NCBI GenBank assembly: GCA_945901855.1
Contig: CAMDLT010000005.1
Location: 1 to 64,000 of the forward strand
DNA: 64,000 nt
Direction: 5' to 3'
Source: Asaia bogorensis
Lineage (GTDB): Bacteria; Pseudomonadota; Alphaproteobacteria; CACIAM-22H2
Shown piece by piece: positions 1 to 64,000 of the stretch. Position 1 is the stretch's first letter, and each line of letters starts with the position of its first letter. A program made the position numbers and the translations under genes. The notes below the pieces were generated by a model that was not told where the DNA came from, did not search any database, and worked only from the letters and a program-made list of their open reading frames with translations.

Positions 1-110
1 GCGCTCGCAATCGATATGCCGAACCGCTCGGCGGCCGCTCGGCGCGAAAGCCCGCCCGCAACCGCCGCCACAACACGAGACCGCAAATCCTGAGAAAGTG
101 ATCGCGCCAT
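1..110 (-). mobile_element. IS630-type transposase, N-terminal fragment (runs off window start)
   Basis: Reading the reverse strand from an ATG at 110 gives an open frame of 36 codons up to the window edge. It begins MARSLSQDLRSRVV and continues through an AGGLSRRAAAERFGIS segment. That is the N-terminal helix-turn-helix typical of IS630/Tc1-mariner-like transposases, which cut and paste DNA at TA targets with a DDE catalytic domain (not visible here, it lies outside the window). A short inverted repeat, GTACTGG at 113-119 and CCAGTAC at 128-134, sits just upstream of the start. The element end should lie a little further to the right. Family call from the N-terminus only. Confidence 0.75.
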
Positions 111-847
111 CCGTACTGGCCTCCACTCCAGTACAAAGCTTGAATCACAATTCGCGGCAGTTGGGAATCCCCTGCGATTCCTTCAGCTCGGAATTTGCTC
201 TAACTATCCGCACGCCTGCGCCGCCGACCGAGCAATTGCCGGGGTTCTCCGAACTCACCGACGATGACCGCACGACGCTTGAAAACATCCCGGTCATCCC
301 AGACGATGCGCGCAAGGAGATCGGCGGCGTTGTCGCGGGTGTAATCGTCGAAAGCATTCAGTACGATGACGGCCGCACCGACAATCGCGGCACGGAAGCG
401 ACTGTGACCGGCAACAACATCGTGGCGAAGGCGTGCGACGAGGCCATTGCAAATTCGCGAATCGCCGACATCATCGACCACACCGGCGGCGCTTCGAAGG
501 GTGGCGCAGGGAAGAGCTACATGACCGAGAAGATGGTCGAGACCCTGGACCGCAATCGGCGTCCTGACTATTCGATGGGCGTGAACAAAGAGCTGGAGGG
601 TGAGTTCCCGTCGGGCCATATCAATACTGTCTCTACCCGTGCCGACGGCACTTTGACGGGCCGCGAGCAGCGCGCCTACGATGCGATAAAGCGTGCCGCC
701 GAAAAGCTGGACCCCGAGCTCGTGCAAACGATTCCAAAATTCAAAGAGGGCGACGACCCTGAGGAATACGCAAAGAAGGCGCGGGCGGCGTGCGACAAAG
801 TCGTCGGCGCATTGGAAAAACTCATTCTCGATTCGAAGCGTCCGTAG
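98..847 (+). CDS. hypothetical protein, probably 5'-truncated or misstarted next to the IS
   Basis: I do not recognise this protein. The longest frame opens with a GTG at 98, inside the divergent transposase gene, so the first 20 or so residues are probably IS sequence and the real start is unknown. There is no internal in-frame ATG until the KSYMTEKM region; a TTG at 161 is possible. The product is hydrophilic, with no membrane segment or signal peptide. It is rich in acidic and Lys residues and has a C-terminal segment predicted by eye to be helical (EYAKKARAACDKVVGALEKL). It is followed after 15 bp by another unknown gene on the same strand, probably as a pair. It may be the remnant of a gene interrupted by the insertion sequence. 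Confidence 0.45.
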   Translation: MIAPSVLASTPVQSLNHNSRQLGIPCDSFSSEFALTIRTPAPPTEQLPGFSELTDDDRTTLENIPVIPDDARKEIGGVVAGVIVESIQYDDGRTDNRGTEATVTGNNIVAKACDEAIANSRIADIIDHTGGASKGGAGKSYMTEKMVETLDRNRRPDYSMGVNKELEGEFPSGHINTVSTRADGTLTGREQRAYDAIKRAAEKLDPELVQTIPKFKEGDDPEEYAKKARAACDKVVGALEKLILDSKRP

Positions 848-862
848 AATTGAGGCCGCGTT

Positions 863-1657
863 ATGGACTTGAAAGAACTCATGTGGGAAGGCCCCGACCC
901 GATCGTCCCGCCGAATTTGGGGCACGAGGTTAGGTTCGCGTGGTGCCTGGAGGATTGGCGGCAGTTCGAGCTATCGGTGCGCGCCGCATATCCAAACGTC
1001 TTCTTCTACGAAAAGTTTCTGCGTTCCGAGCGGTCGGGCGAAATCGAGCCGAAATTGATGCGCATCGAGCGATTGGACCAGTCGCGTCCCGGTCGCGTCA
1101 TCCAAATGCTGTTTCCCGATCCGGCTTGGGAGCCGAAACTGATTCGAGGGCCGAACCAATATGGCAAGCCCGAATGGGATCTCGATCAGTATTGGTCCCC
1201 ACGCATTTGGATGGGGCCGCCAACGGCGGGGCCACGCGAAAATTTTGTCGGATGGGAAGGCGCCGAGGATGCAAATTTGCCCGCCTGGCCCGGGCGCTCC
1301 ATTCAAAGTTCCTACCGCCGCCAGTTCGAAAACGAGGTGACGTGCCAGTCCAAGATTCTAAATCTTGCGCGCAAACGCGGCCGTCGGATGGTCATCGTGT
1401 TTTGGAAGTCGTTCGCAGACTACCAGGCCGGAATTGGCAAGGTGCCCGAAAGAATTTTCCCAAAGAACTACTATGTATCCGAAGGCGTCCTTGACTGGTA
1501 TCGGCGAAGTCCGAAACACATGCTGGGCGTCAATTCCATGGCAGGTCGTGATTGGACGTTTGCCTATCTTCCCCCCGAAGACGTGCCCGATCATTTTTGG
1601 GGCGACGTCAAAAAACCTAAATGGGTCCTCGAAGCCATCGAGAAATACCGGCGATAG
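863..1657 (+). CDS. hypothetical protein (264 aa)
   Basis: Unrecognised soluble protein starting at an ATG 15 bp after the previous gene, with which it probably forms a two-gene unit. It is unusually rich in Trp and Tyr, spread along the whole length (for example WCLEDWRQFE and DQYWSPRIWMGPP), and has a basic stretch NLARKRGRRMVIVFWKSF near residue 175. There is no signal peptide or transmembrane segment. The two-gene unit next to an IS630 end suggests an accessory locus, but I see no toxin, nuclease or phage motif that would justify a function. Codon use is GC-rich like the neighbours, although a few AT-rich codons occur. Confidence 0.6.
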   Translation: MDLKELMWEGPDPIVPPNLGHEVRFAWCLEDWRQFELSVRAAYPNVFFYEKFLRSERSGEIEPKLMRIERLDQSRPGRVIQMLFPDPAWEPKLIRGPNQYGKPEWDLDQYWSPRIWMGPPTAGPRENFVGWEGAEDANLPAWPGRSIQSSYRRQFENEVTCQSKILNLARKRGRRMVIVFWKSFADYQAGIGKVPERIFPKNYYVSEGVLDWYRRSPKHMLGVNSMAGRDWTFAYLPPEDVPDHFWGDVKKPKWVLEAIEKYRR

Positions 1658-1874
1658 CCCTGCGCGCAGCGGCGGCCATCGCGGACATGCGGGCTGTTTG
1701 GCGCCGGTAACGCCGTGAAACGGAATTTTCGGCGTACCGCCGTGTTTTTGCCATTTTTGAACCTATTTATATCCGTATCGACCGCCTCGGCTTCCTTGGG
1801 GCATACTTGGACTAAGTTGCCCGACGGCCGAAACGCCGCTTTCCTTTTTTCTGGATCTCCAAGGAGTTCCCAAC

Positions 1875-3443
1875 GTGATTGTCCGAGCGCTTGCATCCGT
1901 AGCCCTGCTGTTCGCTTTGGCCCAACCCGGCACCGTGCAGGCCCAAGCGCCCGCACAGGCCCAAAGCCCCGCGCGCGCCAACACGCTCGCCCCCAACACG
2001 TTTGCCGATTTGGCCGAACGCCTTTTGCCGTCGGTCGTGAACATCCAGGTTGTCACGTCGCAAGCCGCCCAAGCGGGACCGCCCGGCGCGGGTCCGCGGC
2101 CCCCGGTTCCCGGCAACCCCCAGCAGCGCCGCCCCGAAGCCCAGCCGCAATTTCCGCCGGGCTCGCCGTTCGAAGATTTTTTCAAGGAATTCTTCGACCG
2201 TCAGGGGCGCGGCCCCGACCAGCCGCAGCAGCAGCGTCGCGGACAGTCGCTCGGTTCGGGCTTCGTGATCGATCCGGCGGGCTACGTTGTGACCAACAAC
2301 CACGTCATCGACGGGGCCGAGGAAATCCGCGTCGTGTTCCACGACAACCAAAGCCTGGTCGCCAAGCTGATCGGCAAGGATGCGCGCACCGACCTTGCTT
2401 TGCTGAAGGTCGAAAGCCGCACGCCGCTGGCGGCCGTCAAATTCGGCGACAGCGATCGCGCACGCGTGGGCGATTGGGTCGTTGCCATCGGCAATCCCTT
2501 CGGACTGGGCGGCAGCGTCACACAGGGGATCATCTCAGCGCGCCAGCGCGACATCAATGCTGGCCCTTACGACGATTTTCTGCAAACCGACGCCTCGATC
2601 AATCGCGGCAATTCGGGCGGGCCTTTGTTCAATCTTCAAGGCGACGTGATCGGCATCAATACGGCGATCTATTCGCCGACCGGCGGTTCGGTCGGGATCG
2701 GCTTTTCGATTCCGTCGGCCATCGCCAGCAATGTCGTGGCGCAGCTGCGCAAGGACGGACGCGTGCGGCGCGGCTGGCTTGGCGTCAACATCCAGAGCGT
2801 CACCGACGAAATCGCCGAGGGCGTCGGCCTTGATCGGGCGCGCGGCGCGCTTGTGGCGCGGGTGCCCGACAACGGCCCTGCGGCGCGCTCGAACATCCGT
2901 GCGGGCGACGTGATTTTGAAGTTCGACGGCAAGGACGTGACGGATATGCGTCGCCTGCCGCGTCTGGTCGCCGAAACGCCCGTCGACAAAGCCGTCAAAG
3001 TGGAAGTTTGGCGCAATCGCGCGCCCGTCACGCTCGACGTGCGTTTGGGCGAGCTTGAGGACGAGCAGGCGGCCCAAGCGGGGCCGGGCGGCAATCGGCC
3101 CCCGCAGCAGGGCCAAGCGCCCGCAGCGCCGCGCAACGAGCTCGACGTATTGGGCATGACGCTCGCCCCCGTTTCGAGCGAGCTGCGCCAGCGCTTTACG
3201 CTGCCCGAACGCCAGCGCGGCGTGGTGGTGACGGCCGTGGTCGAAGGGTCGGTCGCGCAGGAACGCGGCATTCGTCCGGGCGACGTGATCGTGGAAGTGG
3301 CGCAGACCGAAGTGGCGCAACCCGCGCAAGTGCAGGAGAAAGTGCGCGAGCAGCGCGGCCAGGGCCGCCGCTCGGTGCTGATCATGGTCGAGCGCGCGGG
3401 CGAACAGCGTTTTGTCGGCTTGCCCGTCGAACCGCGCGGTTGA
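1875..3443 (+). CDS. Do/HtrA-family periplasmic serine protease (DegP/DegQ type)
   Basis: Protein quality-control endopeptidase of the periplasm. The GTG start at 1875 is preceded by AAGGAG and gives a signal peptide ending near VQAQA (residues 20-25). A Pro/Gln-rich linker (about 65-125) precedes the trypsin-like domain. The triad is visible: His143 in NNHVIDGA, Asp173 in ARTDLALL and Ser247 in NRGNSGGP. Two PDZ domains follow (about 285-375 and 425-510), the first containing RRGWLGVNI. Length 522 aa is normal for the family. A second Gln/Pro/Ala-rich spacer separates the PDZ domains. It is monocistronic, ending 15 bp before the convergent ubiX. Which member (DegP, DegQ or MucD) cannot be decided from sequence alone. 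Confidence 0.93.
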   Translation: MIVRALASVALLFALAQPGTVQAQAPAQAQSPARANTLAPNTFADLAERLLPSVVNIQVVTSQAAQAGPPGAGPRPPVPGNPQQRRPEAQPQFPPGSPFEDFFKEFFDRQGRGPDQPQQQRRGQSLGSGFVIDPAGYVVTNNHVIDGAEEIRVVFHDNQSLVAKLIGKDARTDLALLKVESRTPLAAVKFGDSDRARVGDWVVAIGNPFGLGGSVTQGIISARQRDINAGPYDDFLQTDASINRGNSGGPLFNLQGDVIGINTAIYSPTGGSVGIGFSIPSAIASNVVAQLRKDGRVRRGWLGVNIQSVTDEIAEGVGLDRARGALVARVPDNGPAARSNIRAGDVILKFDGKDVTDMRRLPRLVAETPVDKAVKVEVWRNRAPVTLDVRLGELEDEQAAQAGPGGNRPPQQGQAPAAPRNELDVLGMTLAPVSSELRQRFTLPERQRGVVVTAVVEGSVAQERGIRPGDVIVEVAQTEVAQPAQVQEKVREQRGQGRRSVLIMVERAGEQRFVGLPVEPRG

Positions 3444-3458
3444 CGCGCGGGTACGCGT

Positions 3459-3490
3459 TCAAACGCTGGGCGTCTCGCCCCAGCGTTTGA
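3459..3490. terminator. 12-bp perfect hairpin between convergent degP-like gene and ubiX
   Basis: TCAAACGCTGGG (3459-3470) pairs perfectly with CCCAGCGTTTGA (3479-3490) around an 8-nt loop. It lies 15 bp after the protease stop and includes the ubiX stop codon. It could end transcription from the left, but there is no T-tract on either side, so it may only protect transcript ends. Confidence 0.35.
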
Positions 3491-4031
3491 CGAGCCCGCT
3501 TTCGATGTCGAACAGATCGAGGGCGCGGCCGACCGTATGGGCCACCAAATCCTCGATCGTTTTGGGGCGTGCATAAAAAGCCGGGACTGGCGGCAGGATG
3601 ACGGCCCCGATTTCGGCGGCTTGCGTCAATGCGCGCAAATGCCCGACATGCAGCGGGGCCTCGCGCGCGAGCAGCACCACGCGGCGCCTTTCTTTGAGCT
3701 GCACGTCGGCCGCGCGCGTGAGCAGCCCGGTCGTGTTGCCGTAGGCAATCTCCGAGACCGAGCGCATCGAGCAGGGCGCCACGACCATGCCGAGCGTCTT
3801 GAACGAACCCGACGAGATCGCAGCGCCCAGATCTTCAGCCGAATGCACGACGCTGGCGAGGCTTGCGACGTGTTTGGCGGTGTAGTCCGTTTCGTAGGCG
3901 AGCGTCATGGCCGCCGTTTTGGTCATGACGAGATGGGATTCGATCTTCGCGTCGCGCAGCGCTTCGAGCATGCGTACGCCGTAGATCGCCCCCGACGCCC
4001 CCGAAATGCCGACAATGAGCCGTTTGGTCAT
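3459..4031 (-). CDS. ubiX: flavin prenyltransferase UbiX
   Basis: Makes the prenylated FMN cofactor used by the UbiD decarboxylase in ubiquinone synthesis. The 190-aa protein matches the usual length. The N-terminus, KRLIVGISGASGAIYGVRML, is the Rossmann-like FMN-binding start of the family. AISSGSFKTLGMVVAPCSMR contains the conserved SGS and PCS segments, and the later VLLAREAPLH and MPPVPAFY-like (LPPVPAFYARP) motifs are also typical. Its start lies 50 bp from the 3' end of serB, in the same direction, so the two are probably co-transcribed. Quinone supply fits a respiring and photosynthetic cell, but this is a housekeeping gene. Confidence 0.94.
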   Translation of the reverse strand: MTKRLIVGISGASGAIYGVRMLEALRDAKIESHLVMTKTAAMTLAYETDYTAKHVASLASVVHSAEDLGAAISSGSFKTLGMVVAPCSMRSVSEIAYGNTTGLLTRAADVQLKERRRVVLLAREAPLHVGHLRALTQAAEIGAVILPPVPAFYARPKTIEDLVAHTVGRALDLFDIESGLVKRWGETPSV

Positions 4032-4081
4032 CGAGAACTCCCTTGCAGCGCCACTCGCGTGGCTGTGGACCCGCGCGCGAC

Positions 4082-4963
4082 TCAGCCGACAAATTCGGTG
4101 CGCGTATAGCCTTGCAGATACAAAAGCGCCGTCAGATCGCCATGCCGGATATTGAGGCGGGCCTGCGCCGCGACCGCCGGTTTTGCGCGGAATGCGACGC
4201 CGAAACCGGCGGCGCCCAACATGGCAAGGTCGTTGGCGCCGTCGCCGACCGTGATCGTCGATTCGAGGGGAGCGCCGATCTCGCCTGCGAGTTTTTCCAG
4301 CGTCGCGAGTTTGGCCTCGCGGCCCAGGATCGGTTCGGCAACCGTGCCCGCGAGCTTTGCGTTGGCGATGTCGAGCCGGTTGGCAAAATCCTGCTCGAAA
4401 CCGAGCCGCTCGCGCACAAGGGCCGTGAAAAACGTAAAACCGCCCGACACAATGGCCGTACGAGCCCCGTTCGCGCGCATCGTGGCGGCAAGCGTTTGGG
4501 CCCCCGGCACGATGCGAATGCCGCGCGCGGCGCGGTCGAGCAGATCGACGGGTTTGCCTTCGAGCAGGGCGACGCGCGTGGCAAGCGCTGCGCGGAAATC
4601 GAGTTCGCCGTTCATCGCGCGCCTGGTGATCTCGGCGACATGCGCGCCGATGCCCAAAAGCTCGGCCATATCGTCGAGCATTTCGTTCTCGATCAGCGTC
4701 GATTCCATGTCGGCAACCAGCAGGCGTTTCTTGCGACCCGCTGCCGGCACCAGATTGGCATCGACGGGCGCTTGGCCGATCGATGCGCGCGCACGTTCCA
4801 GAATGCGTGCAGGATCGTCCGGCTTGGGGTAAAGCTCGACCGCAATGCCAGGGGCAAGCACGCGAGTCGGTTGCTGCACGCCAACGGCACTTTCGATCTT
4901 GTGCACGTCGATTGCGGGCTGAGCGGGATCGGCGGTAAGGACAAGGACTGGGGCAGGGTTCAT
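4082..4963 (-). CDS. serB: phosphoserine phosphatase SerB
   Basis: Last step of serine synthesis, hydrolysing O-phosphoserine; cytosolic HAD-superfamily enzyme. The start at 4963 (MNPAPVLVLTA) gives 293 aa, a normal length with an N-terminal ACT-like region of about 75 residues. HAD motif I is seen as ADMESTLIENEM (nucleophile Asp85, with Glu in place of the second Asp of DxDxT, a variant I also associate with alphaproteobacterial SerB). Motif II is IVSGGFTFF, and motifs III/IV are in the last quarter, including GDGANDLAML. It is divergent from miaA with only 12 bp between the start codons, so each promoter must lie in the neighbouring coding region or in that gap. Confidence 0.93.
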   Translation of the reverse strand: MNPAPVLVLTADPAQPAIDVHKIESAVGVQQPTRVLAPGIAVELYPKPDDPARILERARASIGQAPVDANLVPAAGRKKRLLVADMESTLIENEMLDDMAELLGIGAHVAEITRRAMNGELDFRAALATRVALLEGKPVDLLDRAARGIRIVPGAQTLAATMRANGARTAIVSGGFTFFTALVRERLGFEQDFANRLDIANAKLAGTVAEPILGREAKLATLEKLAGEIGAPLESTITVGDGANDLAMLGAAGFGVAFRAKPAVAAQARLNIRHGDLTALLYLQGYTRTEFVG

Positions 4964-4975
4964 GGCGGCGGGATC

Positions 4976-5929
4976 ATGGTGAAGCGCAAGTCGGAAGGCA
5001 AGCCGGGCGAAAAGCCAAACGCCGTGATCGTCGGCGGACCGACCGCGTCGGGCAAGTCGGCGGCCGCGATCGCGATGGCGCAAGCGTTCGACGGCGTCGT
5101 GATCAACGCGGATTCGATGCAGCTTTATCGCGAGCTCGACGTGCTGACGGCGCGCCCCTCGCGCGCCGACGAAGCCGTTGTGCCGCACAAACTTTATGGC
5201 GTTTGGTCGGCCGCTTCGCACGGCACGGTCGGGCGCTGGCGGACAGCGGCGCTGGCCGAAATCGAGGCCGCCAACAAAGCGGGCAAACTTGCGATCGTGT
5301 GCGGCGGAACGGGCATGTACCTCAAATCCCTCGTCGAGGGGCTGAGCCACGTGCCGGAAATCCCGCCCGAAATCCGCATCGCCGCGCGGCGCCGCATGGA
5401 CATGATCGGCGCCCCGGCGTTTTTTGCCGCCCTCAAAAAGCGCGACCCCGCAGCGGGCGCGAGGCTTGGATCGACCGACCGCCAGCGCATGCTGCGCGCT
5501 TGGGAGGTGCTCGAGGCGACCGGGCGCACGCTGGCCGATTTTCAGGCCGAAGATCCGCCGTCGCGCGATGTTTGGCCAAGTTTGGTGCTGCTGCCGCCGC
5601 GCGATGTGCAGCGCCAGACCGTTGCCGCACGGGCCTTGCGCATGATCGAAGCCGGGGCGGTTACCGAAGTGCGCAACTTGCTGGCGCTCGGCTTGACGGA
5701 CGATCTGCCCGCCATGCGTGCCTTGGGGGTCCGCGAAATTGCAGGATTTTTGCGCGGCGATTACGATTTAGATCATGGAATCAATCTTATGGCGGCCGCC
5801 ACGCAGCGTTTTGCCAAGCGTCAGGCAACCTGGTTTCGCGGCCAAATGAAGCATGCGACCTTCCTGACGGCGCAATATTCGGAAAGTTTGATGCCAGAGA
5901 TTCGCACGTTTATTAAACAAATCGGTTGA
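4976..5929 (+). CDS. miaA: tRNA dimethylallyltransferase MiaA
   Basis: Adds a dimethylallyl group to A37 of UNN-reading tRNAs. The ATG at 4976 gives 317 aa, typical for the family. The P-loop GGPTASGKS spans residues 20-28 and the substrate-binding DSMQLYREL starts at 46. GGTGMYLKSL is the next family signature and RMLRAWEVLEATG follows. The C-terminus carries the ALGVREIAGFL and AKRQATWFRGQ segments expected of MiaA. No RBS is obvious between the divergent serB start and this ATG. The gene ends 65 bp before ilvB, on the same strand; a promoter-like sequence lies at its very end. Confidence 0.95.
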   Translation: MVKRKSEGKPGEKPNAVIVGGPTASGKSAAAIAMAQAFDGVVINADSMQLYRELDVLTARPSRADEAVVPHKLYGVWSAASHGTVGRWRTAALAEIEAANKAGKLAIVCGGTGMYLKSLVEGLSHVPEIPPEIRIAARRRMDMIGAPAFFAALKKRDPAAGARLGSTDRQRMLRAWEVLEATGRTLADFQAEDPPSRDVWPSLVLLPPRDVQRQTVAARALRMIEAGAVTEVRNLLALGLTDDLPAMRALGVREIAGFLRGDYDLDHGINLMAAATQRFAKRQATWFRGQMKHATFLTAQYSESLMPEIRTFIKQIG

Positions 5930-5954
5930 CGCTCTGCCGGACGGCTTCTATGGT
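5926..5954 (+). promoter_or_regulatory. candidate sigma70-type promoter for ilvBHC
   Basis: TTGACG (5926-5931), a 17-bp spacer and TATGGT (5949-5954) start at the miaA stop codon and lie 40 bp before the ilvB ATG. It matches the spacing of housekeeping promoters. No leader peptide with a run of branched-chain codons or terminator/antiterminator pair is visible in the short leader. Confidence 0.35.
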
Positions 5955-5994
5955 CCGCGCCCTTGAACGGCATTTTTTGAAAGGAAACCCGACA

Positions 5995-9454
<3,460 letters not shown>

Positions 9455-9513
9455 CGCTCAACCGAAGAATGTTCGCGACCCTCGGGCTCGTCCCGAGGAT
9501 CGACGAGACGATC

Positions 9514-9543
9514 AAACCCCGCCGGAAACGGCGGGGTTTTTTT
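9514..9543 (+). terminator. intrinsic terminator of ilvBHC
   Basis: An 11-bp perfect stem (AAACCCCGCCG, 9514-9524, with CGGCGGGGTTT, 9529-9539) closes on a GAAA tetraloop and runs into seven Ts (9537-9543). A second short hairpin, CCTCGGG (9480-9486) with CCCGAGG (9492-9498), lies just upstream. Confidence 0.88.
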
Positions 9544-9816
9544 GTCGTGGGGACACGTTCGCGGCCGCGCCCGCTTGCCTTGGTGCGGATTGCGGCTTTG
9601 CGGGGCTGCCCGATTTTGCTCGCCAAGCCGTCAACCCCGAAGTTGTAAAAACTTCAGCTCGCACGGTCGCCGCAAAATTTGCGGTTCGGTCGAGCGATAT
9701 GTGCCGAAAGCGCCGCATTTTCGTCTTCAGATCGCTACAGTGGCATTCCAGGTCTTGATTTTCGACGCAATGCAATCTAAAAAGGGACTTACAATCGTAT
9801 TTTAGAAAGCGAACAA
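9544..9816. other. intergenic region before the Xre gene; no gene seen
   Basis: Together with the terminator this makes a 362-bp gap between ilvC and the regulator gene. It is noticeably more AT-rich towards its right end (TACAATCGTATTTTAGAAAG just before 9817), which probably holds the regulator promoter. I see no convincing ORF, RNA gene or repeat. Confidence 0.4.
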
Positions 9817-10251
9817 ATGGCCCGCAAACCGACAAAAGCCCGTTCCACCACGCCCGTCGATCACCATGTCGGCGCGGCTGTTCGTACGCGACGCGTCGAG
9901 CTCGGCATGTCGCAGACCGACCTTGCGAACGCTTCCGGGATCACGTTCCAGCAGATTCAAAAATATGAAAACGGGGCGAACCGCGTATCGGCCTCCAGGC
10001 TCTGGCAGTTTGCGGCCGTCCTGGGCGTTCCGGTCGATTATTTTTTCGCCGGCCTTGCGACCCACAAACTGACGAAGGCGCAGCTCTCCGCGATCGAAGC
10101 CGAGCGCCGCGGACTTCTTGCGCGCGACCAGACGATCGATTCCGACACGCTCAAGCTCGCGCGCCAGGTCGCAAGCTTGAAGGACGAAAAACTCAAACTC
10201 CGCCTCAAGACGATGCTCTCGGTTCTGGCCTCGGGCGGGAATCTCGCATAA
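9817..10251 (+). CDS. Xre-family (Cro/CI-type) helix-turn-helix regulator
   Basis: A 144-aa DNA-binding protein. After a short basic N-terminus, residues about 19-75 form a Cro/CI helix-turn-helix: [19 protein letters not shown], then [20 protein letters not shown] with the recognition helix, and [13 protein letters not shown]. The C-terminal third is charged and helical ([19 protein letters not shown]). This architecture is common in alphaproteobacteria as small Xre regulators of unknown target. It stands alone between the ilv operon and a membrane-protein gene, and nothing in the sequence identifies what it controls. Confidence 0.88.
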
Positions 10252-10419
10252 CCGCCGCCCGTCGGTTCGATCGCGACGCGTCGGTTCTTCAGACCCGGCG
10301 AGTCTAGTTTGAATCGACGTGAACGCCGTGCGGCCATCGATGCGCGCACGGTTCAAGGCTTGTCGGCTGCGACGGCGCTGGGCGCTTGATCGTCGCCGAG
10401 CAACCTTGCAAACTCGGCC

Positions 10420-11130
10420 ATGCTCGAACACTCGACGCATCTTGCTCTGGTTGCCGACGCCGACCGTTGGGGCGTCGCATTTGCATTGCTGCTTGCGGGA
10501 TTGGCAGGCGGGTTTGTGCATTGTGCCGCCATGTGCGGGCCGTTCGTGATGGCGCAAGCAGTTCAACATCTCGATGCAGCGCCTTTGCGACGTCTCGCGG
10601 GCGCCGCGTTGCTGCCTTACCATCTGGGGCGCGCGACAAGTTATGCGGCCTTGGGCGCCGTTCTGGGCGGCGCGGGCGGCGCGATCGGCGATTTGCCCGG
10701 CGCCCGCTTTGTCCTGGCGACGGCACTGGCGCTTGCGGCCTTGCTGTTTTGTTTGCAGGCGTTCGGGCGTTTGCCGTCGGGGCTTGGCGGCGGTGCGTGG
10801 TTTGCGTCGCGACTGCGTCCGTATCTTGAAGATTCGTCCGGCTTGCGCGGCTATGTTTTGGGCGTCGGTCTGGGGTTCTTGCCGTGCGGATTTCTGTACG
10901 GCGCGCTTGCGGCTGCAGCCGGGACGGGCTCGGCCGCAGCGGGCGCGTTGGCGCTGGCGAGTTTTGCGCTTGGCACGGTGCCTGCCCTGCTGCTCGTCGG
11001 TTTTGCGGGCGCCATGGCGGCGCGGCGTGCCAAAGCTGCCGTTGGGCGCATCGTGCCGGGCTTGCTGCTGTTCAATGCGGCGGTCTTGCTGTGGCTGGCG
11101 TGGCGCGCCGTCGTTCAGGCGTCGGGGTAG
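10420..11130 (+). CDS. TauE/SafE-like multi-pass membrane protein (cbb3-associated type)
   Basis: A 236-aa very hydrophobic protein with about six membrane segments. HCAAMCGPFVMAQAV near residue 32 and GFLPCGFLYGALAAAAGTGS near residue 150 are the paired Cys-containing motifs of the short sulfite exporter TauE/SafE-like (UreH/CcdA-like) family often encoded with cbb3 oxidase assembly genes. It is known in such clusters as a putative copper or thiol handling factor; that role is inferred here from the position upstream of ccoNOQP. The start at ATG 10420 fits, though an upstream start is possible. The 3' end overlaps the convergent DUF2189 gene by 16 bp. Confidence 0.8.
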   Translation: MLEHSTHLALVADADRWGVAFALLLAGLAGGFVHCAAMCGPFVMAQAVQHLDAAPLRRLAGAALLPYHLGRATSYAALGAVLGGAGGAIGDLPGARFVLATALALAALLFCLQAFGRLPSGLGGGAWFASRLRPYLEDSSGLRGYVLGVGLGFLPCGFLYGALAAAAGTGSAAAGALALASFALGTVPALLLVGFAGAMAARRAKAAVGRIVPGLLLFNAAVLLWLAWRAVVQASG

Positions 11131-11924
11131 GTGACCATATCCTTGTAGCAATGCCAGCTGGCATAGCCGACCAGCGGCATCGTTACCGCGAGCCCGAGGA
11201 AAAACGGCACCATGCCGAGCACGCTGAAACCGCAGATCAGCACGGCCCACAGCGTCATCGGCTTGAGATTTTCGCGTACCACCACGAAGGACGTCGCGAT
11301 CGCGATCCAAACCGGCGTTTGCGGCCGATCGAGCAGCATCGGGATCGATACGGCCGAGATCGCGAACGTTGCCGCTGCCAGCACGAACCCGACGAGGGTG
11401 CCGACGATCAAGAACGGCAGCGACTGCGCTGAAAACAGCGTGAGATCCGCCAGATCCTGCAGATTCGTGCGCGGCACGCCGAAGAAGATCGCAAATATCA
11501 GGGTGGCCATGCGCGTCCAGAACAGATTCAGCAGCATCAGCACGAGTCCCATATAGGCGATGTGCTCGGGATTGGCGCGAAAGGCCAGCATGGCGGCTGT
11601 CAGATCCGCCGGTTCCCCCGCTTCCAGGCGCCGGCTCGTTTCGTAGAGACCGACGGCAAACAAGGGTGCCAACAGCATGAATCCGGCGGCAAGCGGGACC
11701 AAAAGATAGATAGAGCCGCTCGCATAGAGCGCCAGCGCGATCGCAAATCCCGCGACGACGAATGTAGCGCCATAGCCGAAACCGACGCGCGGCGCCGCCA
11801 TCAGATCTTTCCAGCCGCGGCCGATCCACACCCAAGGCTGGTCGAGCCCGACACGTCGAACGAGCGGACTGGCCCCCCGAAAGACCGCAATCGACTCGCC
11901 CGGTGCTGCGCGTTCTCCGATCAT
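11115..11924 (-). CDS. DUF2189-family integral membrane protein
   Basis: The ATG at 11924 follows a GGGAGG ribosome site and gives 269 aa; the frame extends further upstream but without better signals. About six hydrophobic segments are seen, with LMAAPRVGFGYGATFVVAGF near residue 40 and LKPMTLWAVLICGFSVLGM near the C-terminus, ending GYASWHCYKDMV. These belong to the DUF2189 family of alphaproteobacterial membrane proteins, which is frequently found beside cytochrome oxidase genes and has no proven function. It is divergent from ccoN. The FNR-type box at 11977-11990 lies 53 bp from its start and could control both directions. Confidence 0.85.
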   Translation of the reverse strand: MIGERAAPGESIAVFRGASPLVRRVGLDQPWVWIGRGWKDLMAAPRVGFGYGATFVVAGFAIALALYASGSIYLLVPLAAGFMLLAPLFAVGLYETSRRLEAGEPADLTAAMLAFRANPEHIAYMGLVLMLLNLFWTRMATLIFAIFFGVPRTNLQDLADLTLFSAQSLPFLIVGTLVGFVLAAATFAISAVSIPMLLDRPQTPVWIAIATSFVVVRENLKPMTLWAVLICGFSVLGMVPFFLGLAVTMPLVGYASWHCYKDMVTYPDA

Positions 11925-11976
11925 GCGAACCTCCCTCGATTGGCAGCAAAATTCGTCGAAATCGAGGGGCCGCGCA

Positions 11977-11990
11977 TTGACATGGATCAA
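11977..11990. promoter_or_regulatory. FNR/FixK-type box in the DUF2189-ccoN intergenic region
   Basis: TTGACATGGATCAA matches TTGAY-N4-RTCAA with both half sites intact. Its centre is 70 bp before the ccoN ATG. A weak -10-like CATTTT lies at 12013-12018, the distance expected for activation from a -41.5 site. Low-oxygen activation of cbb3 oxidase by FNR/FnrL/FixK is well established in alphaproteobacteria. Confidence 0.75.
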
Positions 11991-12053
11991 TGCGGTTGGC
12001 CGGGCGAATCGGCATTTTGCGGGTCAGTCGTGCCGTCCGCATAGGAGTGAACC

Positions 12054-13526
12054 ATGTCATCCGCAACCGCCACCCTCGACCACGCAAGCGCTGCCGAGAC
12101 CAATGAGGTGGCAATGTCCAAATATCACGACGATGTCGTGCGCGCGGGCATGATTGCGACCGTGTTCTGGGGAATCGTCGGATTCCTGATGGGCAACGTG
12201 ATTGCGTCCCAGCTCGCCTTTCCGGCGATGAATTTGGGGCTTGAGTGGACGAGCTTCGGGCGCCTGCGCCCCGTCCACACCTCGGCGGTGATCTTCGCCT
12301 TCGGCGGCAATGCGATGATCGCCGCTTCCTTCTACATCGCCCAGCGTACCTGCCGCGCTCCTTTGTTCTTGGGGGCGGCGGGGGCTTGGTGCGTGTTCTG
12401 GGGCTATCAGATTTTCATCGTTCTGGCGGCGTCGGGCTACGTGCTCGGCATTACCTCGGGCAAGGAGTACGCCGAGCCCGAATGGTATGTCGATTTGTGG
12501 CTAACGCTTGTGTGGGTGCTCTATCTGGTCGTATTCGCGGGCACGCTCATCAAGCGACGCGAGCCGCACATCTATGTCGCGAACTGGTTTATTCTTGCGT
12601 TCATCATCACCGTCGCCATGCTGCATATCGGCAACAACCTGCAGGTGCCGGTGTCGTTTCTGGGCGCCAAGAGCTACACGGTGCCGGGCGGCGTGCAGGA
12701 TGCGATGATCCAATGGTGGTACGGCCACAATGCCGTCGGCTTCTTCTTGACCGCAGCGTTCCTCGGCATGATGTACTATTTCATCCCGAAGGCCGCCAAC
12801 CGCCCGGTCTATTCCTACCGGCTGTCGATCGTGCATTTCTGGTCGCTGATCTTCCTCTATATCTGGGCAGGTCCGCACCATCTGCACTACACCTCGCTGC
12901 CGGACTGGGCGCAGACGCTCGGCATGACGTTTTCGATCATGCTGTGGATGCCGTCCTGGGGCGGCATGATCAACGGTCTGATGACGCTGTCGGGCGCTTG
13001 GGACAAGCTGCGCACCGACACGTCCTTGCGCTTTTCCATTACGGCCGTCGCCTTCTACGGCATGTCGACCTTCGAAGGCCCGATGATGTCGATCAAGGCG
13101 GTGAACGCGCTGTCGCACTACACCGACTGGACCGTCGGCCACGTGCATTCGGGCGCCATGGGATGGGTCGGGTTCATCAGCTTTGGCATGCTCTATTGGC
13201 TGGTGCCGCAGCTTTGGAACAAGGCGGGCCTCTATTCGCAGCGTATGGCGACGTGGCACTTCTGGATCGCGACGCTCGGCATCGTGCTCTACATCACGGC
13301 AATGTGGGTGTCGGGCATCATGCAGGGCCTGATGTGGCGTGCGTACGACGAATACGGCTTCTTGCAGTATTCGTTCGTCGAATCGGTCGCAGCGATGCAC
13401 CCGTTCTATGTGATCCGGTTGCTGGGCGGACTGCTCTATCTTGCGGGCGCCGTGATCATGGCCGTCAATCTTTGGAAAACCGTCACGTCCGCCGCACCCG
13501 CGCGCGCGGCCGCCGTCGCAGCCTGA
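12054..13526 (+). CDS. ccoN: cbb3-type cytochrome c oxidase subunit I
   Basis: Catalytic heme-copper subunit of the high-affinity terminal oxidase in the inner membrane. It is 490 aa with about 12 membrane helices. Conserved histidine-bearing segments are visible: [35 protein letters not shown] (the paired CuB His) and [20 protein letters not shown] (heme ligands) near residue 360. The start at ATG 12054 follows AGGAG; a later Met (MSKYHDDVV) 20 residues in could also serve. First gene of ccoNOQP, preceded by an FNR box, with ccoO 15 bp downstream. Confidence 0.97.
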
Positions 13527-13541
13527 GCCGAGGATACGAAC

Positions 13542-14267
13542 ATGGCTTTTAGTCACGCAATTTTCGAAAAAAACGTCGTTCTGCTGGCCGTCGCAACCCT
13601 CGTTACGGTGGCGATCGGCGGACTGGTGCAGATTGTGCCGCTGTTTACCATCGAGCAGACGATCGAACGGGTCGAGGGGCTTCGCCCCTACGCACCGCTC
13701 GAACTTGCCGGGCGCAACATCTATGTGCGCGAGGGCTGCTACAACTGCCACAGCCAGCAGGTCCGCCCGTTCCGCGACGAGATCGAGCGCTACGGCCATT
13801 ACAGCCTTGCCGCCGAATCGATGTTCGACCATCCGTTCCAATGGGGCTCGAAGCGCAACGGTCCCGATCTCGCGCGCGTGGGGGGCAAATACTCGGATGC
13901 GTGGCACGCCGCGCACATGATCAATCCGCGCGCCGTGGTGCCCGAATCGATCATGCCGGGCTACGCATTCATGGCGACGCGTCCGCTCGACTATGCCGAC
14001 ATCCAGGCGCATCTCAAGACGCTGAAGCTGATCGGCGTGCCCTATTCGGACGAAATGGTGGCCAACGCCAAGGCCGATCTCGAAGCGCAGAAGAATCCCG
14101 ACGCCGACACGGCTGGGCTGATGAAGCGCTATCCCAAGGCCGTGGTTTCGGCCTTCGCGGGCGAACCCGAAAAGATCACGGAACTCGACGCGATCATCGC
14201 GTACCTGCAGATGCTTGGCACGCTCGTCGATTTCCGCAACGTCAAACCCGAACAGCTGCGCCAGTAG
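13542..14267 (+). CDS. ccoO: cbb3-type oxidase subunit II (monoheme cytochrome c)
   Basis: Membrane-anchored monoheme c-type cytochrome of 241 aa. An N-terminal anchor ([20 protein letters not shown]) is followed by [20 protein letters not shown] with the heme site C66-x-x-C69-H70. The distal Met ligand lies in the [12 protein letters not shown] region. The C-terminus has the [13 protein letters not shown] helix typical of CcoO. It passes electrons from CcoP to the heme-copper centre of CcoN. It follows ccoN by 15 bp and precedes ccoQ by 22 bp, all clearly one operon. Confidence 0.97.
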
Positions 14268-14289
14268 CCGCACGCCGCAGGAGAGCGCC

Positions 14290-14445
14290 ATGGATGCTAG
14301 CCAACTGATGCCGTTGCTGGGAACGATCGCGACGGTCTGGTTCTTCGTTTTCTTCGTGGGAATGCTGGCGTGGGTTTTTTGGCCCTCGCACAAAGCGCGC
14401 ATGGACGACCAGGCGCGCATCCCGCTGCGCAACGACCGACTCTAG
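14290..14445 (+). CDS. ccoQ: cbb3-type oxidase small subunit CcoQ
   Basis: A 51-aa single-span membrane protein, MDASQLMPLLGTIATVWFFV at the start, followed by the conserved FVGMLAWVFWPSHKARMDDQ. CcoQ stabilises the cbb3 complex, particularly under oxygen, by helping CcoP association. The ATG at 14290 follows AGGAGAGCGCC. The frame is open further upstream inside ccoO, but the family pattern and the ribosome site fix this start. ccoP begins 13 bp after the stop. Confidence 0.95.
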   Translation: MDASQLMPLLGTIATVWFFVFFVGMLAWVFWPSHKARMDDQARIPLRNDRL

Positions 14446-14458
14446 GGGAAGCCCCGCC

Positions 14459-15328
14459 ATGCCGACAAAAATCGAAAAAGACGCCGTCACGGGCACCGAT
14501 ACGACCGGCCACGAGTGGGACGGCATCAAGGAGCTCAATACGCCGCTGCCTAAATGGTGGCTCTACACGTTCTACGCGACGATCGTGTGGGCGCTCGGCT
14601 ATTTCGTGCTGTATCCGGCGTGGCCGAGCCTCTCGGGCCACACGCCCGGCATTCTGGGCTGGACGATGCGCGGCGAAATTGCCGAACAGCTCGTGCAGGC
14701 CAACGCGGCGCAAGCGCCGTTTGTGAACCGCATCGCCGCCGCCTCGCTCGAAGACATTTCGAAGTCGACCGATCTGCGCAATTTCGCGATGGCCGGCGGG
14801 CGTTCGGTCTTCGCGGAAAACTGCGCGCCGTGCCATGGATCGGGCGGTGCCGGCAGCAAGGGCTTTCCCAACCTCGTCGACGACAATTGGATCTGGGGCG
14901 GCAAGCTCGACGACATCCACACGACGATCCAGCACGGCATTCGCAATGCGAATCCGGAATCGCGCATCTCGCAGATGCCGCGCTTCGGCACCGACGAAAT
15001 TCTCACGCGGGCCCAGATCGACGATGTGGCGGAATACGTGCTGTCGCTGTCCAAGCGCGCGCGCGATGCCGCGGCCGCCAAACGCGGCGAGGCGGTCTTC
15101 GCCGAAAACTGCGTTGCCTGCCATCAGGAGGGCGGCGTCGGCAATCCCGAAATGGGCGCGCCGAACCTTGCGGCGAACATTTGGCTCTATGGCGGCGACA
15201 AAGCGACGCTCGTCGAAACGATCCGCTATTCGCGCCAGGGCGCCATGCCCGCTTGGAGCGAGCGTCTGGATGCGGCGCGCATCAAGATGCTGACGGTATA
15301 TGTCCATGCGCTGGGCGGCGGCGAATGA
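14459..15328 (+). CDS. ccoP: cbb3-type oxidase subunit III (diheme cytochrome c)
   Basis: Diheme c-type cytochrome, entry point of electrons into cbb3 oxidase; 289 aa. An N-terminal segment with GHEWDGIKELNTPLPKWW is the family signature, followed by a membrane anchor (FYATIVWALGYFVLYPAW). The two heme motifs are CAPCH at 122-126 and CVACH at 218-222. The Met ligands are likely in ISQMPRFG and GAMPAWSERL. The protein ends YVHALGGGE. The 3' end is next to ccoG, whose start codon is ambiguous and may overlap. Confidence 0.97.
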   Translation: MPTKIEKDAVTGTDTTGHEWDGIKELNTPLPKWWLYTFYATIVWALGYFVLYPAWPSLSGHTPGILGWTMRGEIAEQLVQANAAQAPFVNRIAAASLEDISKSTDLRNFAMAGGRSVFAENCAPCHGSGGAGSKGFPNLVDDNWIWGGKLDDIHTTIQHGIRNANPESRISQMPRFGTDEILTRAQIDDVAEYVLSLSKRARDAAAAKRGEAVFAENCVACHQEGGVGNPEMGAPNLAANIWLYGGDKATLVETIRYSRQGAMPAWSERLDAARIKMLTVYVHALGGGE

Positions 15329-16826
15329 CGTGCCCGACGATCTGAATATCCACGACGCGGTTTCGACCAAGACGCTCAAGGCGGCGGCGCCGCTCTATAC
15401 AAGCCGCATCAAGGTCCACCCCAAAGACGTCCAGGGTCGCTATCGCACGATCAAATGGGCGATTCTGGGTTTGTGCCTTGCGGTCTACTATCTGGCGCCT
15501 TGGCTGCGCTGGGATCGCGGCGCGTATGCGCCCGATCAGGCCATCCTGATCGATCTGCCGGGCCGCAAAGCCTATTTCTTCTTTCTCGAGATCTGGCCGC
15601 AGGAAGTTTATTTCCTGACCGGATTGCTGGTGTTGGCTGCGATCGGCCTGTTTCTGGCGACGTCGTTGTTCGGGCGCGTATGGTGCGGCTATGCCTGCCC
15701 GCAAACCGTGTGGACCGACCTGTTCATGCTGGTCGAACGCTGGATCGAGGGGGATCGCAACGCGCGCATGCGCTTGGACCAGGCACCCGCTTCGGCCGGC
15801 AAATTCGCCAAACGCACGGCCAAGCATGTCGCGTGGTTGCTGATCGCGTTTGCCACGGGCGGGGCTTGGATTCTTTATTTTGGCGACGCGCCCACGCTGG
15901 TGGGCGAGATTTTCACCGGCCGCGCGTCGTTGAACGACTATTTCTTCATCGGCCTTTTTGCCGCCACGACCTACACCCTGGCGGGCCACGCGCGCGAGCA
16001 GGTCTGTACCTATATGTGCCCGTGGCCGCGAATCCAGGGCGCCATGCTCGACGACCAATCCTATGTGGTCACGTACGAAGATTGGCGCGGCGAGCCGCGC
16101 GGCAAACTCGCGAAGACAGCCGCAGGCATCGATCCGTGGCTCGGTCGCGGCGACTGCGTCGACTGCAACGCGTGCGTCGCAACCTGTCCGACCGGCATCG
16201 ACATTCGCGACGGCCAGCAGCTTGAATGTATCGGCTGCGGCCTGTGCATCGACGCGTGCGACGCGGTGATGGACAAGGTCGGTCGTCCGCGCGGTTTGAT
16301 CCGTTTCGATACGCTCGACAACCAGCGTATGCGCGCGGCGGGGAAACCGGCAGTGCATAAATTCGTGCGGCCGCGCACGATCCTTTATGCGAGCGTGTTG
16401 GCCGCCGTCGGCGGAATTATGCTAACGGCCTTGCTGATGCGCAGCACGGTCGAGCTTGGCGTGCAGCGCGATCGCAATCCCAATTTCGTGCGCCTGGTCG
16501 ACGGCGGCGTTCGCAATGCCTACACGATCCATGTACTCAACAAAACGCACGAGCCGCGCGACTATACGCTGTCGGTCGAGGGGCTTGCGGGCGCCCGCAT
16601 TTCGGCCGTGGGCGACGAGCGCGCTGCCGACCGTGTCGCGCTGTCGGCAAAACCCGATGCCGTCGCCAGTGCACGCGTGTTCGTAACGCTTCCCGCAGGG
16701 TTCGCCGCCGCGCGCGAATCCACGTCCATCGAATTCGTGCTGCGCCAGTCCGGCGGTCCCGACCGGGCCGAGCGCAGCGCCGTTTTCGTCGCCCCCCACG
16801 ACGAAAGATCAAGGAGCCGTCCATGA
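15300..16826 (+). CDS. ccoG: cbb3 oxidase assembly ferredoxin-like protein CcoG/RdxA (FixG)
   Basis: Membrane-bound polyferredoxin that supports copper insertion into cbb3 oxidase; recent work on the family implicates Cu(II) reduction. About 508 aa from ATG 15300, which overlaps ccoP by 29 bp; ATG 15306 or a GTG at 15330 just after the ccoP stop are alternatives. Several membrane helices, WCGYACPQTVWTDLF and CTYMCPWPRIQGAM carry conserved Cys, and two 4Fe-4S motifs lie at CVDCNACVATCP and CIGCGLCIDACD. After the last helix comes an Ig-like FixG C-terminal domain. The last 120 or so codons are duplicated downstream (see the chimeric ORF). Confidence 0.95.
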   Translation: MSMRWAAANDVPDDLNIHDAVSTKTLKAAAPLYTSRIKVHPKDVQGRYRTIKWAILGLCLAVYYLAPWLRWDRGAYAPDQAILIDLPGRKAYFFFLEIWPQEVYFLTGLLVLAAIGLFLATSLFGRVWCGYACPQTVWTDLFMLVERWIEGDRNARMRLDQAPASAGKFAKRTAKHVAWLLIAFATGGAWILYFGDAPTLVGEIFTGRASLNDYFFIGLFAATTYTLAGHAREQVCTYMCPWPRIQGAMLDDQSYVVTYEDWRGEPRGKLAKTAAGIDPWLGRGDCVDCNACVATCPTGIDIRDGQQLECIGCGLCIDACDAVMDKVGRPRGLIRFDTLDNQRMRAAGKPAVHKFVRPRTILYASVLAAVGGIMLTALLMRSTVELGVQRDRNPNFVRLVDGGVRNAYTIHVLNKTHEPRDYTLSVEGLAGARISAVGDERAADRVALSAKPDAVASARVFVTLPAGFAAARESTSIEFVLRQSGGPDRAERSAVFVAPHDERSRSRP

Positions 16827-17314
16827 CCGCCGATAGCGCCGCCGCGATCGGGTTCCGCAATCAGTATCTTCGGCTCGTCTTTCCAAGCGTGCAGCGCGAT
16901 CGCAATCCCAATTTCGTGCGCCTGGTCGACGGCGGAATTCGCAACGCCTACACGATCCACGTGCTCAACAAAGCGCACGAGCCGCGCGACTATACGCTGG
17001 CCGTCGAGGGGCTTGCCGGCGCCCGCATTTCGAGCGTGGGCGACGAGCGCGCTGCCGACCGTGTCGCGCTGTCGGCAAAACCCGATGCCGTCGCCAGTGC
17101 ACGCGTGTTCGTAACGCTTCCCGCAGGGTTCGCCGCCGCGCGCGAATCCACGCCGATCGAATTCGTGCTGCGCCAGTTCGGCGCTCCCGACCGGGCCGAG
17201 CGCAGCGCCGTTTTTGTTGCCCCCCACGACGAGAGATCAAGGAGACGTCCATGACCGCCGACAGCGCCGCCGCGATCGCGTTCCGCAACCGCTATCTTTG
17301 GCTTGTCTTTCCCA
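16459..17314. repeat. tandem duplication of about 428 bp (ccoG 3' end plus ccoH 5' end)
   Basis: Two direct copies abut: roughly 16459-16886 and 16887-17314. Each holds the last part of ccoG from GTGCAGCGCGATCGC onward, the short junction with its AAGGAG site, and the first 20 or so codons of ccoH. I count by eye about 26 mismatches over about 425 positions, so close to 94 percent identity, with over 60 bp in the middle identical. The 428-bp offset is not a multiple of three, yet both copies stay open in the needed frames. Confidence 0.9.
16823..17254 (+). CDS. chimeric ORF: ccoH N-terminus fused to a second copy of the ccoG C-terminal domain
   Basis: The 143-aa product starts MTADSAAAIGFRNQYLRLVF, nearly the same as the N-terminus of the true CcoH, and then switches in frame to QRDRNPNFVRLVDGGIRNAY, the Ig-like tail of CcoG, continuing to the same end as CcoG. 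It arose from the tandem duplication described above. Its ATG overlaps the ccoG stop (ATGA) and its stop overlaps the ATG of the real ccoH in the same way, so translation coupling is kept. The CcoH membrane segment is missing, so the product should be soluble in the cytoplasm unless it has another anchor. It could be a harmless by-product or an extra assembly factor; the sequence does not say. Confidence 0.75.
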   Translation: MTADSAAAIGFRNQYLRLVFPSVQRDRNPNFVRLVDGGIRNAYTIHVLNKAHEPRDYTLAVEGLAGARISSVGDERAADRVALSAKPDAVASARVFVTLPAGFAAARESTPIEFVLRQFGAPDRAERSAVFVAPHDERSRRRP

Positions 17315-17733
17315 TGATGTTTGCGGTCGTGCTGACCGCAAATATCGTGCTCGTCTATTTTGCGCTGGCGAGCTGGCCGGGTCTCGCGTTCGAAAATCCG
17401 TCCGAACGCGGACGGAAGTTCAATCAAGTTTTGCAGGCGGAAGAAAAAGAAAGCGGCCTCGGCTGGCAGCTTTCGGTACGCCACGTCGGCGACAGCATCG
17501 TCGTCGCGCTCAGCGATGCGTCCGGCGCGCCGCTGACCGATGCGACGTTGTCGGCGACGCTCGCGCGTCCATTGGGGCAAATTGCGGACCGACCGCTCGA
17601 CCTGCGCGCCGAGGCGCCTGGGATCTACCGAGCGCAGATCGTGCTTGGCGCACCGGGGCAGTGGGAAGTGCGCATCGCCGCCGTGCGCGGCGCCGATCGC
17701 TGGCACAACGCAATTCGTTTTTTGGCGAACTGA
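17251..17733 (+). CDS. ccoH: cbb3 oxidase assembly protein CcoH (FixH)
   Basis: Single-span membrane protein needed for stable cbb3 oxidase assembly; 160 aa, usual length. The N-terminal RNRYLWLVFPMMFAVVLTAN leads into the membrane helix (about 20-42), then ASWPGLAFENPSERGRKFNQ, the FixH signature with the conserved NxxxRGxxFN region. A periplasmic beta-rich domain completes it (GWQLSVRHVGDSIVVALSDA). The ATG overlaps the stop of the upstream chimeric ORF. ccoI follows 11 bp downstream. Confidence 0.93.
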   Translation: MTADSAAAIAFRNRYLWLVFPMMFAVVLTANIVLVYFALASWPGLAFENPSERGRKFNQVLQAEEKESGLGWQLSVRHVGDSIVVALSDASGAPLTDATLSATLARPLGQIADRPLDLRAEAPGIYRAQIVLGAPGQWEVRIAAVRGADRWHNAIRFLAN

Positions 17734-17744
17734 GGGACGAGGCC

Positions 17745-20105
17745 ATGGCACCGCTCGATGGAAGCCTGCCGCTCGATGCCGGAGCTCTTTGTCGCCATTG
17801 CGGCACGCCGGTCGTGGACAGCCGCGCACGTTTTTGCTGTGCAGGCTGCGAGGCGGCTTACAGCGTCGTCAAGGGGCTCGGGCTCGACGCATTCTATGCG
17901 CGGCGCGTTCAGGCCGGCACGGCCAAGACGCTGCGCCCCGAGGCCGCCCCCGATTTCGACTTTGCCGCCCGCACCACGATCGGCGACGACGGCGTTGCGG
18001 TGCTGCATTTGATGGTCGACGGGCTCTCGTGCGCAGCCTGCGTGTGGCTGATCGAAAGCGTCTATGCGCGCGAGCCGGATGTCGCCGATGCGCGCGTCAA
18101 TCTTTCGACCGGCCGATTTGCGCTCAAATGGCGCGGCGATGCCGCGCGCGCGACCGCGCTTGTCGCCCTCGTCGCGAAGCTCGGATTCCGGCTCGTGCCG
18201 TACGACCCTGCGTGCTTGGGCACGGCGCAGGATGCGGAAGAAATGCGCCTGCTGAAGGCGCTGGGCGTCGCGGGGTTTGCGGCGGGCAACGTCATGATGC
18301 TGTCGGTCGCGGTATGGGCTGGCGTTGATATGGGGCCTGCGACAAAAGATCTGCTGCATTGGGTTTCGGCCCTCATCGGCTTGCCTTGCATCTTCTATGC
18401 GGGGCTGCCCTTCTATCGCTCGGCGTGGCAAGCGTTGCGCGGCGGGCGGCTCAATATGGACGTGCCGATCGCCGTGGGCGTTACGATGACGGCGGCGATG
18501 AGCGTATCGGAAACGCTGCGCAGCGGTCCTTACGCCTATTTCGACGCCGCGTTGACGCTGCTGTTTTTCCTGCTCGCAGGCCGCTATCTCGACCAGCGCG
18601 CGCGCGGCAAGGTGCGCGCGTCGGCGGCGCACCTGCTTGCGCTTGGCCAACGCCCCGTGACGCTTCTGGGCGCGGACGGCGCGCTGCGCGCGGTCGCGGC
18701 CGACAGCGTGCGCGCGGGCGACGTCGTGTTCGTCGCGTCGGGCGAACGCGTTGGCATCGACGGAACGGTGGCCGAAGGGCGCTCGTTGGTCGATGCCGCC
18801 CTTGTGACCGGCGAAGCGATCCCGCAAGACGTGGCGCCCGGCGCCAAGGTCTATGCGGGCATGGTCAATCTCGGTTCGGCGCTGAAGATCCGCACCGATG
18901 CGACCGGCGAAGGCACGCTGCTCGCCGAAATCGTGCGCCTCGTCGAAGCGGCCGAGCGCAGCCGCGGCCGGTTCGTGGCGATCGCCGAGCGCGTGACGCG
19001 CGCCTACGCCCCGGTCGTGCATGTGACCGCACTCGCGACGTTCCTTGGCTGGCATTTCTGGCTGGGTGCCGATTGGCAGGTCGCGCTGCTCTATGCGGTC
19101 GCGACGCTCATCGTTACCTGCCCGTGCGCGCTGGGGCTTGCGGTGCCTGCCGTGCAGACGGTCGCCTCCGGGCGTCTGCTTGCCAGCCGCGTGCTGCTCA
19201 AGAACGCGACCGCGCTCGAACGCTTGGCCCAGATCGACATGGTCGTGTTCGACAAGACCGGCACCTTGACGCAAGGCCGCCCGACGTTGCGCGCCGATTC
19301 TTCGCGGGCCGATGGGGATCTGCGCTTGGCGGCCTCGCTTGCTGCGGCCTCGCGCCATCCTTTGGCGCGCGCTTTGTGCCGGGCGTGTCCCGACCAGCCC
19401 GTTTTGCCGGACGTGATCGAACATGCCGGGCTTGGGCTTGCGTGCGGCGATTTGCGGCTCGGCAGCCGCGCGTTTTGCGGCGTGGATGCAAACGCAGGCC
19501 CTGCCGACGGTCCGGAAATGTGGCTGCGCACCGGCGATGGCCGCACCCAGCGTTTTGCCTTCGACGACAGCGTGCGCGCGGATGCCGCCGTTGCGATCGC
19601 GGCGCTGCACAAGCGCGGCTACAAGTTGGCACTGCTGTCAGGCGACCGGGCGGAGACGGTGGCGGGCGTTGCCGAGAGCCTGGGAATCGACGAATGGCAT
19701 GCGGGCGTCGATCCCACGCAAAAGGCTGCGCGTCTTGCTGCCTACACCGCCAGCGGACGGCGCGTGCTGATGGTCGGCGACGGTCTCAACGACGCGCCTG
19801 CACTTGCGGCCGCCCACGCCTCCTTGTCGCCGGCCAGCGGCGCAGACATCGCCCAGATCGCCGCCGACGCCGTGTTCCAGGGCGACAAGCTTGCTCCGGT
19901 CGTCGAATTGCTTGATACCGCGCGCGCGGCGCGCCGCCTAGTCGGCCAAAATATCGCGTTTTCGATTTTCTACAATGCGGTTGCCGTCCCGCTGGCGATG
20001 CTTGGGATGGTCACGCCGCCGATCGCGGCCGCCCTGATGTCCAGCTCGTCGATCGTCGTCGTGCTGAACGCGCTGCGCTTGGCCCGGCAAAAAGGAGCGC
20101 GCTGA
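17745..20105 (+). CDS. ccoI: copper-translocating P-type ATPase CcoI (FixI)
   Basis: P1B-type ATPase delivering copper for the CuB site of cbb3 oxidase. ATG 17745 gives 786 aa. The N-terminus has a Cys cluster typical of FixI (CRHCG at 16-20 and FCCAGC at 30-35) and a metal-binding motif LSCAAC (Cys96 and Cys99). Several membrane helices follow. The transport motif TCPCALGLAVP has Cys459 and Cys461. The phosphorylated Asp is Asp503 in VFDKTGTLTQGRP, and GDGLNDAPAL is the hinge motif near the C-terminus. The upstream frame is open into ccoH but is not supported. Its stop overlaps ccoS (TGATG). Confidence 0.96.
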   Translation: MAPLDGSLPLDAGALCRHCGTPVVDSRARFCCAGCEAAYSVVKGLGLDAFYARRVQAGTAKTLRPEAAPDFDFAARTTIGDDGVAVLHLMVDGLSCAACVWLIESVYAREPDVADARVNLSTGRFALKWRGDAARATALVALVAKLGFRLVPYDPACLGTAQDAEEMRLLKALGVAGFAAGNVMMLSVAVWAGVDMGPATKDLLHWVSALIGLPCIFYAGLPFYRSAWQALRGGRLNMDVPIAVGVTMTAAMSVSETLRSGPYAYFDAALTLLFFLLAGRYLDQRARGKVRASAAHLLALGQRPVTLLGADGALRAVAADSVRAGDVVFVASGERVGIDGTVAEGRSLVDAALVTGEAIPQDVAPGAKVYAGMVNLGSALKIRTDATGEGTLLAEIVRLVEAAERSRGRFVAIAERVTRAYAPVVHVTALATFLGWHFWLGADWQVALLYAVATLIVTCPCALGLAVPAVQTVASGRLLASRVLLKNATALERLAQIDMVVFDKTGTLTQGRPTLRADSSRADGDLRLAASLAAASRHPLARALCRACPDQPVLPDVIEHAGLGLACGDLRLGSRAFCGVDANAGPADGPEMWLRTGDGRTQRFAFDDSVRADAAVAIAALHKRGYKLALLSGDRAETVAGVAESLGIDEWHAGVDPTQKAARLAAYTASGRRVLMVGDGLNDAPALAAAHASLSPASGADIAQIAADAVFQGDKLAPVVELLDTARAARRLVGQNIAFSIFYNAVAVPLAMLGMVTPPIAAALMSSSSIVVVLNALRLARQKGAR

Positions 20106-20317
20106 TGGAAGCTTTGCTGATCTTGATTCCGGTGTCGCTGCTGCTTGCAGGTGCGGGTCTGGCGGCGTTTTTGTGGTCGCTGCGCAGCGCCCAATACGAG
20201 GATCTGGAAGGGGCCGCGAATCGTATCCTGTTTGCCGACGACAAGCCCCTGCCCGAACGCCGCCGCAAGGCGGTCCCGAAAAGCGAACCGGACGTGCCCG
20301 CTACCGAAGCGCGTTGA
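20105..20317 (+). CDS. ccoS: cbb3-type oxidase assembly protein CcoS (FixS)
   Basis: A 70-aa small membrane protein, MEALLILIPVSLLLAGAGLA with one N-terminal helix, followed by the conserved FLWSLRSAQYEDLEGAANRI and LFADDKPLPERR, which are diagnostic of FixS. CcoS is required for cofactor insertion into the catalytic subunit. The start overlaps the ccoI stop. The 3' end overlaps the convergent monooxygenase gene by 17 bp. It closes the ccoNOQP-GHIS unit. Confidence 0.95.
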   Translation: MEALLILIPVSLLLAGAGLAAFLWSLRSAQYEDLEGAANRILFADDKPLPERRRKAVPKSEPDVPATEAR

Positions 20318-21548
20318 CGTCGCGAGGGCGCGCGCCCTTGGCGGGCGCGGCGATACCCGGCAAGCGCACGTCGCGATAAAGCTGCGCCAGTTTGGCGCGG
20401 AAATCCGGCTCCGTCTTCCAGCGCGCGCCGGCAATCGGCTCGCCGCCGGCCAGCATCGTGTCGCTGGCCTGGCGCGACAGATTCATGCAAAAGCGCACGC
20501 GGTCGCGGCGCAATCTTCCAACCTCGGCCGGAACCGATGCAAGCGGCTGCCCGGCTTCGAGCGCTTGCAGGATCGCGAGCCCCGTGACGCATGCGTCCTC
20601 CACGGCCTGCGTGGCGCCTTGGCCGAGCGTCGGCACCATGGGATGCGCCGCATCGCCCAAGGCCAGCACGCGGCCCGAGGGATGCTCGAACACCATCGGG
20701 CCCTCTTGCAGCCGCGCCCAATGCAAGCGTTCGACGTTGCGCGCCATGTTGTCGACGAGAAATGCCGCAGCCGACGATAGCGCCCCCTCGCGCGGCGCGT
20801 AGAGCTTGCGCAGATACGCGGCCGTTTTCATCTCGTCGTGCAGCGGCGCGCCCGGCGGCAGCGGGCACGAGCCCGCGCAATAGACAGCACCGCCCGGCAC
20901 GCGAAACGCGAGCAGCCGGTTGGGACCGCTGAACCATTGGCCGTAATCGTCGATCGGGCAGGGCAGGTCTTCGGGCGCCGCGCACAAGGTGCGGAACAAC
21001 GCCGCACCGACAAAGCGCTGCTTCGCGGCGCCGAACAGCGCGTCGCGCAAGGCCGAGTAGCGGCCTTCGGCAACTACCAAAAGATCGGCCGTGTCGTACG
21101 TTTGGGTGTGGGGATCGGCGGTTTTCGCGATTGTCAGAGCCACCTTGGACGGCCCCACTTCGGCATGGGCTACGATCTCGCCGTACCGGATGCTGTCTTT
21201 TGCCGCCGCGCGCAGCACGCGATAGAGATCCGACCAGCGAATGCGAATGCCCGTATTGTCGGCGACGTCGGCAAGGTCCAGATCCATCAGCGGCGATCCG
21301 TCGGTCAGCGCCACGGTCCAGCGCCGCCACGCGAAGCTTGCGGCGCGCACCGCGCGTTCCAGCGACGGGCTTGCCAATGCGAGCGCCTTGAGCGCGTTGG
21401 GTCCGACATTGAGCCCCGTTCCCGCTTCGCTATGGTCGTCCGGCCCCACGCGCTCGTAGGTCACAATTTCAAGGCCGGGACGGTCTTGCAGCAAATGCGC
21501 GAGGATCGCGCCTGCAACGCCCGCTCCGACGATTGCAATTTTTGGCAT
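20301..21548 (-). CDS. FAD-dependent monooxygenase (salicylate/PHBH-type)
   Basis: Group A flavoprotein hydroxylase fold, 415 aa from ATG 21548. The N-terminus PKIAIVGAGVAGAILAHLLQ has the GxGxxG dinucleotide motif. A GRYSALRDALFG segment resembles the DG/NAD(P)H motif, and VLALGDAAHPMVPTLGQGA is the GD motif contacting FAD ribityl, all in the expected order. The open frame extends upstream but without a better start. Substrates in this family range from aromatics to isoprenoid quinones, and nothing here fixes one. It lies between the cbb3 cluster and the photosynthesis cluster, convergent with ccoS, and divergent from a membrane-protein gene. Confidence 0.85.
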   Translation of the reverse strand: MPKIAIVGAGVAGAILAHLLQDRPGLEIVTYERVGPDDHSEAGTGLNVGPNALKALALASPSLERAVRAASFAWRRWTVALTDGSPLMDLDLADVADNTGIRIRWSDLYRVLRAAAKDSIRYGEIVAHAEVGPSKVALTIAKTADPHTQTYDTADLLVVAEGRYSALRDALFGAAKQRFVGAALFRTLCAAPEDLPCPIDDYGQWFSGPNRLLAFRVPGGAVYCAGSCPLPPGAPLHDEMKTAAYLRKLYAPREGALSSAAAFLVDNMARNVERLHWARLQEGPMVFEHPSGRVLALGDAAHPMVPTLGQGATQAVEDACVTGLAILQALEAGQPLASVPAEVGRLRRDRVRFCMNLSRQASDTMLAGGEPIAGARWKTEPDFRAKLAQLYRDVRLPGIAAPAKGARPRDVNALR

Positions 21549-21790
21549 CGATGTTTGTCCTAGCTCGTGTTGCGCATGTTTGTCGCGATCGTCTTCCTGG
21601 GCGCGCACGGTATTGCCCGCCAACCCGCCCAAAAGTTCGACGTATGCGCGCTTGATCCGCTCGCATCGATGCAAGACCCGTGCTGCAAACGCGGCGGTCG
21701 CATAAAACGATACCGCGCAAGCGTCATGCGTCTCGGCTATTCGCAAACCGCCGCGGCGCTGGTACACTTGATCGCAGGGGGAAGCGTCCG

Positions 21791-22528
21791 GTGATCGATA
21801 TCGTCTTCATGTGCTTTTTGGTCGTGCATGTCGCGACGGGTGCAACAGGCCTCGTCACGTTCTGGGTGCCGGTTGTGGGTCGCAAGGGGGCGGCCAATCA
21901 TCGGCGTTGGGGACGGATTTTTTACAACTGCCTGCTCGTTACGGCCGCGATGGCCGTGGGCATGAGCATTTGTTCGCTTCTCGATCCGCTCGGCACGCAT
22001 CCCAAGCTCGACGATGCCGAACTGGTGCGTGGGCTGTTCGGGTGGATGATGCTCTATCTGGCGATCCTGACGGTCAGCTTGTGCTGGCACGGGCTGCTCG
22101 TGCTGCGCAACAAAGCGAACCACGCGGCCAATCGCGAATGGCCCAACGTGGCGCTCCAGTTGGTCGTGATCGTTGCGGCCCTCAATTGCGCCTATCAAGG
22201 CTGGCGCATCGACCAGGTTCTGATGATGGGCATTTCGCTGGTCGGCATCGCATCGGGTGCAACCAACCTCTATTTCGCTTTCAAAGCCAACCCCAGCCGC
22301 AGCGACTATCTCAAAGAGCACGTCAAGGCGCTGGTCGGTGCGGGCATCTCCGTCTACACGGCGTTCTTGGCGTTTGGCGCCGTGCGCCTTATGCCGCATA
22401 ACGCCTTTAGCCCAACTTTGTGGGCGATCCCGCTGGTTACGGGCATTGCGATGATCGTCTACCACCAGTTCCAGATCGACCGCAAAGCCAAGCGCCTGCG
22501 CGTCAACGCCGCCGCACTCGCACCATGA
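21791..22528 (+). CDS. multi-pass membrane protein, DUF2306-like
   Basis: A 245-aa hydrophobic protein with seven or eight membrane segments. The GTG at 21791 follows AGGGGGAAG. Its N-terminal segment (VVHVATGATGLVTFWVPVVG, then NHRRWGRIFY) resembles the start of DUF2306-type membrane proteins, where His residues in the first helices are conserved; this match is from memory and moderate. No catalytic motif is seen. It is divergent from the FAD monooxygenase (242 bp apart) and its 3' end overlaps the convergent P450 gene by 26 bp. Function unknown. Confidence 0.7.
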   Translation: MIDIVFMCFLVVHVATGATGLVTFWVPVVGRKGAANHRRWGRIFYNCLLVTAAMAVGMSICSLLDPLGTHPKLDDAELVRGLFGWMMLYLAILTVSLCWHGLLVLRNKANHAANREWPNVALQLVVIVAALNCAYQGWRIDQVLMMGISLVGIASGATNLYFAFKANPSRSDYLKEHVKALVGAGISVYTAFLAFGAVRLMPHNAFSPTLWAIPLVTGIAMIVYHQFQIDRKAKRLRVNAAALAP

Positions 22529-23897
22529 TTTCTTTGGCCGGGCGCGTGGTGAGGCGCGCCACCGGCCGCACCTTGCTCGGTTCCAGCGCCTCGAAATCGT
22601 AGCGCCGCACGAGGCGCGCCAGAATAAGACAGCTTTCGAACGTCGCGAACGCGGCGCCCACGCAAATGCGCTGGCCGAGCCCGAACGGCATGTAGGTGCC
22701 GGGCACGAGCTGCGCTTCATTTTCGGGCGTAAACCGGTCGGGGTCGAAACGGTCGGCATTGGGCCAATAGATCGCGTTGCGGTGCGTCGCCCACGGCGCC
22801 AGCATCACCATGGCGCCGCGCTTAATGCGATGTCCGCCGATCGTCGTGTCGGCGGTCGCCACGCGCGGGATGAAGGTGATCGGCGGATAGAGCCGCAGCG
22901 TCTCGCGAAACACGTTGCGCACGAACACCAGCCGCTTGGCGTGTTCGAATTCGACCGGCCCGTCGCCGACCGTGCGCTCGATTTCCGCACGCATGCGGTC
23001 GGCGATTTCCGGGCGCATCGACAGGATGAAAAAGACCCAGGTCAACGCGCTTGCGGTCGTCTCGTGCCCGGCGAGGAAAAACACGCCGATCTGGTCGATC
23101 AATTCCTCGCGCGTGAATTTGAGGCCCGTGACCGGGTCTTGCGCCGCAATCACGGCGCCCGCGATATCGTCGATCTGCGGCGCGCCCGCGCCCAGGCGCG
23201 GATCGATCAGGTCGCCGATATGCTTGCGGATCTGCGCGCAAGCCGCGAGCACGGCGGCCGGCTGTTCGACCTGTTCGAACGGCCGGCCGAAAATCAGCCG
23301 CCGGATTTCGACGTTTGCGACGCTGCGCTCGAAAATCAAAAAATTGTCGAACACCTCGCGCGCGGTGTGCGAGGCCAGCGATTTGGAAAAAATCGTCCGG
23401 CACACGATATCGGCGGTGAGGTGGCTCATCGCGGCGTCGAGCGACAGGCGGCCCCCCTCGGTCGCCAGCGCGTCGAGATGCGCTTCGTAGTCGTCGACGG
23501 CGGCCACCATCACGTCGAACGCCCGGTTGATGCGCATGTGCGAAAACGCCGGATCGATCATGCGGCGCTGGCGGCGCCAGATCTCGCCGCTTGAGACGAA
23601 CATCGAATTGCCGACCAGCGGCTCAAGCGCGCCGACCATCAGATCGTTTTTGGGAAAAATGCCGTCGGCATCGGCAAACACCTCGCCCGATGCGGACGGA
23701 TCGTTGACCAGCAAAATGGAGCGGCGCGAGAAGCCGAGCGGCGTGATCGGCTTGCGATAAGCGTCGGCCGGCAGCAGGCTCAGCAGATCCTGCTGGCCGC
23801 TGGCGATCGTGCGCAGCAGCGAGGCGATCGGCGACATCGGCGTCGGTGCCGGCGGCCGATACAGCGAATCGCTTTGGTTGGTTGCCTCTCGGTTCAT
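22503..23897 (-). CDS. cytochrome P450
   Basis: Soluble bacterial-type P450 monooxygenase of 464 aa from ATG 23897. The oxygen-binding I-helix motif is FFLAGHETTASALTWV, the K-helix ExxR is FRETLRLYPPITFIPRV, and the heme loop is PFGLGQRICVGA with the ligand Cys412. The N-terminus lacks a clear membrane anchor. The sequence resembles the self-sufficient-looking but standalone class often compared with fatty-acid and alkane hydroxylases (CYP102/CYP4-like PERF region: DRFDPDRFTPEN). It is divergent from bchI with only 108 bp between starts, so shared regulation with bacteriochlorophyll genes is possible. No ferredoxin or reductase gene is adjacent. Substrate unknown. Confidence 0.93.
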   Translation of the reverse strand: MNREATNQSDSLYRPPAPTPMSPIASLLRTIASGQQDLLSLLPADAYRKPITPLGFSRRSILLVNDPSASGEVFADADGIFPKNDLMVGALEPLVGNSMFVSSGEIWRRQRRMIDPAFSHMRINRAFDVMVAAVDDYEAHLDALATEGGRLSLDAAMSHLTADIVCRTIFSKSLASHTAREVFDNFLIFERSVANVEIRRLIFGRPFEQVEQPAAVLAACAQIRKHIGDLIDPRLGAGAPQIDDIAGAVIAAQDPVTGLKFTREELIDQIGVFFLAGHETTASALTWVFFILSMRPEIADRMRAEIERTVGDGPVEFEHAKRLVFVRNVFRETLRLYPPITFIPRVATADTTIGGHRIKRGAMVMLAPWATHRNAIYWPNADRFDPDRFTPENEAQLVPGTYMPFGLGQRICVGAAFATFESCLILARLVRRYDFEALEPSKVRPVARLTTRPAKEIMVRVRRR

Positions 23898-24005
23898 GGC
23901 AACGAGCCTATGCGTTCGATTCCCAATCGGGCAAGAGCGGTGTAGGCCATTGACCGTGCGCGCGCGGCGGCTAAGGTGGGCACGGGGAAGTTCAGGGGAG
24001 GGGAC

Positions 24006-25028
24006 ATGGCGTTGGCGTTTCCATTTTCGGCGATCGTCGGGCAAGACGAGCTCAAGCTTGCTTTGACGATCGCGGCGATCGATCCGGGGATCGGGGGATT
24101 GCTGGTATTCGGCGATCGCGGCACCGGCAAGTCGACGGCCGTGCGCGCGCTTGCGGCATTGTTGCCAAAAATGCGCGCGGTCGACGGCTGTCCCTATTCG
24201 TGCGATCCCGACGGCGATCTGTCGGGCTGCCCGCACTGCGCGACGCTCAAGTCGGGCACGCCGCGCGCCCATGCGATCCCGGTCCCGGTCGTCGATCTGC
24301 CGCTTGGCGCCACCGAAGACCGCGTGGTCGGCGCGCTCGATCTGGAGCGCGCATTGACGCGCGGCGAAAAAGCGTTCGAGCCGGGCTTGCTGGCGCGCGC
24401 CAATCGCGGGTTTCTCTATATCGACGAGGTCAATCTGCTCGAGGACCATTTGGTCGATTTGCTGATCGACGTCGCGGCATCGGGTGAAAATGTGGTCGAG
24501 CGCGAGGGGCTCAGCGTGCGCCATCCGGCGCGGTTCTCGCTCGTGGGCAGCGGCAACCCCGAGGAAGGGGAACTGCGCCCGCAGCTGCTCGACCGCTTCG
24601 GCCTGTCGATCGACGTGCGCACGCCGACCGATCTTGCGCTGCGCGTCGAGGTCGTCAAACGGCGCGATCAGTTCGAGCGCGACCGGGCGGGCTTCGTTGA
24701 AAAATGGAAAGCTGCCGACGCCAAATTGCGCGCGCGCATCGTCGCCGCGCGCAAGCGCCTTGGCGACGTCGAAGCAAGCGACGCGGCACTGACGCGGGTC
24801 GCCGAACTTTGCATGAAGCTCGGCACCGACGGCTTGCGCGGCGAAATCACGCTGGTGCGCGCAGCGCGCGCTCTGGCAGCGCTCGACGGCGATGCGGGCC
24901 TTGCCGACACGCATATCCGACGGCTGGCTCCCTCGGCGTTGCGCCATCGTCTGCGGCGCAATCCGCTCGACGATACGGGCTCGGGCGTGCGCGTCGAACG
25001 CGCGCTTGGCGAATTGTTCGGCGCGTGA
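24006..25028 (+). CDS. bchI: magnesium chelatase subunit I
   Basis: AAA+ ATPase that with BchD and BchH inserts Mg into protoporphyrin IX, the committed step to bacteriochlorophyll. ATG 24006 follows AGGGGAGGGG and gives 340 aa. Walker A is FGDRGTGKST (residues 35-44) and Walker B is FLYIDEVNLLEDH. A Cys-rich insertion, CPYSCDPDGDLSGCPHC, lies between them. VGSGNPEEGELRPQLLDRFG contains sensor and Arg-finger residues. bchD overlaps the 3' end. The divergent P450 gene lies upstream, and I see no TGT-N12-ACA site in that 108-bp gap. Confidence 0.97.
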   Translation: MALAFPFSAIVGQDELKLALTIAAIDPGIGGLLVFGDRGTGKSTAVRALAALLPKMRAVDGCPYSCDPDGDLSGCPHCATLKSGTPRAHAIPVPVVDLPLGATEDRVVGALDLERALTRGEKAFEPGLLARANRGFLYIDEVNLLEDHLVDLLIDVAASGENVVEREGLSVRHPARFSLVGSGNPEEGELRPQLLDRFGLSIDVRTPTDLALRVEVVKRRDQFERDRAGFVEKWKAADAKLRARIVAARKRLGDVEASDAALTRVAELCMKLGTDGLRGEITLVRAARALAALDGDAGLADTHIRRLAPSALRHRLRRNPLDDTGSGVRVERALGELFGA

Positions 25029-26773
25029 GCGAAACGCCGCTTTCGCAGTGGGATCGCGCCGTGCTGGCGGCCCAGTTGCTGGCGGTCGATCCGGGCGGGC
25101 TTGGCGGGGTGCATGTGCGCGCGCCCGCGGGCTTTGCGCGCGACGCGTGGCTCGAGATTGTGCGCGCCTTGCTGCCGGGCGATGCGCCGATGCGCCGCGT
25201 GCCGTTGCAGATCGGCGACGACCGTTTGCTTGGCGGGCTCGATCTGCCTGCAACGCTCAAGGCCGGACGACCGGTGGCCGAGCGCGGCTTGCTGGCCGAA
25301 GCCGACGGCGGCGTCGTATTGCTGGCGATGGCGGAACGCCTGGGGGCCGAGGCGGCGGCACGCATCGTCGGCGTGCTCGATCGCGGCGAGGTCGCTGTCG
25401 CCCGCGACGGGGTTTCGATTGTCAGCCCTGCGCGCGTGGCGGCGATCGCGCTCGACGAAGCCATCGACGACGACGAAGCCGCGCCTGCGGCCTTGTGCGA
25501 GCGGCTGGCGTTCCGGGTCGAACTTGGCGGCGTGCGGCGCGCCGAAATCGCCGGAGCATTGCCATCGAACGCGGATATCGCAGCGGCGCGCGCCGCAGTC
25601 GGGTCGATTGCGGTCGGCGACGACGCGATCGAGGCGATCTGCGCGACGGCGTTGGCGTTGGGCATCGGTTCGGCGCGGGCCGAACTGATGGCCTTGCGCG
25701 CGGCGCGCGCGTCCGCCGCTTTGTTCGGCCGTGCCAAGATCGAGCTCGACGATATTGCATTGGCCGGGCGCTTGGTGTTGGCGCATCGCGCCACGCGGCT
25801 TCCGGCCCCGGACGAACCCGATACGGCCGAAGCGCCGCCGCCGCCCGACCCGCGCGAGGACGCGCCGGGCGAATCCGAGCAGCTTGCCGAAGACCAGCCG
25901 CTCGAAGACGCGGTGCTCGAAGCAGTCGCCGCCTCGATCCCGGCAGGGTTGCTGGCCCAATTGAAAGTGGCCGCAGCTTTGGGCGGGCGCAGCGTATCGA
26001 GCGGCAAGTCCGGCGCTTTGCAGAAATCGGGCAAACGCGGCCGGCCGGCCGGGGTTTTTAGAGGGCTGCCCGGCACGCGCAATGCCCGCCTCAATCTGGT
26101 CGCGACGTTGCGTGCGGCCGCACCCTGGCAAACCATTCGCGCGAAAGCGCGCCCGCAAGGTCCGCGCATTCGCGTCGTCGCCGACGATTTCCGCGTCACG
26201 CGGTTCAAACAGCGCCAAGAAACGACGACGATCTTTGCCATCGACGCGTCGGGCTCGGCCGCTTTGCATCGCTTGGCCGAAACCAAAGGTGCCGTCGAAT
26301 TGCTGCTGGCCGATTGCTATGTGCGGCGCGACCGCGTGTCGGTGCTGGCGTTTCGCGGCGGCAAGGCGGAAATCGTGCTGCCGCCCACGCGCTCGCTGGT
26401 GCGTGCCAAGCGCGCGCTGGCGGGATTGCCGGGCGGTGGGGGCACGCCCCTGGCAACGGGGCTGGATGCGGCGCTTGCCTTGGCCGAAGCCACGCGCCGC
26501 CAAGGCGGAACGCCCACGCTCGTTTTGCTGACCGACGGGCGCGCCAATGTCACGCGTGGGGGGCTGGGCGGGCGTGTTCAGGCCGAAGCGGATGCGCGCG
26601 ATGCCGCGCGGCGCATCCGTGCGGCGGGCCTGCGCGTGTTGCTGGTCGATACGGGCCCGCGTCCCACGCCGCTTGCAAAGTCGCTGGGCGACGACATGGG
26701 GGCGGTCTATCTCGCGTTGCCGCAGGCCAATGCGGCCACGCTCAACCGGCTTGTCCGCAGCTCGTTCGCCTAG
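25025..26773 (+). CDS. bchD: magnesium chelatase subunit D
   Basis: Scaffold and regulatory partner of BchI in the chelatase motor; 582 aa from a GTG at 25025 that overlaps the bchI stop (GTGA). The N-terminal half is an AAA-like domain without an intact P-loop. An acidic and proline-rich linker follows (PPPPDPREDAPGESEQLAED, about residues 275-300). The C-terminal integrin-I/vWA domain has the metal site FAIDASGSAALHRLAE and later VLLTDGRANVTRGG. The gene ends 4 bp inside the convergent bchO stop region, an unusual arrangement because bchO normally follows in the same direction. Confidence 0.96.
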   Translation: MSETPLSQWDRAVLAAQLLAVDPGGLGGVHVRAPAGFARDAWLEIVRALLPGDAPMRRVPLQIGDDRLLGGLDLPATLKAGRPVAERGLLAEADGGVVLLAMAERLGAEAAARIVGVLDRGEVAVARDGVSIVSPARVAAIALDEAIDDDEAAPAALCERLAFRVELGGVRRAEIAGALPSNADIAAARAAVGSIAVGDDAIEAICATALALGIGSARAELMALRAARASAALFGRAKIELDDIALAGRLVLAHRATRLPAPDEPDTAEAPPPPDPREDAPGESEQLAEDQPLEDAVLEAVAASIPAGLLAQLKVAAALGGRSVSSGKSGALQKSGKRGRPAGVFRGLPGTRNARLNLVATLRAAAPWQTIRAKARPQGPRIRVVADDFRVTRFKQRQETTTIFAIDASGSAALHRLAETKGAVELLLADCYVRRDRVSVLAFRGGKAEIVLPPTRSLVRAKRALAGLPGGGGTPLATGLDAALALAEATRRQGGTPTLVLLTDGRANVTRGGLGGRVQAEADARDAARRIRAAGLRVLLVDTGPRPTPLAKSLGDDMGAVYLALPQANAATLNRLVRSSFA

Positions 26774-27648
26774 ACACCCCACGCGTTGGCGTAGCGCAAG
26801 ATCGCCGCCGCATTCGTGGCAGGATCCTCTTCGTGCGCAAGATGGCCGAGCCCCGCTTGCGTTTCGATTGTCGCGTGGGGCAGCAAAAGTTTGACGCGCT
26901 GGGCGTCGTGCGGCGGGATCGTGCGGTCGTTGGCGCCGACCACAAGCGCCAGCGCCGTGCGAAGCTTGGGCAAGTCGCGCACGAACGCATCCAAATTCCA
27001 GTTGGCCATCATGCCGATCGTGCCTTCGACATGGCGCGCACTGGCCATCAGGCGACGGTAAAGCTCGATGCCGACGGGATCGAGACGCGATCCGGTCTCC
27101 GCCATCAGCCGCTCGATCGCCGCGCGATCCTTGGCGCGCCACGCAACGAGCGAGGGCACCATCGGCAGGGCTGCAAGCAGTTTGGCGGCGGGCGAAAAAT
27201 AGCGCCCCGCGAACCCGCGCAACGGCAGCAACGCGCCGTTGAGCGCGACAAGACCTGCTGGCGCTATCCGCCCGTCGAGACACAAGCGCGCCCCGATCGC
27301 CGCCCCTGCCGAATGGCCGATACATAGCGCGGGTTCGAGCGCGAGCGAATCCAGCAACGCGGCAAGCGCTTTGGCCATGCCGGGCAGCGACAGCACTCCC
27401 GCAGGCGGCAATTCGGTAAAACCGTGCCCCGGCAAATCGGGGGCGACGACGGTAAAATGCTGCGCCAAAAGCGGCAGCACGCCGCGCCAAGAATGGGTCG
27501 CCGCACCCGTTCCGTGCACCAGCAGCGCGACCGGACCGGAGCCTTGAATCTGCACATGCCAGCGCAATCCGCCTGCTTTTTCAAAGCGGCTGGCGGCGCG
27601 ATTGGGCCAATCTTGGCCTTCGCGATCCCAGTGCGGTCGCTCGCTCAT
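26770..27648 (-). CDS. bchO: magnesium chelatase accessory protein BchO (alpha/beta hydrolase)
   Basis: A 292-aa alpha/beta-hydrolase fold protein. LLVHGTGAATHSWRGVLP holds the oxyanion loop, VVAPDLPGHGFTELP follows, and the nucleophile elbow is CIGHSAGAAIG. The N-terminus, DREGQDWPNRAASRF, is the BchO signature. BchO is genetically linked to Mg-chelatase in purple bacteria, and its exact role is unproven. The gene lies antiparallel to bchI-bchD with overlapping 3' ends and is divergent from crtI across 102 bp that contain degenerate PpsR-like sites. Confidence 0.93.
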   Translation of the reverse strand: MSERPHWDREGQDWPNRAASRFEKAGGLRWHVQIQGSGPVALLVHGTGAATHSWRGVLPLLAQHFTVVAPDLPGHGFTELPPAGVLSLPGMAKALAALLDSLALEPALCIGHSAGAAIGARLCLDGRIAPAGLVALNGALLPLRGFAGRYFSPAAKLLAALPMVPSLVAWRAKDRAAIERLMAETGSRLDPVGIELYRRLMASARHVEGTIGMMANWNLDAFVRDLPKLRTALALVVGANDRTIPPHDAQRVKLLLPHATIETQAGLGHLAHEEDPATNAAAILRYANAWGV

Positions 27649-27655
27649 AAATAAT

Positions 27656-27695
27656 TGTCAGTCTCGGTTGAACGATTGTCTTTCGAAAAGTGACA
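27656..27695. promoter_or_regulatory. degenerate PpsR/CrtJ-like palindromes between bchO and crtI
   Basis: TGT-N12-AAC (27656-27673) and TGT-N13-ACA (27677-27695) lie next to each other in the 102-bp divergent region. Each departs by one feature from the TGT-N12-ACA consensus, so binding is plausible but weaker than at bchC. Confidence 0.4.
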
Positions 27696-27750
27696 GGTTC
27701 GGTTTACACTCACGGTTATTGGACGTCCAGCGCCTAGGGGGGAAAGGTAC

Positions 27751-29286
27751 TTGACCGTCGCTACTATTCGCAATCCGACTGTCGGGGTCGTCGATCCCGA
27801 TCCGCGTCCGCACGCGATCGTGATCGGCAGCGGTTTTGGCGGGCTTGCCGCCGCGATCCGACTGGGGGCGCGCGGCTATCGCGTCACGGTGATCGAAAAG
27901 CTCGAACAGGCTGGCGGGCGCGCCGCGGTCTTCCGCCAGGACGGTTTCACGTTCGATTGCGGTCCGACGATTATCACGGCTCCGCACATGCTCGAAGAAT
28001 TATGGACGCTGTGCGGGCGCAAAATGTCGGACGACATCGAATTGCGCGCGATCGACCCATTCTACCGCATCTGTTTCGAAGACGGCAAAGCGTTCGACTA
28101 CTCGGGCGATCCGCAGCGCATGCGCGAGGAAGTCGCAAAGTTCGAGCCCGGCGACGTCGCGGGATTCGAGCGCTTCGTCAAAGCGAGCGAGGACATTTTC
28201 AAAGTCGGATTCGAGCAACTTGTCGACCAGCCCTTCGGTTCGTTCTTTGACATGGTGAAGATTGCGCCGCAGTTGCTGCGGCTCGAAAGCTACCGCAGCG
28301 TTTACAGTCTCGTCTCCAAGCACATCCAGAACGAACAATTGCGCACGCTGCTGAGCTTCCATCCGCTGCTGGTCGGCGGCAATCCGTTTGCCGCGAGCGC
28401 CATCTTCTGCCTGATCGCGTTTCTCGAACGCAAATGGGGCGTGCATTTTGCGATGGGCGGGATGGGCGCGGTCGTCAAGGGGATGGTCGGCTTGATCGAG
28501 GGCCAGGGCAATGCGCTGCGTCTCGACGCGCCCGTCAAGCGCATCGACGTCGCCAAGGGCCGTGCTGTGGGCGTCACGCTCGAAAGCGGCGAGAAGATCG
28601 CAGCCGATATCGTCGTCTCGAACGCGGATTCCGCGTGGACTTACCGCACGCTGATCGCCCCCGAACATCGCCGCCGCTGGACCGACAAAAAGGTCGAAGG
28701 CATGCGCTATTCGATGGGGCTGTTTGTCTGGTATTTCGGCACCAAGAAACGCTACGAAAACGTCCAGCACCACACGATCTTGATGGGACCGCGCTATCGC
28801 GAACTGCTCGGCGATATTTTCGACCGCAAGCATCTGGCCGACGATTTCAGCCTCTATTTGCACCGTCCGACCGCGACCGATCCAACTTTGGCACCGCCAG
28901 GATGCGATGCGTTCTACGTGCTCTCGCCGGTTCCGCATCTCGAGTCGGGTGTCGATTGGACCAAGGCTGCCGAACCTTACCGCAAACGTATCAGCGACTA
29001 TCTTTCGAAGACACAACTGCCCGATCTGGAGGCCAATCTGGTGTCCCAGCGCATGCTGACGCCGCTCGATTTCGAGACGCGCTATCTGTCGTTCCGCGGC
29101 GCGGCCTTCGGCATGGAACCGATCCTGACGCAAAGCGCGTGGTTCCGGCCGCACAATCGCAGCGAGGACGTCGAAAATCTTTTCTTGGTCGGCGCTGGCA
29201 CCCATCCCGGTGCGGGCGTTCCAGGCGTGCTTGCGTCGGCGCGCGTTTTGGATGCGGTGGTTCCCCATGCAAGCCAGTTCGTCTAA
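27751..29286 (+). CDS. crtI: phytoene desaturase
   Basis: FAD-dependent desaturation of phytoene to lycopene or neurosporene. The start is a TTG at 27751 after GGGGGGAAAGG; 511 aa is normal. The FAD-binding segment is AIVIGSGFGGLAAAIRLGAR, with IEKLEQAGGRAAVF next. The C-terminal signature is FLVGAGTHPGAGVPGVLASA. In a cluster with crtC, crtD and crtF, this enzyme likely performs four desaturations to lycopene and on to spirilloxanthin. Its 3' end overlaps crtB by 20 bp. Confidence 0.96.
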   Translation: MTVATIRNPTVGVVDPDPRPHAIVIGSGFGGLAAAIRLGARGYRVTVIEKLEQAGGRAAVFRQDGFTFDCGPTIITAPHMLEELWTLCGRKMSDDIELRAIDPFYRICFEDGKAFDYSGDPQRMREEVAKFEPGDVAGFERFVKASEDIFKVGFEQLVDQPFGSFFDMVKIAPQLLRLESYRSVYSLVSKHIQNEQLRTLLSFHPLLVGGNPFAASAIFCLIAFLERKWGVHFAMGGMGAVVKGMVGLIEGQGNALRLDAPVKRIDVAKGRAVGVTLESGEKIAADIVVSNADSAWTYRTLIAPEHRRRWTDKKVEGMRYSMGLFVWYFGTKKRYENVQHHTILMGPRYRELLGDIFDRKHLADDFSLYLHRPTATDPTLAPPGCDAFYVLSPVPHLESGVDWTKAAEPYRKRISDYLSKTQLPDLEANLVSQRMLTPLDFETRYLSFRGAAFGMEPILTQSAWFRPHNRSEDVENLFLVGAGTHPGAGVPGVLASARVLDAVVPHASQFV

Positions 29287-30316
29287 GCGTAGCGCCAAAT
29301 TCGAAGCCGATCTGGCCGCGTGCCGGGCGGCCTTGCGCGGCGGCTCGCACACGTTTTTTGCGGCTTCGCTGATCTTGCCGCACGAGGTACGCGGCCCGGC
29401 CTCCGCGCTCTACGCGTTTTGCCGCCTGGCAGACGACGCGATTGACCTTGCGCGCGACCACGATGCAGCGTTGGACGATCTGCATCGTCGGTTGGCGCGC
29501 GCCTATGCGGGCGATCCCTTGCCGCACCCGGCCGATCGCGCGTTTGCGGCGACGGCCGCGCACTTTGCCATTCCCTACGAACTGCCTGCGGCCCTGCTCG
29601 AAGGTTTTGCGTGGGATGCGGCGGGGCGACGCTACGACTCGCTCGAAGCGCTTTACGACTATGCGGCGCGCGTGGCAGGTGCTGTCGGCGCCATGATGGC
29701 GCTGGTGATGGGCGTGCGCAGCGCCGAGGCGCTGGCGCATGCGTGCGAGCTTGGCGTCGCCATGCAGCTTACCAACATCGCGCGCGATGTGGGCGAGGAT
29801 GCGCGCATGGGCCGACTGTATTTGCCGCAAGACTGGATGCGCGAAGCGGGTCTCGATCCCGACGCGTGGCTGGCGGCGCCGGTTTTCGATGCGCGCGTGG
29901 GCGCGGTCGTGCGCCGCCTGCTCGATGCGGCGGATGCGCTTTACCTGCGCGGCGAAGCGGGCATCCGATTTTTGCCGTCGGGCTGCCGACCGGCGATCCG
30001 TGCCGCCGCCAGGCTCTATGCCGAGATCGGGCGCGAGGTCGCGCGGCGCGGGCACGATTCGGTTTCGGGCCGTGCGGTCGTCTCGACGATGCGCAAGTTG
30101 GCGGTCATTGCCGGAACCGCGATCGCGTTGCCGACCCCTGCGCCGAGCGCGCCGTTGCGCGCCATCCGCTACCTGGTCGGTGCGGTGGATGCGTTGCCAG
30201 TGCAAGCCGAGGGTGCGCGCGTTGCCTGGTGGAATTTGCAGGCGCGCACCGTGCGGATCATCGAATTGTTCGAGCGCATGGATGCGCGCGACCAGGCGCG
30301 CACAAGCGGCTCGTGA
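29267..30316 (+). CDS. crtB: phytoene synthase
   Basis: Condenses two geranylgeranyl diphosphates to phytoene. The ATG at 29267 lies inside the crtI 3' end, giving 349 aa. The first Asp-rich motif is FCRLADDAIDLARDHDAALD. The second is QLTNIARDVGEDARMGRLYL, followed by LPQDWMREAGL, all diagnostic of CrtB. Translational coupling with crtI is expected. A small membrane ORF follows after 7 bp. Confidence 0.96.
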   Translation: MQASSSKRSAKFEADLAACRAALRGGSHTFFAASLILPHEVRGPASALYAFCRLADDAIDLARDHDAALDDLHRRLARAYAGDPLPHPADRAFAATAAHFAIPYELPAALLEGFAWDAAGRRYDSLEALYDYAARVAGAVGAMMALVMGVRSAEALAHACELGVAMQLTNIARDVGEDARMGRLYLPQDWMREAGLDPDAWLAAPVFDARVGAVVRRLLDAADALYLRGEAGIRFLPSGCRPAIRAAARLYAEIGREVARRGHDSVSGRAVVSTMRKLAVIAGTAIALPTPAPSAPLRAIRYLVGAVDALPVQAEGARVAWWNLQARTVRIIELFERMDARDQARTSGS

Positions 30317-30323
30317 ACGGGCG

Positions 30324-30467
30324 ATGGACGAGCCTGCCAACTATGCCGGTCTCATCGAATTGATCGTGGTCGGCGCCGTGGCGCTGGCCATTGGCGCGCA
30401 TCAATTGGCCGACCTGCGGCGCGAAAAGCGCAAACGCGAGGCGGCCAAGGCAAAATCCGAAATCTAG
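30324..30467 (+). CDS. small single-span membrane protein downstream of crtB
   Basis: A 47-residue ORF starting at ATG 30324, seven bp after the crtB stop. It has an acidic N-terminus, one hydrophobic stretch (LIELIVVGAVALAIGAHQLA), and a strongly basic tail (RREKRKREAAKAK), so an N-out, C-in topology is likely. The tight spacing and the shape support a real gene co-transcribed with crtIB. Small single-helix proteins of this kind occur in other purple-bacterial photosynthesis clusters, but I know of no assigned function. Its stop overlaps the convergent crtC stop by 4 bp. Confidence 0.6.
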   Translation: MDEPANYAGLIELIVVGAVALAIGAHQLADLRREKRKREAAKAKSEI

Positions 30468-31390
30468 CGGCGCACGCGCGGCATGCGAAAGGGCAGCAGC
30501 ATCTGCACCCAGCGCTTGTCGAACCGGTCGAGCGACAGGCTCTCGTGCATGGCGGTCACGCGCTGGCCGAGCCACTCGGCCGACACGACCGAGCGCGCAT
30601 AGAAGGGCGTATCTTCGAGCGTTTTCAGCACGCGCGCGGCCGAGCCTGCGCTCGTTCGTGTCGCGCGTTTGACGCGCCAGCCCGTCGTAGCAAGGGCGGC
30701 GCGCGGCGGCGGTTCGAAGGCAGCCGTGCTGCCGTCTTCGGCAAAGCGTGCGGCAATCGACAAAGACGTGCCGTCGCGGCGTTTGGCGTCGTACAGCACG
30801 CCCGCCCCGCGATCGAGGTCGGCGCGCGACCAATCCCATTCGACGAACGAGCTTTCGAGCGGCACGTCGCCCGAATTGCCGTCGAGATAGCCCGCCCCCG
30901 ACCATTTTAAATCGGGATCGCGCATCTCCACGTCGATTCGCGCGCGCGGACTGAACGGAAACCAGCGATGGCCGCCCGCAGCATCGAGCACGAAGGGGAT
31001 GGCCGGCGCGCATTCGGGCGTCACGCGCACCGTACCGCGCACGCGCCTGGGGATCGGCATGCCGACCTCGTCGATATGGAAAACGAGTTGCGTGCCGGTC
31101 CATTCGACCTGGCTGGGGCCGATGCGCAAATGCGTTTCGTCGCGCGCGAGCCCGTCGCGACCGCGCTCGGTCAGCGCCCAGCGCTGGCCGCTGTCCCCGT
31201 ACAGCGCCACGTTGAGCGCGCAGAAGTTTTCGGGATCGCCGCGGCCCTTGCGGCGCGCATGCGCGTAGTAGGGCGAGAAAACGGAGCCGATAAATGCAAT
31301 CAGCGTGATACCGTGCCGTCCGTCGGCGTTCAGCCCGTCGGCGTACCACCACGCATAGCCGTCCTGCGGGACGACGACGTCGAATCGAAC
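30464..31390 (-). CDS. crtC: hydroxyneurosporene synthase (carotenoid 1,2-hydratase)
   Basis: Adds water to the C1,2 double bond of neurosporene or lycopene in the spirilloxanthin pathway. The conserved start region GYAWWYADGLNADGRHGITL and IAFIGSVFSPYYAHARR identify it, with FVEWDWSRADL further on. About 308 aa from the expected N-terminus. The 5' boundary given is set by homology: in this frame there is no ATG, GTG or TTG between the conserved N-terminus and a GTG at 31645 (or ATG at 31678), both deep inside crtD. So translation may begin far upstream or at a rare codon. The gene follows crtD on the same strand with overlapping ends. Confidence 0.85.
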   Translation of the reverse strand, partial: VRFDVVVPQDGYAWWYADGLNADGRHGITLIAFIGSVFSPYYAHARRKGRGDPENFCALNVALYGDSGQRWALTERGRDGLARDETHLRIGPSQVEWTGTQLVFHIDEVGMPIPRRVRGTVRVTPECAPAIPFVLDAAGGHRWFPFSPRARIDVEMRDPDLKWSGAGYLDGNSGDVPLESSFVEWDWSRADLDRGAGVLYDAKRRDGTSLSIAARFAEDGSTAAFEPPPRAALATTGWRVKRATRTSAGSAARVLKTLEDTPFYARSVVSAEWLGQRVTAMHESLSLDRFDKRWVQMLLPFRMPRVRR

Positions 31391-32865
31391 TGGGCGCGCA
31401 CGCTCGCCGCCGCCCGCCGCCCCGACAAGGCCGCCATCGGCACGCCCGCCCCCGGATGCACGCTGCCCCCCGCCAGATGCAGCCCCGGAACCTTGCTTGG
31501 CGCCGACGGCCGTTGGAACGACGCCATCCAGCCGTGCGAGGCCTGGCCGTAGAGCGCGCCGCCCGTCGCCGGAAACAGCTTCGCGAAACCGTTGGGGCTC
31601 GTGACCACTGTCGAGGGGGCGCTCAACTCCAGCGTCAGCCCGCACCGCTCGAGCAGACCCAGCATGGCGGTTTGGCATTTGGCGATCTCCGCTTCTTCGA
31701 ACATGTGCGTATCGCCCTTGGCGGGCGCGTTGACAAGACACAAGAGCCGTTCCTGATCGAGCGTTTGGGCGCGCTCGTCGCGGTCTTGCGCGCAGATATA
31801 GACGGTGGCGTCGGCCGGGATTTCGCCGCGCCGAAAAATCGCGTCGAACTCGGCTGGATAGTCGCGCGCAAAAAACACGTTGTGCCGGATCAACGGAAAG
31901 CCCCGGCAGCGCGCGACGGTTGCCCACGTTACGGCCGACAGCGAGCGCTGGGCAGGGGCCGCCCCCAACGCGGCCCGGCGCACGCCCGCCCCGAACTTGC
32001 CGGTCGACAAGGCGGCGACGTCGGCGTTCGAGATCACCGCGTCGGCGTCGATCTGCGTGCCGTCGTCGAGCGTCACGCCGCAAGCGCGCCCGTGCGACGT
32101 GCGGATCTGGGCCACATGCGCGCCGTAGCGGATCGTCGCCCCCTTGGCGATCGCAAGTTCGCCGATGGCGCGCGCCACGCGGTGCATGCCGCCTTCGACG
32201 CTCCACACGCCGTCCTGCTCCACGTGCGCAATCAGCATCAAAGTCGCGGGGCAACGAAACGGCGAGGAACCGACATACGTCGCATAGCGCCCGAAAAGCT
32301 GGCGCAGCCGCGGATCGCGAAAATGCTCGCCCAGCGCCGACCACAATGTCGCGAACGGCGAGACGGCCAATAGATCGCCCATGCCGGCCAGGCCCGTGCC
32401 GCGCACGAGCCCCATGGGCGACGGGCGCGCGGCATTGATGAACGGTTCCTTGAGCGCGCCGTAGACGCGCTTGGCGCGCGCGCAAAAATCGCGGTAGCCG
32501 CGCGCTTCGGCAGCCCCGGCAAAATCGCCGATCGCGTCCTGGGCGCGCGCCGTGTCGGCAAACAGGTCGAGCCGCTCGCGCTCGCTCCATGCGTGGCGCG
32601 CGAGGATTTCCAGCGGTGCGAGCGTCAGATGGTCTTCGAGTTTGGCGCCAGCGGCTGCAAAGATCGCATCGAACACCCAGCGCATCGTGAACACGGTCGG
32701 GCCGCCGTCGATGCGCGCATCGCCGATCGCGATATGGCGCATTTTGCCGCCCGGCTGGGCCGCCCGCTCGAGGATGTCGACGCCGATCCCGCGCGCCGCC
32801 AACTCGAGCGCCGCGACCAGCCCGGCGATGCCCGCCCCAATCACCACGACCCTCTTTTGCGTCAT
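31330..32865 (-). CDS. crtD: methoxyneurosporene dehydrogenase (C3,4 desaturase)
   Basis: FAD-dependent C-3,4 desaturase acting on hydroxylated or methoxylated carotenoids. The chosen ATG at 32865 reads MTQKRVVVIGAGIAGLVAAL, giving 511 aa; an earlier ATG at 32892 is possible. ILERAAQPGGKMRHIAI and GLHLAGGSVHPGAGVPMAAL are the N- and C-terminal signatures of the CrtI/CrtD family, and RIDGGPTVFTMRWVFD distinguishes CrtD from CrtI. It is divergent from crtE with a PpsR-type palindrome between them, and its 3' end overlaps the crtC frame. Confidence 0.93.
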   Translation of the reverse strand: MTQKRVVVIGAGIAGLVAALELAARGIGVDILERAAQPGGKMRHIAIGDARIDGGPTVFTMRWVFDAIFAAAGAKLEDHLTLAPLEILARHAWSERERLDLFADTARAQDAIGDFAGAAEARGYRDFCARAKRVYGALKEPFINAARPSPMGLVRGTGLAGMGDLLAVSPFATLWSALGEHFRDPRLRQLFGRYATYVGSSPFRCPATLMLIAHVEQDGVWSVEGGMHRVARAIGELAIAKGATIRYGAHVAQIRTSHGRACGVTLDDGTQIDADAVISNADVAALSTGKFGAGVRRAALGAAPAQRSLSAVTWATVARCRGFPLIRHNVFFARDYPAEFDAIFRRGEIPADATVYICAQDRDERAQTLDQERLLCLVNAPAKGDTHMFEEAEIAKCQTAMLGLLERCGLTLELSAPSTVVTSPNGFAKLFPATGGALYGQASHGWMASFQRPSAPSKVPGLHLAGGSVHPGAGVPMAALSGRRAAASVRAQFDSTSSSRRTAMRGGTPTG

Positions 32866-32901
32866 GCCGGCATCCGTTATGGAGAAACCCATTGACTCAT
32901 G

Positions 32902-32919
32902 TGTCAATCATACATGACA
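32902..32919. promoter_or_regulatory. PpsR/CrtJ binding site between crtD and crtE
   Basis: TGTCAATCATACATGACA is a perfect TGT-N12-ACA palindrome in the 105-bp divergent region. A second overlapping near-match, TGA-N12-ACA, lies at 32915-32932. An extra palindrome ATTGAC-N6-GTCAAT (32891-32908) overlaps the left edge. Expected to repress both crtDC and crtEF in air. Confidence 0.75.
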
Positions 32920-32970
32920 ATTCATTCCGACAATATAAACTTACAACAAATATTGAGAAGGGACCCACCC

Positions 32971-33840
32971 ATGGATACCGCGAGCCGAATCGAGCGTGCG
33001 TTGGCGGGTGCCTTGGCGCGGACGGCGGGTCCGGGCGCGCCGCCGCGATTGCGGGCGGCTCTCGACCACGCGGTTTTCCCCGGCGGCGCGCGGATTCGCC
33101 CCAAGCTTTGTTTGGCCGTGGCGCTCGCGTGCGGCGATCGCCATCCGGATCTCTCCGATGCAGCCGCTGCAGCCATTGAATTGCTGCATTGCGCGTCGCT
33201 CGTCCACGACGATCTGCCGTGTTTCGACGATGCCGAAACCAGGCGCGGCAAACCGACCGTCCATCGCGCCTATAGCGAGCCCTTGGCCGTTTTGGCGGGC
33301 GACGGGCTGATCGTTTTGGCGTTCGAAACCGTCGCGCACGGTGCGGTCGGCGTGCCGCATTTGCTGGCACCCGTTCTGCTGACGGTCGCGCGCGCGGTGG
33401 GTGCGCCCAACGGGATCGTCGCCGGTCAAGCCTGGGAAAGCGAACCCGAAGTTGCGCTTGCTGCCTACCAGCAAGCCAAGACGGGCTCGCTGTTTGCCGC
33501 TGCGACCGTGGCCGGTGCGACGGCCGCAGGGGCCGAGGGCGAAGCGTGGCGCGTGTTGGGCGAGCGGTTGGGCGAATCGTTCCAGATCGCCGACGACGTG
33601 CTGGACGCGTGCGCCAAAAGCGAAGCGATCGGCAAACCTGTCGGCCAAGACGCGCTGCTGGGCCGCCCGAACGCCGTGCATCAATTGGGCTTGCGCGGGG
33701 CGATCGACCATTTCGACGAACTGGTCGCCGAAGCGATCGGCTCGGTGCCCGACTGTCCGGGGGCCGTGCAGCTGCGCGCCCAGATCGCGTTGCAGACCCA
33801 GCGTCTGCTGCCCAAGGAATTGCCCGCACACGCCGCCTGA
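32971..33840 (+). CDS. crtE: geranylgeranyl diphosphate synthase
   Basis: Makes C20 geranylgeranyl diphosphate for both carotenoids and the bacteriochlorophyll tail. ATG 32971 gives 289 aa. The first Asp-rich motif is VHDDLPCFDDAETRRGKPTV and the second is FQIADDVLDACAKSE, both family-diagnostic; PGGARIRPKLCLAVA is the third conserved block. The 3' end overlaps crtF (TGATG), so this begins the long crtEF-bchCXYZ-puf block. Confidence 0.95.
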   Translation: MDTASRIERALAGALARTAGPGAPPRLRAALDHAVFPGGARIRPKLCLAVALACGDRHPDLSDAAAAAIELLHCASLVHDDLPCFDDAETRRGKPTVHRAYSEPLAVLAGDGLIVLAFETVAHGAVGVPHLLAPVLLTVARAVGAPNGIVAGQAWESEPEVALAAYQQAKTGSLFAAATVAGATAAGAEGEAWRVLGERLGESFQIADDVLDACAKSEAIGKPVGQDALLGRPNAVHQLGLRGAIDHFDELVAEAIGSVPDCPGAVQLRAQIALQTQRLLPKELPAHAA

Positions 33841-35000
33841 TGGTCGACACGCACCGCTTGGGCGGACCCCCAATGGCGCCGATGCAAGCAACGCTGATCG
33901 ACCGGCTCTACGGTTTGTACGAGCGTCTGCTTGGCAACCCGCGTTTCCAACGTTGGGCGGCATCCTTCCCGCTTACGCGGCCTTTGGCGCGCGCGCGCGC
34001 GCGCGGCCTGTTCGATCTTTGCGCGGGCTTTGTCTATTCCCAAGTGCTGCTCGCTTGCGTGCGGCTCGACCTTTTCGATGTGCTGGCCGAAGGCCCGCAG
34101 ACGGCCGAAGCACTTGCGGCACGCTTGCGCCTCGCGCCGGATGCCGCCACGCGACTGCTGGAGGCGGCGGCGTCGCTGGGGCTCGCCTCGCGCCGGTCGG
34201 GCGGGCGCTACGGGCTTGGATCGCACGGAGCCGCATTGCGCGCCAATCCGGGCATCGCCGCGATGGTGGAACATCATGCGCTCGTCTATCGCGACTTGGC
34301 CGACCCGGTAGCGCTGCTGCGCGGCGAGCGCGACGCGACGGCCCTGCAGGGCTATTGGCCCTATTCGCGCGCGCAAGATCCAAGCGGCCTCACCGCCGGC
34401 GATGTTGCGGCCTATTCGACGCTTATGTCGGCCTCGCAGCCTTTGGTCGCAAACGAGATTCTTGACGCGTACCCGCTCGACGCGCATCGCTGTCTGCTCG
34501 ATGTCGGGGGCGGCGAGGGCACGTTTTTGGGCTTCGTTGCCGACCGTGCGCCGCATATGCGCTTGATGCTGTTCGACCTGCCGCAAGTCGCCGAACGCGC
34601 TCGCCATCGCTTTGCGCAGTCCGGTTTGGCGGCGCGCGCGACGGCGCATGGCGGCGATTTTTGCCGCGATGCGTTGCCGACGGGCGCCGATATCGTGTCG
34701 CTCGTGCGCGTGCTGCACGACCATGACGACGACTCGGTCCGGGACATTTTGCGCGCCGTACGTGCAGCCCTACCGGTCGGTGGCACAATTCTGATCGGCG
34801 AACCGATGGCCGATGCGGCCGGTGCACCGACCGTGGGGGCGGCGTATTTCGGTTTTTATCTGCTCGCCATGGGTCAGGGCCGGGCGCGCTCAGTGGCTGA
34901 ATTATCGACATTCCTGGTCGATGCAGGCTTTGCAAAGATCACCCAACGGCCGACCTCCATGCCGCTCCAGACCAGCGTCTTGGTGGCAAGTGCCGCTTAA
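33840..35000 (+). CDS. crtF: hydroxyneurosporene-O-methyltransferase
   Basis: SAM-dependent O-methylation of 1-hydroxy carotenoids, last steps to spheroidene or spirilloxanthin. 386 aa from an ATG that overlaps the crtE stop. The SAM site is LLDVGGGEGTFLGFVADRAP, followed by the acidic LMLFDLPQVAERA. VRVLHDHDDDSVRDILRAVR is the catalytic-type region of plant-type O-methyltransferases. A dinucleotide (GC) run of about 19 bp at 33987-34005 lies in the N-terminal part (encoding Ala/Arg repeats). It ends 98 bp before bchC, in the regulated intergenic region. Confidence 0.94.
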   Translation: MVDTHRLGGPPMAPMQATLIDRLYGLYERLLGNPRFQRWAASFPLTRPLARARARGLFDLCAGFVYSQVLLACVRLDLFDVLAEGPQTAEALAARLRLAPDAATRLLEAAASLGLASRRSGGRYGLGSHGAALRANPGIAAMVEHHALVYRDLADPVALLRGERDATALQGYWPYSRAQDPSGLTAGDVAAYSTLMSASQPLVANEILDAYPLDAHRCLLDVGGGEGTFLGFVADRAPHMRLMLFDLPQVAERARHRFAQSGLAARATAHGGDFCRDALPTGADIVSLVRVLHDHDDDSVRDILRAVRAALPVGGTILIGEPMADAAGAPTVGAAYFGFYLLAMGQGRARSVAELSTFLVDAGFAKITQRPTSMPLQTSVLVASAA

Positions 35001-35004
35001 AAAC

Positions 35005-35048
35005 TGTAAATCGATATTGACAACCTCGACTGTCAGTTTAGTATTACA
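35005..35048 (+). promoter_or_regulatory. bchC promoter with two perfect PpsR/CrtJ sites
   Basis: Site 1 is TGTAAATCGATATTGACA (35005-35022) and site 2 is TGTCAGTTTAGTATTACA (35031-35048); both are TGT-N12-ACA and separated by 8 bp, the spacing known for cooperative CrtJ binding at the Rhodobacter bchC promoter. TTGACA (35017-35022) and a TAGTAT (35039-35044) with a 16-bp gap would be the -35 and -10, covered by the two sites. Confidence 0.88.
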
Positions 35049-35098
35049 TCAAGCGACCAAAGAGGGCTGCCAAAAGGGCAGTCTGGGGGGTTGAACGC

Positions 35099-36052
35099 AT
35101 GGATACGCTGGCCGTCGTGCTGCAAAAGCCGGAGACGCTCGAATTGAGCCGCGTCGATCTCGTTGCGCCTGGCGCAACGGACGTGGTCGTCGATATCGAG
35201 TGGAGCGGCATCAGCACGGGCACCGAAAAGCTGCTCTGGACGGGCCGCATGCCGATGTTTCCGGGCATGGGCTATCCGCTGGTTCCGGGCTACGAGTCGG
35301 TCGGGCGTATTGCGGCGGTGGGCGCTTCGGCAACACACAAAGTGGGCACGCGCGTGTTTGTGCCCGGCTCGCGTGGATTCAAGGACGTGCGCGGCTTGTT
35401 TGGCGGTGCTGCCAAGACGCTTGTCGTGGCCGGCGACAAAGCGCTGCCGTTCGACGAAAGCTGGGGCGAGCAGGGCGTGCTGCTGGCTTTGGCGGCGACG
35501 GCCTACCGCATCTTCGCGCCCAACGGTCACGACGCGCCGCTGGTGCGCCCCGATCTGATCGTTGGGCACGGCGTGCTTGGCCGTCTGATCGCGCGCATCG
35601 CAGTGGCGACAGGGTCACCCGCCCCGACCGTTTGGGAGACCAACCCGCAGCGCGCGACCGGTGCGACCGGCTATGCCGTCGTCGATCCGGCAAACGATGC
35701 GCGGCGCGACTACAAATGCATTTGCGACGTCAGCGGCGATGCAAGCCTGCTCGACCAGCTGATCCAGCGCTTGGCGCCGGGCGGCGAAATCGTGCTGGCG
35801 GGCTTCTACGCCGCGCCGATCCAGTTTTCGTTTGCGCCTGCCTTTATGCGCGAGGCGCGGCTGCGGATCTCCGCCGAATTCAAGGCAGGCGATCTTGCCG
35901 GCGTCCAAAAACTGATCGAGAGCGGACGTCTGTCGCTCGACGGTCTCGTCACCCATCGCCAGGCTGCCGACACCGCCAGCGATGCCTATCGAACTGCGTT
36001 TGCCGACGCGGACTGCCTCAAAATGGTTTTGGATTGGAGAAACGTAGCATGA
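35099..36052 (+). CDS. bchC: bacteriochlorophyllide a dehydrogenase (BchC)
   Basis: Oxidises the 3-hydroxyethyl group to acetyl in the last chlorin-modification steps. 317-aa medium-chain dehydrogenase-like protein: the N-terminal EWSGISTGTEKLLWTGRMP and PGMGYPLVPGYESVGRI carry the BchC signature; a Rossmann domain occupies the C-terminal half. ATG 35099 lies 51 bp after the second PpsR site. Its stop overlaps bchX (ATGA). Start of the bchCXYZ-puf transcription unit in the expected order. Confidence 0.96.
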   Translation: MDTLAVVLQKPETLELSRVDLVAPGATDVVVDIEWSGISTGTEKLLWTGRMPMFPGMGYPLVPGYESVGRIAAVGASATHKVGTRVFVPGSRGFKDVRGLFGGAAKTLVVAGDKALPFDESWGEQGVLLALAATAYRIFAPNGHDAPLVRPDLIVGHGVLGRLIARIAVATGSPAPTVWETNPQRATGATGYAVVDPANDARRDYKCICDVSGDASLLDQLIQRLAPGGEIVLAGFYAAPIQFSFAPAFMREARLRISAEFKAGDLAGVQKLIESGRLSLDGLVTHRQAADTASDAYRTAFADADCLKMVLDWRNVA

Positions 36053-37050
36053 GCAACGCATCGCCGACGGACGCATTGGGCCAACAGCTGCGCGCCGAAG
36101 CCGCGATCGAGCCCGGCGCCGTGCCTGTCACGCCCGCCACCAAAGCAACGCAGATCATCGCGATCTACGGCAAAGGCGGCATTGGCAAAAGCTTCACGCT
36201 CGCCAACCTCTCCTACATGATGGCGCAGCAGGGCAAGCGCGTGCTGCTGATCGGGTGCGACCCCAAAAGCGACACGACATCGCTGCTGTTTGGCGGGCGC
36301 AGTTGCCCGACGATCATCGAAACCTCGTCGAAAAAGAAGCTTGCGGGCGACCAGGTCAAGATCGGCGACGTGTGCTTCAAACGCGACGGCGTCTACGCGA
36401 TGGAATTGGGCGGACCGGAAGTGGGTCGCGGCTGCGGCGGGCGTGGCATCATCCACGGCTTCGAATTGCTTGAAAAACTCGGCTTCCACCAATGGGGCTT
36501 CGACTACGTGCTGCTCGACTTTTTGGGCGACGTTGTGTGCGGCGGCTTCGGTCTGCCGATCGCGCGCGACATGTGCCAGAAGGTGATTGTCGTCGGCTCG
36601 AACGATCTGCAGTCGTTGTACGTCGCCAACAACGTGTGCTCGGCGGTCGATTATTTCCGCAAGATGGGCGGCAATGTCGGCGTTGCGGGCATGGTCATCA
36701 ACAAGGATGACGGGACGGGCGAAGCGCAAGCCTTCGCCGAAAAAGTCGGCATTCCCGTGCTGTCGGCGATCCCGGCCGATGACGACATCCGGCGCAAGAG
36801 CGCCAACTACGAAATCATCGGCCGACCCGGCGGACGCTGGGCGCCGATGTTCGAGCAGCTGGCAACCCAAGTTGCCGAAGCGCCGCCGATTCGCCCGACG
36901 CCGCTCAGCCATGAAAATCTGCTGAATCTGTTCAAGGGCGATGCGGTGGGGCGCGGCGTGGTGCTGGAGCCCGCGACCATGGAAGACATGTGCGCCGACG
37001 TGGCAGCGCTCGAAAAACCGTCGCTCGAAGTCGTTTACGAGGGCGCGTAG
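36049..37050 (+). CDS. bchX: chlorophyllide a reductase iron protein BchX
   Basis: Nitrogenase iron-protein-like ATPase that drives BchY-BchZ to reduce ring B. 333 aa. The P-loop [16 protein letters not shown] has its core at residues 41-48. Cys ligands for the bridging 4Fe-4S cluster lie in EVGRGCGGRGIIHG and [11 protein letters not shown]. Note FT rather than TT after the P-loop Lys-Ser, which separates BchX from BchL. ATG overlaps the bchC stop and bchY follows 2 bp after the stop. Confidence 0.97.
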   Translation: MSNASPTDALGQQLRAEAAIEPGAVPVTPATKATQIIAIYGKGGIGKSFTLANLSYMMAQQGKRVLLIGCDPKSDTTSLLFGGRSCPTIIETSSKKKLAGDQVKIGDVCFKRDGVYAMELGGPEVGRGCGGRGIIHGFELLEKLGFHQWGFDYVLLDFLGDVVCGGFGLPIARDMCQKVIVVGSNDLQSLYVANNVCSAVDYFRKMGGNVGVAGMVINKDDGTGEAQAFAEKVGIPVLSAIPADDDIRRKSANYEIIGRPGGRWAPMFEQLATQVAEAPPIRPTPLSHENLLNLFKGDAVGRGVVLEPATMEDMCADVAALEKPSLEVVYEGA

Positions 37051-37052
37051 AG

Positions 37053-38567
37053 ATGGCCGAGGCCGCACTCCCGCCCGAAACTGCCGCTGCCGGATCCGCA
37101 TGCCATGGCGGGCGGGAAACGATGCTTGCAGCGGCGCGTGCGGCGGGCAAAAGCGAAACGCTCGACCGGCTGATCGCCGACTATCCCAAAGGGCCGCACG
37201 ACCAGCCGCAATCGATGTGCCCGGCTTTCGGGTCGCTGCGCGTCGGCCTGCGCATGAAGCGCACGGCGACGATCCTGTCGGGCTCGGCATGCTGCGTCTA
37301 CGGACTTACCTTCACCGCGCATTTTTACGGCGCCCGGCGCACGGTCGGCTATGTGCCGTTCAATTCCGAGTCGCTGGTGCGCGGCCAGCTTTTCGAGGAC
37401 ATCCGCGAAGCAGTCTTCAAAATCGCCAAGCCCGAGGATTACGACGCGGTCGTGATCATCAATCTTTGCGTGCCGACAGCTTCGGGCGTGCCGCTCGATC
37501 TTCTTCCCAAACAGATCGAGGGCGTACGCATCATTGGCATCGACGTGCCGGGCTTCGGCGTGCCGACGCACGCGGAAGCCAAAGACGTGCTGTCCGGCGC
37601 CATGCTCAAATATGCGCGCCTCGAGGCCGAAGAAGGCCCCGTGCAGCGGCCACGCAACCACAAGGCCGACCAGCAGACGGTGGCCTTGATCGGCGAATTG
37701 TTCCCGGTGGATCCAATCGGCATCGGCGCGATGCTGGCACCGATGGGCCTGTCGCTTGCCCCCAGCGTGCCGTCGCGCGAATGGCGCGATCTCTATGGCG
37801 CGCTCGACTGCAAGGTCGCGGCGGCGATCCATCCCTTCTACACGGCCACGATCCGCGAATTCAAAGCGGCCGGGCGGCCGATCGTGGGCTCGGGGCCGAT
37901 CGGCATCGACGGCACCGACGCTTGGCTTGACGCGATCGGCAAGGCGGCCAATGTCGGTTCGGACAAAATCGCCGACGCTAAAAACAAGGCATTGGGGCCA
38001 TTGCGCGGTTTGCTCGCCGCGAACCCGATCAAGGCGCGCATCACGCTGTCCGGCTACGAAGGGTCGGAGCTGCTGGTGGCGCGCTTGCTGGTCGAAGCGG
38101 GTGCGGAAGTCCCGTATGTGGGCACGGCGTGCCCGCGCACCGAATGGAGCGATGCCGACCGCGTATGGCTCGAAGCGCGCGGCGTGCACGTGCAATACCG
38201 CGCATCGCTCGAGCAAGACGTCGCGGCCATGATGGAAGTGAAGCCCGATCTTGCCGTGGGCACGACGCCGCTCGTGCAGAAGGCCAAAGAACTCGGCATT
38301 CCGGCCCTCTATTTTACCAACATGGTATCGGCCCGGCCGCTGTTTGGACCCGCCGGCGCAGGCGCCCTTGCCGCGATCGTGGCGGGTCAAACCAAAGGTC
38401 GCGAACGCTTCCAACGCATGGTCGGCTTTTTTGAAAATGTCGGCGCGGGCGAAACGGCGGGCTACGGCTTCAAGGACGTGCCCAAGGATCCGCCGGGCGT
38501 CAAAGAGCGCTTCCGCAAGGCGCGTTTGGCGCACAGCAAAATCGACGCGCCGACGGCGGAGGTCTAG
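37053..38567 (+). CDS. bchY: chlorophyllide a reductase subunit Y
   Basis: NifD-like catalytic subunit of chlorophyllide a oxidoreductase; 504 aa from ATG 37053. Cys for the cluster are in SMCPAFGSLRVG and LSGSACCVYGLTFTAHFYGA near residues 55-90. The C-terminal half has the NifD/K Rossmann pattern, such as TLSGYEGSELLVARLLVEAG. Located two bp after bchX and three bp before bchZ, in the normal bchXYZ order. Confidence 0.96.
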   Translation: MAEAALPPETAAAGSACHGGRETMLAAARAAGKSETLDRLIADYPKGPHDQPQSMCPAFGSLRVGLRMKRTATILSGSACCVYGLTFTAHFYGARRTVGYVPFNSESLVRGQLFEDIREAVFKIAKPEDYDAVVIINLCVPTASGVPLDLLPKQIEGVRIIGIDVPGFGVPTHAEAKDVLSGAMLKYARLEAEEGPVQRPRNHKADQQTVALIGELFPVDPIGIGAMLAPMGLSLAPSVPSREWRDLYGALDCKVAAAIHPFYTATIREFKAAGRPIVGSGPIGIDGTDAWLDAIGKAANVGSDKIADAKNKALGPLRGLLAANPIKARITLSGYEGSELLVARLLVEAGAEVPYVGTACPRTEWSDADRVWLEARGVHVQYRASLEQDVAAMMEVKPDLAVGTTPLVQKAKELGIPALYFTNMVSARPLFGPAGAGALAAIVAGQTKGRERFQRMVGFFENVGAGETAGYGFKDVPKDPPGVKERFRKARLAHSKIDAPTAEV

Positions 38568-38570
38568 ACA

Positions 38571-40034
38571 ATGCTGGTTCTCGACCACGATCGGGCAGGC
38601 GGATACTGGGGTGCGGTCTACGCGTTTTGCGCGGTGCGCGGCTTGCGCGTCGTGATCGACGGGCCGGTGGGCTGCGAAAATCTGCCGGTCACGGCCGTGC
38701 TGCACTATACCGACGCGCTGCCGCCGCACGAATTGCCCGTTGTGGTGACGGGCCTTTCGGAAGAATCGCTGTCGATGGACGGCACCGAGGGCGCGCTTAG
38801 CCGCGCCAATGCGACGCAAGATCCCGATATGCCAGCCGTCGTCGTGACGGGCTCGATCGCCGAAATGATCGGCGGCGGCGTCACGCCCGAAGGCTCGGGC
38901 CTGATGCGATTCATTCCGCGCACGATCGACGAAGACCAGTGGCAGACGGCCGACCGCGCCATGTACTGGATGTGGACCGAATTCGGCGCCAAACGCACGA
39001 AGATCCGCCCGCGCAAACCGCGCGCTCCCGGCGTCAAGCCGCGCGTCAATATCATCGGGCCGATCTACGGCACGTTCAACATGCCCTCGGATCTTGCCGA
39101 GATCCGCCGCTTGGTCGAGGGCATCGGCTGCGAAATCAACATGGTCTTCCCGCTGGGCGCGCATGTCGACGATATCGCCAAGTTGCCCGATGCCGACGTG
39201 AATGTGTGCATGTATCGCGAGTTCGGGCGCAAACTGTGCGAAGCGCTCGAGCGGCCCTATCTGCAGGCGCCGATCGGCATCTTTGCGACGACCAAGTTCC
39301 TGCAGAAATTGGGCGAACTTGTCGGCATCGACCCCGAGCCCTTCATCGAGCGCGAGAAGCACACCACGATCAAGCCCATCTGGGACCTGTGGCGCAGCGT
39401 GACGCAGGATTTTTTCGGCACCGCGTCTTTTGCGATCGTGGCGACGGAAACCTACGTTCGCGGCATGCGCCGCTTCCTCGAAGACGAGATGGGCATTCCC
39501 TGTACCTTCGCGTTTTCGCGCACGGCCGGCACCAAACCCGACAACGCCGCCGTGCGCGAAGCGATGAAAACCAAGACGCCGCTGGTGCTGTTCGGTTCCT
39601 ACAATGAACGCATGTATTCGGCCGAGCTTGGCGGGCGTTCGATGTATATCCCCGCCTCGTTTCCGGGCGCCATCATCCGGCGCGCGACGGGCACGCCGTT
39701 CATGGGCTATGCGGGTGCGACCTACGTCATCCAGGAATACTGTAACGCGCTGTTCGACGCGCTGTTCCACATCCTGCCGCTCGGCACCGAGATGGACAAG
39801 GTCGATGCGACGCCCGCAAGGCTCGGCGCGCTCGACGTGATGGCATGGGACGCCGCCGCACAGGACGAACTCGACCGCTACATCGAAAACGAACCGTTCC
39901 TCGTGCGCATCTCTGCTGCCAAGCGCCTGCGCGACCGCGCCGAGCGCGACGCGCGCTACGCGGGCGAAGAGTGCGTCACCGCCGCGCGCGTGCGCAGCGC
40001 CATGGGTTCGGTTGCCGCCAGGAGTCCGGCGTGA
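38571..40034 (+). CDS. bchZ: chlorophyllide a reductase subunit Z
   Basis: NifK-like partner of BchY; 487 aa. The N-terminus [20 protein letters not shown] and [20 protein letters not shown] contain the conserved Cys near the cluster, and [20 protein letters not shown] is the Rossmann segment. The C-terminal [20 protein letters not shown] is also a BchZ signature. It ends 139 bp before pufB; no pufQ ORF lies in between, unlike in Rhodobacter. Confidence 0.96.
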
Positions 40035-40173
40035 CCGCGCTCTATCCTTCAGTCGTTTCCGGCGCATGCCGGTCGCGGCTCCCGACACGTCGCGGCCGGT
40101 TGTGCCACGCGTTCCCAGCCGCGCGGGTCTTGCGCGGTAACGGCCGAAAGGCCACCACAGGGAGATAATCTCT
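40035..40173 (+). promoter_or_regulatory. bchZ-pufB spacer with small hairpins
   Basis: No pufQ-like ORF is present. CCGGCGCATGCCGG (40059-40072) and GGCCGAAAGGCC with a GAAA tetraloop (40142-40153) can form hairpins in the leader of pufBA. The ribosome site GGGAG sits in a short GAGA/TCTC inverted repeat just before the pufB ATG. Whether an independent puf promoter exists here cannot be told. Confidence 0.4.
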
Positions 40174-40398
40174 ATGGCAGGACACAAAGACAGCGGCAAC
40201 CTGACAGGGTTGTCGGACGAAGAAGCCCAGGAGTTCCACAACTACTTCATCCAGGGCTTTGTTGTTTTCACGGTAATCGCCGTCATCGCGCACGTGCTCG
40301 CGTGGTCGTGGCGTCCTTGGTTCCCCGGACCCAAGGGTTACGCGATGCTGCAGCAAGGCATCGATACGGCAACCGCAATCGTGCCCTTCGTGGCATAG
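40174..40398 (+). CDS. pufB: light-harvesting 1 beta polypeptide
   Basis: LH1 antenna beta subunit, one transmembrane helix binding bacteriochlorophyll around the reaction centre. 74 aa. [18 protein letters not shown] is the N-terminal beta signature (His22), and [14 protein letters not shown] gives the BChl-ligand His40 and the aromatic interface. A 24-residue tail after WRPWF ([10 protein letters not shown] onward) is longer than in mature beta chains of Rhodobacter and may be removed by processing, as reported for some Rhodospirillum-type beta chains. pufA follows by 12 bp. Confidence 0.97.
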
Positions 40399-40410
40399 GA
40401 GGAGGCAGCA

Positions 40411-40599
40411 ATGTGGCGTATTTGGCGTCTGTTCGATCCGCGCAGAGCGCTCATCGCGCAAGCGGTGTTTCTCTTCACGCTGGCAATCGTGATTCACTTC
40501 ATCGTCCTCAGCACCGACCGGTTCAACTGGATCGAAGGCCCGCGCAAGTCGGCCGCCGCGACAGTCGAACAAACGATGCTGCCGCCGAGCCTCGCGTAG
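40411..40599 (+). CDS. pufA: light-harvesting 1 alpha polypeptide
   Basis: LH1 antenna alpha subunit, 62 aa. It opens MWRIWRLFDPRRALIAQAVF, and the bacteriochlorophyll ligand is His29 in LAIVIHFIVLSTDRFNW, the standard alpha pattern with the Trp at the periplasmic side. The short C-terminal tail (AATVEQTMLPPSLA) is probably periplasmic. The gene follows pufB by 12 bp after an AGGAGG site and is separated from pufL by a structured 114-bp spacer. Confidence 0.97.
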   Translation: MWRIWRLFDPRRALIAQAVFLFTLAIVIHFIVLSTDRFNWIEGPRKSAAATVEQTMLPPSLA

Positions 40600-40624
40600 C
40601 GAAAAGCTGCGCGCGGCTGCGGAC

Positions 40625-40681
40625 GGGGCGAAGACCATGGTCTTCGTTCCGCCCGCAGGCGGGCGGTCGCTGCAAGCGACC
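40625..40681 (+). promoter_or_regulatory. three stacked hairpins in the pufA-pufL spacer
   Basis: First: a long stem over the palindrome GAAGACCATGGTCTTC (40630-40645), extendable with G-U pairs to 40625-40650. Second: CCGCCCG-CAGG-CGGGCGG (40649-40666). Third: GGTCGCT-GCA-AGCGACC (40665-40681). In purple bacteria, intercistronic puf hairpins act as mRNA decay barriers that keep pufBA in excess over pufLM; position and structure fit that role. Confidence 0.75.
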
Positions 40682-40713
40682 GAAGAACGACGTGACGACC
40701 GGAGGACTCGACA

Positions 40714-41538
40714 ATGGCAATGCTCAGTTTTGAAAGAAAGTACCGCGTTCGCGGGGGAACCTTGATCGGGGGCGATCTCTTCGATTTTTGGGTCGGGCCA
40801 TTTTATGTCGGGTTCTTCGGCGTTACCGGCGCCTTCTTCACCGTGCTCGGCACGGCAATGATTTTTTGGGGAGCCGCGCTGGGGCCGACATGGAACCCCT
40901 GGCTCATCAGCATCGAGCCGCCCGACATCAGCTACGGCCTGCGCTTTGCGCCGCTCAAGGAAGGCGGGCTATGGCAGCTCATCACCGTGTGCGCGATCGG
41001 CTCGTTCGGCTCGTGGGCAATGCGCGAGGTCGAGATCTGCCGCAAGCTTGGCATGGGCTACCATGTGCCCTTCGCTTTCAGCGTCGCGATCTTTGCCTAT
41101 GTCAGCTTGGTCGTAATCCGGCCGATCCTGATGGGCGCTTGGGGCTACGGTTTTCCCTACGGCATTTTCAGCCATCTCGACTGGGTGTCGAACACCGGCT
41201 ACCAGTATTTGCATTTCCACTACAATCCCGCGCACATGCTGGCCGTCACGTTCTTCTTCACGACCGTGCTGGCGCTGTCGCTGCACGGCGCGCTGGTGCT
41301 GTCGGCAACCAATCCGCCCAAGGGCGAAGCCGTCAAGTCGCCCGAGCACGAAGACACGTTCTTTCGCGACGCGATCGGCTATTCGGTCGGCACGCTCGGC
41401 ATCCATCGCGTCGGACTGTTCTTGGCGCTGAGCGCAGGATTCTGGAGCGCCGTGTGCATCGTGATCAGCGGTCCTTTCTGGACGCGCGGCTGGCCCGAAT
41501 GGTGGGGCTGGTGGCTCAATCTGCCGATTTGGCGCTAG
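40714..41538 (+). CDS. pufL: photosynthetic reaction centre L subunit
   Basis: Membrane L subunit of the type II reaction centre; 274 aa and five helices. [20 protein letters not shown] is the standard N-terminus. [20 protein letters not shown] contains the special-pair ligand His region, and the C-terminal [17 protein letters not shown] contributes the non-heme iron and QB site His. The last residues [12 protein letters not shown] are typical. pufM follows after 18 bp. Confidence 0.98.
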
Positions 41539-41556
41539 GCGGGGGAGGGAACGGAT

Positions 41557-42552
41557 ATGCCCGAATATCAAAATATTTTCACCCAAGTTCAGATCCGCGG
41601 ACCCGTCCAGTACGGCGCCGAGATTCGCGACCGCACCTACTGGCGGCGCGAAGGCGAGCCCTTCTACATGTACTGGCTCGGCAAGATCGGCAACGCGCAG
41701 ATCGGTCCCATTTATCTTGGGTTCATGGGGTCGGCGTCGCTGCTGTGCGGGTTGATCGCGTTCGAGATCATCGGCCTCAACATGCTGGCCTCGGTCAATT
41801 GGGATCCGGTGCAGTTCGTGCGCCAGCTCTTCTGGCTGGGCCTGGAGCCGCCCGATCCCAAATACGGTCTGCGCATTCCCCCGCTGAATGAGGGCGGGTG
41901 GTGGCTGATGGCGGGCTTCTTCTTGACGGTATCGCTGCTGCTGTGGTGGGGGCGCATGTATCGGCGCGCGCGCGCGCTTGGCATGGGCACGCACGTGCCG
42001 TGGGCCTTTGCCGCCGCGATCTGGCTCTTTCTGGTGCTCGGATTTATCCGGCCGCTGCTGATGGGCAATTGGGGCGAAGCGGTGCCGTTCGGCATCTTCC
42101 CGCATCTCGATTGGACGGCAGCGTTCTCGCTGCGCTACGGCAATCTGTTCTACAACCCGTTCCACGCGCTTTCGATCGTGTTCCTCTACGGCTCGACATT
42201 GCTGTTCGCGATGCACGGGGCGACCATTCTGGCCGTCGGCCGCTTCGGCGGCGATCGCGAAATCGAACAGATTGTCGATCGCGGCACGGCGTCCGAGCGC
42301 GCGGCGTTGTTCTGGCGTTGGACGATGGGGTTCAACGCGACGATGGAATCGATCCATCGCTGGGCCTGGTGGTTTGCCGTGCTGTGCCCGCTCACCGGCG
42401 GTATTGGCATTCTGCTGACCGGCACGGTCGTCGACAATTGGTACTTGTGGGCGGTCAGACACGATTTCGCGCCAGGCTACCCGGCCGTGTTCGGCACGAT
42501 CGTCGATCCCGCAACCCTTTCTCCCGCAGCATCGGCAGGAGCAACGCGATGA
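41557..42552 (+). CDS. pufM: photosynthetic reaction centre M subunit
   Basis: Membrane M subunit; 331 aa. The start [20 protein letters not shown] is the canonical PufM N-terminus. [30 protein letters not shown] holds the special-pair His (quoted in two parts, [10 protein letters not shown] and [10 protein letters not shown]), and [20 protein letters not shown] the iron and QA His. Its stop overlaps pufC (ATGA), and no pufX is present. Confidence 0.98.
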
Positions 42553-43562
42553 AAATCGAACTTCCTCTTGCGGGTGCCCTGTTGGGGGTGGCTGCCATCG
42601 CCGTGATCTATTCGACATTCACCGTGCCGCCGGTTTGGTCCCAGCAAAATGGCTGGCGCGGCACGGGCATGGCGCAGATGGCAACGCCGCAGCACCGCGC
42701 GGCGCTGCAGCAGGCCAACATCGTGCCGGAAGTGCAGCCCGCGGCCGATCTTGCCGGCGAAAAATCGTCGGCCGCCTACGAGAACGTCAAGGTGCTGGGC
42801 GACGTGGACTCGGCCGAGTTCCTGCGCATCATGACCGCGATTACCGAATGGGTGGCGCCCGAGCAAGGTTGCAGCTATTGCCATGCCGAGGGCGAGAGCC
42901 TTGCAAGCGACGCGCTCTACACCAAAGTCGTCGCGCGCCGCATGATCGAGATGACGCTCAAGATCAACCAAGGCTGGAAGCCGCACGTCGCCGAGACGGG
43001 CGTCACCTGCTACACCTGCCATCGCGGCCAGCCTGTGCCTGCGAATGTGTGGTTCAAAGAACGCCCCGCGCCCGAGCCCGCCTATGCGGGTTTCCGCGGC
43101 GGCCAAAATCTGCCGTTGCCGTCGGTGGGCGACAGCTCGCTGCCGCACAATCTGTTCGACACCTATCTCAGCAAGGCGACGCCGATCCGTGTCGGGGGCG
43201 ACAAGGCGCTCAAGACCGGCAAAAACGCATCGATCCAGGCGACCGAGGGCGTTTATGGCCTGATGATGCACATGTCGCAGGGTTTGGGCGTCAACTGCAC
43301 CTTCTGCCACAACACGCAGAATTTCGCGGATTGGAGCATCAGCACGCCGCAGCGCGTCACCGCGTGGCACGGCATCCGCATGGTACGCGATCTGAACAAC
43401 GACTACATGGATCCGCTCGTCGGCGCTTTCCCCGCCAACCGCAAAGGGCCGATGGGGGACGTTGCAAAGATCGACTGCACAACTTGCCACCAGGGCGTCA
43501 ACAAACCGCTCTACGGCGCGCAAATGGTGGCGGACTACTTGGCCCTTAAGACGGGCAAGTAG
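42549..43562 (+). CDS. pufC: tetraheme reaction-centre cytochrome c subunit
   Basis: Periplasmic tetraheme cytochrome that re-reduces the special pair; 337 aa. Four heme motifs: CSYCH (108-112), CYTCH (154-158), CTFCH (250-254) and CTTCH (310-314). The N-terminus [20 protein letters not shown] is a signal-anchor helix and lacks the lipobox Cys that lipid-anchors the Blastochloris protein, so an uncleaved helix probably holds it. Translation is coupled to pufM by an ATGA overlap. A strong terminator follows. Confidence 0.97.
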
Positions 43563-43619
43563 CACGCGCTTGGCGTCAAGGTACGGCGGAGAACCGGACG
43601 TTTCCGCCGACCCCAACTG

Positions 43620-43667
43620 GCCGACGGCGTTGCCCCCAACAAGGCGCGCCGTCGGCTTTTTCTTTTT
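43620..43667 (+). terminator. intrinsic terminator after pufC
   Basis: GCCGACGGCG (43620-43629) pairs perfectly with CGCCGTCGGC (43647-43656) around a 17-nt loop and is followed by TTTTTCTTTTT. It ends the crtEF-bchCXYZ-puf block before the convergent genes on the other strand. Confidence 0.88.
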
Positions 43668-43710
43668 GTACGATGTGCCGCGACAATTCGCCGGGCGCGA
43701 CGCAGGGCCT

Positions 43711-43992
43711 TCAGCGTCGCGGCCAGCGCCGATACAGATCTGCCAAATGCGCGCCAAGGCCGAGCAGCAAGAAGCCCGCGATCCACATCCACTCGGCGTC
43801 GCGAAGGCCCGCCTGCAACGCGAGCAGCAAAGCTGCGCCCGCTCCCAGGTTGAAAAACAAATCGACGGGCCCAAGCCCGCGCCCGGTGCGCCAGCGATAG
43901 GCGCAGAGCGCCGCATATTGCAGAATCACGAGCAGCAGGATCGCGTCGACGATACGCCCGTCGGCAAACAGGGCGGCCAAACTTTCGCGCAT
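43711..43992 (-). CDS. small membrane protein downstream of tspO
   Basis: The ATG at 43992 lies two bp after the tspO stop and gives 93 aa (MRESLAALFADGRIVDAILL). It has about three hydrophobic segments, ILLLVILQYAALCAYRW, FNLGAGAALLLALQAGL and IAGFLLLGLGAHLADLY, and ends with a basic RRWPRR. I do not recognise a named family, though small three-helix proteins of this type are seen beside tspO in other photosynthesis clusters. Co-transcription with bchP-tspO is likely from the spacing. Function unknown. Confidence 0.7.
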   Translation of the reverse strand: MRESLAALFADGRIVDAILLLVILQYAALCAYRWRTGRGLGPVDLFFNLGAGAALLLALQAGLRDAEWMWIAGFLLLGLGAHLADLYRRWPRR

Positions 43993-43993
43993 T

Positions 43994-44491
43994 TCAGCCG
44001 GCGCCGAACGGCGCGTTGAGCCGCACGACGGCAAGGTTGACCGCGCCCGCGAACCCGACCCAGACAAGGTAGGGGACGAGGGCAAGGCTCGCGCGTCTGG
44101 AAATCGGCCGCAGCGCGACGATCAGCGCCAGCACCGACAGCCACAGCAGCACGACTTCGACCAGCGCATAGTCGGGCCGCTGCAGCGTGAAAAACAGCCA
44201 GCTCCAGGTCACGTTCAAAAACATGTTGAAAGCGAAGAACCACGCGATGGTCAGACGCGTTTTGAGCCTGCGGGCTGCCTGCCACGCAAGCCCGAACGAA
44301 TAGGCGCACAGCGCGAAGATGATCGTCCAAGCCGGGCCGAATGCCCAGTCGGGAGGCTGCCAGGACGGTTTGACGAGATTTTCGTACCAGGGCGAGAGGT
44401 CGGTCAGCGCGCCGCCCAGCGACGCGATCGCGATCGCGCACAGGCCGCCGACGGCAAACGGTTTCCAGCGGCTGCCAGCGGCAAAGGTCAC
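43994..44491 (-). CDS. tspO: tryptophan-rich sensory protein TspO (CrtK)
   Basis: Outer-membrane-associated TspO/MBR family protein which in Rhodobacter binds tetrapyrroles and negatively affects photosynthesis gene expression. The GTG at 44491 overlaps the bchP stop (GTGA), giving 165 aa. Five helices, WYENLVKPSWQPPDWAFGP is the family signature with its Trp residues, and FFAFNMFLNVTWSWLFFTLQ and VPYLVWVGFAGAVNLAVVRL are the later conserved helices. Position after bchP matches the crtK location in other purple bacteria. Confidence 0.94.
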   Translation of the reverse strand: MTFAAGSRWKPFAVGGLCAIAIASLGGALTDLSPWYENLVKPSWQPPDWAFGPAWTIIFALCAYSFGLAWQAARRLKTRLTIAWFFAFNMFLNVTWSWLFFTLQRPDYALVEVVLLWLSVLALIVALRPISRRASLALVPYLVWVGFAGAVNLAVVRLNAPFGAG

Positions 44492-45696
44492 GGTCGCGCG
44501 AGACCGAACAGATGCGCCAGATCCTTGAAGAAAATGCGCACATGCGCCATCGGATCGCGGCGCACGAGTTCTTTGTTCATGTAGGAGTCGAAGGTCAATT
44601 TCTGCACATCCTTGTCGCGGCAAATGCTGACGAAGCTTTCGCGGCGCTTCTCGCTCGAATACCAGAAGCGCTGCAGAATGCCCAGGATGAAAAAGACCGT
44701 CCCGTGGTCTTTCATGAAGCGCTTGCGCGCGAGCTTGAGCGCGCCGGCCTTGCCCGTGGCGAGCGCTTCCATGACCGCCTCTCCCGCCAGCCGCCCGCCG
44801 AGCATCGCGTAGTAGATGCCTTCGCCGGAGGCGGGCGCCACCACGCCGGCCGCATCCCCCGCCAGCAGCACGTCGCGCCCGTTGTCCCAGCGTTTCAAGG
44901 GTTTGAGCGGGATGGGCGCGCCCTCGCGCCGGATCGTTTCCATGCCGTCGAATCCGGTCCGGCGTCGCAGCGTGGCGACCGCGCCGCGCAGCGAGAAGCC
45001 TTTTTGCATGCTGCCCGTGCCGATGCTGGCCGTCTCGCCGTGCGGGAAAATCCAGGCATAGAAATCGGGCGAAGTTTCGCCGCGATAGATCACGTCGCAG
45101 CGTTTGGCATCGAAATCGACGGCCGAATTTTGCGGCGCCTTGACGATCTCGTGATAGGCAAACACGTAGCGCATTTTGTCGGCGCCCGGCACGGCCGCGC
45201 GTGCCACGCCCGAATTGGCGCCGTCCGCGCCGATCACCATGCGCGCGCGTACGCGCACGCTGGTGCCGTCGGCGTCGGGGGCTTGCGGCCGATAGACGAC
45301 CAGCGCCGTGCCGTCGGCATCGCGCTCGATCGTCTCGAACGTGCCGTTGCGCCGCTTGGCGCCCGCCATGGTCGCGCGCATGCGCAGCCATTCGTCGAAA
45401 TGTTCGCGGTCGACCATGCCCACGAAGCCGCCTTCGATCGGAATGTCGACATGCTTGTCGGACGGGGCGACCATCCGCGCGCAGGTGATGCGCGCGACCA
45501 GCATCGAGTCGGGAATGTCGAAATCCTTGATTGCGCGCGGCGGAATGGCGCCGCCGCATGGCTTGATGCGCCCCGCCCGGTCGAGCAGCAGCACGTTGTA
45601 GCCGCGCCGCGCGAGGTCGGTGGCGGCCGTGGCGCCGGCCGGGCCGCCGCCCACCACGGCGACGTCGAACTCTTCGAACTGGGTCATGCGCGTCAT
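44488..45696 (-). CDS. bchP: geranylgeranyl reductase BchP
   Basis: Reduces the geranylgeranyl tail of bacteriochlorophyll to phytyl in three steps. 402 aa. The N-terminus FDVAVVGGGPAGATAATDLA is the FAD site, CGGAIPPRAIKDFDIPDS is the BchP/ChlP signature, and LLAGDAAGVVAPASGEGIYY the second FAD motif. ATG 45696 overlaps the stop of the upstream transporter-like gene (ATGA); an in-frame ATG at 45687 is an alternative. tspO overlaps its 3' end. The usual synthase gene bchG is missing from this unit. Confidence 0.96.
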   Translation of the reverse strand: MTRMTQFEEFDVAVVGGGPAGATAATDLARRGYNVLLLDRAGRIKPCGGAIPPRAIKDFDIPDSMLVARITCARMVAPSDKHVDIPIEGGFVGMVDREHFDEWLRMRATMAGAKRRNGTFETIERDADGTALVVYRPQAPDADGTSVRVRARMVIGADGANSGVARAAVPGADKMRYVFAYHEIVKAPQNSAVDFDAKRCDVIYRGETSPDFYAWIFPHGETASIGTGSMQKGFSLRGAVATLRRRTGFDGMETIRREGAPIPLKPLKRWDNGRDVLLAGDAAGVVAPASGEGIYYAMLGGRLAGEAVMEALATGKAGALKLARKRFMKDHGTVFFILGILQRFWYSSEKRRESFVSICRDKDVQKLTFDSYMNKELVRRDPMAHVRIFFKDLAHLFGLARP

Positions 45697-47027
45697 CCTC
45701 TTTCGGGGCTTGCGGCAAAGGCAAGGCGGGGTTCGGTTGAGCTGGATGCGGGGACGGAAACGATCTTTGCGGCGAGTCGGGCCGAGAGCAAAAACAGCAG
45801 CGCTTCGGCCGCGAACACGGTGGCGTAGGCGTGCGCGCTATCGGCGAGCAGGCTGCGCGCAATGTCGCTGGCGAGCGCGCCCGCAAAGCCGCCGATGCCG
45901 AACGCGATGGCTTGCGCGGCGCCCCACAGCCCCATGCGGGTGCCCTCGCGCCCGCTGCGGCCTTGGCCGGCCAGTTCCATCATCGAGCCGATCGCCGCGA
46001 CCGCAAACGCGCCGTTGGCAACGCCCAGCACGAAGACGCAGATCTGCAACGGGAAGCCCGTTCCGACGAGCCCGCCGACCGCAAGCGCGCCAAGCGCCCC
46101 AAACGACGCGATGCAGCCGCCGATCGTCCAGGCGCGCAAGCTGCCGATGCGCCGTTTGCCGCTGCCCAGCAACGCCACCACCAGCATGCCCGCGAACACG
46201 CCGCCATGCTGCAGCCCGGCAAGGCCCGTCGATTGGCCGGGCGTGTAGCCGAAGACGGTGCCCGCAAACGGTTCGAGGATCAGGTCCTGCGCGCTGTAGG
46301 CGAGCATCGAAACAAACACAAAAATTGTGAAGCGCCGCGCTTGCGGCTCGGCCCAGATTTCGCCCAGCGCCTGTCTGAAGTCGGTTTTGCGCGACGGCTG
46401 CAAGGCGGGCGCGTCGCGCTTTTGCCCTTCGATGCCCCGCACCGCCAGAAGCGCCATCAGGAAAGCTGCCAGCGATACGCAGGCCGTCACCGCCACCAGA
46501 CGCTCGGGCGTGTAGGGATCGAGGAAACGCGCGGCCGTCCCGGCCGTTATCGCAAAGCCTGCGATCATCATCATCCAAACGATCGTGGCGGCGGCGGCGC
46601 GCCTTGACGGTTCGACGCGTTTGGCGAGCAACGCGAGCAGCGAGGTGCCCGCAGCCCCCACGCCCAAGCCGATCATGCCAAAGGCGACGAACCCGAGCGC
46701 CAAGCCGAGCAAGAGGCTTTCGACCATCGTCGCCGTCGCGACTGCAGCCAAAATCCCGCCGACCGCGAGGACAAAAATTCCGCCAACGATCCATGGCGTG
46801 CGCCGCGCGCCGGTGTCCGATCCGTAGCCCAGCCGCGGGCGCAGCATCTGGATCGCATAATGGAAGCCGACAAGCGCGCCCGGCAGCAAAGCGGGCAACG
46901 CAAGTTCGACCACCATGATGCGGTTCAGCGTGGATGTGGTCATGACGACGACGGCGCCAAGTGCCGTCTGCACCAAACCCAGGCGCACGATCGCAATCCA
47001 GCCCAGATACGTGCCTGCCCCGTTCAT
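45693..47027 (-). CDS. PucC/Bch2-family membrane transporter-like protein
   Basis: Multi-helix major-facilitator-like protein of the BCD (bacteriochlorophyll delivery) group, 444 aa and about 12 helices. LVQTALGAVVVMTTSTLNRI and MVVELALPALLPGALVGFHY, then LRPRLGYGSDTGARRTPWIV, are family signatures; QDLILEPFAGTVFGYTPGQS is the second-half signature. Matches the ORF428/bch2 position beside bchP in Rhodobacter. The related LhaA is encoded at 59246-60685. Role is inferred to be pigment handling or LH assembly. It is 10 bp downstream of aerR. Confidence 0.92.
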   Translation of the reverse strand: MNGAGTYLGWIAIVRLGLVQTALGAVVVMTTSTLNRIMVVELALPALLPGALVGFHYAIQMLRPRLGYGSDTGARRTPWIVGGIFVLAVGGILAAVATATMVESLLLGLALGFVAFGMIGLGVGAAGTSLLALLAKRVEPSRRAAAATIVWMMMIAGFAITAGTAARFLDPYTPERLVAVTACVSLAAFLMALLAVRGIEGQKRDAPALQPSRKTDFRQALGEIWAEPQARRFTIFVFVSMLAYSAQDLILEPFAGTVFGYTPGQSTGLAGLQHGGVFAGMLVVALLGSGKRRIGSLRAWTIGGCIASFGALGALAVGGLVGTGFPLQICVFVLGVANGAFAVAAIGSMMELAGQGRSGREGTRMGLWGAAQAIAFGIGGFAGALASDIARSLLADSAHAYATVFAAEALLFLLSARLAAKIVSVPASSSTEPRLAFAASPERG

Positions 47028-47037
47028 TGCCGGGGCC

Positions 47038-48090
47038 TCAGGCGCGGTAGGCGCGGTCCGCGAGCATCGTCAGCATGTTGCGTGCCTGGCGCACGGCTTG
47101 GCGGCCGTCGGCGGCAACCGTATCGGCGCCCACCAGCGAGACGTAATCGGGCCGGTCGACGAACACGCGTCCGCCGACCATGATGCCGAGCGCGCGGTTG
47201 CGCGTATCGCGGCGAATGCGGTGGATGCAGCCTGCCAGCGGTTCGAGCAGCGCATCGCAGCTCGCCGACAGGCCGACGACCGAAAAACTCTCCTGGCGAA
47301 CGAGCCGGCCAAGATCGTTTGTCGAAACTGCCGTCATGCACGTGACATCCCAGCCGGCGCGGCGGAAAAACTCTTCGACCATCGTGATGCCGAAGACGTG
47401 CGTTTCGCCCGGCGTCGCCGCCAGCAAAATACGATGGTGCGCGTCGCGAACGGTGGGGGCGCGATAGCGCGGCCCAAATTCGCGCAGCAAACCCTGCAGC
47501 TTGGCAAGACCCAGCATGACATCGGCAAAGCTTGCGCGGTCGTCGTTCCAGGCTTCGCCCAAAAAGCGCGCGGCCGGGGCGAGCAGTTCGAGATAGATCG
47601 CTTCGAGCGACGTATGGCCTGCCAGCAGGCATTCGATGTAGCCAGCGGGCGCTTGCGGATCGGCGGCGAGCAGCGTTTGCGCAAAGGCGGCGACGACGGC
47701 TTCGTCGATGACGCCAAGCACGATCGCGCCGGGACGGGCGAACATCGATTTGGTCGCCACGCGACGACCGGCGCCACGCGCCAACAGCAGGCGCGGAACG
47801 ATGTCGTTTTCGATGGTATCGGCGACCGAACGCAGATCGTCGGCAACTTTTTGGCTATGCGCTTGGCTGTCCTGCAGCTGGCTGTCGCGCGCCCGGTCGC
47901 CCGGCGCGTCGTCGTAGCGCGTGTCTTGCTGGAAGCGGGTTCGCTTTGAGCGCGTCCGGCGCAGCATCTGCGTCGCGGTGCGCGTGGTTGTCGTCGTCGG
48001 ACTTTCCTGAAGGTTCAACCCCTCCAGCCCCTGTTGCCCAACGAGCGCTCGCGACAGATTCTGTCCCAAAGCATCCCCCCCCCTGTACAT
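47038..48090 (-). CDS. aerR: B12-binding antirepressor AerR/PpaA
   Basis: Cobalamin-binding regulator that modulates PpsR/CrtJ. The chosen ATG at 48090 gives 350 aa; an upstream ATG at 48165 would overlap the PpsR site at 48160-48177 and is less likely. The C-terminal domain shows the variant B12 motif ATPGETHVFGITMVEEFFRR (E-x-H-x-x-G), preceded by a helical B12-binding cap, and VVGLSASCDALLEPLAGCIH. The N-terminal 100 residues are polar and low-complexity. A run of nine Gs just after the start codon is a hot spot for frame change. It is between ppsR and bch2 on the same strand. Confidence 0.85.
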   Translation of the reverse strand: MYRGGDALGQNLSRALVGQQGLEGLNLQESPTTTTTRTATQMLRRTRSKRTRFQQDTRYDDAPGDRARDSQLQDSQAHSQKVADDLRSVADTIENDIVPRLLLARGAGRRVATKSMFARPGAIVLGVIDEAVVAAFAQTLLAADPQAPAGYIECLLAGHTSLEAIYLELLAPAARFLGEAWNDDRASFADVMLGLAKLQGLLREFGPRYRAPTVRDAHHRILLAATPGETHVFGITMVEEFFRRAGWDVTCMTAVSTNDLGRLVRQESFSVVGLSASCDALLEPLAGCIHRIRRDTRNRALGIMVGGRVFVDRPDYVSLVGADTVAADGRQAVRQARNMLTMLADRAYRA

Positions 48091-48159
48091 GCGGTCGATG
48101 GGATACGTCCCCCGACGACACCGCCGCAATGAATGAACCCTGGTCTTGGCATCGATTGT

Positions 48160-48177
48160 TGTCAAGGCGTCTTTACA
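48160..48177. promoter_or_regulatory. PpsR/CrtJ binding site upstream of aerR
   Basis: TGTCAAGGCGTCTTTACA is a perfect TGT-N12-ACA palindrome. On the aerR strand it contains a TTGACA that could be the -35. It lies 70 bp before the chosen aerR start and implies that PpsR feeds back on its own antirepressor. Confidence 0.7.
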
Positions 48178-48532
48178 GGTTCGCGACGAAAATACCGCGA
48201 ATCTTCGTCGCGCACGATTTTGTGGGTGCAGTGCAACGTTGCGGGCGCATCGCGCGCGCAGAACCCGCCGCTATGCGCGGCATGCGTTGAAACGGCGAAC
48301 GATTCGATCCACAGAGCGCCACCCACGCGCCTCTCAGAAATCTCAAAAACCCCTTATTTACGGGTCTTTTGGTGGATATCGGGGGTATCCTGTTCGCAGG
48401 CGCACACAGGATGCCGAACCGATTCTGCGGCGCGTATGTGCGCCTTCTGGTACCGCAAAACGCCCGAAGCGATGCGCGCATCGACCGCCCGTTTTAAAAA
48501 ATACATGCTTAAATGGACCGATGCGCCGGAGT
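48178..48532. other. ppsR-aerR intergenic region; no gene recognised
   Basis: About 355 bp without a convincing ORF. It contains a few short inverted repeats and an AT-rich patch (GTTTTAAAAAATACATGCTTAA without the last base pairs of the ppsR gene) near 48490-48512. No tRNA or terminator with a T-tract was seen. Confidence 0.4.
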
Positions 48533-49972
48533 CTATGGCGGCGAATCCGAGTCGCTCGCCCCGTCGCCAAGTCCATAACGTCGCAACTTTACATATAGAC
48601 TTTGTCGGCTGAGGCCGAGCATCTCGGCGGCCGACGCGCGGTTGTCGCGCGTGAGTTCGAGCGCCGCCTCGATGCACAGCCGCTCGATCATGTCGGTGGT
48701 TTCGCGCACGAGTTCTTTAAGGGACACGCGCCCGACAAGCTCGGTCAGCTGTTCGACCGAATGCGGCAGTTCGCGGCTGCGTTTGGGATCGCTGCGCACG
48801 CGGCCCGCAACGCTGCGGATGGCAAAACTGAAGATCGGCTTGCCGCCCGCGACGGCAGAGGCGGCCGAAATTTCGACGTCCGTCTGCGCGCCCAATTCGC
48901 CGCGCAGACTGGTCGCGAACAGCCGTACATTGGCGCGCTGGCGCAGATTGGCCATCAGCACGTTGAAGTCGATGCCGTCGCGCCCGACCCATTGGTCGAG
49001 CGTGCCGGCATAGGCTTGGTCGGGCGAGGTGAGCTGCGCCATCTCCAAAAAAGCCGCGTTGGCGCTGAGCACGCGCCCGGTCGAGTCGCACGACACGAAC
49101 GCATCGGGCGACTGGTCGGCCAGCCGCGCAAGGGCCGCTTCTTCGCCGCCCGCTGCCGCCGACTTTACCCCCAATACGTTCGGCGCTCCGCCAGCCGCCG
49201 TCAGCCGAACGAGCAGCAGCGTGGCCCCTTCCTGTCGGAAGACCGCGATGCCGATGCGCACCGTGCGTCCGCCGTCCAGATGCAAGACCGTCTCGTCGCT
49301 GCGCCCGGACGCGCGCACGCCCGCCAGCATGTCGGCGAGCAGTTTGGCGTTTGCGGACTCGAAAATCTCGGTGAAATTTCGCCCGACCAAGCGTTTGACG
49401 GTGCCGACAAAGATCTGTTCGGCGGCCGGATTGGCTTCGATGATTTTTTGGGTCGTGCCGTCGACGATGGCCACGCCGTCGGCGGCGTGCTGGAACAGCA
49501 GCCGATAGCGCGTCTCGGCGCTGCGCAGACGCGAATAGTCGCGCTCGAGCGATTGCTGGGCATCCATCAGGCGCTGTTGCAACGCCGACATATCGCGCAA
49601 ATCGCGACCGAACGCGACGATGCGCTCGCTTTTGGAGGCGCGCGTCGCGCGGTAGAGCACGGGCACGCTGGTATCGCCGGTCGGATGGTTGACCTGGCGC
49701 CAGCGCGGCACGGACGCGCTGTCGCAGTCGCGCAAAATAGCCGCGATCTTGGGCTTGCTTTCGATCGTCACCAGATCGACCCAGCGTTTGCCGATCCATT
49801 TTTCGGGCGAACCCAACTGCGCGGCCAGGCTGTCGCCTTGAAAGACCGCGTCGCGCACCGTGCCGTCGGAATCGAGCGACAGGGTGATATCCGTGCTCGC
49901 CGCAACGATATTGGCGGCACTTTCGATCGAAAGAGAACCGAGCGCTTCCTTGGGCTTGATAAATCCGGTCAC
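48533..49972 (-). CDS. ppsR: transcriptional regulator PpsR/CrtJ
   Basis: Redox and light-linked repressor of photosynthesis genes that binds TGT-N12-ACA. The GTG at 49972 (VTGFIKPKEALGSLSIESAA) follows AAAGGA and gives 479 aa, close to known PpsR length; the open frame extends to 50092. Two or more PAS regions are visible (ITLSLDSDGTVRDAVF and LFQHAADGVAIVDGTTQKII, AFVSCDSTGRVLSANAAF). The Fis-type HTH is at the C-terminus: TRDNRASAAEMLGLSRQSLY. Cys in ERLCIEAALELTRD corresponds to the redox-active C-terminal Cys of CrtJ. Divergent from bchF. Confidence 0.94.
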   Translation of the reverse strand: MTGFIKPKEALGSLSIESAANIVAASTDITLSLDSDGTVRDAVFQGDSLAAQLGSPEKWIGKRWVDLVTIESKPKIAAILRDCDSASVPRWRQVNHPTGDTSVPVLYRATRASKSERIVAFGRDLRDMSALQQRLMDAQQSLERDYSRLRSAETRYRLLFQHAADGVAIVDGTTQKIIEANPAAEQIFVGTVKRLVGRNFTEIFESANAKLLADMLAGVRASGRSDETVLHLDGGRTVRIGIAVFRQEGATLLLVRLTAAGGAPNVLGVKSAAAGGEEAALARLADQSPDAFVSCDSTGRVLSANAAFLEMAQLTSPDQAYAGTLDQWVGRDGIDFNVLMANLRQRANVRLFATSLRGELGAQTDVEISAASAVAGGKPIFSFAIRSVAGRVRSDPKRSRELPHSVEQLTELVGRVSLKELVRETTDMIERLCIEAALELTRDNRASAAEMLGLSRQSLYVKLRRYGLGDGASDSDSPP

Positions 49973-50303
49973 GCGCAGGGAGGTCCTTTGGCGGTAGCGC
50001 CCGAGACTCGGACGCGAAGGAAGCAAAGTTGTGAGCGTTAAAGCAGAGTTACAGTCGAAATTGTCCAAAATCTGGCACGATCGGAAGGTCACCCCGATGT
50101 TTTGACGCTATCTCTACCCTTGCTGGCGATCCGATGGACGCGGATTGGCGCCGTTTTCTCCCATGGCGGATCTGCCAGCTTCTCGCCAATCTCCGATATT
50201 CCCGTTTGATTGCAACGACTAAACACCGTTTTTACAGTCCAACCGCCGACGTTAATACTTGGGAACGATGTCAAAGTTTTTATCGAGTGTCAACCAAATC
50301 AAA
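49973..50303. other. ppsR-bchF divergent intergenic region
   Basis: About 330 bp. No convincing gene is seen. It is clearly more AT-rich than its flanks towards bchF and must hold the ppsR promoter and part of the bchF one. No perfect PpsR palindrome is present. Confidence 0.4.
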
Positions 50304-50344
50304 CGTAAACTTACGTTGACAGACTGATTTTGCAGCCCTAGTCT
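50288..50344 (+). promoter_or_regulatory. candidate bchF promoter with degenerate PpsR-like sites
   Basis: TTGACA (50316-50321), a 17-bp spacer and TAGTCT (50339-50344) lie 39 bp before the bchF ATG. CGT-N12-ACA (50304-50321) overlaps the -35 exactly as at bchC, with one mismatch in the first half site; TGT-N12-ACG (50288-50305) lies beside it. Confidence 0.5.
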
Positions 50345-50382
50345 TTCTTTCGAACGATGGCCCCATAAAGAGGCAAAACGCC

Positions 50383-52322
<1,940 letters not shown>

Positions 52323-52326
52323 CGCC

Positions 52327-53902
52327 ATGCAGCTGACCGTATGGACATACGAGGGCCCCCCGCATGTCGGCGCGATGCGCGTCGCGACGGCGCTCGAAAA
52401 CGTCCATTACGTGCTGCACGCGCCGCAGGGCGACACCTATGCCGATCTGCTGTTCACGATGATCGAGCGGCGCGCCAAGCGCCCGCCGGTCACCTACACG
52501 ACCTTCCAGGCGCGCGATCTTGGCGGCGATACGGCCGATCTGTTCAAGGTCGCGGTGCGCGAGGCGTTCGAACGCTTCAAGCCGGCCGCGATGCTGGTCG
52601 GCGCGTCGTGCACGGCCGAGCTGATCCAGGACGATCCGGCCGGGCTTGCCAAAGCGCTCGCGCTGCCGATCCCGGTCGTGCCGCTCGAACTGCCGTCCTA
52701 TCAGAAAAAAGAAAATTGGGGGGCCAGCGAAACCTTCTATCGCTTGGTGCGTGCGCTGGCTTCGCCCAACGCCCCGGCCCCAGGCGCCAAGCGCCCCCCG
52801 CGCGCGCAAGGCGAGCGCCCGCGGTGCAATTTGCTGGGGCCGACGGCGCTGGGTTTCCGCCACCGCGACGATGTCGCGGAAATCGAAAAACTGCTGGGCC
52901 AGCTTGGCATCGATGTCGACGTGGTGGCGCCGATGGGCGCTACGGCCGCCGATATCGCGCGGTTGGGCGAGGCCGATTTCAGCGTCGTGCTCTATCCCGA
53001 AATCGCCAACCAAGCGGCGGCGTGGCTGTCGAAAACGTTCGACCAGCCCGTCGTGCGCACGGTGCCGATCGGCATGGGGGCCACGCGCGATTTTGTCGCC
53101 GAAGTCGCCGCGGTCGCAGGCATCGACGCAACCGCCTTGCTCGCGGATGCGCCGTCGCGCGCACCTTGGTACGCCAAATCGGTCGACTCGAACTATCTGA
53201 CCGCCAAGCGCGTGTTCGTGTTCGGCGATGCCACGCACGCGATCGCGGCCGCGCGCATTGCCGCACGCGAACTTGGCTTTACGGTCGTGGGGCTTGGCAC
53301 CTACAGCCGCGAGTTCGCGCGCGAAGTGCGCGAAGCCGCCAAGCTCTACGGCATCGAAGCCTTGATCACCGACGACTATCTGGAAGTCGAGGCCAAGGTC
53401 GCCGAACTGCAGCCCGAACTGGTTCTGGGCACGCAGATGGAGCGCCACATCGCCAAGCGCCAAGGCGTTCCGTGCGCGGTCATTTCGGCGCCCGTGCATG
53501 TGCAGGATTTTCCCGCGCGCTATTCGCCGCAGATGGGTTTCGAGGGCGCGAACGTGCTGTTCGACACCTGGGTCCATCCGCTGATGATGGGCCTTGAAGA
53601 ACATCTGCTGACGATGTTCCGCGGCGATTTCGAATTCCACGACCAGGCGGGCTCTTCGCATCTGGGGGCCGGCAAATCGCACGCGGCCGGGCAACCTGCG
53701 CCGGTCGCCGCCGAGCAGCCCGCTGCCGCCCCCGCGGCGGCGAGCGTGGTTGCCTCGCCTGCGGGCGCGCCCGTCTGGGCGGCCGATGCGGAAAAAGAGC
53801 TGAAGAAGATCCCGTTTTTCGTGCGCGGCAAGGCGCGCCGCAACACCGAGCGTTTTTCGCTCGAACGCGGCGTTGCCGTCATCACTGTGGAGACACTGTA
53901 CG

Positions 53903-53928
<26 letters not shown>
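52327..53928 (+). CDS. bchB: light-independent protochlorophyllide reductase subunit B
   Basis: NifK-like catalytic subunit of DPOR; 533 aa from ATG 52327. The N-terminus [20 protein letters not shown] is the standard BchB start, with the Asp ligand in the [19 protein letters not shown] region and [20 protein letters not shown] a cluster Cys. A low-complexity Ala/Pro linker ([17 protein letters not shown]) leads to the C-terminal [17 protein letters not shown] domain, which binds substrate in known structures. bchH overlaps the end by 26 bp. Confidence 0.97.
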
Positions 53929-58547
<4,619 letters not shown>

Positions 58548-58548
<1 letters not shown>

Positions 58549-59249
58549 TGGCTAGCGCTTCCTACGCCAACCGCCGCAACCAGATCGAAACCTATTTCGA
58601 CCGCACGGCAGCCGATGCTTGGGCAAAGCTGACCTCCACGGCGCCGGTCGGGCGCATTCGCGCGACCGTGCGCGCGGGGCGCGATCGGATGCGCAACACG
58701 CTGCTGGGCCGCCTGCCGAACGACATGCGCGGCCTGCGCGTGCTCGATGCCGGTTGCGGGACGGGCGCGTTTGCAGTCGAAGCGGCGCGGCGCGGCGCGC
58801 AAGTGCTCGCGATCGATCTGTCGTCCACGCTGGTTGCGCTTGCCAACGAACGCGCGCCGCGCGATCTGGGGCATGGCACCATCGAGTTTCGCGTCGGCGA
58901 CATGTCGGACGCGTCGCTTGGCAAATTCGACCATGTGGTGGCGATGGACTCGCTGATCCACTATGCGGCCAAGGACGTGGCGCGCGTGCTGGGCGACATT
59001 GCGGCGCGCACCGGCGGTTCGATCCAATTCACCTTCGCGCCAAGCACGCCGGTACTGGCGGCGTTTTGGGCCGTCGGTCGGCTGTTTCCGCGCGGCGATC
59101 GCGCGCCCGCGATCGAACCGATTCGCGAAACCACTCTGCGCCGCATGATCGCACAGCACGCGCGGCTGGCCGATTGGCGCGAAACCGCCACCGAGCGCGT
59201 GGCCAGCGGCTTCTACACCTCGCAATCGATGGAGCTGAAGCGCCGATGA
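58548..59249 (+). CDS. bchM: magnesium protoporphyrin O-methyltransferase
   Basis: SAM-dependent methylation of Mg-protoporphyrin IX, the step after Mg insertion; 233 aa. SAM motif RVLDAGCGTGAFAVEAARRG near residues 64-83, and the N-terminal VGRIRATVRAGRDRMRNTLL is BchM-typical. FYTSQSMELKRR closes the protein. Start ATG 58548 overlaps the bchL stop; the 3' end overlaps lhaA (ATGA). Confidence 0.95.
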
Positions 59250-60685
59250 GCTGGCTGTCGCTGCAAACGCGCAAACTGCTGACGGGGATGGGGCCGCGCG
59301 TTGTGCGCTTCCTGCCGTTTGCGGACGCGGCGACTGCCGATCTGCCGCTCGGGCGCTTGCTGCGTCTGTCGCTGTTCCAGCTGACGGGCGGCATGGCCTT
59401 TGTGCTGCTCAACGGCACGCTCAATCGCGTGATGATCGTCGAACTCGCCGTGCCCGCAAGCCTCGTGGCCGTCATGGTCGCGCTGCCGCTGCTGTTTGCG
59501 CCGCTGCGCGCGCTCGTTGGGTTCCGCTCCGATACGCATCGCTCGGCCATCGGCTGGCGGCGCGTGCCGTATATCTGGATGGGCACCATGCTGCAGTTCG
59601 GCGGCTTGGCGATCATGCCGTTTGCTTTGTTGGTGCTGTCGGGCGACGGCGAAGCGCCGGTGTGGGTCGGGCAGCTGGGCGCTTCGCTCGCTTTCCTGCT
59701 CGTGGGTGCGGGCATGCTGACGGCCCAAACGGCCGGCTTGGCGCTCGCCACCGACTTGGCGAGCGAAACCTCGCGCCCGCGCGTGGTGGCGCTCATGTAC
59801 GTAACGTTGCTGGTGGGCTCGATCGCCAGCGGCCTCGTTTTTGGACAGTTGCTGGCCGAGTTCAGCGCGCTACGCCTCGTGCAGGTGATCCAGGGTGCTG
59901 CCGTCGTCACGGTTGTGCTGAACGTCGTGGCACTGTGGAAACAAGAAGTGCGCAACCCCGGCGCCACGTCCCGTCGCGTTGCCCAGCCGCGTTTTGCCGA
60001 CGAATGGCGCGCCCTTGCCGGTGCCGGGCGCACGCATCGCCTGCTCGTCGCCGTCGGGCTTGGCACGGCGGCCTTTGCCATGCAGGACATTTTGCTCGAA
60101 CCTTATGGCGGCCATGTGCTGAAAATGAGCGTCGCCGCGACGACCGAACTGACGGCGCTGCTGGCGTTGGGCTCGCTTGGCGCGTTTGGGCTTGCAGCGA
60201 CGGCGCTGGAGCGCGGCGCCGACCCGCATCGGCTTGCGGCCTACGGCGCGTTGGTCGGCATCGTTGCGTTTGCGCTGGTGGTTTTTTCGGCCCCGCTTGC
60301 GGCGCCCGCGATGTTTCGCATCGGCGTGCTGGCGATCGGGTTTGGCGGCGGGCTGTTCTCGGTCAGCACCTTGACGGCCGTCATGTCGATCAAAACACAG
60401 GGTCGCACGGGTCTGGCCCTCGGCGCTTGGGGTGCCGTGCAGGCAACGGCTGCCGGGGCCGCAGTCGCCCTTGGCGGGCTGATCAGCGATGCGGTCGGCA
60501 CGCTTGCCCAGCAGGGCGCTTTGGGCGACGCGCTCACCGATGCGTCGATCGGCTACAGCGTCGTCTATCATCTTGAGATTGCATTGCTGTTCGCGACATT
60601 GGTCGCGATCGGGCCGCTTGTGCGGGCCGATCGCCGGTCGCGCGCGGGGTCGCGTAAATTCGGTCTGGCCGAGATGCCGGGCTGA
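59246..60685 (+). CDS. lhaA: LH1 assembly protein LhaA (PucC family)
   Basis: Membrane protein of about 12 helices required for LH1 formation; 479 aa. FQLTGGMAFVLLNGTLNRVM and MIVELAVPASLVAVMVALPL, then LVGFRSDTHRSAIGWRRVPY, are family motifs; the second-half QDILLEPYGGHVLKMSVAAT mirrors that of the Bch2 homologue in this window. Location between bchM and puhA is the canonical lhaA position. Start overlaps bchM (ATGA). Confidence 0.95.
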   Translation: MSWLSLQTRKLLTGMGPRVVRFLPFADAATADLPLGRLLRLSLFQLTGGMAFVLLNGTLNRVMIVELAVPASLVAVMVALPLLFAPLRALVGFRSDTHRSAIGWRRVPYIWMGTMLQFGGLAIMPFALLVLSGDGEAPVWVGQLGASLAFLLVGAGMLTAQTAGLALATDLASETSRPRVVALMYVTLLVGSIASGLVFGQLLAEFSALRLVQVIQGAAVVTVVLNVVALWKQEVRNPGATSRRVAQPRFADEWRALAGAGRTHRLLVAVGLGTAAFAMQDILLEPYGGHVLKMSVAATTELTALLALGSLGAFGLAATALERGADPHRLAAYGALVGIVAFALVVFSAPLAAPAMFRIGVLAIGFGGGLFSVSTLTAVMSIKTQGRTGLALGAWGAVQATAAGAAVALGGLISDAVGTLAQQGALGDALTDASIGYSVVYHLEIALLFATLVAIGPLVRADRRSRAGSRKFGLAEMPG

Positions 60686-60712
60686 GGGAAAACAAAGGGC
60701 GGGAGGCAGACC

Positions 60713-61480
60713 ATGGAAATGGGAATCGTCGCACAGAATTTCGACATCGCGCAGATCGCGCTCTACATGTTCTGGGCGTTTTTCGCAGGGCTGATCTACT
60801 ATCTGCATCGCGAGAACAAACGCGAAGGCTATCCGCTGGAAAGCGAGCGCCCGTCGGGCGTGGTCGTGCAGGGCTTCCCGGCCGTGCCCGCGCCCAAAAC
60901 CTACCTCATGCGCGACGGCAGCACGGTCCAAGTGCCCCGGATCGAACCGCGGGAAACCGTCAAGGCCGAGCACGTGCAGAACTATCCGGGTTCGCCGCTC
61001 GAGCCGACCGGCGATCCGATGGTCGATGCGGTGGGCCCGGCCGCCTACGCGATGCGCGCCGACCATCCCGAGATGACCTACGAAAACGAGCCCACGCTGG
61101 TGCCGATGCGCCTTGCGCCCGGCTACAGCGTCGCGACCGAAGATCCCGATCCGCGCGGCATGGCCGTGGTCGGCGTCGACAACGTCGTGGCGGGTACGGT
61201 CTCGGAACTGTGGATCGATCGCGGCGAAATGATGCTGCGCTATCTTGAAGTTGCGGTGAAGGCCACGGGCAAGAAGGTGTTGCTGCCAATGATGATGGCG
61301 CGCGTCGATGCCAAGCGCGCCCGCGTGACGGTCGCCTCGATCCGCGGCGACCAGTTCGCGCAAGTGCCACTCACGGCAAGCCTCGACCAAGTCACCCTGC
61401 GCGAAGAAGACCGCATCAGCGCCTACTATGCGGGCGGCCATCTCTACGCGCTGCCCTCGCGCTCGGAGCCCCTGATATGA
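60713..61480 (+). CDS. puhA: photosynthetic reaction centre H subunit
   Basis: Cytoplasmic-facing H subunit with one N-terminal membrane helix; 255 aa. FDIAQIALYMFWAFFAGLIY is the helix region with the following YLHRENKREGYPLESERPSG; PRGMAVVGVDNVVAGTVSEL is the PRC-barrel domain segment and EDRISAYYAGGHLYALPSRS the C-terminal one. Controls proton delivery to QB. It follows lhaA by 27 bp after a GGGAGG site, and its stop overlaps puhB (ATGA). Confidence 0.97.
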   Translation: MEMGIVAQNFDIAQIALYMFWAFFAGLIYYLHRENKREGYPLESERPSGVVVQGFPAVPAPKTYLMRDGSTVQVPRIEPRETVKAEHVQNYPGSPLEPTGDPMVDAVGPAAYAMRADHPEMTYENEPTLVPMRLAPGYSVATEDPDPRGMAVVGVDNVVAGTVSELWIDRGEMMLRYLEVAVKATGKKVLLPMMMARVDAKRARVTVASIRGDQFAQVPLTASLDQVTLREEDRISAYYAGGHLYALPSRSEPLI

Positions 61481-62193
61481 GCGCCGGGCACGTTGGCGCC
61501 GGGCACGTTCGTGCCGGGCACGTTCGCGGCAGCGAAGCGCACGACGATTTTGCGTTCGAACCCGTGCGCGGACTGCCGCAGATGCTGCCGCCGGGCGAGT
61601 CGATCCTGTGGCAGGGCGCGCCCGATTTTCGCACGGCCGCGCGGCGCGTGTTCCATGTCCGCAAGCTTGCCGTCTATTTCGCGGCCCTTGTCATGTGGGG
61701 CCTCGTTTCGGCGGTCTCCGACGGGATGGGCCTTGTCGAAACGCTCGTGTCGGTCGGCATGCTTGGCGCGCTCTCGGCTGCGGGCCTCGCGCTCGTCACG
61801 CTGTTCGCCTGGGGCGTTGCGCGCACGACCGTCTATACCGTGACCCAGCGCCGCTTGGTCATGCGCATCGGCGTGGCGCTGCCGATCACGTTCAACATTC
61901 CGTTCGCGAAGATCGAGCAGGCCGCCGTCAAGCTCAACGACGACGGCTCGGGCGATATCGCCCTTCGCTTGGTGCCGGGCGAGCGTCTGGCCTATTTGGT
62001 GATGTGGCCGCACGCGCGGCCGTGGCGGTTTGCGCGCGTGGAACCGTCGCTGCGCGGGCTTGCCGACGTTGAAGCGGTGGCCCAAAAGCTTGCGCGCGCG
62101 GTGGCGGCGGCAAGCGGCCAGCCCGTGCGCGCGACCGCCCTTGCCAAACAAGGCGCCTCGCAAGCAGGCGAACTCAGCGGGAGTGCTGCATGA
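61477..62193 (+). CDS. puhB: photosynthetic complex assembly protein PuhB
   Basis: Membrane protein that assists reaction-centre assembly; 238 aa. The core begins FEPVRGLPQMLPPGESILWQ and continues into a PH-like (bPH2) membrane domain: YTVTQRRLVMRIGVALPITF, then NIPFAKIEQAAVKLNDDGSG. The first 20 residues are an unusual repeat, SAGHVGAGHVRAGHVRGSEA, encoded by three tandem 15-bp units that begin two bp after the start codon region. It overlaps both puhA and puhC. Confidence 0.93.
   Translation: MSAGHVGAGHVRAGHVRGSEAHDDFAFEPVRGLPQMLPPGESILWQGAPDFRTAARRVFHVRKLAVYFAALVMWGLVSAVSDGMGLVETLVSVGMLGALSAAGLALVTLFAWGVARTTVYTVTQRRLVMRIGVALPITFNIPFAKIEQAAVKLNDDGSGDIALRLVPGERLAYLVMWPHARPWRFARVEPSLRGLADVEAVAQKLARAVAAASGQPVRATALAKQGASQAGELSGSAA
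61483..61527 (+). repeat. three tandem 15-bp repeats at the puhB 5' end
   Basis: Units GCCGGGCACGTTGGC (61483-61497), GCCGGGCACGTTCGT (61498-61512) and GCCGGGCACGTTCGC (61513-61527). In frame they encode repeats of Ala-Gly-His-Val plus Gly/Arg. Copy number changes would keep the frame. Confidence 0.9.
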
Positions 62194-62681
62194 GCGGCGT
62201 TTCCGCCAAAGTGCCGATCGCCGGGCTTGCGGGCCTGCTGGCCGCAACCTTGCTGTTCGTGGCGCTGTCGAGCGCGACGGGTATCGGCAAGCTTGAAGCG
62301 CCGTTGCCCGCGACGACCAGCGCTGCCGCACGCGACTTGTTTTTCCACGACCGCGACGATGGCGGCGTGCGCGTGACCGAGGCCCAAGGCGGTGCGGTGA
62401 TCGCGGAGTTCGAACCCGCGACCAACGGCTTTCTGCGCTCGACCGTGCGCGGCTTGGTGCGCGAACGCAAACGGCGCGATCTGGGGCCCGAAATGCCGTT
62501 TCGCATTGCCCTCGAAACCGACGGCCGGTTGCTGCTGAGCGACCCGGAAACGGGGCGCACCGTCGATCTTCGCGCCTTTGGGCCGACCAATCTGGGAGTC
62601 TTTGCGCGCCTGCTGCCGGACTCGGCGGTGGGCAATGCCTTCGTCGCGAATGCCGCCGCGATGTCCGCCGCACTTCGTTAG
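62190..62681 (+). CDS. puhC: photosynthetic complex assembly protein PuhC
   Basis: Single-span protein with a periplasmic domain that supports RC-LH1 organisation; 163 aa. The N-terminal helix IAGLAGLLAATLLFVALSSA is followed by LFFHDRDDGGVRVTEAQGGA and FEPATNGFLRSTVRGLVRER, which are PuhC signatures; FGPTNLGVFARLLPD is near the end. ATG 62190 overlaps the puhB stop. acsF follows 24 bp downstream. Confidence 0.93.
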   Translation: MSGVSAKVPIAGLAGLLAATLLFVALSSATGIGKLEAPLPATTSAAARDLFFHDRDDGGVRVTEAQGGAVIAEFEPATNGFLRSTVRGLVRERKRRDLGPEMPFRIALETDGRLLLSDPETGRTVDLRAFGPTNLGVFARLLPDSAVGNAFVANAAAMSAALR

Positions 62682-62705
62682 AATATCCAAGGGGAGGGGG
62701 ATCCC

Positions 62706-63773
62706 ATGACCGCCGCGATCGCAACCGATATTCAAACCAACGAGTCCACCGAGCGGGCCAAGGTCAGCACCATGCTGACGCCCAATTTCTACCGCACCGA
62801 CTATGCCGCCCTCGACAAGCTGGATATGGACCCGATCCGCGCCGAGTGGGACGCGCTGATGGCGGAATTCAAGGCCGACAAAAACGGCGACCATTTCGAC
62901 CGCGACGAAGGTTTCGGCGCCGAAGTGGCGGATCTGCCGCCGGCGCTCAAAGAAGAATTCGTCGAGTTTTTGATCAGCTCCTGCACGTCGGAATTTTCGG
63001 GCTGCGTGCTCTACACCGAACTCAAGCGCCGCGCCCAGAACCCCGACATGCGCGACGTGTTCGGCTACATGGCGCGCGACGAAGCGCGCCATGCGAACTT
63101 CATCAACCAGTCGCTCAAGGATTTCGGCCTGGGCGTCGATCTGGGGTTCCTGAAGCGCGCCAAGAAGTACAAATACTTCGCGCCGAAATTCATTTTGTAC
63201 GCGACGTATCTGTCCGAAAAAATCGGCTATGCGCGCTACATCACGATCCACCGCCATCTGGAGCGCAATCCCGACAAGCGGTTCCATCCGATCTTCAAAT
63301 GGTTCGAGCAGTGGTGCAACGACGAGTACCGCCACGGCGAGGCGTTCGCGCTGATGATGAGCGCCACGCCGGCCCTGCTGCGCGGTCGCAACAAACTGTG
63401 GATCCGCTTCTTCCTGCTGGCGGTCTACGCGACCATGTATGTGCGCGACCATACGCGCCCCGAGCTTTACAACGCGTTCGGCATGGACCCGACCGAATAC
63501 GACTACAAGGTCTTCAGCATCACGTCCGAATGCACGAAGCAGGTGTTTCCCTTCACGCTCGATACCGACAATCCGGCCTTCCGCGCCGGGCTCGAGCGTT
63601 TGCGCGAACTGCAAATTGCCAGCGAAGCGGCCAAGGCGCAGGGCGGCATTGTCGGCGCGATCAAGCGCGCGGGCTGTGCGGCCGGTGCTGCGTTCGCATT
63701 TGCCAAACTTTATCTGGTGCCGGTCGTGCACCACGACAAGCTGCCGCAAGTGCGCATGCAGGCGGTCTGGTAG
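62706..63773 (+). CDS. acsF: aerobic Mg-protoporphyrin IX monomethyl ester cyclase AcsF
   Basis: O2-dependent diiron enzyme forming the fifth ring of bacteriochlorophyll; 355 aa. Diiron ligands are in [40 protein letters not shown] and [20 protein letters not shown], with two EX28-DExRH-type motifs. Strong ribosome site GGGGAGGGGG. Its place between puhC and puhE is standard for aerobic or facultative purple bacteria. No anaerobic bchE lies in the window. Confidence 0.96.
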
Positions 63774-63782
63774 GACCGGACG

Positions 63783-64000
63783 ATGTTCGAGATTGTCGCC
63801 CCCGTTCTGTTCGTTCTGCTGGCCTGGTGGGCCAGCACGGGGGCGATTCTCTATCTCGACGGGCTGCCGCGCCGCACGTATCCCTACAGCATGGCGGCCA
63901 TGACGGCCGTGCTGGTTGCCGCGTTTTACGGTCTGGCGGCCAGCGCCGACGACACAAGTTCGGCTGGCGCCTATCTTGCCTTTGCCTGCGCGCTCGCCGT
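63783..64000 (+). CDS. puhE: putative photosynthetic complex assembly protein PuhE (partial, runs off window)
   Basis: The ATG at 63783 opens a frame that continues to the window end, 72 codons. It begins MFEIVAPVLFVLLAWWASTG and continues ILYLDGLPRRTYPYSMAAMT, a membrane protein start that matches the PuhE/DUF3623 family, which lies after acsF in this superoperon. At least two hydrophobic segments are seen. The C-terminus lies beyond the window. Confidence 0.85.
   Translation, partial: MFEIVAPVLFVLLAWWASTGAILYLDGLPRRTYPYSMAAMTAVLVAAFYGLAASADDTSSAGAYLAFACALA

Follow-up and report, generated by a model that had tools for sequence, protein, structure and literature searches.

The window, by which we mean the whole 64-kb stretch of DNA analyzed, carries a cbb3-oxidase assembly cluster in the order ccoG-ccoH-ccoI-ccoS, with gene identities assigned by Pfam. 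Both ccoG and ccoH are intact despite a tandem duplication across their joint, and a hybrid reading frame is open across that joint. The features are as follows.

15300..16826, + strand: ccoG (fixG), intact, with 508 aa counted from an ATG at 15300 (the true start may lie further downstream); Pfam Fer4_18 and FixG_C; from the ORF list
16459..16886, + strand: copy 1 of the 428-bp unit, comprising the end of ccoG and the start of ccoH, with the final two bases ambiguous; from repeat search and register comparison
16607..16724, + strand: 118-bp block identical in both copies; counterpart at 17035-17152
16811..16816, + strand: AAGGAG, a ribosome-site-like hexamer before the chimera start; counterpart at 17239-17244 before ccoH
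16823..17254, + strand: chimeric ORF, 143 aa from an ATG, with ~21 residues of ccoH head followed by the ccoG FixG_C domain; from the ORF list and Pfam
16887..17314, + strand: copy 2 of the 428-bp unit, with 27 of 428 positions changed and no indels; from repeat search and register comparison
17251..17733, + strand: ccoH (fixH), intact, 160 aa; Pfam FixH, 106.6 bits
17745..20105, + strand: ccoI, P-type ATPase (context); Pfam E1-E2_ATPase and HMA
20105..20317, + strand: ccoS (context); Pfam FixS

The initial annotation had described a unit of roughly 428 bp repeated once, with about 26 of about 425 positions differing. Our repeat search independently returned a direct repeat with a spacing of 428 (copies at 16459-16886 and 16887-17314), and position-by-position comparison placed the copies in register without gaps, with 27 substitutions (16 transitions and 11 transversions) over the 428 positions. 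Since 428 was the only offset among 20-5999 in the 64-kb window with at least 80 of 100 identical bases, a chance origin was dismissed. The C terminus of ccoG is supplied by copy 1.

The two copies are preceded by GTCGAGCTTG and GTCTTTCCAA and followed by GCGTGCAGCG and TGATGTTTGC. Beyond the repeat, the copies share just a single A (16886/17314), which lies behind a mismatch. Given that the flanks share 1 nt at most, the joining appears to have been illegitimate rather than homologous, although later substitutions may have erased a very short homology.

Other repeats were observed elsewhere in this genome. On the same contig but outside the window, a tandem array at ~12370-15974 of L096 has a main period of 696 bases, a multiple of three, and probably encodes a large repetitive protein. 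Another contig carries an array at ~7826-12465 of L078 with a 237-base period and related offsets, probably another repetitive protein. L077 contains two occurrences of a short palindromic stretch, G+C-rich and terminator-like (1062-1181 and 1568-1687, a spacing of 506 bases), flanking a few 60-base repeats, and the sequence at 13143-13280 of L094 has a similar stretch 1386 bases further on (up to 91 of 100 bases identical).

The chimeric frame and its coupling signals

Relative to ccoG (frame 0), the chimera lies in frame 2 and ccoH in frame 1. Because 428 leaves a remainder of 2 on division by three, which matches the ccoG-to-ccoH frame shift (+2), the ccoH head of copy 1 is in frame with the ccoG tail of copy 2. 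The initial annotation had ascribed the chimera to an offset that is not a multiple of three; the in-frame fusion stands, but that condition is insufficient, since a remainder of 2 is required, a one-in-three outcome.

The 143-aa ORF (16823-17254) does overlap both neighbors by ATGA, as originally described, at 16823-16826 and 17251-17254. The hexamer AAGGAG begins 12 bases ahead of each ATG, at 16811 for the chimera and 17239 for ccoH. Since the joint itself was copied, however, the double ATGA is not independent evidence of function, and we rejected its preservation as proof: it comes automatically with the duplication. The same caution applies to the frame, which, as first noted, is still open. 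At the 65% G+C of the window, the other two frames through 16887-17254 are nearly or fully open (one is stop-free and one has a single stop), so openness is weak evidence. Moreover, neutral simulations with 8 to 27 mutations left no stop in 64 to 89% of cases, and the open frame was likewise rejected as proof of selection.

When the ccoH start nearest the ccoG stop was chosen by script in nine same-genus relatives, it lay 9 to 13 bases after the stop in eight and overlapped it by 4 bases in one. CcoG in the window also ends in an extra seven-residue tail, ERSRSRP (16803-16826), which spans the region of the ribosome site and reaches the ATGA overlap, whereas CcoG of the nine relatives terminates seven residues earlier. 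The overlap and the extension together appear to be unusual in the genus. Given that strict coupling is reported for 13 of the 14 ATGA gene pairs tested in Haloferax and E. coli (PMC6728339), any translation of the operon would likely include the chimera.

The predicted chimeric protein and its distribution

Residues 22-134 of the chimera match FixG_C (PF11614) at 80.8 bits against a cut-off of 25.6, covering positions 14-119 of the 119-position profile, and no other Pfam family matched at an E value of 0.01. A hydropathy scan found no hydrophobic segment, defined as a 19-residue mean of at least 1.6 (the top mean was 1.22, versus 2.28 in CcoG and 2.31 in CcoH), which bears out the earlier description of a free FixG domain without a membrane helix. 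The protein contains no cysteine, and its one methionine is the start. With FixG_C as its sole Pfam match, it has neither the iron-sulfur ferredoxin domain nor the membrane helices that mark CcoG as a cupric reductase.

The chimera was modeled with AlphaFold2 from 15 sequences, namely, the two window copies and the FixG_C tails of 13 loci from a scan of genome contigs, including Reyranella, Maricaulis, and other alphaproteobacteria. The predicted structure is all beta, with eight strands over residues 22-132 (mean pLDDT, 77.9; pTM, 0.71). Ten-residue blocks from 31 to 130 scored 84 to 91 in pLDDT with one exception at 71, so that the core stands at ~90 and the head is of low confidence. The only solved chain that matched the chimera by sequence was 2r39, a FixG-related protein (45 residues; E value, 0.00039). 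The Ig-like C-terminal domain of CcoG is described as periplasmic and of unknown function (PMC7558416). Since the chimera lacks a helix or signal-like hydrophobic segment, the free form should stay cytoplasmic, unlike the domain in CcoG.

The same chimeric ORF, or any second FixG_C match, was found in none of the 10 other genomes of the genus (11 including the window's own). Nine of these had one FixG_C match each, in open frames of 520 to 635 codons, and the tenth, which is 74% complete, had no match. The sample holds one genome per species with a nearest identity of 65%, and it therefore contains no sibling strain.

In the class sample, FixG_C exceeded the cut-off in 114 of 289 genomes, the window's own included. 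Frames below 462 codons were inspected singly and those of at least 462 codons were judged by length alone, with lengths taken from stop to stop, so that a short ORF inside a long open frame would be missed. On this basis, and setting aside G296, whose 176-codon frame runs open to the contig edge, none of the 113 other genomes had a clearly unanchored short FixG_C frame. The short frames in G121, which is open to the contig end, and G208 (390 codons) are CcoG pieces with a ferredoxin part and a helix. In G284 (190 codons), a stop lies 63 residues upstream of the match, the membrane helix is kept, the upstream sequence has no CcoG match, and the contig end is near. This locus (L075, at the end of contig 28), a ccoG tail with its helix behind non-CcoG sequence, is either a broken gene or an assembly edge. 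Matches in G123, G080, and G295 fell below the cut-off, and their N termini are leader-like and, by eye, unlike CcoG. In the phylum sample, 269 of 398 genomes exceeded the cut-off, and no frame was below 457 codons among the matches listed; these are the better matches only, and the window's chimera ranks below them, so this search was not used for counting.

Divergence and constraint between the copies

Overall, dN/dS between the copies was about 0.3, and their synonymous divergence was ~0.10 to 0.14. For the ccoG tail, the copies gave a dS of 0.096 to 0.110 and a dN of 0.035 to 0.037 (ratio, 0.32 to 0.38), and for tail and head together the ratio was 0.29 to 0.36. Simulations in which every site was neutral produced no more than 11 changed amino acids, the number observed, in only 0.14% of runs (P = 0.0014). 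The pair of copies is therefore constrained as a whole, although one partner is a working ccoG or ccoH.

Across the FixG_C domain, six same-genus orthologue pairs gave a dN/dS of 0.08 to 0.23, whereas the window's ccoG gave 0.34 and 0.28 against two of those orthologues (at a dS of 0.77 and 0.91, respectively). Because the window's own ccoG shows such values against its relatives, the raised copy-versus-copy ratio may partly be a lineage trait. We then took 0.08 to 0.23 as the ratio on the working side in tests of the chimera itself. A neutral chimera gave a P of 0.13 to 0.20 for the tail alone and 0.04 to 0.08 for tail plus head; a chimera constrained like CcoG gave 0.003 to 0.28 for the tail and 0.001 to 0.34 for both regions. 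The best-fitting dN/dS for the chimera was near 0.5. A ratio of ~0.3 between the copies is thus compatible with a chimera under constraint and with one free of it.

Four sites that at least eight of nine same-genus relatives conserve have changed, in each case on the chimera and never on the working copies. Two lie in the tail (T to A, G to A) and two in the head (R to Q, W to R), the head sites being conserved in nine of nine relatives. With four of four changes in one direction, the one-sided probability is 1 in 16, which amounts to a hint. The commoner residue at some variable sites is carried by the chimera and not by ccoG: I (V/I), A (S/A), and P (S/P).

The differences between the copies form a mosaic, with 11 on the upstream side of the 118-bp identical block and 16 on the downstream side. 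When 27 differences were placed at random, a run of at least 118 bp arose in 0.3% of 20,000 trials, and in orthologues the block does not evolve more slowly than its flanks (ratios of 0.89 to 2.07 in nine pairs). The simplest reading suggested by this pattern is partial gene conversion between the copies; another is import of the flanking segments from another strain. Either way, the divergence between the copies is a poor clock.

Readings of the duplication

We consider the best reading, and a somewhat probable one, to be an illegitimate duplication that damaged neither gene and whose product is mostly inert; of the options first proposed, a tolerated by-product agrees best with the data. In this reading, a short tandem duplication, illegitimate in origin, would have spanned the site where ccoG and ccoH overlap. 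An undamaged ccoG ends in copy 1 and an undamaged ccoH begins in copy 2, and the 428-bp offset fuses the ccoH head to the second ccoG tail. Ribosomes leaving ccoG would re-initiate first at the chimera and next at ccoH via the two ATGA/AAGGAG joints, and the resulting free cytoplasmic Ig-like domain would do little or be degraded, while occasional gene conversion with the ccoG tail may keep part of the chimera fresh. The insertion would be tolerated because nothing is broken and ccoH is still translatable, and it would cost little because both parent genes are intact.

In favor of such a by-product, ccoG, ccoH, ccoI, and ccoS are intact around the insert, flank homology is at most 1 nt, and the genus sample holds no second FixG_C. 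The placement of all four conserved-site changes on the chimera and the prediction of an ordered beta domain with no anchor also point this way. Against it, a dN/dS of ~0.3 and the absence of indels among 27 substitutions suggest a sequence somewhat better preserved than a freely drifting ORF, and the chimera has the commoner residue at some sites. Its long survival also counts against a by-product: since PMC3857721 describes tandem duplications as unstable by nature, persistence to a synonymous divergence of ~0.10 to 0.14 is odd without some benefit and thus mildly surprising.

The most interesting alternative to a by-product, although an unlikely one, is that selection maintains the open frame as a path for ribosomes between the end of ccoG and the beginning of ccoH and not for the protein; any stop codon or frameshift arising in the insert would break the coupling of ccoH and leave RNA untranslated and exposed. 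In its favor, the ATGA overlap and the AAGGAG hexamer are preserved at both joints, there are no indels, the two copies are jointly nonneutral (P = 0.0014), and such a role would permit amino acid losses at the chimera's conserved sites. However, ccoH has its own AAGGAG, so coupling may be unneeded; a tight overlap is no rule in a genus where eight of nine relatives space ccoH 9 to 13 bases past the ccoG stop; and neutral mutation alone (8 to 27 changes) left 64 to 89% of simulated frames without a stop. About equally doubtful is the broader proposal of a new cistron caught early, a coupled Ig-like protein long kept by partial gene conversion and weak selection, whether as a bridge to ccoH or as a cytoplasmic copper-handling partner.

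Slightly less likely again is a functional free Ig-like domain that is expressed and either aids or competes with CcoG or the chain of oxidase assembly. A complete FixG_C match (profile 14 to 119), a modeled beta domain with a core pLDDT of ~90, a copy-versus-copy dN/dS below 1, and what seems a long survival for a tandem copy are consistent with this proposal. On the other hand, the conserved-site losses sit on the chimera, the arrangement is absent from 10 other genomes of the genus, and the product has no hydrophobic segment and no cysteine, whereas the parent domain is described as periplasmic (PMC7558416). For the latter reasons, the role in copper delivery alongside CcoG that the initial annotation had offered is unsupported, and with zero hydrophobic segments and zero cysteines in the chimera, we rejected copper delivery as the main reading.

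We regard it as similarly improbable that a draft assembly fused two strain variants of the ccoG/ccoH joint. The genome is indeed a draft of 82 contigs (94.2% complete), the copies differ by a strain-like 6%, and no other genome of the genus among the 10 sampled shows the duplication. Nevertheless, the breakpoint appears to lack any common word on which an assembler could have joined the sequences, the window contains no N, and estimated contamination is 0.3%. The R-to-Q and W-to-R changes in the copy 1 ccoH head, at sites conserved in nine of nine relatives, would be unexpected in another strain's working ccoH, and the 118-bp identical block fits exchange within one genome. Furthermore, of 20 segments of this genome, each 20 kb long (400 kb in all), 16 had no comparable local repeat; four had some, two of them long arrays. 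The homology-free join, the chimera-side losses, and the conversion-like block all favor a real tandem, although none is proof.

Least probable is that part of one copy was imported from another strain by homologous recombination, so that the 27 differences would be no measure of age: the mosaic of 11 and 16 differences around the 118-bp block would fit, and transformation is reported to make tandem duplications (of ~100 to 900 kb in a pneumococcus; PMC3784515), but the join lacks recognizable homology, and the conserved-site losses on the chimera suggest change after duplication.

If the duplication is real, it provides a clean natural example of a coupled hybrid ORF arising from an overlapping gene pair without evident cost to the parents, and it shows how long one lasts. 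It would also offer the Ig-like domain of CcoG, a domain of unknown function according to PMC7558416, in a naturally free-standing form. More generally, a duplication across a 4-base overlap, with a length that leaves a remainder of 2 on division by three and an open joint, would yield a coupled hybrid cistron with the parents unharmed, and such duplications are a possible route to new operon genes. If the chimera is a by-product only, it has little importance beyond annotation.

Partial tandem duplication over two adjacent genes is a recognized source of chimeric genes. As in known cases, the parent genes here are intact and a hybrid ORF lies at the new joint; the ccoG/ccoH case differs in that the joint sits on a 4-base gene overlap, which gives the hybrid an inherited overlap and ribosome site at either end. 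A literature search on this class of duplication found no matching case, by which we do not claim absence from print. With the C-terminal Ig-like domain of CcoG/FixG (PF11614; 2r39), the chimera shares a sequence match over residues 22-134, but it lacks the iron-sulfur domain and the membrane anchor and would be cytoplasmic rather than periplasmic. YccM-type CcoG homologues are described as lacking the Ig-like domain (PMC7558416), and, like the chimera, they show that evolution can separate the Ig-like domain from the core of CcoG. The two differ in what is retained: in the YccM type the Ig-like part is absent, whereas in the chimera it stands alone beside a complete CcoG.
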